NCBI GenBank assembly: GCA_030656615.1
Contig: JAUSOY010000085.1
Span: forward strand, 1 to 37,319
Length of the DNA: 37,319 nucleotides
Origin: Bacteroidales bacterium
GTDB lineage: Bacteria > Bacteroidota > Bacteroidia > Bacteroidales > TTA-H9
Direction of reading: 5' to 3'
Every line of letters begins with the position of its first letter. The stretch's first letter is position 1. A program made the translations under genes and the position numbers. The notes below the pieces were generated by a model. That model did not search any database. It saw only the letters and a program-made list of their open reading frames with translations, and was not told the DNA's origin. Shown one piece after another: positions 1 through 37,319 of the stretch.

Positions 1-84
1 ATAAGCTAAGTATTCAATGCAGTCTTCATCCGTTTTGAAGCGTTCAGCAAACTCTATCAGGTTTTGACCTTTAAATAAATTCAT
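1..84 (-). CDS. IS1595-type transposase, N-terminal fragment (runs off window)
   Basis: Reading the minus strand from the ATG at 84 gives 28 open codons beginning MNLFKGQNLIEFAERFKTDE and continuing past the left edge. This N-terminus resembles the start of IS1595/ISXO2-family transposases, which continue into a zinc ribbon and a DDE catalytic domain; neither part is visible here. Only 58 bp separate its start from the end of the murD gene, so the element's terminal repeat should lie in 85-142, but I cannot delimit it without the other end. Whether the transposase is intact is unknown. The family call rests on a short stretch recognised from memory. Confidence 0.55.
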   Translation of the reverse strand, partial: MNLFKGQNLIEFAERFKTDEDCIEYLAY

Positions 85-142
85 GTATCCCTTGTTTTTA
101 TTGGATGCTAATATATGCATTTATCTACTGACCTCAATAAAC

Positions 143-1528
143 TTATTTTGAGAGGGATATAACTAAATCCTTATAAATTCGGCCTCTTTCCTCAAAATTT
201 TTGAATTGGTCATAACTCGCAGCAGCTGGTGAAAGCAAACAAATGCCCCCGACCGGAGTACTTTTTATGGCCATTGCTATCATAGCCGAAAAATCGTCGA
301 AGTAATATAAACGGGAATGAATATCAGCATTAATTGGGAATTGTGAAATAATTCGTTTGCCGGCATCTCCGGTATATAAAACGATCCCTTTAAATGAAGA
401 TAATAAATAATCTGTAAGAAGCGTATAATCAATTCCCCGGTCATAACCTCCGATAATTAAAGTTGAGACATCTCCCAGAGCCTCCAATGCCTGAAGGGTT
501 GCTTCCGGAATGGTAGCTATGCTATCATTATAAAAATGCTTGCCCTGAATACAACCGACATATTCCATTCGATGCTCCAAAGGTGTAAATTCAGTAATGT
601 TTTTTACCGCCTCTTGAGCATTTATTCCATAGGCTTGAATTGCAAGCAAAGCCGCCTGAACATTCAGCAAATTATGTCTTCCTGGTAATACTTTATTAAC
701 GGTTTCGATTGAACATATATCATTTTCAACTCCAGCGATTCGATGAACAATTTTTCCCTGCTTCACAAAAGAGCCATCCTGGCCATGATCAGTATTTGAA
801 AAAGGCAGAAGACCAGACTCGATCGGATTATCGTTTAACAACGATTGAATTAATGAATCTTTGTAATGATAAATGAAAAAATCGCTGGGTTTTTGGTTCT
901 TCGCTATATTCCATTTGGCCATTTGATAGTCGAGAAACGACGGGTAATGATCAAGATGTTCCTGAAACAAGTTCAATAAAACAGCAATATGTGGTGATGC
1001 CGGTGAATTTTCAAGCTGATGTGACGAAATTTCAAGAACAATTGTATTGTTATTCAATTCTTTGGAAACAATTTCATACACGGGTACGCCAATATTTCCT
1101 GCCAGAGTCACTGGTTTTTGCATCCCGGAAATCAAAAATGCTATCAGGCTGGATGTGGTACTTTTCCCTTTTGTACCTGTTATACCAATTATCTGTTGCG
1201 AGTATGAATCGAGAAACAAACCCATTTGCGAAATAACAATGGCTCCTTTTTTCAAAGGTCCTAACTTCATTGACGATATTCCGGGTGATTTTATAATCAA
1301 ATCAAATTCATTAACAGCTTTTAAGTAATTATCTCCCGTAATGAGTTCAATTTTAGGATTATCTTTAAACAATTCATCATTAATAATTTCCTCGTTCATG
1401 TCTGCTACAGCAAACCGAGGAATACGAACATCAGCAAGCAGAAAATATGTCATTGCCCTACCTTCTTTGCCAAATCCCAAAACAAGGATTTTCTTTTTTT
1501 CTGTAATTGCCCTTTCAAGAATCTCCAT
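143..1528 (-). CDS. murD: UDP-N-acetylmuramoyl-L-alanine--glutamate ligase (MurD family, probably L-Glu-specific MurD2)
   Basis: A cytoplasmic Mur ligase of 461 residues, the usual MurD length. It adds glutamate to UDP-MurNAc-L-Ala using ATP. Visible features are an N-terminal Rossmann-like glycine motif (LGFGKEG, about residues 17-23), the Mur-ligase P-loop GITGTKGKST (115-124), the ExSSHQLE segment of the central domain and an EHRME segment in the last third. The start codon overlaps the end of the upstream gene by 14 bp, so the two are translationally coupled. That upstream gene looks like murL. In Xanthomonas, MurL works with MurD2, which ligates L-Glu rather than D-Glu, and the product is then epimerised. 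I therefore infer that this enzyme is MurD2-like; the sequence alone does not prove its stereospecificity. Confidence 0.9.
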   Translation of the reverse strand: MEILERAITEKKKILVLGFGKEGRAMTYFLLADVRIPRFAVADMNEEIINDELFKDNPKIELITGDNYLKAVNEFDLIIKSPGISSMKLGPLKKGAIVISQMGLFLDSYSQQIIGITGTKGKSTTSSLIAFLISGMQKPVTLAGNIGVPVYEIVSKELNNNTIVLEISSHQLENSPASPHIAVLLNLFQEHLDHYPSFLDYQMAKWNIAKNQKPSDFFIYHYKDSLIQSLLNDNPIESGLLPFSNTDHGQDGSFVKQGKIVHRIAGVENDICSIETVNKVLPGRHNLLNVQAALLAIQAYGINAQEAVKNITEFTPLEHRMEYVGCIQGKHFYNDSIATIPEATLQALEALGDVSTLIIGGYDRGIDYTLLTDYLLSSFKGIVLYTGDAGKRIISQFPINADIHSRLYYFDDFSAMIAMAIKSTPVGGICLLSPAAASYDQFKNFEERGRIYKDLVISLSK

Positions 1529-2897
1529 GCAAAGCGTTTTTTATCAGATTAATAAATCGGGGTTCCAGAAAGTGGGTTCCAGCCAGATCGGATACCTGAG
1601 TAATATCCGATAATTGTTTTCCGGCCAAATTATATTCCTCCGAATCGATATAATGTTTTAGTAAAACCTCTGAAGAATCAGAATATCGTAAAATATATCG
1701 ATGAAGTGCTTCATTAACCTCTTCCACAGTTCCGACACATTCAAAAGGCTTTACAGGATTTTTACCAGTAAGTTCATCCATTTCCTTCATCATAAATTCC
1801 TTTTCAAACATATTTGTTCCAAAGGCTTTTTTCAGTTTATCGATTGGCATAAATGGACTTAAAATGATATATGCAAAAAGACATTTAGGACATTTTCCGC
1901 ACCATTTGTCTTCTTTACTTCCGGCATTACAGCTCTTAAATATTTGAAAATATTGATCATAACGAGCAAATAGTGATGCGATTTGTAATTCACTCAAAGG
2001 CCGTAAAAAACTAAAGTACTCAATATCGCTACAAACGAATTCTTTATAATAGTCCCTGAAATCTGATTCAAATTCAAATGATTTGGAATATTGATGATTA
2101 ACTCCGGAAGTGCGAGTGGTTGATTCATTGGCAGAAGATTCATTTGACAAGGCAACGTAACGGATTCCATGTAATGACGAAACCAAAAGAGTTACAAAGG
2201 CCAATAATGCTGAAAATGGAGTATGGCCATTTAAAAAACCACGCTCATTTAATCCAATCAAAGCCGGATCGATTTTTCGGTAGGCCAACAAACAACGATC
2301 CATTCCAATACCAGAAGCTTCAACACATTGAAGACTTGCTGGTCGAGGATTCAGAATAAAGGGCTGAATATTAAAATGCGATTTAAGGAGTTCAAGACTT
2401 ACAACACTATCCTTTCCTCCGCCTACAGGAACTAGAATTTTATCCGCATCAGTTTTAAGGCTTGATTTTGCTAAAATATCACCCTGGCTCTGTATTGTCA
2501 TAAAATCAGACATTTCGGCCGGAATATTATTCAAATAAAAAAACTCACCAAGTCCCTGAAAATAAAGGTTTTTCCACCATAAAATCTGGTTTTCAGTTAG
2601 CGACACGGGCAAAATAATAAGCTTAGGAGAGCATACACATTTCCAATAACTAATCAATTCGACCATACCAATATGGAAAACCAGATTCCGGATTATAGAA
2701 TCCGTAGCGTAGTTTTTCTTTATGTCCTCAGTAATTGGGATAGTTATTTCAGGATAAAAAACTTCTAAGCCCGGTACTTCAAAATGATATCTGATTTGTA
2801 ACTCATTATCAGTAAATAAGTAATGAAAGTCGTGATAAACAAACTCCGGAAAATCGAAAATCAACTGCTTATATTTTTCAAAATTATTCACCATCAT
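1515..2897 (-). CDS. murL: UDP-N-acetylmuramoyl-L-alanyl-L-glutamate epimerase (MurL-like)
   Basis: A 460-residue soluble protein with a PP-loop ATPase signature VGGGKDS (158-164), a GHTPFSA motif (224-230), SNESSANE (251-258) and a cysteine cluster C333/C336/C339 (CGKCPKC). These traits and the length fit the MurL family, which uses ATP and Mg2+ to epimerise the terminal L-Glu of UDP-MurNAc-L-Ala-L-Glu to D-Glu. The strongest support is context: it sits directly upstream of, and overlaps by 14 bp, a MurD-family ligase. MurL removes the need for glutamate racemase MurI. The start is either of two adjacent ATGs (2897 or 2894). A minus-strand TACTTTTG box (2953-2960) lies about 55 bp upstream. 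The alternative is another PP-loop enzyme such as a tRNA thiolase or asparagine-synthase-like protein, but those do not usually pair with murD. Confidence 0.72.
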   Translation of the reverse strand: MMVNNFEKYKQLIFDFPEFVYHDFHYLFTDNELQIRYHFEVPGLEVFYPEITIPITEDIKKNYATDSIIRNLVFHIGMVELISYWKCVCSPKLIILPVSLTENQILWWKNLYFQGLGEFFYLNNIPAEMSDFMTIQSQGDILAKSSLKTDADKILVPVGGGKDSVVSLELLKSHFNIQPFILNPRPASLQCVEASGIGMDRCLLAYRKIDPALIGLNERGFLNGHTPFSALLAFVTLLVSSLHGIRYVALSNESSANESTTRTSGVNHQYSKSFEFESDFRDYYKEFVCSDIEYFSFLRPLSELQIASLFARYDQYFQIFKSCNAGSKEDKWCGKCPKCLFAYIILSPFMPIDKLKKAFGTNMFEKEFMMKEMDELTGKNPVKPFECVGTVEEVNEALHRYILRYSDSSEVLLKHYIDSEEYNLAGKQLSDITQVSDLAGTHFLEPRFINLIKNALHGDS

Positions 2898-2952
2898 AGC
2901 ATTCTGGTATTGTTTTTGAGATACAGAAACTGAGAAACTGAAATACTAACCA

Positions 2953-2960
2953 CAAAAGTA
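2953..2960 (-). promoter_or_regulatory. Candidate -7 box for murL-murD
   Basis: The minus strand reads TACTTTTG, matching the Bacteroidota -7 consensus TAnnTTTG. It lies 55 bp upstream of the murL start in the 79-bp gap to the divergent YqgE gene. No clear -33 TTTG is found at the expected spacing, so the call is tentative. Confidence 0.35.
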
Positions 2961-2976
2961 CAAACTTCAAGGCTAC

Positions 2977-3567
2977 ATGAACAGGCTCGACAAAATACTT
3001 AGCATACATAGCAACGGAATTAAACCAGCAGTTGGAAAAGTTCTCATCAGTGAGCCTTTCCAAAGTGACTTTTATTTCAAACGCTCAGTTGTTTTGTTAG
3101 CAGAGCATACGGAAGAAGGTTCCTTTGGCCTTATCATGAATAAACCCTTGGATTTACCATTTAAAGACGTGGTTAAAGGCTTTCCCGATTTTGACGGTCG
3201 GGTGTTTATTGGTGGTCCGGTAAAAGTCAATAATGTATATTTCTTACACAGTCTGGGTCATATAATCGAAGGAAGTCTGAAAATTATTCCCGGATTATTT
3301 TGGGGAGGTGATGCGGATCAAATCCGTGAAATGATCTTAAAAAAACAAATCAAACCCTCTGAAATAATGTTTTTTGTTGGTTATAGTGGTTGGTCATCAC
3401 AGCAACTCGAAACAGAACTGAATCGTAACGCATGGCTGGTTTCCAGTACCAATGCCGACATCATTAAAAATGTGGAATGCGGAAATCTTTGGAGTCATAT
3501 GTTAACACGTTTAGGAGGCAAATACGTCCACTGGAAAAACTACCCCATTGATCCTCTTTCAAATTGA
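2977..3567 (+). CDS. YqgE/AlgH family protein (UPF0301)
   Basis: A 196-residue protein of typical length for YqgE/AlgH. Diagnostic segments are KVLISEPFQSDFYFKRSVVL near residue 22, GSFGLIMNKPL (about 48-58), a VFIGGPV segment in the middle, and FFVGYSGWSSQQLE in the second half. No signal peptide or membrane segment is visible, so it is probably cytoplasmic. The biochemical role is not settled: AlgH was named from alginate regulation in Pseudomonas, and no catalytic residues are established. It is divergent from murL across a 79-bp gap and stands upstream of the YrdC-domain gene by 68 bp. The family assignment is firm; the function is unknown. Confidence 0.88.
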   Translation: MNRLDKILSIHSNGIKPAVGKVLISEPFQSDFYFKRSVVLLAEHTEEGSFGLIMNKPLDLPFKDVVKGFPDFDGRVFIGGPVKVNNVYFLHSLGHIIEGSLKIIPGLFWGGDADQIREMILKKQIKPSEIMFFVGYSGWSSQQLETELNRNAWLVSSTNADIIKNVECGNLWSHMLTRLGGKYVHWKNYPIDPLSN

Positions 3568-3635
3568 TCCATAATAATCGGCCTATTTCCTTAGATTGTT
3601 CGTAATTTTACTTCTTCCATACGGACAAAATCGCC

Positions 3636-4250
3636 ATGCTAATAAAAATCTACCCGGAAAATCAAAACCCACGACTGATAGACACCATTACTGATTGTTT
3701 GAAAAATGGTGGAGTAATTATCTATCCTACGGATACTGTTTATGCCATTGGCTGTGATATCCATAATCATAAAGCATTGGAGCGTTTAGCACAGATTAAA
3801 GGAATAAAACCCGATAAGGCTAATTTTTCACTCGTTTGCTACGATCTAAGTGAATTATCAACATATACCCGCCCGATTGAAAATGAGATCTTCAAATTAA
3901 TGAAACGTCTGCTTCCCGGGCCATATACCTTTATCCTTAATGCCTCGAATGCTGTCCCTAAAATTTTCCAGAGTAAAAAGAAAACTGTTGGTATTCGTAT
4001 TCCTGATAATGAAATTATCCGGAATATTATAAAAGAATTTGGTGGACCTGTGGCCTCAACATCCATTCATGACGATGATGATGTAATTGAATATACTACG
4101 GATCCCGAACTAATCTATGAAAAGTACCAATCACTGGTTGATATAGTAATTGATGGGGGATATGGCGGAAATGAAGCATCTACAATACTTGATTGCACTA
4201 GTGGCGAAATAGAAGTAATTAGAGAAGGCAAGGGAAGTATCGACATTTAA
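3636..4250 (+). CDS. YciO/YrdC-domain protein, threonylcarbamoyl-AMP synthase-like
   Basis: A single YrdC domain of 204 residues without the extra Sua5 C-terminal domain. Motifs include GGVIIYPTDTVYAIGCD (about 26-42), an AQIKGIKPDK segment replacing the usual KxR-rich nucleotide-binding stretch, LPGPYTFIL and KKTVGIRIPD. This pattern is closer to the YciO subfamily than to TsaC. Members bind RNA and nucleotides and, in the TsaC/Sua5 branch, make threonylcarbamoyl-AMP for the t6A modification at position 37 of ANN-decoding tRNAs. A second, full-length Sua5 is encoded at 23483, so this copy may have a different role. It lies just upstream of tRNA-Lys(TTT), itself a t6A substrate, which is probably coincidence. 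A near-consensus box TAATTTTA (3603-3610) precedes the gene. Confidence 0.82.
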   Translation: MLIKIYPENQNPRLIDTITDCLKNGGVIIYPTDTVYAIGCDIHNHKALERLAQIKGIKPDKANFSLVCYDLSELSTYTRPIENEIFKLMKRLLPGPYTFILNASNAVPKIFQSKKKTVGIRIPDNEIIRNIIKEFGGPVASTSIHDDDDVIEYTTDPELIYEKYQSLVDIVIDGGYGGNEASTILDCTSGEIEVIREGKGSIDI

Positions 4251-4314
4251 TTCCCTAATCTATAGCAAAATCGATATTTTGAGGATTTTTTTAGAAAAAA
4301 AAACAGCGTACGGG

Positions 4315-4345
4315 TTTGGTATTTTCGGAAATAAGCCTAATTTTG
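4315..4345 (+). promoter_or_regulatory. Promoter of tRNA-Lys
   Basis: TTTG at 4315-4318, a 19-bp spacer and TAATTTTG at 4338-4345 match the Bacteroidota consensus (TTTG, 19-21 bp, TAnnTTTG). The tRNA begins 23 bp after the last base, giving a short 5' leader for RNase P. Confidence 0.75.
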
Positions 4346-4368
4346 CACCTCGTTATTTGAGTAGGGTC

Positions 4369-4441
4369 GACTAAGTAGCTCAGTAGGTAGAGCACATCCC
4401 TTTTAAGGATGGGGTCCTGGGTTCGAATCCCAGCTTGGTCA
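4369..4441 (+). tRNA. tRNA-Lys (anticodon TTT)
   Basis: A complete cloverleaf can be folded by eye. The 7-bp acceptor stem is GACTAAG/CTTGGTC with one G-T pair, the D stem GCTC/GAGC, the anticodon stem CATCC/GGATG with loop CTTTTAA (anticodon TTT), and the T arm CTGGG-TTCGAAT-CCCAG. The discriminator base is A at 4441. The CCA end is not encoded. A strong terminator follows immediately, so this is a monocistronic tRNA unit. Confidence 0.97.
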
Positions 4442-4446
4442 CATCT

Positions 4447-4481
4447 AAGAACCTCACCATTTTGGTGGGGTTCTTTTTTTT
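4447..4481 (+). terminator. Rho-independent terminator after tRNA-Lys
   Basis: The stem AAGAACCTCACCA / TGGTGGGGTTCTT (12-13 bp with one G-T pair) closes a TTT loop and runs into a tract of eight T residues. It starts 6 bp after the tRNA. Confidence 0.9.
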
Positions 4482-4555
4482 ATCAGGGATTCCGGCTGAT
4501 GCATCCATTGAAGTTTGTAATTTAGCTTTCGAAAGTTCAGGAATTTGAATACCCT

Positions 4556-6793
4556 ATGAAGCTAAACCTGTTTAGATACTTGCTTATTTCAGGACTGATG
4601 TCACTCGTATTCATCGGTCTCCCTGTATTGTTACGGGCAGGTAATGATACGGAATCACTGCTTCAGGAATTAAAACTCAGCAAAAGTGATACCTCAAAAC
4701 TCAGAATATTAAATCAACTTTCCGCTAATTACCTTACTACAGATTTCGGTCAGAGCCGTAAATATGCCGACCTGGCATTACGCAAGGCCATTCTTCTTCA
4801 CAACAATAAAGGTATGGCCCTTGCCTACCGCAATATTGGCAAAGTGTACCTTTATACTGGCGACCCTGCCCGTGCTCACAAAACATTGAAAAAATCACTA
4901 TTTTTTGCAAAAAATTCCTTGCCAGAAAAGCAATTATTGTCATGGTATAAGGATTTGTCATTTGCCTGTTATCAGGATAAAATGCTCGATTCGGCTATTG
5001 TGTGGTCAGACAAGTTTCTACAAACGGCTAAAATTACCGAAAGCGGACGTGAAGTATCGGAGGCGCATAAGCAAATTGCCGCTCTATATACAGATGCAGG
5101 ATTACCTGATTCATCTATTTTTCACCTACGTAAAGCACTCGAACTTGATGAGTCTTTTTTGCGCAGTCTCGAAAACAACAGAAACAGATATACTCAAGTA
5201 TTAAAACAAATCGCGTCGACTCAGAGCCAGCTAGGTTCAGTATATTCGACAAAAGGAGATTTTAATCAGGCAATCGAATTCAAACTAAAAGCGGTAGCCA
5301 TTGCAGTAATAGTAGGCGATAAAAAGTTGCTTCCTACCGTATATGATGAACTCGGAGACGTTTATAGTTTTTCCGGAAATACCGAAAAAGCCGTTGATTA
5401 TTATTATAAATCATTACGGATTTTTGAAGAGCAAGGCGACAAACACTTAATCGCTTCCTCCTATACGAGACTTGGGTTGGTATATACCAGCCATGGTCAC
5501 ATTAATGAGGCCCATAAATTCTTTTATATGGCTTTAAATCTCCAAAGAAACATGGGTAATAAGGCTGGATTAGCGGAAACACTTAATAATCTTGGCGATA
5601 TGTATCGTAGAGAAGAAATGAGTGATTCTGCCGAATATTATTTTAAAGAATCACTGGCTTTAAACCGACTTCTTACTAATACTCTGATGGAAGGAATAAA
5701 CCTCAGAAACCTAGGCGAAGTGGCCTTACAAAAAGGGAATTTGGGGAGTGCCCGTGTATATTTATTACAAGCCCTTTCAATCTTAAAGGAAAGCCAACAG
5801 GAAGAATATGCCATAAGCATTCATAATAGTTTGGGCACCTTTTACACGAAAACAGGCAACATCCAGAAAGCCTATCAGGAGTATAAAATTGCATACAATA
5901 CAGCCAGAAGGATAATGGATGCGTCAGGATTAAAAGATGCAACGCTTGGATTGGCACATTCTCTTGAAAAACTTGGAAATTTCTCAGAATCAATTCAATA
6001 TTATAAATTATATACTTCACAAAAGGATTCTTTCGAAAGTGTGAAAAGATCGAGACAATTTGCTGAAATTCAATCGACGTATGAGTTAGAAAAAAACAGA
6101 AACGAAAATATGCTTCAGAATGAGCATATCAAAGCACTGGAAAGAAGCAAGCGGCTAAATCAGATTATACGCTGGAGCCTGATAATAGTTTTTACTCTCG
6201 TTATCATTATCGGATATATGAGTTTTAACCGTCTAAAACTTAAAATTAAGGACGAAAAAGAAAAACAAGAAGCAGACCTGGCAATACACCAGGCGCAACA
6301 AGCATTGATGGCCGCCGATTTGCATAATAAAGATATTGAAACACGGCATCTAGAAGAAGAATTAAAATTTAAAGCCAACAATTTGGTTAATCTAGCTCTT
6401 CAGATAGGTCAAAAAAACGATTTTCAGGAAGATATTCGGAAAACCTTAAAACAATTAAAGAATATATCAGACACCGATCGCGAAAAAGGGATCAATGATT
6501 TACTCTTAAAACTTGCACAACAAAACCGTTCGACAAGGGAACATGAACGTTTACAACTCGAAATTGAAAAGAATAACACCGATTTTTTCAAAAAAATCAG
6601 TAATATTTGCCCGGATATCACAGAAAACGAGAAACAATTATCGGCATTGCTACGAATAAATCTATCTTCAAAAGAAATTGCCTCTTTAAACAATATCAGC
6701 ATTAAAGCAGTGGAAATGAGCCGATACCGATTAAGAAAAAAATTGAATCTGGATAATAATGACTTTTTGAGTGATTTTTTACAAAAACTCTAA
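4556..6793 (+). CDS. TPR sensor/regulator: periplasmic TPRs, one membrane span, coiled coil, C-terminal HTH
   Basis: A 745-residue protein with four parts: an N-terminal signal or membrane segment (about 8-28); a long array of tetratricopeptide repeats (about 35-490, for example GDVYSFSGNTEKAVDYYYKSL and LGDMYRREEMSDSAEYYFKES); a transmembrane helix (about 538-557); and a charged coiled coil (about 560-680) ending in a LuxR/GerE-like helix-turn-helix (about 703-735, with SSKEIASLNNISIKAVEMSRYR). This architecture is common in Bacteroidota and suggests a membrane-anchored transcription regulator that reads periplasmic binding partners and acts on DNA inside the cell. No kinase or receiver domain is present. 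The next gene downstream is a redox operon behind an array of GTAGAGGT boxes, a plausible target. The ligand is unknown, and whether the protein is cleaved from the membrane is unknown. Confidence 0.82.
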   Translation: MKLNLFRYLLISGLMSLVFIGLPVLLRAGNDTESLLQELKLSKSDTSKLRILNQLSANYLTTDFGQSRKYADLALRKAILLHNNKGMALAYRNIGKVYLYTGDPARAHKTLKKSLFFAKNSLPEKQLLSWYKDLSFACYQDKMLDSAIVWSDKFLQTAKITESGREVSEAHKQIAALYTDAGLPDSSIFHLRKALELDESFLRSLENNRNRYTQVLKQIASTQSQLGSVYSTKGDFNQAIEFKLKAVAIAVIVGDKKLLPTVYDELGDVYSFSGNTEKAVDYYYKSLRIFEEQGDKHLIASSYTRLGLVYTSHGHINEAHKFFYMALNLQRNMGNKAGLAETLNNLGDMYRREEMSDSAEYYFKESLALNRLLTNTLMEGINLRNLGEVALQKGNLGSARVYLLQALSILKESQQEEYAISIHNSLGTFYTKTGNIQKAYQEYKIAYNTARRIMDASGLKDATLGLAHSLEKLGNFSESIQYYKLYTSQKDSFESVKRSRQFAEIQSTYELEKNRNENMLQNEHIKALERSKRLNQIIRWSLIIVFTLVIIIGYMSFNRLKLKIKDEKEKQEADLAIHQAQQALMAADLHNKDIETRHLEEELKFKANNLVNLALQIGQKNDFQEDIRKTLKQLKNISDTDREKGINDLLLKLAQQNRSTREHERLQLEIEKNNTDFFKKISNICPDITENEKQLSALLRINLSSKEIASLNNISIKAVEMSRYRLRKKLNLDNNDFLSDFLQKL

Positions 6794-6817
6794 TCCCAGG
6801 TCTCATAAAATAATGGC

Positions 6818-6970
6818 CGTAGAGATTAGCAAAAATAGCTGTAGAGGTTAAAAAATAAATTTATTACTGATTTAAAGCTGATTAACTGTATACACTGTAG
6901 AGGTATTCATTGTCCAAAACATCAAATAAACTCATTCCTGTAGAGGTGATGTGACTAAAATATCAGAGGT
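6818..6970 (+). repeat. Array of five GTAGAGGT-type boxes, candidate operator/activator sites
   Basis: Three identical copies of CTGTAGAGGT occur at 6839-6848, 6895-6904 and 6938-6947, with weaker copies at 6818-6827 (CCGTAGAGAT) and 6961-6970 (TATCAGAGGT), all in the same orientation. Start-to-start distances are 21, 56, 43 and 23 bp. The last box lies where a -33 element would sit for the TATCTTTG box at 6988-6995. The arrangement looks like binding sites for a regulator of the redox operon. The TPR-HTH protein encoded just upstream is the natural candidate, but this is inference. Confidence 0.55.
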
Positions 6971-6987
6971 ATTTTATCAAAAGACTC

Positions 6988-6995
6988 TATCTTTG
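6988..6995 (+). promoter_or_regulatory. Promoter -7 box for the thiol-redox operon
   Basis: TATCTTTG matches the TAnnTTTG consensus. No standard TTTG lies about 20 bp upstream; the last GTAGAGGT-type box sits there instead, which would suit an activator-dependent promoter. Transcription would begin near 7000 and leave a leader of about 250 nt before the first gene of the operon. Confidence 0.5.
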
Positions 6996-7250
6996 CTTCA
7001 GCTAAAACCAAAATGCTCTTTGAATTTTTCCGGCAACGGAGACCAAAACAATTTACAAACCAATGAAATGTAAGGTATGGATGAACTGATTTGCCTGAGG
7101 TAATTTTGGTTAATATGAGTGCTTTGTTTGTTTTTCAGGTTAGAATAGATTTCAGTTCATCCTTCCTTATGTTTTTACTGTTTTTGGCATCATCCTTGAA
7201 GTAACGGTACGGAAAAACAAATTTTTAAACCAATCACAAATCGAGATATC
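6996..7250 (+). other. Long 5' leader with inverted repeat and tiny ORFs upstream of the redox operon
   Basis: This non-coding stretch contains a perfect 11-bp inverted repeat, GGATGAACTGA (7079-7089) and TCAGTTCATCC (7152-7162), separated by 62 bp. A second TAATTTTG box (7101-7108) lies between the arms. Three tiny reading frames are present: 7013-7066 (17 codons, basic, MLFEFFRQRRPKQF), one that overlaps its stop by ATGA (eight codons), and 7115-7204 (29 codons, hydrophobic C-terminus). None can be confirmed as a gene. The layout could hold a regulatory leader or a small RNA. Confidence 0.3.
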
Positions 7251-7775
7251 ATGAAAAGCATTGCTACACTGCTCTTTTTCACCGTCGGCATTAGTTTGGG
7301 AATAACCGCCCAGGAAAATTCGAATAATAGTCAGCGATTACCGTCAGTAAATGTGAAAATGCTGAACGGTAAGACCATTAGTACAGATCAGCTTCAAAAT
7401 GATGGCAAACCAATGATTATTAGTTTTTGGGCTCTTTGGTGCAAGCCTTGCATTAAAGAATTAACAACGATTGCGGACGTATACCCTGAATGGATTGAAG
7501 AAACGGGAGTTAAAATTTATGCCGTAAGTATTGATGATGCTCGCTCAAGTGCCAAAGTTGCTCCTTTTGTTAATGGAAAAGCATGGGAATACGAGGTGTT
7601 ATTGGATGCGAACAGTGATTTTAAACGGGCTATGAACGTGAATTTTATTCCTCATACCTTTCTTATTAACGGCCAGGGAGAAATCGTTTGGCAGCACACC
7701 TCTTTTTCTGAAGGAAGTGAACTCGAACTCATTGAAATGGTACGAAAATTAAATCGTGGTGAATCAATTGAATAA
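7251..7775 (+). CDS. TlpA-like thioredoxin-fold lipid-free envelope protein
   Basis: A secreted thioredoxin-family protein of 174 residues. A signal peptide covers about 1-20 (cleavage likely after ITA), and the active site WCKPC has its two cysteines at C64 and C67. This places it among TlpA/ResA-type thiol oxidoreductases, which reduce disulfides in the periplasm. The cis-proline region is IPHTFLIN (about 134-141). It is the first gene of an operon with a DUF6029-type protein, an Omp28-type lipoprotein and DsbD. DsbD is the expected electron donor, which makes this protein a periplasmic carrier in the chain. Expression is probably controlled from the box array and promoter at 6818-6995. Confidence 0.87.
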   Translation: MKSIATLLFFTVGISLGITAQENSNNSQRLPSVNVKMLNGKTISTDQLQNDGKPMIISFWALWCKPCIKELTTIADVYPEWIEETGVKIYAVSIDDARSSAKVAPFVNGKAWEYEVLLDANSDFKRAMNVNFIPHTFLINGQGEIVWQHTSFSEGSELELIEMVRKLNRGESIE

Positions 7776-7779
7776 GTAT

Positions 7780-9504
7780 ATGGCTACAAATATTTATCAT
7801 CGTCTTTCCATTACCACTGTTGTCCTGTTGATTCCTTTTCTTGTCTATTCTCAGGATCTCATTCAAAATGCTCAAGTCCACGGAAATTTTCAATCCGATG
7901 GACAATACTATTTAAATGACAGCAAGCTGGGTATATCAAACGAATCATTGAATGGTAAACGTTTTGCCTCCAATAGTTTCCTTAACGTTAACTATACCAA
8001 CGATAAGTTTTCGGCTGGTATGCGTTACGAAGCATTTCTAGGTCCAATGGTCGGATTCACACCCGATTATGAAGGAAATGGCGTTCCTTATTGGTATCTC
8101 AATTACTCTCTCGATAAACTCGATATCACTGCAGGGCACTATTATGAACAGTTTGGTAGTGGTATGATTTTAAGAACCTATGAAGAATGGGCCTTAGGTT
8201 ATGACAACTCACTCAATGGAATCCGATTAAAATATAACCCATTTAAAGGGGTTTATCTGAAAGCCTTAGTAGGTTACCAACGCGATCGTTGGGTTTCGTA
8301 TGATGGCGAAAACAGAGGTCTTGTGAGAGGGACAGACGCCGAAATTATGTTGAATGATTTATTGGATTTCGAATCGTCAACAGTTATCAGCTTTGGTGGA
8401 TCCTTTGTTTCGAAATACGAAAAAATGGAGCCTAAAATCCTTATCCGACCAATCGATGATCAAGGCTCATTTGAAAAATATGAGTACCAGTTGCCGGAGA
8501 ATGTCGCTGCATGGGCAGGCCGATTTAATATCACCCGTTCAGGATGGAATCTCATGTCTGAATATGCTTATAAACTGAACAATCCATCAGCCCTTAATAA
8601 TTACATTTATAAAAACGGGCAGGGTTTGTATTCCGTTTTAAGTTATTCCCAAAAAGGATTCGGAGCTCAGATTTCGGCTAAAAGGATTGATAATATGGGA
8701 TTTAAATCCCGTAATTCTGAAAAAGAAAATGTGCTCGATATCAATTTTCTTCCCCCTCTGACCCTACAGCATCATTATAGTTTCGCCACCATGTACCCTT
8801 ATGCTACCCAACCCAATGGAGAAATGGCTTTACAGGGGCAGATAGAATATACTATGGCACGGAATACAACGCTGGGTGGAGCTTATGGAACAACGCTCGG
8901 TATAAGTTACTCAAGAGTTAATTCCATTAAAAAGGAAAATATAGCACCGGGTATCCCGATCGATTCTACCGGAACACTTGGTTATTCCTCCCCTTTCTTC
9001 AGTTTTGGTGATGATTTATATTATGAAGATTTGAATATTCAAATCAATAAAAAGATTTCGTCGAAACTAAAAACCATATTTGCTTATTATTATCAGGTCT
9101 ATAATAAAGATGTAGTTCAAGGGTATGTAAATCAGTATGGATTGGTATATTCTCACATCGCTGTTGCTGATATGACTTATAAACTTAGTAAAACTGACGC
9201 CATCCGTTTAGAGATGCAATTACTCTTTACCGAGCAGGATAAAGGAAATTGGGCTGGTATTACCGCAGAATACAGCATTGCTCCAAGTTGGTTTTTCAGT
9301 ATATCTGACGAGTATAATTATGGAAACAAACTTGATGACCATAAACTCCACTATTATAATGCAGCCGTTGGTTATACACAAGGCACTACCCGCATTGCTC
9401 TGAGCGCCGGAAGACAACGGGAAGGGCTCTTATGTGTTGGTGGCGTTTGTCGCTTCGTTCCTGCCTCCAATGGAATTACACTTACGGTTACAAGTAGTTT
9501 CTAG
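7780..9504 (+). CDS. DUF6029-type outer-membrane beta-barrel protein
   Basis: A secreted protein of about 574 residues that begins with a signal peptide (MATNIYHRLSITTVVLLIP..., ending near VYSQ). The body is rich in alternating aromatic and polar residues, with many Y/G strands and a terminal phenylalanine (TLTVTSSF), as in outer-membrane beta barrels. I recognise it as the DUF6029-like protein that accompanies Omp28 and DsbD genes in Bacteroidota; its function is unknown. I chose the ATG at 7780, four bases after the previous stop. A GTG at 7756 would add eight residues before the signal peptide and overlap the upstream gene. A pair of cysteines near the C-terminus (CVGGVC) could be a redox-sensitive disulfide and would fit the operon. 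Confidence 0.7.
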   Translation: MATNIYHRLSITTVVLLIPFLVYSQDLIQNAQVHGNFQSDGQYYLNDSKLGISNESLNGKRFASNSFLNVNYTNDKFSAGMRYEAFLGPMVGFTPDYEGNGVPYWYLNYSLDKLDITAGHYYEQFGSGMILRTYEEWALGYDNSLNGIRLKYNPFKGVYLKALVGYQRDRWVSYDGENRGLVRGTDAEIMLNDLLDFESSTVISFGGSFVSKYEKMEPKILIRPIDDQGSFEKYEYQLPENVAAWAGRFNITRSGWNLMSEYAYKLNNPSALNNYIYKNGQGLYSVLSYSQKGFGAQISAKRIDNMGFKSRNSEKENVLDINFLPPLTLQHHYSFATMYPYATQPNGEMALQGQIEYTMARNTTLGGAYGTTLGISYSRVNSIKKENIAPGIPIDSTGTLGYSSPFFSFGDDLYYEDLNIQINKKISSKLKTIFAYYYQVYNKDVVQGYVNQYGLVYSHIAVADMTYKLSKTDAIRLEMQLLFTEQDKGNWAGITAEYSIAPSWFFSISDEYNYGNKLDDHKLHYYNAAVGYTQGTTRIALSAGRQREGLLCVGGVCRFVPASNGITLTVTSSF

Positions 9505-9525
9505 AAAAAATTCAATAGTAAAGTC

Positions 9526-10401
9526 ATGAAGAAAAGCATACATATTTTAATAGGACTGTTAATCGGAACGCTAATTATTTCATGCGATAAAGTCAACGAA
9601 CCTTATCTCGAATATTTGGGGACTACGTACGATACATTAAGCGGGAATGATACCTTGCCTATGCAAATGGTTCTGATCGAAGATTTTACGGGCCATAAAT
9701 GTGTTAATTGTCCTGAAGCCGCCGTTTTGGCTCAAAATATTCAGCTTGCATCGAATAATCGAGTAATAATCATGTCGATTCACGCCGGATATTTTGCCGT
9801 ACCAGACCAAACAGGTAATTATACAGCCGATTTCCGGTGTAGCGAAAGTGAAAGCCTGTATACTCATTTTGGAATATCATCAAATCCTACCGGTTTAATA
9901 AACCGAACGACTTATTTAGGAAAACGCGTCCTCAAACCGGATGTATGGCAAAATGCAGTTAATACTCAATTATCACAAAGTCCGCGCTTCGACATTCGGA
10001 TCAATAATACGTATAATACAGCCAATCGTCAACTAAGCTCTGTGGTAAAGGTAAAATCACTCACCGATAATGCCGGTGAATACAAATTATGTTTGTATAT
10101 TGTTGAAAATAACATTATTGCACCACAAAAAAATAATATTCCGGCAATAGGTACCACGCCTGATATCTTAAATTACGTTCACAAACATATTCTCAGAGGT
10201 TCATTAAATGGTACTTGGGGAGAATCAATCTATACCGAAAACCCTGTAATTCAAGGCGATGTCTTTGAAAAAACAATTTCCTACACGGTATCAGAAAACT
10301 GGGTTGCAGACAATTGCAGTATCATCGCTTTTGTATACAGAAATGATGAAGGAACAGAGAAGGAAGCCATTATTCAGGTTGCAGAAAAACACCTGAAATA
10401 A
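9526..10401 (+). CDS. Omp28-related outer-membrane lipoprotein with CxxC motif
   Basis: A 291-residue lipoprotein. The signal peptide ends in a lipobox with the lipidated cysteine at C20 (LIISC). A thioredoxin-like segment follows with EDFTGHKCVNCPEA, whose cysteines are C59 and C62. This is the hallmark of the Omp28 family first described in Porphyromonas gingivalis. The EDFTGHKCVNC motif closely matches the C-terminal thioredoxin domain of the DsbD encoded next door (FTGHGCVNC), so both share a redox fold. It is 21 bp downstream of the DUF6029-type gene and 14 bp upstream of dsbD. The protein probably receives electrons from DsbD or the TlpA-like protein and acts on outer-membrane or surface substrates; the substrate is unknown. 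Confidence 0.85.
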   Translation: MKKSIHILIGLLIGTLIISCDKVNEPYLEYLGTTYDTLSGNDTLPMQMVLIEDFTGHKCVNCPEAAVLAQNIQLASNNRVIIMSIHAGYFAVPDQTGNYTADFRCSESESLYTHFGISSNPTGLINRTTYLGKRVLKPDVWQNAVNTQLSQSPRFDIRINNTYNTANRQLSSVVKVKSLTDNAGEYKLCLYIVENNIIAPQKNNIPAIGTTPDILNYVHKHILRGSLNGTWGESIYTENPVIQGDVFEKTISYTVSENWVADNCSIIAFVYRNDEGTEKEAIIQVAEKHLK

Positions 10402-10415
10402 TATTTTAAAATCGT

Positions 10416-12491
10416 ATGAATAAAATTATCAAACACTTAGTCTTATTTTTATTATCGGTTATTGTTTTTCCCATTTTTGGGCAAATTCATGAACCAGTAA
10501 AGTGGAGTTTCACTCAGCAGGATTTGGGGAACGATGAAGTTATGCTGGTTATGACAGCGAAAATGGCTAAAGGATGGCATCTATACTCTCAGTTTATCCC
10601 TGAAGGCGGTCCCATCCCTACCAGTTTTCAAATCGAAAAAAATAAAAACTATATCGCCATTGGTAAGGTTTCTGAGCCAAAACCAATTACTCAGTTCGAT
10701 AAGAACTTTAATATGGATCTTCAGTATTTTAATTTGAAAGCTGATTTTAAGCAGAAAATTAAAAAGAACACCGATAAAACCTTTAAGGTGAAAGGCACGC
10801 TTGAATTTATGACTTGCGATGACGAGAAGTGCCTGCCCCCCGATTATGTTGATTTCGAATTTGTTATCAAAGGGAATGATGATGGAACTACCGCGGTAAA
10901 TACGGTACCCATTGCCTCATCTTCTGATACTTCATCAAAACCTTCCATCGTTGTTGAACAACTTAATGTTGAAGCATTAACTTCTGAACGCGATACGATC
11001 GGTGATGAAAAAACATCAGAAGAAACCACCGGCGAAAACAATAATCTATGGGCTTTTTTCCTGGCAGCCATTTTAGGTGGATTTATTGCTATTCTTACAC
11101 CCTGTGTTTTTCCAATGATACCAATGACTGTAAGCTTTTTTATGAATGATGGAAAAAGCAAAGCCTTAGCAAAACTGAACGCCGTTTTTTATGGTTTGTC
11201 CATCATTGCAATTTATACTTTAATCGGTACTTTGGTTGCTGTAACTTTAGGAGCTGATTTCGCCAATTTTCTAAGTACCCACTGGATTCCAAATGTTTTC
11301 TTCTTTCTGATATTTCTTGTTTTTGCAGCTTCTTTCTTTGGAGCATTTGAAATGACTCTTCCTTCGTGGATGATTACTAAAACGGATCAAAAAGCAGATA
11401 AAGGTGGATTTATTGGTTCATTTTTTATGGCTTTTACCTTGGTGCTGGTATCGTTTTCGTGCACCGCACCCATCGTCGGGACAATTCTGGTAGCATCTGC
11501 TGGTGGTGAAATTTTAAAACCCATCATTGGTATGCTAGGCTTTTCTCTGGCATTCGCACTGCCCTTTACCCTTTTTGCTCTTTTCCCATCATGGCTTAAT
11601 TCATTACCGAAATCAGGTGGTTGGTTAAATTCAGTCAAAGTAGTCCTGGGCTTTATCGAAGTTGCCTTAGGTCTTAAATTCCTGAGCATTGCAGATCAAA
11701 CTTACCATTGGGGAATCCTCGATCGGGAGATTTATCTGGCATCATGGATAATCATCTTTACATTATTAGGATTTTATCTTCTCGGAAAAATTAAGTTTAA
11801 ACACGATTCAGACGTAAAACATATTGGTATTTTCCGCTTATCTCTGGTCATTATTACCTTCACGTTTGTAATGTACATGATTCCCGGAATGTGGGGTGCC
11901 CCGCTGAAAGCATTGTCAGGATACCTGCCACCGCAAACCACTCAGGATTTTGATATCAGTGAAATCGTTCGTAAAAATGCGGGTGTTAACACAGCAGTTA
12001 CCCCAGAATCTACCTGTATTGAACCAAAATATGGCGATTTTCTTCACTTGCCACATGGTCTTGAAGGTTATTTTGAATACGAACAAGCCCTTGTATGTGC
12101 AAAAAAACTTAACAAACCGCTCTTTATCGACTTTACCGGCCACGGATGTGTAAACTGCCGCGAAATGGAAGCCAGGGTTTGGTCACATCCTGAAGTCTTA
12201 CGAAGATTACGTGATAATTTCGTTGTTGTTGCACTTTATGTCGATGACAAAAAAGAACTACCGGAAAGTGGCTGGATCGTTTCGAGTTATGATGGAAAAA
12301 CAAAGAAAACCATTGGGCAGATTAACGCGAATTTTCAAATAACCCGATTCAACAATAATGCACAGCCATACTACGTTTTATTGGACACTAACGGCGATCT
12401 TTTAGTGCCACCAAAAGCATACGATCTTAATATTGATACATTTATAAAATTCTTGGATTCAGGAATCGAAGCCTTTAAAGCCGGAAACTAA
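10416..12491 (+). CDS. dsbD: Thiol:disulfide interchange protein DsbD
   Basis: A full three-domain DsbD of 691 residues. A signal peptide (1-22) is followed by a periplasmic alpha domain with C134 and C139 (MTCDDEKCLPP). The membrane beta domain has eight or so helices (about 211-500) with the conserved TPCVFPMIPM (C230) and SFSCTAP (C349) cysteines. A C-terminal thioredoxin-like gamma domain carries CVNC at 578-581. DsbD carries electrons from cytoplasmic thioredoxin across the membrane, in the order beta, gamma, alpha. As last gene of the operon it would feed the TlpA-like and Omp28-type proteins. A strong terminator lies about 40 bp downstream. All expected cysteines are present, so the enzyme should be functional. 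Confidence 0.93.
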   Translation: MNKIIKHLVLFLLSVIVFPIFGQIHEPVKWSFTQQDLGNDEVMLVMTAKMAKGWHLYSQFIPEGGPIPTSFQIEKNKNYIAIGKVSEPKPITQFDKNFNMDLQYFNLKADFKQKIKKNTDKTFKVKGTLEFMTCDDEKCLPPDYVDFEFVIKGNDDGTTAVNTVPIASSSDTSSKPSIVVEQLNVEALTSERDTIGDEKTSEETTGENNNLWAFFLAAILGGFIAILTPCVFPMIPMTVSFFMNDGKSKALAKLNAVFYGLSIIAIYTLIGTLVAVTLGADFANFLSTHWIPNVFFFLIFLVFAASFFGAFEMTLPSWMITKTDQKADKGGFIGSFFMAFTLVLVSFSCTAPIVGTILVASAGGEILKPIIGMLGFSLAFALPFTLFALFPSWLNSLPKSGGWLNSVKVVLGFIEVALGLKFLSIADQTYHWGILDREIYLASWIIIFTLLGFYLLGKIKFKHDSDVKHIGIFRLSLVIITFTFVMYMIPGMWGAPLKALSGYLPPQTTQDFDISEIVRKNAGVNTAVTPESTCIEPKYGDFLHLPHGLEGYFEYEQALVCAKKLNKPLFIDFTGHGCVNCREMEARVWSHPEVLRRLRDNFVVVALYVDDKKELPESGWIVSSYDGKTKKTIGQINANFQITRFNNNAQPYYVLLDTNGDLLVPPKAYDLNIDTFIKFLDSGIEAFKAGN

Positions 12492-12530
12492 CCTATTGTC
12501 TGTTTTATAAAAATAAAAGGTCTGAATCAT

Positions 12531-12563
12531 GAGAGCTCCACCGGGGAGCTCTCATTTTTATTT
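12531..12563 (+). terminator. Terminator of the thiol-redox operon
   Basis: A near-perfect hairpin GAGAGCTCC-(ACCG)-GGGAGCTCTC at 12531-12553 is followed by ATTTTTATTT. It closes the dsbD transcript. An ATG at 12529 inside this hairpin is therefore not a credible start for the next gene. Confidence 0.85.
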
Positions 12564-12579
12564 CATAAAAAGCAATCAG

Positions 12580-12587
12580 TATCTTCG
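12580..12587 (+). promoter_or_regulatory. Promoter -7 box of the EamA gene
   Basis: TATCTTCG is one base off TAnnTTTG. It places the transcript start near 12592, after the terminator and about 15 bp before the ATG at 12607. This supports the shorter start. Confidence 0.45.
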
Positions 12588-12606
12588 CACCCTAAAAACA
12601 CAACCC

Positions 12607-13500
12607 ATGACCAAGAGCCAGGCCAATTCTCTGATGCTTTTTACCGCGATGATTTGGGGATTCGCCTTTGTTGCCCAAAGAGCAGGCATGGAGCATCTCG
12701 GACCTTTTGCATTTACTTCCATCCGTTTTGCTCTGGGAAGTATTTCGCTAATATTGGTTGCTTATATAATTTCCCGAATTCAAAAAAAATCGTTCATTTT
12801 TGAAAAGAAAATATTCATTCATGCGGCTATGGCTGGAAGCGTATTATTTTTGGGTGCTGTATTTCAACAATGGGGACTGGTGTATACAACAGCCGGAAAA
12901 GGAGGTTTTATTACTGGATTGTATGTAATCTTTGTCCCGATACTCGGAATTTTTTCGGGTTATAAAACCGGCCCGAGGGTATGGGCGGGAATTATACTTG
13001 CTCTTGTTGGAATGTATTTATTAAGTATCAAATCAGGTTTTACAGTCGAAATTGGTGACTTATTAATCCTTTTTAGTGCCTTTTTCTGGGCTCTGCATTT
13101 AATTATCATAGCTAAGATTTCTCCTTTGTATGACAGCTTCAAAATATCTTCTTTACAATTTGCAGTAGTTGCTATCCTAAGTGGTATTATAACCATTTTT
13201 GCGGAAGCCGAACAAACCACCACTCAAAACATCTATAATGCCGGAATCCCAATATTGTATGGTGGATTGGTATCCGTTGGTATTGCATATACACTGCAGG
13301 TTGTTGCCCAAAAACATGCGCATCCGTCATATGTCTCCATTCTACTCAGTTTTGAAAGTGTTTTCGCTGTAATCGGTGGGTGGCTCATACTTAATGAATC
13401 CTTTACCGTTCGCGATTTATCCGGTTGTGGGCTTATGCTGGCCGGAATTCTGGTTGCGCAAAGCGCCGATATCATGATACCCGATGCAGATATAAAATAA
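12607..13500 (+). CDS. EamA/DMT-family transporter
   Basis: An inner-membrane protein of about 297 residues with ten predicted helices arranged as two EamA repeats. The first opens with LMLFTAMIWGFAFVAQRAG and includes PFAFTSIRFALG; the second starts near ILFSAFFWALHLIII and ends ILVAQSADIM. DMT proteins usually export metabolites such as amino acids or nucleobases; the substrate cannot be told from sequence. I chose ATG 12607. The longer frame from 12529 starts inside the preceding terminator and would add 26 non-conserved residues in front of the first helix. The gene is monocistronic, convergent with the antiporter gene downstream. Confidence 0.87.
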   Translation: MTKSQANSLMLFTAMIWGFAFVAQRAGMEHLGPFAFTSIRFALGSISLILVAYIISRIQKKSFIFEKKIFIHAAMAGSVLFLGAVFQQWGLVYTTAGKGGFITGLYVIFVPILGIFSGYKTGPRVWAGIILALVGMYLLSIKSGFTVEIGDLLILFSAFFWALHLIIIAKISPLYDSFKISSLQFAVVAILSGIITIFAEAEQTTTQNIYNAGIPILYGGLVSVGIAYTLQVVAQKHAHPSYVSILLSFESVFAVIGGWLILNESFTVRDLSGCGLMLAGILVAQSADIMIPDADIK

Positions 13501-13561
13501 ACCAGGGCTGTTATTAAAAAATCACTGAAAAAGGGCACTGAAAAAGTTAACAGCCACTGGT
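13501..13561. terminator. Inverted repeat between convergent genes, probable bidirectional terminator
   Basis: The arms ACCAGGGCTGTTA and TAACAGCCACTGGT pair over about 13 bp with one bulge, closing a loop that contains the direct repeat CACTGAAAAAG twice. It lies exactly between two genes that converge. No strong T tract follows on either strand, so a rho-independent role is likely but not certain. Confidence 0.5.
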
Positions 13562-13576
13562 TCATATTATTGTAAC

Positions 13577-14872
13577 TCAGGAAGCTGGTTTTAAAAGCAC
13601 TGGTACATTCGTATTATTATTTTTGTGCGGGGGATGCGGATGCCAGCCAGCCACTCCCAACAATAAAGCAAATCCAACGATATACGCCAGTATCACATGC
13701 CAACCCGATTTAACATATAAAACAACCGAACGGGCCTGAGGAAACAAATTTGTTAAAGCCACGCCTGCTGAAGACCCAAACCATATCATCGAACCACCAA
13801 ATCCAACAGCGTAGGCTAAAACGCCCCAGTCATAACCCCCTTGTTCGAGACATAATTTAGTAAGTGGTATATTATCAAAAACAGCACTGACAAAACCAAG
13901 TGAAAATGCAGATTGCCAGGAAGCAGCCGGAAGGTCCTCTACTGGCATTAGAGATGCCGTAGTAACAAGGGCTACTAAAAAGGTTGTGCCTCTCCAGCTA
14001 TGCTTTAATTCAAACCATGGCGTGCTACTTATAAATGAACCCAGTAAAATTACGACCCATACACCCAGGGCGGGGAATTCGAAATAATAATTCGTAAAGA
14101 TTGCTCCAGCCAAAATGGCTGCAACAACCAACAATCGTTTATGATCTATCAGAATACCTGGTGTTGAGTCTTTTGTAATACGCTGATATTTGTCTTGTTG
14201 TACCGCACCTATAATACCAAATACCAAGAAAGCTCCAATACTGGCAATAAATGCTGGAACTACCCATAAGGGATTTACTCCATCGATCCACATTAAAGTA
14301 GTGGTGGTATCTCCAACAACGCTACCAGCGCCGCCAGCATTACTGGCTGCTATAATCGCAGCAATATAACCGATATGTACTTTGCCTTTAAACACAACAA
14401 AAGCTACTGTGCCACCAATCATTGCGGCAGCGATATTATCTAAAAACGAGCTAAGAATCATGATAAGTAATAAGAGAACAAAGCCACCTTTCCAGTCATT
14501 CGGGAGATAACGTGGCATAAGCTCCGGAATGCGTGACAATTCGAAATGCTTGGCTAAAATCCCAAATCCAAATAACAAACCGGCCAGATTTAGTAAGATT
14601 CGCCACTCTCCTTCACGGACTCCCGTGCCAATGATATGCTCTACCAACGAAAAATCAGGAGAAAAAATCCATTTGAATAATAATACTGCCACTAATCCTG
14701 CCAGGGCAACATACATGGTTTTATGATGAAATACTGCTACACCTATCAGTGTTAATGCAAATAAAATAAATTCGAGCCGAATACCAGCAATATGAGGCAT
14801 GGCATACGATTCTGCGGCCATTAAGGGCATCGCAATTAAAGGCATAAGAAATGCTAAAAAAATCTTTTTCAT
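13577..14872 (-). CDS. NhaD/ArsB-type ion antiporter (IT superfamily)
   Basis: A 431-residue polytopic inner-membrane protein with about twelve helices and an N-terminal signal-like segment (LAFLMPLIAMPLMAA). The conserved SSFLDNIAAAMIGGTVAF segment and ASNAGGAGSVVGDTTTTLMWI resemble the ion-binding regions of NhaD-type Na+/H+ antiporters and ArsB/citrate carriers of the ion-transporter superfamily. A second inverted copy, SAVFDNIPLTKLCL and FGGSMIWFGSSAGVALTN, lies in the C-terminal half, as expected for the two-fold repeat. Na+/H+ exchange is the best guess. Annotation pipelines often call this family citrate transporter, but there are no citrate genes nearby. It is a single-gene unit. Confidence 0.75.
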   Translation of the reverse strand: MKKIFLAFLMPLIAMPLMAAESYAMPHIAGIRLEFILFALTLIGVAVFHHKTMYVALAGLVAVLLFKWIFSPDFSLVEHIIGTGVREGEWRILLNLAGLLFGFGILAKHFELSRIPELMPRYLPNDWKGGFVLLLLIMILSSFLDNIAAAMIGGTVAFVVFKGKVHIGYIAAIIAASNAGGAGSVVGDTTTTLMWIDGVNPLWVVPAFIASIGAFLVFGIIGAVQQDKYQRITKDSTPGILIDHKRLLVVAAILAGAIFTNYYFEFPALGVWVVILLGSFISSTPWFELKHSWRGTTFLVALVTTASLMPVEDLPAASWQSAFSLGFVSAVFDNIPLTKLCLEQGGYDWGVLAYAVGFGGSMIWFGSSAGVALTNLFPQARSVVLYVKSGWHVILAYIVGFALLLGVAGWHPHPPHKNNNTNVPVLLKPAS

Positions 14873-14924
14873 AAATTAAGTTTTAAAAATTGAGATCAGA
14901 AAAAATAACACAACGACCTCATTT

Positions 14925-15311
14925 CTATGTTCTTAATTTACACAAATACAAATAACTCAAATGAAGTTTTAAATAATGGGTATGACATTCTGGGAGATAC
15001 TCCGAAGAAACTATAATATCTTTTGATATAAAATACTGTGCGGAATTCCTTTTCTCTGTCCGCCATTTACGAATTTTACCGACAGGCTTTTTGGATTGTT
15101 CCGTATTAATTCCTTGATACAATTGAAAGCAGTCCGTACTTTCGAAATATACTGGGATATCAGCATAATCATTTCGCACACCGGATATTGCAAAATTCCG
15201 ATGTACTTCAGACCCTGGAGAAAAAACATCCTCTGAACATGCTAGCATGCATGTAAATACAAGTAGTCCTGCATATACAATAATGAAGATCCGCTTTACC
15301 AAGATTTCCAT
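14925..15311 (-). CDS. Small putative lipoprotein, unrecognised
   Basis: A 128-residue frame that begins with a basic n-region, a hydrophobic helix and a lipobox-like MLACS (cysteine near residue 25), so it should be exported and lipidated. The remainder (SEDVFSPGSEVHRNF..., ending in YLKLHLSYLYLCKLRT) matches no family I know. Three cysteines occur in the mature part. A promoter box (TACGTTTG on the minus strand, 15334-15341) sits just upstream, which argues that the gene is real. The last third shows odd composition and could be a frame-shifted tail. It could also be a decayed remnant. Confidence 0.5.
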   Translation of the reverse strand: MEILVKRIFIIVYAGLLVFTCMLACSEDVFSPGSEVHRNFAISGVRNDYADIPVYFESTDCFQLYQGINTEQSKKPVGKIRKWRTEKRNSAQYFISKDIIVSSEYLPECHTHYLKLHLSYLYLCKLRT

Positions 15312-15333
15312 TTTGCCATTAATAAATTTGGCA

Positions 15334-15341
15334 CAAACGTA
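15334..15341 (-). promoter_or_regulatory. Promoter -7 box of the small lipoprotein gene
   Basis: The minus strand reads TACGTTTG, a match to TAnnTTTG, and lies 23 bp before the start codon at 15311. A weak ATTG is found about 22 bp further upstream. Confidence 0.45.
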
Positions 15342-15407
15342 GAGAAATATTTGAATGCATTTTCAATCTGAATCATTCCGGACAAAATTATTCCTAATCC
15401 CGCTAGT

Positions 15408-15442
15408 TTTGAATAAAGACTGTCTGTTCTTTATTATCTTTG
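15408..15442 (+). promoter_or_regulatory. Promoter of the hydroxyproline dehydratase operon
   Basis: TTTG at 15408-15411 and TATCTTTG at 15435-15442 with a 23-bp spacer, slightly longer than usual. The predicted transcript starts near 15447 and carries a leader of about 150 nt, which includes a 24-codon frame (15460-15534) ending TGGATGCTCTAA. Confidence 0.5.
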
Positions 15443-15595
15443 TTTCATACTTCACTCGTATGAAAATAGCATCGGTAATATCAAATCTATACCATAACAA
15501 CGGCAAAGGCCTGTTTGCATGCTGGATGCTCTAAGCAATTCAAATTTCCGTTTTCTCTTTCTGCTTATTCCTTTACTGACTAATTATTTTCTCAT

Positions 15596-16387
15596 ATGAA
15601 AGGTTTGATTTTCGATATCCGACGGTTTACTATTCACGATGGACCAGGTATTCGTACCACGATATTTTTCAAGGGATGCCCACTGAGGTGTATCTGGTGT
15701 CATAATCCTGAAAGTCAGCGTCCTGAAATAGAAGCCATAGAAACTGAAACACGACTCGACGGTCGCGAATTCAAAAAGAAATTATCGGTTGGGCAGTTGA
15801 TGACAGTGGAAGAGGTATTTAAAGAAATAAAAAAGGACCGAATTTTTAGTGAAGAAAGTCATGGGGGAGTCACATTTAGTGGCGGAGAACCAATGATGCA
15901 AATTGTTTTTCTAAAAAATCTACTCGAACGATGTGTTGCCGAAGGAATTCACACGACCGTAGATACTTGTGGATACGCAACACCAGAAAACTATACGGAT
16001 ATTGCGGCTCAAACCAACCTTTTTCTGTACGATTTAAAACAAATGGATGATCAATTACATCGTAAAATCACAGGAAAAAGCAATGCCATTATTCTCGATA
16101 ACCTGAAAACACTAGCAAGTCTGGGAAAAGAAATTGTTATTCGATTTCCATTTATCCCGGGCTTAACTTCAGGCACCGAAAATGTGAAGGCAATGATTCA
16201 GTTTATAAAAAAACTTCCGGGCGATCTACCGTCTGTACAAATATTACCCTATCATTCACTCGCTAATAATAAATATGAAAGACTTCAGATGTTAAATGAA
16301 ATACGTAATATCCCCGAAGTTGATCAGGAGGACCTATTAAGAACGCAAAAACTATTTCGTAAAGCTGGCATCAGCATCCTCTCTTAA
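15596..16387 (+). CDS. Glycyl radical enzyme activase (radical SAM), short form lacking the ferredoxin insert
   Basis: A 263-residue radical SAM protein. The CxxxCxxC cluster motif is C28/C32/C35 (GCPLRCIWCHNPESQ), preceded by DIRRFTIHDGPGIRTTIFFKG, the classic start of PflA-type activases. SGGEPMMQ (about 99-106) is the SAM-contacting motif. It generates the glycyl radical on its partner enzyme, encoded 10 bp downstream. Activases of non-PFL enzymes usually carry an insert of two extra cysteine-rich clusters after the first motif. Here that place (residues 41-80) has no cysteines at all, so only one [4Fe-4S] cluster is expected, as in pyruvate formate-lyase activase. The partner looks like HypD rather than PFL, which makes the short form noteworthy. 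Confidence 0.88.
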   Translation: MKGLIFDIRRFTIHDGPGIRTTIFFKGCPLRCIWCHNPESQRPEIEAIETETRLDGREFKKKLSVGQLMTVEEVFKEIKKDRIFSEESHGGVTFSGGEPMMQIVFLKNLLERCVAEGIHTTVDTCGYATPENYTDIAAQTNLFLYDLKQMDDQLHRKITGKSNAIILDNLKTLASLGKEIVIRFPFIPGLTSGTENVKAMIQFIKKLPGDLPSVQILPYHSLANNKYERLQMLNEIRNIPEVDQEDLLRTQKLFRKAGISILS

Positions 16388-16397
16388 AATAATACTC

Positions 16398-18770
16398 ATG
16401 AACCAGAGAATATATAAACTACGACAAGATAGCCTGAACGCAATAAATACCTTATCCGAAGAAAGAGCACTGATTATTACACGATTTTACGCATCAGGGA
16501 TTAAAGAAAGTGTTTCTACTCCTGTAATGCGTGCCATGGCTTTCAGGTCATTTTTTGAAGAGAAAAGCCTTTGCATATTACCCGGTGAATTAATCATTGG
16601 CGAGCGTGGTCCACAGCCAAAAGCCACCCCGACATTCCCGGAAATATGCGTCCATAGCATTCAGGATTTGGATATTCTTAATAAACGCGAAAAAGTATCA
16701 TTCGTCGTTTCTGAACAAACACGAAAGGCATTTGATGAAAGCATTATCCCATACTGGTCTGGCAAGACGCACCGTGACCGTTTGATGAATCAAATGGATG
16801 AAAATTGGAAAAATGCTTATGGAGCAGGTATTTTTACTGAATTTCAGGAACAAAGGGCTCCGGGACATACTGTTTTAGGAGATATTATCTATCATAAGGG
16901 AATGCTTGATATCATTGCTGATATAGAATCAGAACTTTCCAAATTGAATTTTTATCAGGATTCTGAAGCCTATGAGAAGTCGGAAGAACTCAAGGCAATG
17001 AAAATTACAGCAGAAGCTCTGATAATGTATGCCGAAAGAAATGCTGTATTGCTTGATGAAATGGCCATCCATGAAAACGATGATGACCGAAAGAAAGAAT
17101 TACTTAAAATAGCTGCCATTTGCCGTTGGGTACCTGCCCATGCACCACGTACCATGCACGAAGCAATTCAATACTACTGGTTTGTACATCTAGGGGTTAT
17201 TTCAGAGCTTAATCCCTGGGATTCATTTAATCCAGGTAGACTTGACCAACATTTACTTCCGTTTTATAATGGAGATTTAGCATCAGGAAGGCTGACCAAA
17301 GAAAGCGCGCTGGAACTTTTACAAGCATTCTGGATAAAATTCAATAACCACCCGGCACCACCAAAAATTGGTGTTACTGCGGAAGAAAGTAACACGTATA
17401 CAGATTTTTCGCTCATCAATCTGGGAGGACTTAAACCCGATGGTTCAGACGCCGTAAATGAATTAAGTTTTCTTATCCTGGATGTTATTGAAGAAATGCG
17501 ATTGTTGCAGCCCAGTTCCATGATTCAGGTGAGTCGTAAAAATCCCGATAACTTCATTCACAGAGCCTTAAAAATCATAAAGACAGGATACGGGCAGCCA
17601 TCTATTTTCAATACGGACGGAATTATTCAACAGCTGACGCGTCTGGGCAAACAAATTCAGGACGCACGAAAAGGAGGAGCCAGCGGCTGTGTCGAATCCG
17701 GTGCTTTTGGTACCGAAAGCTACGTTCTTACCGGCTATTTTAACCTTCCCAAAGTCCTCGAAATAACGCTATATAATGGTATTGATCCCTTAAGTGGTAT
17801 AAAAATCGGACTCGAAACAGGCAATCCCTATTTATTCAAAAGTATGGATGAGGTAATGGCTGCATTCAAATTACAGCTTCAATTTTTTATTGATATAAAA
17901 ATTAAGGGAAATAACATCATCGAAAAACTGTTTTCACACCACCTTCCTGTCCCCTTTTTATCCTTGCTTATTGATGATTGCATTCAAAAAGGAAGAGATT
18001 ACAATAGCGGAGGAGCGCGGTATAACACCCTTTATATACAAGGCGTTGGGCTCGGAAGTATTACCGACAGCCTGGCGGCCATCCGGTATCATGTTTTTGA
18101 AACCGCTAGGTACACATTCACTGATATTCTGAATGCCTTAAAAGTCAATTTTAAAGCGTACGAAGAAATGCGGAATGAATTGATTTATTATAGTCCGAAA
18201 TGGGGTAACGATAATGATGAAGCCGACCAATTTGCTGTTCAGGTTTTTGAAGCATTTTATGAAGCCGTAGATAACCGCCCAAGTCCAAAAGGCGCGAAGC
18301 ATCGCATCAATATGCTACCAACAACCTGTCATATTTATTTCGGAAAAAAAACGTCAGCTCTTCCCGATGGGCGACTCGCCGGTACTCCATTATCCGAAGG
18401 CATCAGTCCGGTTCAGGGCAGTGATACTCAGGGTCCAACGGCCGTACTCAAATCAGCTGCAAAAATCGATCAGTTAAGAACCGGTGGTACCTTATTGAAT
18501 CAAAAATTCAGTCCATCATTTTTCGAAAAGGAGGATGGGATTAAAGCCATAACAGCCTTAGTAAGAACATATTTCAGAATGGATGGTCATCACATACAAT
18601 TCAATGTAGTTAATGTGGATACACTTCGCGATGCTCAGAAACATCCTGAAAAATATCGCGACTTAATCGTGAGAGTAGCAGGTTACAGCGACTATTTTAA
18701 CGATTTGGGGAAAGACCTTCAGGATGAAATTATTCATCGCACAGAGCATCAAAATATCGCAAACAATTAA
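16398..18770 (+). CDS. hypD: Glycyl radical enzyme, probable trans-4-hydroxy-L-proline dehydratase
   Basis: A 790-residue glycyl radical enzyme. HypD removes water from trans-4-hydroxy-L-proline to give pyrroline-5-carboxylate, which a reductase turns into proline. Visible residues are H157 (APGHT), D275 (NPWDSFNPGRLD), the thiyl cysteine C431 with E433 (SGCVESGAFG) and the radical glycine G762 (RVAGYSDYF). As I recall the Clostridioides difficile enzyme, the matching residues are H160, D278, C434, E436 and G765, a constant offset of three, which strongly supports HypD over choline-TMA lyase or glycerol dehydratase. It follows its activase by 10 bp and is followed 11 bp later by a secreted S37-type peptidase. 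The enzyme is oxygen-sensitive, so the host must be anaerobic at least part of the time. No pyrroline-5-carboxylate reductase gene is in the window. Confidence 0.82.
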   Translation: MNQRIYKLRQDSLNAINTLSEERALIITRFYASGIKESVSTPVMRAMAFRSFFEEKSLCILPGELIIGERGPQPKATPTFPEICVHSIQDLDILNKREKVSFVVSEQTRKAFDESIIPYWSGKTHRDRLMNQMDENWKNAYGAGIFTEFQEQRAPGHTVLGDIIYHKGMLDIIADIESELSKLNFYQDSEAYEKSEELKAMKITAEALIMYAERNAVLLDEMAIHENDDDRKKELLKIAAICRWVPAHAPRTMHEAIQYYWFVHLGVISELNPWDSFNPGRLDQHLLPFYNGDLASGRLTKESALELLQAFWIKFNNHPAPPKIGVTAEESNTYTDFSLINLGGLKPDGSDAVNELSFLILDVIEEMRLLQPSSMIQVSRKNPDNFIHRALKIIKTGYGQPSIFNTDGIIQQLTRLGKQIQDARKGGASGCVESGAFGTESYVLTGYFNLPKVLEITLYNGIDPLSGIKIGLETGNPYLFKSMDEVMAAFKLQLQFFIDIKIKGNNIIEKLFSHHLPVPFLSLLIDDCIQKGRDYNSGGARYNTLYIQGVGLGSITDSLAAIRYHVFETARYTFTDILNALKVNFKAYEEMRNELIYYSPKWGNDNDEADQFAVQVFEAFYEAVDNRPSPKGAKHRINMLPTTCHIYFGKKTSALPDGRLAGTPLSEGISPVQGSDTQGPTAVLKSAAKIDQLRTGGTLLNQKFSPSFFEKEDGIKAITALVRTYFRMDGHHIQFNVVNVDTLRDAQKHPEKYRDLIVRVAGYSDYFNDLGKDLQDEIIHRTEHQNIANN

Positions 18771-18781
18771 TTCACATTATC

Positions 18782-20101
18782 ATGAGAACAAGTGTATTGT
18801 CAATAATTATATGTGCAGGGCTTTTCTTTCAGGTACAAGCTCAGAATCAACAGACAATTTCTGGAAATATCTCTTCAATTCTGTCTCAACTGACTGAAAA
18901 TGGAAACTTAAAAACCAATGCATTCGATTCAGAAAATTCGAATATAATTCATATTCAGTCAACCATCAAACAAGCTCTGGACCATAAAAATCCGGAAGCA
19001 GGAAGTTTTGAGCAACGCTTTTTTGTTTTTCACCGCGGATTTGACCTTCCGGTAGTTTTTGTTACCGAAGGCTATGCTGCTTCCTATGCAAAAAATCCAA
19101 AGTATCGCGAAGAAATTAGTCAATTACTTAACTGCAATCTGGTGATAGCAGAACATCGCTTTTTTGGTGAATCGGTTCCTGAAGGGATTCCCTGGAAATA
19201 CCTTACGGTAGAACAAGCTGCAAACGATCACCACCAATTAGTACTGATGCTGAAAAACATATACAAAGGTCCATGGATTAATACAGGCATTAGTAAAGGC
19301 GGACAAACAGCAATTTATCACAGACGGTTTTTTCCGCAAGATGTAAAAGCAACCGTAGCCTACGTGGCACCTTTCAATTCGGCAGCAGAAGACATCAAAC
19401 CGATTGAATTTCTGTCAAAAGTAAAAGATGCCAAATCACGAAAAAAAATCAAAAATTTTCAGAGGGAGGTATTAAAACACCGTGATAGCATCCAAAAAAT
19501 GATGCTCAGCGAAATTATTGAGAAAAATTATACGCCTGTGATGTCGCCTGATTCTACCCTCGATTATTTGGTACTTGAATTTCCTTTTTCTTTCTGGCAA
19601 TGGTGTGGCGATACAGCAGATATTCCCCGGGCTGGCTCCTCTTCAGTAGCATTGTACAAAAAACTCACTCGTACGGTTTCTGTTTCATCATACACTTTAC
19701 CAGAATTATCATATTACTGGCCTTTTCACTATCAGGCATATACAGAAATTGGGTATTATGGATTTGACACCATCGCCTTAGGCGATTTAATACACATCCG
19801 TGGAGGGTATGCCAGTAATATCGTTATGGCCCCGCCAAAAATTCCTATGAACTTCTCCCCTGCCCTCACACGCTCAGTAATCGACTTTATTCAACACAAA
19901 GGAAATAATATAATCTATATTTACGGGGAAAACGACCCTTGGTCCGGTTCTGCCGCCATGCCAGGCAAAGAAGTGAATGCATTAAAATTCGTTTTGGATG
20001 ATGCCTGTCATTCGGTTCGTATTCGAAATTTCGACGTGGAAACCAAAAATCAGATTTTGGATCAACTTTATCAATGGATGGTATGGAAGCCAGCGAATTA
20101 A
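18782..20101 (+). CDS. Secreted S37-family (prolyl tri/dipeptidyl) serine aminopeptidase
   Basis: A 439-residue alpha/beta-hydrolase with a signal peptide (about 1-20, ending QAQ). FVTEGYAASY and LVIAEHRFFGES form the oxyanion and active-site region, and GISKGG places the nucleophile at S171. An ENDPWSGSA segment and a late DACHSVRI supply the likely Asp and His. This layout fits peptidase S37 (PS-10), related to S28, whose Streptomyces members release tripeptides ending in proline. Being in one operon with HypD, it probably trims proline- or hydroxyproline-containing peptides from collagen-like proteins outside the cytoplasm and feeds the dehydratase. That link is inference from gene order. 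Confidence 0.8.
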   Translation: MRTSVLSIIICAGLFFQVQAQNQQTISGNISSILSQLTENGNLKTNAFDSENSNIIHIQSTIKQALDHKNPEAGSFEQRFFVFHRGFDLPVVFVTEGYAASYAKNPKYREEISQLLNCNLVIAEHRFFGESVPEGIPWKYLTVEQAANDHHQLVLMLKNIYKGPWINTGISKGGQTAIYHRRFFPQDVKATVAYVAPFNSAAEDIKPIEFLSKVKDAKSRKKIKNFQREVLKHRDSIQKMMLSEIIEKNYTPVMSPDSTLDYLVLEFPFSFWQWCGDTADIPRAGSSSVALYKKLTRTVSVSSYTLPELSYYWPFHYQAYTEIGYYGFDTIALGDLIHIRGGYASNIVMAPPKIPMNFSPALTRSVIDFIQHKGNNIIYIYGENDPWSGSAAMPGKEVNALKFVLDDACHSVRIRNFDVETKNQILDQLYQWMVWKPAN

Positions 20102-20197
20102 TTTAATTCGGACTTTCTTTTTAATTCGGTTTAACTGAGATATTCATTAATTAGGGTCTCCTGAAAAACTCAGAGAAGGTAAAAACGACCTCAGCGA

Positions 20198-20281
20198 CCT
20201 GCCTGCCGGTAGGCAGGGGTCATCCGCCAGCTGGCGGATAGAAAATGTTGATTAGAATTTGTACAACCCCGGCTGGGGTTG
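20198..20281. repeat. Cluster of three palindromes (REP-like) after the hypD operon
   Basis: Three inverted repeats lie within 84 bp: CCTGCCTGCCGGTAGGCAGG (20198-20217, one G-T pair), the perfect 18-bp ATCCGCCAGCTGGCGGAT (20222-20239) and CAACCCC-GGCT-GGGGTTG (20264-20281). The three are unrelated in sequence and much more GC-rich than their surroundings. Similar GC-rich palindromes recur in Bacteroidota genomes as dispersed intergenic repeats. They could be mRNA-stabilising hairpins, mobile repeat remnants or protein-binding sites. Confidence 0.6.
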
Positions 20282-20357
20282 AATATTCACTCGTACTATC
20301 CATTTTCCATAAACATTTTATCCCTCTGGGAAATTTTTTTGAGCTAAAGAAAAAATC
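20282..20357. other. Non-coding AT-rich stretch
   Basis: Part of the 495-bp gap between the peptidase gene and the dus gene. No reading frame, RNA or repeat is apparent in this piece; the rest of the gap is described under the palindrome cluster, the long hairpin and the dus promoter. Confidence 0.5.
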
Positions 20358-20407
20358 AAGTGCAAGCTTTTCTCAGTATTCCTTTTAAAATGCTTGCACT
20401 TTTTTCT
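20358..20407 (+). terminator. Long hairpin, likely terminator or repeat end
   Basis: The arms AAGTGCAAGC (20358-20367) and GCTTGCACTT (20392-20401) are perfect and followed by TTTTTCTT. The loop is 24 nt. An A-rich run in front of the left arm mirrors the T run, so the hairpin could terminate in both directions. It lies 257 bp after the peptidase stop. Confidence 0.5.
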
Positions 20408-20582
20408 TGTAAATTGTCTGCTATACTATTTATTTCAATACTTAATACATTTATCAGCAGACCCAAATCACTCGACAAATCGAAATGTGGTTAAAGTATT
20501 CACCAGCGTTGGTTCTAAAAAACAGATCACATTCTGTTATGGCACATTTCCTGATTTGCCAAAAACAATGGGTTGATTTATG

Positions 20583-20590
20583 TAATTTTG
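20583..20590 (+). promoter_or_regulatory. Promoter -7 box of the dus gene
   Basis: TAATTTTG, a full TAnnTTTG match, ends 6 bp before the ATG at 20597. Transcription would begin at or within a few bases of the start codon, so the message is nearly leaderless. This placement rejects the upstream TTG at 20573 as a start. Confidence 0.5.
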
Positions 20591-20596
20591 TCGGCT

Positions 20597-21616
20597 ATGG
20601 AAACAAATCCTGATCTTCTATATCTTGCACCCTTTCAGGGAATAACTGATTACATATTCCGCTCAGCTTTTGCTACACATTTTGGCGGCCTGGATGCTGT
20701 ATTTACTCCCTATCTGGCCAACTCTCCGGGTGGTAAAGTCAATCCACGGAAGTTGCGCGACTTTTTACCTCAAAACAACGAGGCCATAAAAACCATTCCA
20801 CAGATTTTATCAAAAGATGCGGTGGAAATGATTACCATGGCAAACGAATTCAGCGAAATGGGTTACAAGGTGATGAATTGGAATCTGGGCTGCCCGTTTC
20901 CTCAGGTTGCAAAAAAAATGCGGGGCTCGGGACTGCTTCCTCATCCTGATTTTATCAAAAAAATTATGGACGAAGTTATTCCTGCTATTTCAATCGGTTT
21001 GTCGGTAAAAACACGTGTGGGCTATCATGAGCCCGATGAAATCTTCAAATTGATGGAGGTATTAAATCAATACCCCATCGATGAAATTATTATCCATCCT
21101 CGAACCGGAGTTCAGTTATACAGAGGCTTTGCTCAGCCTGATGATTTCGAAGCCTGTATTCATCGCACTTCATTCCCATTGGCCTATAATGGCGATATTT
21201 TTACACCCGAAAATTTTAATTCACTAAAATCAAGATTCCCGAACATTAAGCGTTGGATGATTGGCCGGGGAGCACTCAGAAACCCATTTCTTCCCTACGC
21301 CATTAAATACAATAGCCTTCTACCCGAAAAAGAGCGCAGAACAGCACTCGAAAATTTTAGTTTTGGAATTCTTGAAGATTCGTTGGCTCGTAAGCAAGAA
21401 ATAACACATATTCTTGATCATCAGAAGGCACTCTGGCAGTATTTATCCTACACTTTTGATGACAGGACTTCCGCTTTCAGACGAATCCGTAAAGTATCAA
21501 CCATCGAAGCTTTCCGACCACTTTTACGCGGAATTATCCGCAATGATGCCCTTGCCGGATTTATTGCATTAACTGATACTGATCCTATGAATGGGATTGA
21601 AGTCGTAGAAGGGTAA
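20597..21616 (+). CDS. tRNA-dihydrouridine synthase family protein
   Basis: A flavin-dependent TIM-barrel enzyme of about 340 residues that reduces uridines in the D loop of tRNAs. Diagnostic features are LAPFQGITDYIFR (about 10-22), the catalytic cysteine C99 in MNWNLGCPFPQV, and K/R contacts in VKTRVGY and IHPRTG. IGRGALRNPFL closes the FMN-binding part. The position specificity (DusA, DusB or DusC type) is not obvious from the motifs. The ATG at 20597 gives the conserved N-terminus. The 3' end overlaps the convergent phosphoesterase gene by 32 bp. Confidence 0.87.
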   Translation: METNPDLLYLAPFQGITDYIFRSAFATHFGGLDAVFTPYLANSPGGKVNPRKLRDFLPQNNEAIKTIPQILSKDAVEMITMANEFSEMGYKVMNWNLGCPFPQVAKKMRGSGLLPHPDFIKKIMDEVIPAISIGLSVKTRVGYHEPDEIFKLMEVLNQYPIDEIIIHPRTGVQLYRGFAQPDDFEACIHRTSFPLAYNGDIFTPENFNSLKSRFPNIKRWMIGRGALRNPFLPYAIKYNSLLPEKERRTALENFSFGILEDSLARKQEITHILDHQKALWQYLSYTFDDRTSAFRRIRKVSTIEAFRPLLRGIIRNDALAGFIALTDTDPMNGIEVVEG

Positions 21617-22916
21617 TTTCGGGTAAAATACCAATCCGCCCAGGATAACCAATGTGACCAATTCCCCTGTTCACGTATAAATACTGTCCATTTTGTTCGT
21701 AGAGACCTGCCCAGAGTTTATAAATATATTGGACGGGACTCCATTTTAATTTACTGGTCTCTATCCCAAACTGAGCACCGTGGGTATGCCCTGCCAGTGT
21801 TAGTGGAAATTGTGGAAACTCAGGTAATATAACAGATGTCCAATGGCTGGGATCGTGCGACAGCAAAATTTTCGGGACGTCAGGTTCTAATCCCTGAAGA
21901 GCAACAGCCGGGTTGCCACGTTTAGGAAAGCGAAGCTTATCGCCCCAGTTTTCGACACCTACAATGGCAAGTTTTTCAGCATTTTTTTCGATAACAAAAT
22001 TTTCGTTGTTCAATAATTTCCATCCGATACGTTGGTAAAAATCATACAAATCGAGCATGTTTTTTTCCTTCTCCGCATCAGAATCCCAACTCGAATATTC
22101 GCCATAATCATGATTTCCAAGGGTGCATAATACGGTATGATTTTCCGACAAACGTTTAAGAATATCTTCAAAAGGCAAAGCCTCATCGGTAGCATAATTC
22201 ACTAAATCGCCTGTAAAGACAATCAAATCAGGGTCGGTATCAAGAATCATATCCACCGCATCATTCAAAGGCTCGCCAGAGGCCCAACTTCCCAAATGTA
22301 AGTCAGAAATTTGCACAATTTTGAAACCGTCGAATTCGGGAGAAAGACCTTTTATGGGAATTTGTTCTTCATAAATTTTAAAATCGTACACCCAGCGAAT
22401 CATTCCAGTAAGCATACTGCTAAATACAAGACCACCACCTAATAAACCCGCGTACTCGAAAAATTTGGAGCGTGAAATGCCTTTATTTTCATTATCAAGC
22501 AGTGGTTTTTTCCTAAACAAACGAAGAATCAACCTTCTGCCATCACGCATCCCCAGAAAAACAGCAGGCAACAACTTTGTAAAATAGCCCAATAAGATAA
22601 TAGCTACAAAGTAGGTTCTAAAGGCAGGATTCCATTCATGAATTTTAAAAAATAAGCCTGATGCAATATAAACCAAAAGCATGGCCATGGGTGTCCAGAA
22701 CAAGCCACGAAGAATAAGTCTGGGACCAATGGGAACTTTTAGACTTAGTGCCCGATTACTCCTCCACAGATAAACATCTATCAGAATAAGGATAAAAAAT
22801 AGCGGGAATAGAGCAGTATGTTTCGAAACATTTTCCTGAGAAGAGCAGGCAACCAAAAAAAGTACGAGGAACAAAAGTAAAAGCAAAAAAGCTTTCGAAA
22901 TACGGGTTGGGTTCAA
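21585..22916 (-). CDS. Membrane-anchored metallophosphoesterase
   Basis: A 443-residue protein with several N-terminal hydrophobic segments (about 8-24, 37-50, 74-91 and 102-122) and a further one near 156-173. A calcineurin-like phosphoesterase domain follows. Metal ligands are visible in ISDLHLGS (D205, H207), GDLVN (236-240), GNHD (267-270), SHDPSHW and GHTHG (about 375-379). The pattern resembles YaeI/YkoE-type enzymes, of which E. coli YaeI acts on lipid-linked phosphates. A lipid-related substrate is plausible because the domain follows the membrane helices directly. It is transcribed on its own and converges on dus with a 32-bp overlap. No terminator is seen between the two. Confidence 0.82.
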   Translation of the reverse strand: MNPTRISKAFLLLLLFLVLFLVACSSQENVSKHTALFPLFFILILIDVYLWRSNRALSLKVPIGPRLILRGLFWTPMAMLLVYIASGLFFKIHEWNPAFRTYFVAIILLGYFTKLLPAVFLGMRDGRRLILRLFRKKPLLDNENKGISRSKFFEYAGLLGGGLVFSSMLTGMIRWVYDFKIYEEQIPIKGLSPEFDGFKIVQISDLHLGSWASGEPLNDAVDMILDTDPDLIVFTGDLVNYATDEALPFEDILKRLSENHTVLCTLGNHDYGEYSSWDSDAEKEKNMLDLYDFYQRIGWKLLNNENFVIEKNAEKLAIVGVENWGDKLRFPKRGNPAVALQGLEPDVPKILLSHDPSHWTSVILPEFPQFPLTLAGHTHGAQFGIETSKLKWSPVQYIYKLWAGLYEQNGQYLYVNRGIGHIGYPGRIGILPEITLLRLQSHS

Positions 22917-23054
22917 TGATTATTGATTTTCAGTTAAAAACGGCTGCAAAATTAGGTATAATTTCAATAAGAAATCATGATTCCTCAATCACAATGTGTT
23001 AATTATTCATTTAACAAATTATAAGTCAGACAGTTCATAAATCTTTCAAGAAAT

Positions 23055-23085
23055 TTTGGATAATATCAGGAATTATGTAGTTTTG
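23055..23085 (+). promoter_or_regulatory. Promoter of the tRNA-Ser/tRNA-Pro unit
   Basis: TTTG (23055-23058), a 19-bp spacer and TAGTTTTG (23078-23085) match the Bacteroidota consensus. The tRNA begins 88 bp later, an unusually long leader that holds two small hairpins (CCTCA/TGAGG and CCGGTAA/TTACCGG). Confidence 0.7.
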
Positions 23086-23146
23086 CACTCCGTTTTTGCC
23101 TCATCTAAATTGAGGGTCGGCAGAAACAAGTTCCTTTTTTAATGAA

Positions 23147-23163
23147 CCGGTAATTATTACCGG
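23147..23163 (+). repeat. Perfect hairpin in the tRNA-Ser 5' leader
   Basis: CCGGTAA-TTA-TTACCGG is a 7-bp perfect hairpin ending 10 bp before the first base of tRNA-Ser. It could protect the precursor or present the leader to RNase P. Confidence 0.5.
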
Positions 23164-23173
23164 CCAAAAGCCC

Positions 23174-23260
23174 GGTGAGATGGGTGAGTGGCTGAAACCA
23201 GCAGTTTGCTAAACTGCCGTACGGGAAACTGTACCGGGGGTTCGAATCCCCCTCTCACCG
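23174..23260 (+). tRNA. tRNA-Ser (anticodon GCT)
   Basis: A class II tRNA of 87 nt. Acceptor stem GGTGAGA/TCTCACC, anticodon stem GCAGT/ACTGC with loop TTGCTAA (anticodon GCT, reading AGC/AGT), a long variable arm (CGTACGGGAAACTGTACC) and T arm GGGGG-TTCGAAT-CCCCC. Discriminator G. CCA is not encoded. It forms a two-tRNA unit with tRNA-Pro 41 bp downstream. Confidence 0.97.
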
Positions 23261-23301
23261 CAGTACTTTGGTATTTCATTAGTAAAGAAACAATTACACT
23301 T

Positions 23302-23376
23302 CGGGGTGTAGCGCAGTCCGGTTAGCGTACCTGGTTTGGGACCAGGGGGTCGATGGTTCGAATCCATTCACCCCGA
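23302..23376 (+). tRNA. tRNA-Pro (anticodon TGG)
   Basis: Acceptor stem CGGGGTG/CACCCCG, anticodon stem CCTGG/CCAGG with loop TTTGGGA (anticodon TGG, reading CCA and probably all CCN), T arm ATGG-TTCGAAT-CCAT. Discriminator A. CCA is not encoded. A terminator follows within 10 bp. Confidence 0.97.
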
Positions 23377-23383
23377 CAAAAAG

Positions 23384-23419
23384 AAGCTCATCTGAATATC
23401 AGATGGGCTTTTTTGTTTT
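23384..23419 (+). terminator. Terminator of the tRNA-Ser/tRNA-Pro unit
   Basis: AAGCTCATCTGA-(ATA)-TCAGATGGGCTT, a 12-bp stem with one G-T pair, is followed by a T-rich tail. Confidence 0.88.
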
Positions 23420-23472
23420 ATAAAACCAAGGGCATCATTAATCAATGCGTTAAAAAATCCTGCCTTTTGAAT

Positions 23473-23480
23473 TAACTTTG
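23473..23480 (+). promoter_or_regulatory. Promoter -7 box of the sua5 gene, affects the start choice
   Basis: TAACTTTG ends only 2 bp before the ATG at 23483. If used, transcription would begin at or after that ATG, making the in-frame ATG at 23501 (leader of about 15 nt) the more likely start. No good -33 element is seen. Confidence 0.4.
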
Positions 23481-23482
23481 CT

Positions 23483-24475
23483 ATGCGAAAGCTGACCCTA
23501 ATGAATAAAACCGGATCCAATATCAATTATGCCGCTCAATGCCTGCGGGAAGGCAAGCTGGTAGCCTTTCCTACGGAAACTGTTTACGGTTTGGGCGCAA
23601 ATGCCCTCGACCCCATCGCGGTGGCAAGAATATTTGCTGCAAAAAAACGCCCATCATTCGACCCATTGATTGTTCATATCGCCTCACTAGACGAAATTCC
23701 CCGCCTGCTTGCCAATCCCATCGACGAACGTGTTGTTAAACTGGCACAAGCTTTCTGGCCAGGTCCCCTTACCATCGTACATAAAAAATCCGATCTCATT
23801 CCTGACATCGTTACTTCCGGTGGATCCACCGTTGGTATTCGTATGCCATCTCATCCCTTGGCACTGGAACTTATTGAAACGGCCGGAATACCTGTTGCAG
23901 CACCTTCAGCAAATACATTCGGACAGCTTTCTCCAACAACTGCGGCACATGTAGCCAAACAACTTCAGGATGTTGATTACATCCTTGATGGAGGTGCAAC
24001 ACAAATAGGCATAGAATCCACAGTCATTTCATTGCAGAATGGATTTGTAGAAATACTACGTCCGGGAGCGATAACTTTACAACAGATCAGTAAAATTATT
24101 CCTGAGGTCCGGATGAGTGGCGAATACTCAAGCATTAAAAATTTACAATCCCCGGGACTTTTAAAAAGTCATTATTCGCCGAGAAAACCTGTATACCTGC
24201 ATAATATGTTTCCCGGTACGGTTGACGACCAAACAGGTATTATTGCCATTTCTCAATTTTCAAAAGTTCCTGCCAGCAATCACACAATTTATCTTTCAGA
24301 AGACGGAGACTTGATTCAGGTGGCTGCAAACTTGTTTAGTGCGATGCATCATATGGAAGAAAATCCGGATGTTAAACAAATGTTTATTGAAGCCGTTCCG
24401 GAAGTATCGATTGGGATTGCCATCATGGACAGGCTTCGAAAAGCCGCTTTCCAGTATCTGCCTGAAACCTCCTGA
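23483..24475 (+). CDS. Threonylcarbamoyl-AMP synthase, Sua5 type
   Basis: A two-domain Sua5 protein of 330 residues (324 if it begins at the ATG at 23501). The YrdC domain has GKLVAFPTETVYGLGANA (near residue 24), AAKKRPSFDPLIVHI (KxR nucleotide motif), FWPGPLTIV, VGIRMPSHPLA and APSANTFGQLSPTTAAHV. A linker with SPGLLKSHYSPRKPVYL leads into the Sua5 C-terminal domain. It makes threonylcarbamoyl-AMP from threonine, bicarbonate and ATP, the first step of t6A37 formation in tRNA. Together with the single-domain homologue at 3636 there are two YrdC proteins in this window. Sua5 is probably the true t6A enzyme because it keeps the KRP motif. Confidence 0.9.
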   Translation: MRKLTLMNKTGSNINYAAQCLREGKLVAFPTETVYGLGANALDPIAVARIFAAKKRPSFDPLIVHIASLDEIPRLLANPIDERVVKLAQAFWPGPLTIVHKKSDLIPDIVTSGGSTVGIRMPSHPLALELIETAGIPVAAPSANTFGQLSPTTAAHVAKQLQDVDYILDGGATQIGIESTVISLQNGFVEILRPGAITLQQISKIIPEVRMSGEYSSIKNLQSPGLLKSHYSPRKPVYLHNMFPGTVDDQTGIIAISQFSKVPASNHTIYLSEDGDLIQVAANLFSAMHHMEENPDVKQMFIEAVPEVSIGIAIMDRLRKAAFQYLPETS

Positions 24476-24512
24476 TAGATTTTTCTTAAATCGTATCATA
24501 AGTGGATTTTGT

Positions 24513-24542
24513 TTGTTATTATTGCAATTACAATGATAACAA
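24513..24542. repeat. Hairpin/palindrome before the DUF302 gene
   Basis: TTGTTATTATTG and CAATGATAACAA are complementary at 11 of 12 positions (one G-T) around the loop CAATTA. The element ends 15 bp before the DUF302 start codon. There is no T tract, so an operator or an mRNA leader hairpin is more likely than a terminator. Confidence 0.5.
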
Positions 24543-24557
24543 TAGAAAAATCGTCTC

Positions 24558-24953
24558 ATGAAAAATAAATTATACTATTTCAGTACCATTCTTGATTGTG
24601 ATTTTGAAGAGGCCGATCGCAGAGCACGTGCCAGTCTAGAAAAAGAGGGATTCGGCATTCTTACCGAGATTAATTTTCACGAAAAAATCAAGGAAAAACT
24701 TGGAATGGATTTCCGAAAATACCGGATTTTAGGAGCTTGTAATCCGGGGCTGGCTTATCGTTCCATACAAAAAGAAGATAAAATTGGCATTTTCATGCCT
24801 TGCAACGTCATTGTTCAAGAAACCGAAGATGGAAAAACAGAGGTGGCTGCTATGAATCCGGCAGTTGCCATGTCGGTGGTTGAAAATAAAGATTTGCAGT
24901 GTGTGGCCGAAGAAGTAAGTCTCAAATTGAAAAAAGTGGTTCAGAATCTGTAA
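24558..24953 (+). CDS. DUF302 domain protein
   Basis: A small cytoplasmic protein of 131 residues that consists of one DUF302 domain. Typical segments are the start with a beta strand (LYYFSTILDCDFEEADRRARASLEKEGFGIL), ILGACNPGLAYRSIQ and IGIFMPCNVIVQE, with the conserved cysteines in ACNPG and PCNV. The fold is known from structural genomics, and the function is unknown; a redox or metal link has been suggested because of the cysteines. It stands alone between sua5 and the Bat operon, preceded by a palindrome and followed by a terminator. Confidence 0.85.
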   Translation: MKNKLYYFSTILDCDFEEADRRARASLEKEGFGILTEINFHEKIKEKLGMDFRKYRILGACNPGLAYRSIQKEDKIGIFMPCNVIVQETEDGKTEVAAMNPAVAMSVVENKDLQCVAEEVSLKLKKVVQNL

Positions 24954-25013
24954 CATATCACAATCTTAACACTTCTTAACCTTTGACTAACACTAATTAA
25001 CGCTAAAAAGTAT

Positions 25014-25035
25014 GCTCTCTACGGAGAGCTTTTTT
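25014..25035 (+). terminator. Terminator after the DUF302 gene
   Basis: GCTCTC-TACG-GAGAGC followed by six T residues. The last T is also the first base of the promoter box TAATTTTG, so terminator and promoter share a base. Confidence 0.75.
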
Positions 25036-25042
25036 AATTTTG
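25035..25042 (+). promoter_or_regulatory. Promoter -7 box of the Bat operon
   Basis: TAATTTTG lies 20 bp before the moxR start codon. The transcript would begin near 25048 and have a leader of about 15 nt. The -33 region would fall inside the terminator hairpin, so the -33 element is weak. Confidence 0.5.
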
Positions 25043-25062
25043 TAAAATAAAAACCGTTTGAT

Positions 25063-26055
25063 ATGATACACACCGATATTAAAGAACTAAACGAAAAAAT
25101 CCAGCGCGAAAGCGCCTTCGTCGATATACTTCGTCTGGAAATGAACAAAGTAATCGTCGGACAAAAGCATATGGTTGACCGTTTGATGATAGGTTTATTA
25201 TCTAACGGACATATTTTGCTGGAAGGTGTTCCAGGTCTGGCAAAAACACTCGCCATCAAGTCGCTGGCTAATATTATTGATGCCCGTTTCAGCCGCATTC
25301 AATTTACTCCTGACCTTTTACCGGCCGATTTACTGGGTACACTCATCTACAGTCAGAAGAAGGAAGAATTTATCGTTCGTAAGGGTCCAATTTTCGCTAA
25401 TTTCATTCTGGCCGATGAAATCAACCGTTCTCCGGCAAAGGTTCAGAGTGCCTTGCTCGAAGCCATGCAGGAACGCCAGGTAACCATCGGTGATACTACA
25501 TACAAACTCGATGAACCTTTTCTTGTACTGGCCACCCAAAATCCAATCGAACAAGAAGGAACATATCCCCTACCCGAAGCACAAATCGACCGTTTTATGC
25601 TGAAAGTAGTGATTAGTTATCCCGATAAAGAAGAAGAAAAAATGATTCTTCGACAGAATATCCAGAATGAATTCCCCAAGACGTCCACCATTCTGAAACC
25701 CGCCGATATAATGAATGCCCGCGCAGTAGTAAGAGAGGTTTATCTGGATGAAAAAATCGAAAATTACATTACCGATATTGTTTTTGCATCGCGTTATCCC
25801 GAAAAATACAAACTTGAACGATTTACCGGAATGATTTCTTACGGTGGTTCGCCCAGAGCCAGCATTAATCTGGCATTGGCTTCCAAAGCGTATGCATTTA
25901 TCAAACGCCGCGGATATGTCATTCCTGAAGATGTTCGTGCCATTGCCCACGACGTAATGCGCCATCGGATAGGACTCAGTTATGAGGCCGAAGCCGAAAA
26001 TATCACGACCGAAGAAATCATCAATGCCATTCTGAACGCCGTTGAAGTTCCCTAA
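25063..26055 (+). CDS. MoxR-family AAA+ ATPase, first gene of the Bat operon
   Basis: A 330-residue AAA+ protein. Walker A is GVPGLAKT (55-62), Walker B ILADE (115-119), followed by INRSPAKVQSALLEAMQERQVT (sensor and arginine finger region) and LATQNPIEQEGTYPLPEAQ. MoxR ATPases act as chaperones for the VWA proteins encoded next to them. The gene begins an eight-gene operon whose other members are DUF58, BatA-BatE and one accessory gene. In Bacteroides fragilis the Bat operon contributes to aerotolerance; the exact target of MoxR is not known. Confidence 0.93.
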   Translation: MIHTDIKELNEKIQRESAFVDILRLEMNKVIVGQKHMVDRLMIGLLSNGHILLEGVPGLAKTLAIKSLANIIDARFSRIQFTPDLLPADLLGTLIYSQKKEEFIVRKGPIFANFILADEINRSPAKVQSALLEAMQERQVTIGDTTYKLDEPFLVLATQNPIEQEGTYPLPEAQIDRFMLKVVISYPDKEEEKMILRQNIQNEFPKTSTILKPADIMNARAVVREVYLDEKIENYITDIVFASRYPEKYKLERFTGMISYGGSPRASINLALASKAYAFIKRRGYVIPEDVRAIAHDVMRHRIGLSYEAEAENITTEEIINAILNAVEVP

Positions 26056-26101
26056 AAAACGGAAACTTCTCCTATTCATTCAGAATTAAAACATTGATAT
26101 C

Positions 26102-26977
26102 ATGGATGCTGCCGAAATTTTTAAAAAAGTCAGAAAAATAGAAATAAAGACGCGCGGGCTGTCTAATCAGATTTTCTCCGGTGAATATCATAGTATGTTC
26201 AAAGGAAGAGGTATGGCATTCAGCGAGGTGCGCGAATACCAATATGGCGACGACATTCGCAATATCGACTGGAATGTTACCGCACGATTCAATCATCCCT
26301 ACATTAAGGTCTTTGAAGAAGAGCGTGAACTTACGGTAATCCTATTAGTTGACGTCAGTGGTTCGAACGAATTTGGAACTCATTCAGCGCTTAAAGAAGA
26401 TGTCATCACCGAAATTGCTGCTGTATTATCCTTTTCTGCCATTCAAAACAATGATAAGGTGGGTATAATATTTTTCAGCAATCAGATTGAAAAATTCATT
26501 CCGCCAAAAAAGGGAGCTACGCATATCCTTCGAATCATACGTGAATTAATCGATTTCCGCACTAAAAGTCAGCAAACCGATGTGGCTGAAGGATTAAAAT
26601 ACCTGACCAATGCCATCAAAAAACGCTCAATAGCATTTGTTATCAGCGATTTTCAGGATAAAAATTTTGGTGATGCCCTTCGTATCGCAAGCCAAAAACA
26701 TGATCTGGTGGCCGTCAGAGTCTTCGACCAGCGTGAAAGGGAATTGCCGGATATTGGTCTGGTACAGTTACGCGATGCCGAAACCGGACAATTAATTTGG
26801 ACAGATACTTCCAGTAAGGATATTCGTAACCGATACCGCAGAAATCAGGCTTTACACGAACATTATCTGAGCGAACTTTTTATGCGCTCGGGCGTAGATT
26901 ATACTTCTGTAGCTACTGGCGAAGATTATGTACGTCCATTGATTAATATGTTCAAAAAAAGACAGGGCCGCAGATGA
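26102..26977 (+). CDS. DUF58 domain / VWA-like protein of the Bat operon
   Basis: A 291-residue cytoplasmic protein with the DUF58 signature SEVREYQYGDDIRNIDWNV (about 41-59) and a VWA-like fold with the metal-site pattern DVSGS (about 83-87). DUF58 proteins are regular partners of MoxR ATPases. The stop codon overlaps the next frame's upstream ATG (ATGA), consistent with one message. No membrane segment is visible. Confidence 0.9.
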   Translation: MDAAEIFKKVRKIEIKTRGLSNQIFSGEYHSMFKGRGMAFSEVREYQYGDDIRNIDWNVTARFNHPYIKVFEEERELTVILLVDVSGSNEFGTHSALKEDVITEIAAVLSFSAIQNNDKVGIIFFSNQIEKFIPPKKGATHILRIIRELIDFRTKSQQTDVAEGLKYLTNAIKKRSIAFVISDFQDKNFGDALRIASQKHDLVAVRVFDQRERELPDIGLVQLRDAETGQLIWTDTSSKDIRNRYRRNQALHEHYLSELFMRSGVDYTSVATGEDYVRPLINMFKKRQGRR

Positions 26978-27018
26978 TTTATTACAAATTTGATGTAAAT
27001 ATGATGCGTGAAACATAT

Positions 27019-28005
27019 ATGAAAAATTTTTTGATCAGGTTGTTAGTTTTGATTTTCTGCCTGTGGACAGGGGTCGTTATGGCCCAGTCCAGGGCAGATA
27101 TCAGGATAGACACTACTCAAATTCGCACAGGAGAGCAAATCAGCCTCCTTCTTGAATATCGTTTTCCGAAAGGCTCAAAAATTGACTGGCCGCTTAAAGC
27201 GGATACCATCACAAAAACGATTGAAATTGTTCGCAAACTCAAAGCCGATACCATTACAAACTCCGATGGACTGACCAGTATTCGTCAGCGATACATCATT
27301 ACGTCTTTCGATTCGGGTCCACAGGTAATTCCTCCTCTTCGCTTCGGGTATCTGATGCAGGGCGATTCTACTGCCATGTATACCGAAACGGAGGCTGCTC
27401 TTATCATGGTGAATACCCCCGAGGTTGACACCACGCAGGTAATTAAAGCCATCAAATCGCCCCTATCGGCTCCATTAAGTTTTTGGGAACTTCTGCCCTG
27501 GCTCATTCGAATATGGTCGTTTATCGGGCTGGTATTAATCGTCTTTGTAATTTATTATTATTATAAAAAAGGACGTTTACCCCTGCTAAATCAAAACAAG
27601 AACGTGCGTTTGCCGGCTGATGATGAAGCCATGCTCGGCCTTGAAAACCTTCGTCTGAAAAAACTATGGCAAAACGGATATTACAAATTGTACTTCAGTG
27701 AAATGACTGACATAATCCGGTTATATATCGAAAGACGCTTCGACGTTATGGCGGTAGAAATGACAACCGAAGAGATTATGACAAACATCAAACCACTGAG
27801 CATCAATAAAGAAGTATCAAGCAAACTCCATGAAGTGCTTCAACTTGCCGATTTAGTAAAATTTGCCAAAGCGGAGCCTATGCCACTCGAAAGCGATCTT
27901 TCATTGCAGCATTGCATCGACTTTGTTAAAGAAACAGCTCCTTCTCCTGAAGATTCAAAAGAAGAAGAAACAGAAAACAAAACAGATAAAAATCCCAAAC
28001 TATGA
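27019..28005 (+). CDS. Bat-operon accessory membrane protein
   Basis: A protein of about 328 residues: signal peptide (MKNFLIRLLVLIFCLWTGVVMAQ), a periplasmic beta-rich domain (DTTQIRTGEQISLLLEYRFPKGSKIDWPL...), a transmembrane helix (LIRIWSFIGLVLIVFVIYYYYK, about 165-185) and a cytoplasmic helical tail that ends in a charged EE/K run. It resembles the DUF4381-like proteins found between the DUF58 gene and batA in Bacteroidota; I do not recognise a function. I start at the ATG at 27019, because it gives a standard signal peptide. ATGs at 26974 (coupled ATGA), 27001 and 27004 would only lengthen the N-terminus. Its stop overlaps the batA start. Confidence 0.75.
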   Translation: MKNFLIRLLVLIFCLWTGVVMAQSRADIRIDTTQIRTGEQISLLLEYRFPKGSKIDWPLKADTITKTIEIVRKLKADTITNSDGLTSIRQRYIITSFDSGPQVIPPLRFGYLMQGDSTAMYTETEAALIMVNTPEVDTTQVIKAIKSPLSAPLSFWELLPWLIRIWSFIGLVLIVFVIYYYYKKGRLPLLNQNKNVRLPADDEAMLGLENLRLKKLWQNGYYKLYFSEMTDIIRLYIERRFDVMAVEMTTEEIMTNIKPLSINKEVSSKLHEVLQLADLVKFAKAEPMPLESDLSLQHCIDFVKETAPSPEDSKEEETENKTDKNPKL

Positions 28006-29006
28006 GTACTTATCTGGTAAAAATCAGTTTCGCCCATCCATGGGTATTTTTTCTGCTAATCATCATTCCTTTGTTGGTGCTATGGTATTATTACAGACAT
28101 CACAAGTTGAATTCGAACATTCAGTTTTTTTCCACTTCATTTCTTGGAAGCCTCAAGCCTACCTGGAAACAACGGATGATGCATCTCCCATTTATTCTCC
28201 GACTTCTATCAATCATATTTATTATTATAGCATTAGCGCGCCCACAAAGCAGCACCAGCCGACAAGAAACGAATGTGGAAGGAATTGATATTGTAACGGC
28301 CCTGGATATTTCTACCAGTATGCTGGCCGAAGATTTTCAGCCCAACCGATTGGAGGCATCGAAAAAACTTGCTCAGGAATTTATAGACGGGCGTCCGAAC
28401 GATCGGATTGGTCTGGTGGTTTTTGCCGGCGAGGCTTTTACCCAATGTCCGTTAACGACTGACCATGGCGTTATTTCCGGCTTGTTTGAAGATATCAAAT
28501 GTGGAATGATTGAAGATGGTACAGCTATTGGCGATGGACTGGCTACGGCAGTAAATCGCTTATCAACCAGCCAGGCCGTTAGCAAAGTAATTATTCTTGT
28601 AACCGATGGAGTAAATAACCGCGGCAATATTGATCCAGGTTCGGCTGCTGAAATTGCCAAAAAATATGGAATACATGTTTACACCATTGGTGTCGGCACC
28701 CAGGGATTTGCTCCTTACCCGGTAAAAACTCCATTCGGTATTCAATACCAGAATATGGAAGTTAATATTGATGAAGACCTTCTGAAACAGATTTCAAGCG
28801 TTACCGATGGAAAATATTTCAGGGCAACTTCAAACAATAAACTCCAACAGATTTACAAGGAAATTGATCAAATGGAAAAATCGAGGATTGACGTTACCGA
28901 ATTCCGAAACAAGAATGAAGAATTTTTCATTTATGCCCTTATTGCTCTTTTATTCCTCTTTGTAGAGTTTATTTTATCAAGAACCGTTTTAAGAACCCTT
29001 CCATAA
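28002..29006 (+). CDS. batA: Aerotolerance protein BatA (VWA domain)
   Basis: A 334-residue membrane protein with hydrophobic helices at about 13-30, 65-80 and 310-329. A von Willebrand A domain lies between the second and the last, with the MIDAS pattern DISTS (D102, S104, S106) and later TDG (about 205-207). VWA domains bind partner proteins through a metal ion. BatA is encoded with BatB in nearly all such operons, and the two probably form a heteromeric complex. The start overlaps the previous stop by ATGA. A periplasmic location is expected from the helices. Confidence 0.92.
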   Translation: MSTYLVKISFAHPWVFFLLIIIPLLVLWYYYRHHKLNSNIQFFSTSFLGSLKPTWKQRMMHLPFILRLLSIIFIIIALARPQSSTSRQETNVEGIDIVTALDISTSMLAEDFQPNRLEASKKLAQEFIDGRPNDRIGLVVFAGEAFTQCPLTTDHGVISGLFEDIKCGMIEDGTAIGDGLATAVNRLSTSQAVSKVIILVTDGVNNRGNIDPGSAAEIAKKYGIHVYTIGVGTQGFAPYPVKTPFGIQYQNMEVNIDEDLLKQISSVTDGKYFRATSNNKLQQIYKEIDQMEKSRIDVTEFRNKNEEFFIYALIALLFLFVEFILSRTVLRTLP

Positions 29007-29021
29007 ACACACACAAAAAGT

Positions 29022-30068
29022 ATGTTTAAATTCGAAAATCCGGAAATACTCTATGGACTGGTACTATTACCAGCGGCCATACTATTATATATTTTCCTGA
29101 CCATCCATAAGAAAAAATCGCTGAAGAAATTTGGTGATGACGCTTTGATGGAAAAACTCACCCCCGAAATTTCATGGTTACGCCATCATATAAAATTTGT
29201 TATCCTTTTATTCGCCTGGGCGTTATTAATACTGGGTGCTGCCAATCCACAGATAGGTTCCAAGCTGGTGAAATCGCAGCGCAAAGGAGTCGATTTAATG
29301 ATTTGCCTCGATGTTTCTAACAGCATGCTAACCGAGGATATTTCGCCCAATCGTTTAGAGAGTGCTAAAAGAGCCATTTCCAAACTCATTGATAATCTGA
29401 GTGGCGACCGCACCGGCATCGTTGTTTTTGCGGGAAAAGCTTATGTACAATTGCCACTTACCAATGATTACGCTGCTGCTAAAATGTTTTTAAGCACCAT
29501 CAATCCAAATCTGGTACCATCGCAAGGAACCGCTATCGCCCATGCCATCAGTCTTGCCTCCGGTTCATTCAAAGATGAAAAGCATAGCCGAGCCATCATT
29601 ATTATTACCGATGGCGAAGACCATGAAGGCAATGCCATTGAAGAAGCTACTAAGGCAGTAGAAAATGGCATTCGGGTTTTTACGATTGGAATAGGCTCAC
29701 CCGAAGGTTCTCCAATTCCTGATTTCAATAGCAATGGACAGAAAGTTGGCTTTAAAAAAGACCAGGACGGAAAAACAGTTGTTTCCAGCCTCAACGAAAC
29801 CATCCTTCAGCAAATAGCATCTTCAGGAAATGGCGTTTATGTCAGGTCGGCGAATACACAAGCGTCTCTGAAAAAAGTAGTGGAAGAAATCGATAGCATG
29901 GAAAAACAGGAATATGATACCCGGATTTTTTCCGATTATGAAGATCGCTTCTACTATTTTCTGTGGCCTGCCCTGGGGCTGCTGTTAATCGAATTATTCA
30001 TCGCTGCGCGTAAAAGCAAGTGGGTAAGACGTCTGAAGTTATTCGAAAACCGAAAATCAAACGCCTGA
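29022..30068 (+). CDS. batB: Aerotolerance protein BatB (VWA domain)
   Basis: A 348-residue paralogue of BatA with the same layout: helices at about 10-27 and 58-74, a VWA domain with MIDAS DVSNS (D97, S99, S101) and TDGED (about 195-199), and a C-terminal helix (about 313-330). BatA and BatB share the SMLxEDxxPNRLE stretch just after the MIDAS. The stop is three bases before the batC start. Confidence 0.92.
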   Translation: MFKFENPEILYGLVLLPAAILLYIFLTIHKKKSLKKFGDDALMEKLTPEISWLRHHIKFVILLFAWALLILGAANPQIGSKLVKSQRKGVDLMICLDVSNSMLTEDISPNRLESAKRAISKLIDNLSGDRTGIVVFAGKAYVQLPLTNDYAAAKMFLSTINPNLVPSQGTAIAHAISLASGSFKDEKHSRAIIIITDGEDHEGNAIEEATKAVENGIRVFTIGIGSPEGSPIPDFNSNGQKVGFKKDQDGKTVVSSLNETILQQIASSGNGVYVRSANTQASLKKVVEEIDSMEKQEYDTRIFSDYEDRFYYFLWPALGLLLIELFIAARKSKWVRRLKLFENRKSNA

Positions 30069-30071
30069 GCA

Positions 30072-30764
30072 ATGAAAAAAACACTAATAGCCATTGTGGC
30101 ACTTCTGATTGCGATACCAATTTTCGCTCAAAAAGAGAATAAAAATATCCGGAGAGGAAATAAACTTTTCGAAAAATCGAATTATACCGATGCGGAAGTA
30201 AAATACCGTAAGGCATTGGAGCAAAATCCATTCTCCGAAAAAAGCTCCTTTAATCTTGGCGATGCACTCTATATGCAAAAAAACTATGAGGAAGCCAATA
30301 AGCAATATTCTGCCCTTGCGCAAAATTCTGCCCTTGATGGCACGCTACGATCCGCTTCGTGGCATAACGCCGGAAATTCATTTCTTGAGCAAAAGAAGTA
30401 TCAGGAAGCCATCGAAGCCTATAAAAATGCCCTGCGAATCAATCCTAAAGATGACGACACACGATACAATCTGGAATATGCCCGGCAAATGTTAATAAAA
30501 GAGGAGCAGGAGCAAAAAAAGGATAAAAAAGAGGATAAGAAGGAAGAAGAAAAAAAGGATAAAAAAGAAGATCAGCAAAAACCTCAGCCACAGGATCAAA
30601 AGCCGAATCAGGAGCCGGGTCAAAAGCCACAGCCAAAAGAAATATCCAAACAGGACGCTCAACGAATGCTGGAGGCTATGAAAAATGCTGAACAAAAAAC
30701 GCTGGAAAACCTGCAAAAGAAAAAAGGAGTGGCAGTTCCTGCAGGTTCTGTTAAAGACTGGTAA
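30072..30764 (+). CDS. batC: Aerotolerance protein BatC (TPR)
   Basis: A 230-residue secreted TPR protein: signal peptide (about 1-19, ending FAQ), three TPR-like repeats (about 25-140, for example AEVKYRKALEQNPFSEKSSFNLGDAL and YQEAIEAYKNALRINPKDDDTRYNLEYA), a low-complexity K/E/D run with P/Q-rich tail (about 142-195), and a conserved C-terminal helix (QDAQRMLEAMKNAEQKTLENLQK). TPRs mediate protein contacts, presumably with BatA, BatB and BatD. The length and low-complexity tract are typical of BatC. Confidence 0.88.
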   Translation: MKKTLIAIVALLIAIPIFAQKENKNIRRGNKLFEKSNYTDAEVKYRKALEQNPFSEKSSFNLGDALYMQKNYEEANKQYSALAQNSALDGTLRSASWHNAGNSFLEQKKYQEAIEAYKNALRINPKDDDTRYNLEYARQMLIKEEQEQKKDKKEDKKEEEKKDKKEDQQKPQPQDQKPNQEPGQKPQPKEISKQDAQRMLEAMKNAEQKTLENLQKKKGVAVPAGSVKDW

Positions 30765-30769
30765 TTTTG
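30762..30769 (+). promoter_or_regulatory. Possible internal promoter box at the batC-batD junction
   Basis: TAATTTTG overlaps the batC stop codon, 39 bp before the batD ATG. A match by chance is possible in AT-rich DNA. Confidence 0.25.
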
Positions 30770-30808
30770 ACAAACGAAATTTGTAAATTTAACCCCAAAG
30801 CTAGAAAC

Positions 30809-32695
30809 ATGAAGTCAGGTTTTATAAAAGCACTACTCTATATAACCGGAGTTATTTTTGCCCTTGCTCCACTGAATACGATTTCTGCCGACGAAGTCGA
30901 GTTTTCGGCTCAGGCAAAAACTACCGTTAGTCAGGGAGAAACCTTCAGAGTGATCTTTTCGCTGAATGCTCAGGGTGATAATTTTCAGGCACCGGGATTT
31001 AAAGGTTTTAGTGTTGTGTCGGGGCCAAATCCAAGTACATCTTCCTCCTTCCAAATGATAAATGGAAAGGTAACTCAATCGGTACAGCAAAGTTTTACGT
31101 ATCTGATACATGCCACAAGTCCGGGTTCATTTGACATCGGCTCCGCCTCTATTGTAGTTGATGGCAAAACATACCGTAGCAATGCTTTAAAAATAACCGT
31201 TGTTACCGGAGATGCCGGAAACAGAAGGCAAACACAGGCTGCCGGCTCGCCCTCGGATACACAATCGCCTGATAATGATGATGCCACCGGCAACAAGAAT
31301 GATGCATTTATCCGAACTTTTGTAAGCAAGACCAATCCGGTTCAGGGAGAACAAATTACTGCCACCACCAAGGTTTATACACGTGTTGGCATTTCCAGTC
31401 TCGAATTAAAAACCAACCTTTCAACGGTTCAGGGATTCTGGTCTGCTGATTTACTTCGCAATGCAAACGTTCCAACAGACAATGAAATTATCAATGGCGA
31501 ACGCTATGTAACCAAAGAAATTCAAAAAGTGGCCTTATTCCCGCTAAAAAGTGGCGAACTGAGCATTCCGGCCATCGAAATGGAAGCCATTGTTCAAGTT
31601 CAAAAAACGCGCAAACGAAGCAGTTCCGGCGATCCCTTCTTCGATTCCTTCTTTAACGATGCGTTTTTCAATACCAGCGTAGAACAGGTAAAACGAAAAC
31701 TTAGTTCGCCCGCGGTGCGACTGAATGTTCAAGCACTTCCCGAAGCCGGAAAACCTTCTGATTTTAGCGGCGCTGTCGGCAGTTTCAACTTTGAAGCGAA
31801 AGTAGACCGGACCGAACTCAAAGCCAACGAAGCCATCAATCTTAAAATAACCATCAGTGGCATTGGGAATATTGATTTAATAGATAAATTCAACATCACT
31901 TTTCCGAGCGATTTCGAAACCTACGATCCCAAAATCAATACGCATACACAAATCACCTCCGGAAAACTGGGAGGCAGCAAGACCTTTGAATATTTACTGA
32001 TTCCCCGCAATGCCGGAGAATTCACCATTAAACCCATCGAATTCAGCTACTACGATCCCAATCAGAAAAAATACTTCAGCCGTTCTTCTTCCGAATTTAA
32101 ATTCAAAGTGGCCAAAGGCGATGGAAACACATCAGCTGTAAGTTATAGCGGTGTTAATCAGCAAGATATACAATATATCGGCTCCGATATCCGCCATATT
32201 AAAGTTCCTCCCTTCGCCCTTTCCGAATCAGGAAATATACTGATTGGCAGTATGCTTTATTGGCTGATTTTTGGCGGATTGTTCTTTTTGGCTAGTATTC
32301 TGTATTTCTGGATGCTACATCGGAGAAAACTCGCCGGCAATACCGGACAAATGAAATTGCGTCGGGCAAATAAAGTGAGCCGTAAACGATTACGTAAGGC
32401 GGCAGCATATCTTAAAACAGCCGAGGAAGCAGCATTTTATAACGAAATCAGCGCTGCTTTATGGGGCTATCTAAGCGATAAATTTAATATTCCGCTGGCA
32501 AGGCTCTCGATGGATTCGGTTAATGATGCACTGTCTGAACGGAGTGTATCGGCAGAAACCATAGCACAATTCAGGGAAACTCTTGATAATTGTGAATTTG
32601 CACGCTTTGCTCCGGGTGATAAAACGGCCAATATGGAAGGAATATACCAGCAGGCCCTTGCCATTATAAGCAGAATTGAACGAGAACTCAGATAA
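30809..32695 (+). CDS. batD: BatD-family protein
   Basis: A protein of about 628 residues: signal peptide (MKSGFIKALLYITGVIFALAP..., ending ISA), repeated immunoglobulin-like beta-sandwich domains (for example VSQGETFRVIFSLNAQG and the later KANEAINLKITISGIGN), a transmembrane helix (MLYWLIFGGLFFLASILYFWML, about 482-503) and a short cytoplasmic tail with a winged-helix-like or helical end. That is the standard BatD layout. I start at ATG 30809; the earlier TTG at 30767 would put 14 residues in front of the signal peptide. It is the largest Bat component and probably forms the periplasmic part of the complex. Confidence 0.9.
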   Translation: MKSGFIKALLYITGVIFALAPLNTISADEVEFSAQAKTTVSQGETFRVIFSLNAQGDNFQAPGFKGFSVVSGPNPSTSSSFQMINGKVTQSVQQSFTYLIHATSPGSFDIGSASIVVDGKTYRSNALKITVVTGDAGNRRQTQAAGSPSDTQSPDNDDATGNKNDAFIRTFVSKTNPVQGEQITATTKVYTRVGISSLELKTNLSTVQGFWSADLLRNANVPTDNEIINGERYVTKEIQKVALFPLKSGELSIPAIEMEAIVQVQKTRKRSSSGDPFFDSFFNDAFFNTSVEQVKRKLSSPAVRLNVQALPEAGKPSDFSGAVGSFNFEAKVDRTELKANEAINLKITISGIGNIDLIDKFNITFPSDFETYDPKINTHTQITSGKLGGSKTFEYLLIPRNAGEFTIKPIEFSYYDPNQKKYFSRSSSEFKFKVAKGDGNTSAVSYSGVNQQDIQYIGSDIRHIKVPPFALSESGNILIGSMLYWLIFGGLFFLASILYFWMLHRRKLAGNTGQMKLRRANKVSRKRLRKAAAYLKTAEEAAFYNEISAALWGYLSDKFNIPLARLSMDSVNDALSERSVSAETIAQFRETLDNCEFARFAPGDKTANMEGIYQQALAIISRIERELR

Positions 32696-32705
32696 AGGAA
32701 TAAAT

Positions 32706-33461
32706 ATGAAACAGACATTGCTTGCTATATTTTTGCTTTCCTTTCCTATTCTGATGATGGGAAATAATTCGGCAGCAGAACTCGATTCAGCCACGGCGGC
32801 CTATACTGCCGGGAACTATCAGAAAGCCATCTGGCATTACCAAAAAGTGGTGGATATGAAGCTCGAATCCGCAGAACTTTACTATAACCTGGGCAATTCG
32901 TGGTTTAAACTGAATGAAATGGCGCCCGCCATACTGTATTATGAAAAGGCCCTTCGCCTCGACCCCAATCATGCCGATATACAATTTAATCTAAAGGTGG
33001 CCAACAGCCGTATCGTTGACAAAATAGATGAGGTGCCGCAATTGTTTTATGAGCGCTGGTGGAGCAAAATAAAAAACCTTTTCAATGGAAACCGTTGGGC
33101 ATTTATCAGCCTTATCAGTTTTGGACTGATGCTTAGTCTTGGGATATTATTCTTCCTGACGTTCTCCGGAAATATGCGTCGTCTAAGTTTCTGGAGCGGA
33201 CTGACCATTATGCTGATATTTTTTATTTCTTCCGGATTTGCCTGGCAGGCACGTGCAGAAAAAATTCATCACAATCAGGGCATCGTATTTACACAATCGG
33301 TGAGCGTTAAAAGTTCACCCGACCAAAGCAGCACCGATTTATTTGTTATCCATGAAGGAACAAAAGTCCGAATTACCGAACGCATTGGCGAATGGATAGA
33401 AGTACGCATTGCCAACGGAAGCACAGGCTGGATACAGAAAAACGATCTGAAAGAGATTTAA
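32706..33461 (+). CDS. batE: BatE (TPR plus SH3-like domain)
   Basis: A protein of about 251 residues: signal peptide (MKQTLLAIFLLSFPILMMGN), TPR repeats (about 23-100, with AELYYNLGNSWFKLNEMAPAILYYEKAL), two transmembrane helices (about 128-148 and 155-174), then a C-terminal bacterial SH3 domain (VSVKSSPDQSSTDLFVIHEGTKVRI, ending WIQKNDLKEI). It completes the operon. I start at ATG 32706; an ATG at 32676 overlaps batD and lacks a sensible signal peptide. A GC-rich hairpin 84 bp downstream may end the transcript. Confidence 0.88.
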   Translation: MKQTLLAIFLLSFPILMMGNNSAAELDSATAAYTAGNYQKAIWHYQKVVDMKLESAELYYNLGNSWFKLNEMAPAILYYEKALRLDPNHADIQFNLKVANSRIVDKIDEVPQLFYERWWSKIKNLFNGNRWAFISLISFGLMLSLGILFFLTFSGNMRRLSFWSGLTIMLIFFISSGFAWQARAEKIHHNQGIVFTQSVSVKSSPDQSSTDLFVIHEGTKVRITERIGEWIEVRIANGSTGWIQKNDLKEI

Positions 33462-33544
33462 TATCCGGCGGGTGATGATTCCTCGGCGATTATAAACCAT
33501 CAAAGGATTTTCCTTTTTACAAGCCATTTTACGAAAAAGTATTT

Positions 33545-33575
33545 GCAGGGCAGCTATCATCGCGTAGCTGCCTGC
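33545..33575 (+). repeat. Strong hairpin after the Bat operon
   Basis: GCAGGGCAGCTA (33545-33556) pairs with TAGCTGCCTGC (33565-33575) with one bulged base around an 8-nt loop. There is no T run behind it, so it could be a stability or factor-dependent termination element. The rest of the 319-bp gap (33462-33780) holds no gene that I can support, only the AT-rich tail and the repeat described next. Confidence 0.5.
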
Positions 33576-33693
33576 ATTGTGTTTTATACAAAGATGAAGC
33601 CTGCGCCCTACTATCATATGAATTGATTTTTTTCTACTGATTAAAAAGACAAAGAAAAATACTTTCCGTCCATATTTTAGTTTTTGTTTACAG

Positions 33694-33737
33694 AAAACAG
33701 CATATATTTGATACACTGTAATTACAAAAGAAGGTTT
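33694..33737 (+). repeat. 44-bp direct repeat, copy 1 (with promoter box), left of the accessory island
   Basis: This segment equals 37136-37179 at 42 of 44 positions. It includes TATATTTG at 33703-33710, a TAnnTTTG promoter match, so it could drive the HEPN gene 71 bp away. Similarity stops abruptly at GGTTT, where the other copy runs into the IS66-type end and this one runs into a cassette-like junction. Confidence 0.7.
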
Positions 33738-33750
33738 TAAGACGAACTGC

Positions 33751-33757
33751 CATTAGC
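33751..33757 (+). other. Possible left cassette boundary (CATTAGC)
   Basis: CATTAGC followed by AGCAATAATGTAACGACC resembles the right half of an integron attC site (GTTRRRY-like, with A instead of G). It shares TTAGC with the 3' boundary at 34849-34854, so the cassette would run from about 33753 to 34849. The match is degenerate and the call is tentative. Confidence 0.3.
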
Positions 33758-33780
33758 AGCAATAATGTAACGACCGCATC

Positions 33781-34713
33781 GTGATAAAGAACCTACCGAC
33801 ACATACCGACTTTGAGAATGTCTCAAAACAATGTTTGACACAGGCATTTAATCTGTTATACAAGGTTTACGAAAACTACAATGAGTATGACGATGACACA
33901 ATCAGAGCAGAGGTTACTTTAGAACAAATTTGGGAACATAATTCAGGGACAATTCGGACATCACTAATACTTCTTCATCAAGGTATTGAAACTTATATGA
34001 AGTCCGCAATCTGCAAGACAACTCCTCTCTTGCTAATTGAGAAAACCCGAACTGACTGGCCAACTTTGCCTTCCAGGACAGACAAGGAATTTGATTGTTT
34101 ATATACAATCTCTGGAGAAGCCCTATTAACAACATTTTGTGCTGTTCCGACAGACATCACAGTGAACGAAGACTTCATTCAATTTATAGAGGCTGTTCGA
34201 CAAAAAAGAAATGAAGTAATTCACGGTGCAAACAAAGTGACGATTTCGGCAACAGATCTTCTTGACAATATTTTAAGAGCTTACACTCTATGTTTTGGCA
34301 AGGACGCTTGGTTTTTAGAAACTTGGCACTTCAATTTTACAAACCCACTTTTCGGATATTTCGACTGGGACTTTGAGGACGCTGTTTCATATCGTTATTT
34401 AGACTTTGCTTTAAATGTTTTAGGCAAAAAGAAACTCAACAAATACCTTAAAACTGACATTATCGGTAGAGGTTACTTTTGTCCCGAATGTAAGCGAACT
34501 ATTGACCGTGAATACGGACAGTTAGATAGCAAGTGGGCATTTTTAAAACCTAATAAACCAGACACAAAAGTTATTCATTGTGTAAACTGTGACGCTGAAT
34601 TTAATGTAACACGTAAAGACTGCTTAGAGGACGACTGTAAAGGAAATGTTATACACGACTACGATGGAGAAGAAACTTGTTTAACCTGCTTTGCATACCA
34701 AGAGAATGAATAG
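33781..34713 (+). CDS. HEPN-domain RNase candidate with C-terminal zinc ribbons
   Basis: A 310-residue protein of no named family. The first half is helical and HEPN-like: SLILLHQGIETYMKSAI (about 61-77) and the RNase signature RNEVIH (R143, N144, H148; the RX4-6H pattern of HEPN ribonucleases). The last 80 residues hold eight cysteines as four pairs: C234/C237 (CPEC), C267/C270 (CVNC), C281/C286 and C300/C303 (CLTC), which should bind two zinc ions. This suggests a nucleic-acid-binding RNase, as in toxin or abortive-infection proteins. No antitoxin gene is next to it. It starts with GTG; no better ATG is in frame. The gene sits in a cassette-like unit and precedes an attC-like element. Confidence 0.65.
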   Translation: MIKNLPTHTDFENVSKQCLTQAFNLLYKVYENYNEYDDDTIRAEVTLEQIWEHNSGTIRTSLILLHQGIETYMKSAICKTTPLLLIEKTRTDWPTLPSRTDKEFDCLYTISGEALLTTFCAVPTDITVNEDFIQFIEAVRQKRNEVIHGANKVTISATDLLDNILRAYTLCFGKDAWFLETWHFNFTNPLFGYFDWDFEDAVSYRYLDFALNVLGKKKLNKYLKTDIIGRGYFCPECKRTIDREYGQLDSKWAFLKPNKPDTKVIHCVNCDAEFNVTRKDCLEDDCKGNVIHDYDGEETCLTCFAYQENE

Positions 34714-34723
34714 AATTTCTGCT

Positions 34724-34854
34724 GCTAATAAGGGGTTTGCGATAGCAGGGGGGTCGTGCTTCGCAGACACATTTGTGCAAGGTGGAAGTTCTGTTCTCCG
34801 AACAAAGTTTAGTGCTAAAACATCCCCACCATCGCAACCCCCCGAAACGTTAGC
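34724..34854 (+). repeat. attC-like folded element after the HEPN gene
   Basis: The 131-bp segment begins GCTAA and ends GTTAGC, with GGGGTTTGCGAT near the left end pairing with ATCGCAACCCC near the right end (11 of 12). Inner hairpins include CACA/TGTG and GTTC/GAAC, and the GGGG tract meets CCCC further in. Size, terminal core (AACGTTAGC) and long imperfect fold resemble VCR-type attC sites of integron cassettes. It starts 10 bp after the HEPN stop. The left core is GCTAAT, not the canonical RYYYAAC, so the site may be divergent. I recall similar GGGGTTTG...CGAAACGTTAGC elements after accessory genes in other Bacteroidota, but this cannot be confirmed here. Confidence 0.5.
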
Positions 34855-34885
34855 TTGCATTCTAAAAAAAACCAAACAATCATTT

Positions 34886-34914
34886 TTTGTGTTTTTAAGA
34901 AAAGATTATCTTTG
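34886..34914 (+). promoter_or_regulatory. Promoter of the ATPase-nuclease pair
   Basis: TTTG (34886-34889), a 17-bp spacer and TATCTTTG (34907-34914). The start codon follows 4 bp later, so the transcript should be leaderless or nearly so. This makes the two-gene module an independent unit, separate from the HEPN gene. Confidence 0.55.
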
Positions 34915-34918
34915 ATTT

Positions 34919-36319
34919 ATGAAAATAGAAATAAAGAATTTAGGTGCTATAAATAAAGCATCATTTGATTTAAGCAAAAAACTTACTGTTTTTTGTGGAC
35001 CAAATAATTCGGGAAAAACATACGTTGCATTTATGATTTATGCTTTGACTAAATCAGGTAATAAGTTTTTTCGAAATGAAGATGGTACAAAAATCTTAGG
35101 CGAACTTTTAAATAAGGGAAATATAGAAATAAATATTGACCTCGATAAGATTTGGCAATATCGTGAGAAGGAGATAAAAAATATTAAACACTCGCTTGAT
35201 AGTATTTATGGTATCTCTGAAGATATCACAAATCATTTATTTGGTGATTTTGATATTAGCATTATAGAAACGAAGGAAGAGTTCATTAAGAAATTTAAAA
35301 TAATGAGCTTTTCAAATGAGGTTGATTTAAGAAACACCTGTGTATTAATAAGTAAACACAAAGAAAAATCAACAATTCAGCTAGAATTGAAAAGCAATAT
35401 GACAAGTGAAAGTGAAATCGAAGTTCTAAGTCTTTTTTTATTGTCTAAAATTTATTCTCTTATCGCATTCTTTCCATTTACTTCAAGTCATATTTTGCCA
35501 GTGGAAAGAAATTCAATTTATACATTCAGTAAGGAATTGTCAATCCAAAAACAAGAATTTCTTGAGCAAGCGCAAGAACTGGGTTCTAAAAAAAGCAAAG
35601 ACCCGTTTCATTGGTATTTCAGGAGGTCAACAAGATATCCGATGCCTATTCGAGATGGTTTAGAAATTGCAGAAGATTTATCTAATTTGTCAAAAACAAA
35701 AAGTGAATCGTTTGAATTGGCAGAAGAAATTGAAACAGAATTATTATACGGTAAAGTTGTTGTATCTAAAGAAGGAGATGTTCAGTTTAGTTCAAATAAA
35801 GCTAAATCAAAAAAAATTCCTATTCATTTAAGTGCTTCAATTGTGAAGACTTTATCTAGTCTTGTTTTTTATTTAAAGTTCATTGCTACCAAAGATGAAC
35901 TAATTATTATAGATGAACCTGAATTAAATCTACATCCTAATAACCAAGTTATTTTAACGCGGATTTTCGCAAAATTAGTTAATCGCGGATTTAGAATGCT
36001 TATAAGTACTCATAGTGATTATGTTATTAGGGAACTAAATAATTTAATAATGAGTTCTTCTCCAAGGGATGGAATATCCGAACTATCGACAAAACTTGGG
36101 TATACTCATGATTTAAAATTATCTCCAGATATAGTCAAAGCATATTTATTTAATTATAAAAATTCTAGTTCTAGAAATGTAACAGTGTCTGATATAGAAG
36201 TAGATGAGTTCGGGTTTGATGTAAGAACGATTGATGAAACTGTTGAAACCTTAAATCAAGTATCAGAAGAATTTTTCTATACAATAAAATACGGGAAGAG
36301 CGAAGATGAGTCAAATTGA
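34919..36319 (+). CDS. AAA ATPase of the OLD/AAA_15 kind, putative defence component
   Basis: A 466-residue SMC-like ATPase. Walker A is GPNNSGKT (27-34), Walker B IIIDEPELNLHP (D332, E333 in DEPE) and the switch histidine is H365 (STHSDYVIREL). Between the two halves lies a long insertion (about 45-300) with mixed alpha/beta sequence. The C-terminal 80 residues hold no TOPRIM motif, so it is not a complete OLD nuclease. The following 169-residue gene starts inside the 3' end (14-bp overlap), so both are translated together. This pattern matches two-gene defence systems in which an ATPase senses infection and an effector acts. The gene is clearly AT-richer than the Bat operon, which suggests transfer. 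Not recognised as Gabija, Septu or PARIS. Confidence 0.8.
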   Translation: MKIEIKNLGAINKASFDLSKKLTVFCGPNNSGKTYVAFMIYALTKSGNKFFRNEDGTKILGELLNKGNIEINIDLDKIWQYREKEIKNIKHSLDSIYGISEDITNHLFGDFDISIIETKEEFIKKFKIMSFSNEVDLRNTCVLISKHKEKSTIQLELKSNMTSESEIEVLSLFLLSKIYSLIAFFPFTSSHILPVERNSIYTFSKELSIQKQEFLEQAQELGSKKSKDPFHWYFRRSTRYPMPIRDGLEIAEDLSNLSKTKSESFELAEEIETELLYGKVVVSKEGDVQFSSNKAKSKKIPIHLSASIVKTLSSLVFYLKFIATKDELIIIDEPELNLHPNNQVILTRIFAKLVNRGFRMLISTHSDYVIRELNNLIMSSSPRDGISELSTKLGYTHDLKLSPDIVKAYLFNYKNSSSRNVTVSDIEVDEFGFDVRTIDETVETLNQVSEEFFYTIKYGKSEDESN

Positions 36320-36815
36320 ATATTTCCAAAACGTATTAAATAGTGATTTCATATCTTCTAATTCATTTTTAGAGGAACCTGATGTTGAGATGAGAGTTAA
36401 TGTTGATAAGACTGGTTGCACATCATTAATATTTAAATTTGACAGGCAATTGGGGAAAACATACAAAGGTGGTATGTTTCCTTTCTTTAATAGAGGAGAA
36501 AGTGGAGTTTGTAAAGTATGTGATTATATAATTTTCTCTGAAAAAGCAGGTCAATTATACGCACTCTCTATTGAACTAAAGAAAGGCAGTGAAAGTACCA
36601 ATCCACAGCTAGAAGCGGGAGTTTGTTTTTCAGATTATACGTTGGCTACTGTTAATCGTGTTCACAAGAAGAATTTTAGTATTGTAAATCGAAAAATTTC
36701 AATAAAGGAGTTCAATAGAAAAGGTAAGACCAAATTGAAGGAAGTGGAATATAATGAACACAATATTCACGCATTTTCAGAAAAGACCCTTAGACTTCAA
36801 GCATTTCTAAAATAA
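36306..36815 (+). CDS. Small PD-(D/E)xK-like nuclease candidate coupled to the ATPase
   Basis: A 169-residue protein. CKVCDYIIFSEKAGQLYALSIELKKG (from residue 69) carries D73, E90 and K92 in the order and spacing of a PD-(D/E)xK restriction-endonuclease core, followed by QLEAG (101-105), a typical helix after it. Two cysteines (C69, C72) flank the acidic residue and recall a CxxCD variant seen in small proteins next to AAA ATPases. The frame overlaps the ATPase stop by 14 bp, which couples the two. It is probably the effector of a two-gene module. The fold call rests on a short motif and needs structure prediction. Confidence 0.6.
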   Translation: MSQIEYFQNVLNSDFISSNSFLEEPDVEMRVNVDKTGCTSLIFKFDRQLGKTYKGGMFPFFNRGESGVCKVCDYIIFSEKAGQLYALSIELKKGSESTNPQLEAGVCFSDYTLATVNRVHKKNFSIVNRKISIKEFNRKGKTKLKEVEYNEHNIHAFSEKTLRLQAFLK

Positions 36816-36825
36816 CGACATGCTA

Positions 36826-36928
36826 GTCGAGTAGGTAAAGAGAAGTTTCACTCCTAAACCTCTCACAGAACCCCCGAAAGCGTTCGGGGCAAGCTGTACG
36901 TGAACCTCTCGATTCACTTGTACAGCTC
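36826..36928 (-). ncRNA. Group II intron 3'-end remnant (domains V-VI-like)
   Basis: On the minus strand the segment reads GAGCTGTAC...GTACAGCTTG, with an inner GTGAATC-GAGA-GGTTCAC helix closed by a GNRA tetraloop. A CCCCGAA/TTCGGGG hairpin, then GTTCTGTGAGAGG, then a GTTTAGGAGTGAAAC stem and finally CCTACTCGAC follow. The order and the phrases TGTGAGAGG and CTACTCGA are typical of bacterial group II intron 3' ends. No reverse transcriptase frame is present next to it, so it is a truncated copy. Domain V pairing is imperfect compared with the consensus. Confidence 0.4.
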
Positions 36929-37135
36929 ATGCTCTTCCTGAGCCTGATTATTAACACAAGCTGTGCCTGAATTCTGCCAGGATACCCAAGATTTTAAAAC
37001 CAGGGGAAAGAATAAAATCGAAAATAATATCCGGTTGGATTATTGTTTTTATTCGTCATTCAAGTGCAATATCCGGTGCAAAAATTCAACATCAAAAAAT
37101 ATCCGGAATATCACATCAATTTGCACTATTTTAAA
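36929..37135. other. AT-rich non-coding stretch with AATATCCGG repeats
   Basis: No gene is supported here. AATATCCGG occurs three times in direct orientation (37026-37034, 37068-37076, 37098-37106), and an AGTGCAA/TTGCACT inverted repeat (37063-37069, 37121-37127) encloses two of them. These could be transposon or operator sites. Confidence 0.4.
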
Positions 37136-37179
37136 AAAACAGCATATATTTGATACACAGTAATTATAAAAGAAGGTTT
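37136..37179 (+). repeat. 44-bp direct repeat, copy 2
   Basis: Matches 33694-33737 at 42 of 44 positions and holds TATATTTG at 37145-37152. The homology ends exactly where the presumed IS66 end begins (GTAA at 37180). Confidence 0.7.
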
Positions 37180-37319
37180 GTAACCCTACGGCCATGTGCA
37201 TCTTTTCTATGAGATATTTTCATTAGAAATTTGCTGCTAAAATTTAAACCATGAACCGTCAGGACAAAAACGAACAAATGATATCCCTGGTTAATCAATG
37301 GGAGCAAAGCGGCCTTAGT
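37180..37319 (+). mobile_element. Left end of an IS66-type element (continues past the window)
   Basis: A GTAA terminus, GTAACCCTACGGCCATGTGC, is followed 71 bp later by the start of a TnpA-like frame. IS66 elements usually begin with GTAA and duplicate 8 bp of target. The other end is outside the window, so the boundary is inferred. Confidence 0.5.
37251..37319 (+). CDS. tnpA: IS66-type TnpA-like protein, N-terminal fragment (runs off window)
   Basis: An open frame of 23 codons (MNRQDKNEQMISLVNQWEQS plus GLS) that continues past the right edge. It resembles the start of IS66 accessory proteins and related IS transposases, whose N-terminus is a short helix-turn-helix for DNA binding. The call depends on a short stretch and on the GTAA end upstream. 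Confidence 0.5.
   Translation, partial: MNRQDKNEQMISLVNQWEQSGLS

What the first reader, a model, noticed from the sequence alone, without database searches (positions are those of the whole stretch)
143..2897. murL-murD pair: an epimerase route to D-glutamate in a Bacteroidota genome
The MurD ligase overlaps by 14 bp a PP-loop protein with GGGKDS, GHTPFSA, SNESSANE and CxxCxxC motifs, which I identify as MurL. In Xanthomonas, MurD2 adds L-Glu and MurL epimerises it. If right, this organism makes peptidoglycan without needing glutamate racemase, with consequences for drug targets and for how D-Glu is supplied.
Basis: partly seen in the sequence, partly recalled or inferred. Interest (0 to 1): 0.7.

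Follow-up and report, generated by a model that had tools for sequence, protein, structure and literature searches.

The report
Epimerase route to cell-wall D-glutamate
An uncultured bacterium, apparently of the order Bacteroidales, carries a two-enzyme route that adds ordinary L-glutamate to the cell-wall precursor and then flips it to the D form; the route is known from Xanthomonas relatives, some alphaproteobacteria and some actinobacteria, and here it seems to replace the usual glutamate racemase across a large branch of the order.

Summary
Two genes overlapping by 14 bp encode a MurL homologue (NF041275, E 1e-72, but 245 bits against a cut-off of 700) and a MurD2-type ligase. The ligase has the Glu/Arg pair of Xanthomonas MurD2 and groups with it (100/98).

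Of 149 genomes of the order, 54 have MurL, 89 MurI, none both, six neither; on a tree this is about three switches. The pair is adjacent or fused in 45 of 52 loci and also occurs in Bacillota, including Lachnospiraceae. AlphaFold gives MurL a QueC/QatC-like PP-loop fold, which fits adenylation of the glutamyl carboxylate.

Unexpected: in 21 of the 54 MurL genomes the dcw murD is reduced to its C-terminal domain, mostly from a conserved internal methionine, with 10-11 changes between full and short forms on the tree. The window's genome keeps the whole gene. This suggests a non-catalytic job for MurD's third domain. No activity was measured.

The parts
1515..2897 (-). [quoted passage not shown]
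   Evidence: NF041275 244.8 bits, E 1.2e-72, residues 28-446; 27% identity to X. sacchari MurL, 62 of 87 columns conserved in the order hold the same residue there
143..1528 (-). murD2-type gene, 461 aa: predicted UDP-MurNAc-L-alanine:L-glutamate ligase
   Evidence: TIGR01087 317 bits; groups with X. sacchari MurD2, 100/98
1515..1528 (-). 14-bp overlap of the two reading frames (MurL stop TGA, MurD2 start ATG)
2406..2423 (-). MurL GGGKDS, PP-loop (ATP pyrophosphatase) motif
   Evidence: 51-52 of 52 homologues at each position
2208..2228 (-). MurL GHTPFSA, probable substrate-site motif (GHIPVTA in X. sacchari)
   Evidence: role inferred
2124..2147 (-). MurL SNESSANE motif
   Evidence: role unknown
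1881..1931 (-). MurL four invariant cysteines C323, C333, C336, C339; probable QueC-like zinc site
   Evidence: 52 of 52 and invariant in the 40 rows of A2; zinc role inferred from the QueC-like fold and recall
959..961 (-). MurD2 Glu190 (E. coli Asp182, X. oryzae Glu197): L-Glu specificity residue
   Evidence: role from PMC8788868
518..520 (-). MurD2 Ile337 (E. coli Lys319, whose K319T change lets E. coli MurD accept L-Glu)
   Evidence: role from PMC8788868
437..439 (-). MurD2 Arg364 (E. coli Lys348, X. oryzae Arg358): L-Glu specificity residue
   Evidence: role from PMC8788868

Best explanation
The pair is a working MurD2-MurL route. MurD2 (143-1528) joins L-glutamate to UDP-MurNAc-L-Ala with ATP. 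MurL (1515-2897) then inverts the terminal glutamate to D-glutamate, so D-Glu reaches peptidoglycan without free D-Glu and without MurI. MurL most likely works as a QueC/QatC-type PP-loop enzyme: it adenylates the alpha-carboxylate of the glutamate (ATP to AMP + PPi), the adenylate makes the alpha-proton acidic, the proton is removed and re-added from the other face, and the acyl-adenylate is hydrolysed. Shown here: gene pair, family, residues, fold prediction, no murI match and its distribution. Inferred: activity, direction and chemistry. The canonical MurD in the dcw cluster is kept beside it, either to use salvaged D-Glu or for a non-catalytic role.
For: NF041275 match E 1.2e-72, residues 28-446. 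MurL-MurD2 order and overlap as in X. sacchari. Window MurD2 has E/I/R at E. coli 182/319/348, as X. sacchari has; of 47 scorable MurD2s from MurL genomes of the order, 46 have E/R and 47 have I, against D/K/K in 55 of 55 dcw MurDs. MurD2s of X. sacchari, Bacteroidales and Bacillota form one clade, 100/98. murI 0 matches in the genome; MurL and MurI over cut-off never together in 149 genomes: 54, 89, 0 both, 6 neither. Adjacent or fused in 45 of 52 loci and in 73 of the 80 best named loci. 21 of 54 MurL genomes show only the C-terminal domain of dcw MurD, so MurD2 is their only full-length MurD where one was found. Fold: QatC Z 17.6, 324 aligned, 4.0 A; QueC Z 12.9.
Against: The score is far below the curated cut-off of the Xanthomonadales MurL model, 245 against 700 bits. 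Identity to X. sacchari proteins is only 27% (MurL) and 29.2% (MurD2), and MurD2 is as similar to the genome's own dcw MurD, 29.5%. A complete D-Glu-type MurD sits in the same genome. A class IV aminotransferase (100 bits against a D-AAT cut-off of 277) and an Asp-racemase-family protein (176 bits, cut-off 93) exist, so a D-Glu source is not excluded. MurL/MurI exclusion reflects about 3 switches on the tree, not 54. Foldseek alone gives QatC only TM 0.38-0.41 (E 4.7e-5) and no other match under E 0.001. In 7 of 52 loci MurD2 is not beside MurL; G054 has MurL (one in-frame stop in the match) but no MurD over E 1e-70.
Confidence: 0.86

Rival explanations
1. The dcw MurD makes the bulk of the peptidoglycan precursor from free D-Glu supplied by an unrecognised source (class IV aminotransferase, a moonlighting enzyme such as DapF, or salvage), and MurD2-MurL is a secondary or conditional route.
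For: The dcw MurD is complete with D/K/K residues, as these are in 27 of 27 such MurL genomes. A class IV aminotransferase is present, and such genes are commoner where dcw MurD is full-length (13 of 29) than where it is truncated (3 of 21), two-sided p 0.032 (the E 1e-14 limit was set by me after seeing the list). Listed abstracts report a bifunctional ADC lyase/D-amino-acid transaminase (PMC8105722) and a DapF with Glu racemase activity (PMC5885031), seen as search listings only.
Against: No murI over cut-off in any of 54 MurL genomes; 21 of 54 have lost the catalytic part of dcw MurD. The aminotransferase association is not tree-corrected: 4 supported independent pairs, too few to test. The class IV protein is far under the D-AAT cut-off.
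Confidence: 0.09
2. murI is present but was missed because the genome is a draft (96.8% complete).
For: 90 contigs; completeness 96.84%.
Against: The two other sampled genomes of the same family also lack murI and have MurL; 0 of 54 MurL genomes have it over cut-off, while 89 of the 95 others do. 0 of 17 genomes reached through named MurL loci have it over cut-off; 9 have weak hits.
Confidence: 0.02
3. The 460-aa protein is a PP-loop enzyme of another function (QueC/QatC-like chemistry on another carboxylate) that merely resembles MurL.
For: Low identity to Xanthomonas MurL; best fold match is QatC of a defence system; relatives without a listed murD nearby lie on Pseudonocardia plasmids.
Against: Tight linkage with an L-Glu-type MurD, including MurL-MurD2 fusions of 876 and 937 aa and 3 more; replacement pattern with murI; 62 of 87 conserved columns shared with X. 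sacchari MurL; no PADLOC match.
Confidence: 0.03

Closest known systems
MurD2-MurL pathway of Xanthomonas oryzae (XOO_1320/XOO_1319; PMC8788868, PMC5808125)
   Same: Gene pair (order and short overlap seen here in X. sacchari), E and R specificity residues, conserved MurL motifs, no murI
   Different: 27-29% identity to the X. sacchari proteins; Ala/Tyr instead of Pro/Phe at the two positions that did not change specificity in PMC8788868; complete canonical MurD kept in the same genome; phylum not among those named in what I read of the two papers
Canonical MurD with MurI (dcw type)
   Same: Mur ligase family, core residues such as His183, Lys198, Arg302, Asp317
   Different: D182, K319, K348 replaced by E, I, R; no murI match in the genome
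QueC / QatC / Cap9 PP-loop enzymes
   Same: Predicted fold (Z 12.9 QueC, 17.6 QatC, 11.7 Cap9), PP-loop motif; four-cysteine cluster (its presence in QueC is recalled)
   Different: Sequence similarity is marginal (Pfam QueC in 3 of 40 members, best E 0.0029); no deazapurine or defence context seen here

Membership tests
MurL (broad family) | Full-length HMM similarity to MurL | tested here: met
   NF041275 residues 28-446, E 1.2e-72
NCBIfam equivalog NF041275 MurL_Xanthmoales | Score over curated cut-off of 700 bits | tested here: not met
   244.8 bits; 0 of 149 genomes of the order reach it. Filed as MurL in the broad sense, not as this equivalog
[quoted passage not shown]
   Needs enzyme assay
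MurD2 | Glu and Arg at the E. coli Asp182/Lys348 positions | tested here: met
   Glu190 and Arg364
MurD2 | Common descent with Xanthomonas MurD2 | tested here: met
   23 MurD2 rows on one side of a branch, 100/98; X. sacchari and E. coli are long branches
MurD2 | L-Glu used in preference to D-Glu | not testable with these tools
   Needs enzyme assay
MurD2-MurL pathway | Genome lacks MurI and D-amino-acid transaminase | tested here: met
   murI no match; best Dat-like 99.9 bits against 277.45. A distant class IV aminotransferase remains possible as a source
MurD2-MurL pathway | The two genes adjacent | tested here: met
   14-bp overlap; adjacent or fused in 45 of 52 loci in the order
PP-loop ATP pyrophosphatases (QueC/QatC-like) | Fold and loop motif | tested here: met
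   AlphaFold pLDDT 90.8; QatC Z 17.6, QueC Z 12.9, though Foldseek TM for QatC is only 0.38-0.41; PP-loop stretch of TtuA matched by profile, E 0.0011

The most novel reading that the evidence does not exclude
MurD's C-terminal domain has a second, non-catalytic job in Bacteroidales, tied to its place between mraY and ftsW. Once MurD2-MurL took over catalysis, the first two domains became dispensable and were deleted repeatedly, perhaps ten times, each time sparing the same 180-residue domain from about the same internal methionine; in genomes like this one the whole gene is still kept for that job. The stand-alone domain ('mini-MurD') would be a scaffold or regulator of the MraY-MurG-FtsW assembly, possibly already made from an internal start in ordinary murD genes.
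Probability: 0.35. Interest if true: 0.8.

Novelty: new variant of a known kind. Interest (0 to 1): 0.62.

Why it matters
If the activity is as inferred, the MurL route is not a speciality of Xanthomonas relatives and a few others but a main route of a large Bacteroidales branch and of some gut and rumen Bacillota. Racemase inhibitors would then miss these bacteria, and MurD2/MurL inhibitors would be less narrow-spectrum than proposed. It gives MurL a fold and a concrete mechanism to test. And the repeated reduction of dcw MurD to one domain is a natural experiment on whether Mur ligases have non-catalytic roles in the cell-wall machinery.

Tried and rejected
murI missed through draft status: rejected, since relatives show the same absence. 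The TIGR00035 racemase-family protein (C68, 176 bits) as D-Glu source: unlikely, since it has Ser and Gly at the places taken as the catalytic cysteines (alignments; solved relatives there have Cys at the second place and varied letters at the first, two of them possibly mutants; the catalytic role is recalled). L010 is a branched-chain aminotransferase. dN/dS of mini-MurD: synonymous sites saturated, so only amino-acid identity of three same-genus pairs could be used. Phylum scan: 3 of 395 genomes hit, two of them short weak matches (E 1e-4 and 2.9e-4), so a real MurL only in the window's own genome; but the listed rows show only five other members of the order, and 372 rows are not listed. 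One search's literature terms mostly matched 'murder'; it told nothing. Pfam DUF6395 (PF19932) matches 31 of 40 MurLs weakly (best E 1.9e-4; window E 0.0019, below its cut-off); its function is unknown and I did not follow it. Rows below the QueC-like enzymes are mostly single-domain PP-loop matches.

Literature: MurL searched. PMC8788868 (parts 1 and 2 of 3 read) and PMC5808125 (passages) treat it. Six other papers that hold the word were opened at the passage (PMC7215955, PMC12039267, PMC11464490, PMC2650404, PMC10232435, PMC3328466): all use it for glutamate racemase, apparently MurI. No held paper has MurL together with Bacteroidales and peptidoglycan, or with Lachnospiraceae. Most subscription papers are not held, so this is not proof of absence from print. 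Truncated MurD was searched only, without a relevant paper.

Rows dropped: G052 (MurL fragment) and G148 (MurL locus not fetched) are not among the 52 MurLs; ligase hits under 100 bits were dropped and a ligase was called MurD2 if it scored over 250 bits against the window's, or lay cut beside murL; the second MurDs of G045 and G050 were not fetched; G052 and G095 were left out of the mini-MurD counts; the species tree has 95 of 149 genomes.
Full report
WHAT IS THERE. Two reading frames lie at the left end of the contig (the window is the whole contig C38 of a 3.56-Mb, 90-contig draft genome, 96.8% complete): 1515-2897(-), 460 aa, and 143-1528(-), 461 aa, overlapping by 14 bp. The first matches NCBIfam NF041275 (MurL of Xanthomonadales) at 244.8 bits, E 1.2e-72, far over noise but below the curated cut-off of 700; Pfam at E 0.001 gives nothing and the PDB sequence search nothing meaningful. 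The second matches TIGR01087 murD at 317 bits (cut-off 212) and solved MurDs. The neighbours are a YqgE/AlgH gene and a threonylcarbamoyladenylate synthase gene on the other strand.

MURD2 CHARACTER. In X. oryzae MurD2, Glu197 and Arg358 (E. coli Asp182 and Lys348) set L-Glu specificity: the double change E197D/R358K switched it to D-Glu, and E. coli MurD K319T gained L-Glu use (PMC8788868, parts 1 and 2 of 3 read). The window ligase has Glu190, Ile337 and Arg364 at the three positions. X. sacchari MurD2 has E, I, R as well; the genome's own dcw MurD has D, K, K. From MurL genomes of the order I gathered 49 MurD2-type ligases (45 beside or fused to murL, 4 elsewhere). 47 could be scored for the 182/348 pair: 46 E/R and one D/R (G034); two are cut by contig ends. 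Ile stands at 319 in 47 of 47. dcw MurDs have D/K with K319 in 27 of 27 from MurL genomes and 28 of 28 from genomes without MurL (these 28 were the highest-scoring loci, not a random draw, and include G088 and G127, which lack both MurI and MurL). In 14 Bacillota MurD2s, I and R are in 14 of 14, and E in 9, D in 5. A tree of 43 MurD proteins puts all 23 MurD2s (X. sacchari, Bacteroidales, Bacillota) on one side of a branch, 100/98; X. sacchari and E. coli are long branches.

MURL. Identity to X. sacchari MurL is 27% over 437 columns, but of 87 columns conserved in at least 95% of the 52 MurLs of the order, 62 hold the same residue in X. sacchari. AlphaFold on 40 sequences gives pLDDT 90.8, pTM 0.91. 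By VIA-align the best solved match is QatC (Z 17.6, 324 residues, 4.0 A), then QueC (Z 12.9, 202 residues, 3.8 A; 12.4), Cap9 (11.7) and a series of PP-loop enzymes. Foldseek itself has one match under E 0.001, the same QatC (E 4.7e-5, TM 0.38 and 0.41). Sequence agrees weakly: a PP-loop stretch of TtuA at E 0.0011, Pfam QueC in 3 of 40 members and DUF6395 in 31 of 40, all weak. The reviews call MurL an enzyme without known domains that uses ATP, releases AMP and probably adenylates its substrate. A PP-loop fold is what such chemistry would need. Four invariant cysteines (323, 333, 336, 339) fit a QueC-like zinc site; that comparison rests on recall.

NO RACEMASE FOUND. TIGR00067 murI: no match at E 0.001 in the genome. 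D-amino-acid transaminase: best 99.9 bits against 277.45; that protein is a class IV aminotransferase of unclear kind, the other is ilvE. One PF01177 protein is a TIGR00035 amino-acid racemase (176 bits) with Ser and Gly at the places I take for the catalytic cysteines. In 149 genomes of the order, MurL is found in 54 (one, G052, a weak fragment), MurI over cut-off in 89, both in none, neither in 6. Ten MurL genomes have weak sub-cut-off TIGR00067 hits. The raw Fisher p of 3e-34 ignores kinship: on a tree of MraY plus FtsW for 95 of the 149 genomes the two states need only 3 (quick IQ-TREE) or 4 (FastTree) changes; in the former 49 of 51 MurL genomes fall in one clade of 50 rows. So this is one old replacement, stably kept, and about two others.

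SPREAD. Of the 80, 70 have MurD2 beside MurL, 3 are fused to it, 7 have none in the flank. In the 149-genome sample, of 52 MurL loci read, 45 have MurD2 adjacent or fused, 2 of them fusions of 876 and 937 aa; 7 do not. Of 17 genomes reached through named loci (14 Bacillota, 3 Bacteroidota), none has murI over cut-off; 9 have weak hits. Of 10 Bacillota genomes searched for murD, 7 have one full MurD and 3 have two; none shows a C-terminal-only match.

THE SECOND MURD AND MINI-MURD. The window's genome keeps a complete murD between mraY and ftsW. All 28 genomes in which two MurDs pass E 1e-70 are MurL genomes. In the dcw slot of the 54 MurL genomes I find: a full-length murD in 27 (one, G012, lacks about the first 48 positions near a contig end); a murD cut by a contig end with its N-terminus present in 2 (G052, G095), and one cut at a contig start from residue 182 (G107); only the C-terminal domain in 21 (20 read and aligned, G005 by HMM coordinates alone); nothing found in 3 (G020, G077, G129). 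G015, which lacks both MurI and MurL, also has the short form. The 21 aligned short proteins (20 MurL genomes and G015) are 176-190 aa. In L164 the ORF begins 11 bp after the mraY stop and matches TIGR01087 positions 263-440. The alignment puts the first residue of 15 of 21 at 262-264 of the window genome's dcw MurD, where Met264 is shared by 49 of 55 full-length dcw MurDs; for the other 6 it places the start elsewhere and is unsure. Catalytic residues are eroding: K348 kept in 5 of 21, T321 in 12, S415 in 13, D317 in 21. Three same-genus pairs share 45-65% identity, within the range of FtsW, MurC and MurE of the same pairs (40-79%) and below MraY (65-84%), so the protein seems constrained; synonymous sites are saturated. 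Full-length and truncated forms need 10-11 changes on the tree. The count has no direction; I read it as repeated truncation because regrowth is unlikely, and many branches are weak. G034 (truncated) and G148 (full-length) belong to one genus code. Class IV aminotransferases with TIGR01121 E at most 1e-14 (limit set after seeing the list) occur in 13 of 29 genomes with full-length dcw MurD and 3 of 21 with the short form (p 0.032); the tree-aware test had too few pairs.

HOW IT PROBABLY WORKS. [quoted passage not shown] The overlap and the fusions suggest direct hand-over. The full-length dcw MurD could use D-Glu from salvage or a class IV transaminase, or be kept for its third domain. I cannot decide between these from sequence.

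VERDICT. The pathway is known; its place in Bacteroidales and Bacillota, the coexisting or truncated canonical MurD and the PP-loop assignment were not found described in the held library by my searches.

Noticed in passing
L159-L183 (dcw clusters of 20 MurL genomes and G015): murD between mraY and ftsW reduced to its C-terminal domain of 176-190 aa, apparently many times over.
   Followed up: partly
L128:1764-4394 and L138:1608-4421; L229, L238, L251: MurL-MurD2 fusion proteins of 876-975 aa.
   Followed up: partly
L156:3959-5359, L157:3971-5365: MurL-like genes annotated hypothetical on Pseudonocardia plasmids, beside a WD40-repeat gene and without a listed murD within 4 kb; function unknown.
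   Followed up: no
L158:3890-5092: An unverified 'Bacteriophage sp.' scaffold from human faeces (MT836755) encodes a MurL 46% identical to the window's; probably a bacterial contig.
   Followed up: no
L182 (genome G015): A 98% complete 2.1-Mb genome with mraY, murE, ftsW, murG but no match to MurI or MurL and no full-length MurD, only the short form; no murC was labelled in its dcw stretch.
   Followed up: partly
L123 (genome G054): MurL match with one in-frame stop, no MurD over E 1e-70 in the genome, short dcw MurD; possibly a decaying or badly assembled case.
   Followed up: no
window 1515-2897: Best structural match of MurL is QatC of the qatABCD anti-phage system, which suggests MurL and QatC share a QueC-like ancestor.
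   Followed up: partly
window 1515-2897: Pfam DUF6395 matches 31 of 40 MurL relatives weakly; perhaps a related family of unknown function.
   Followed up: no
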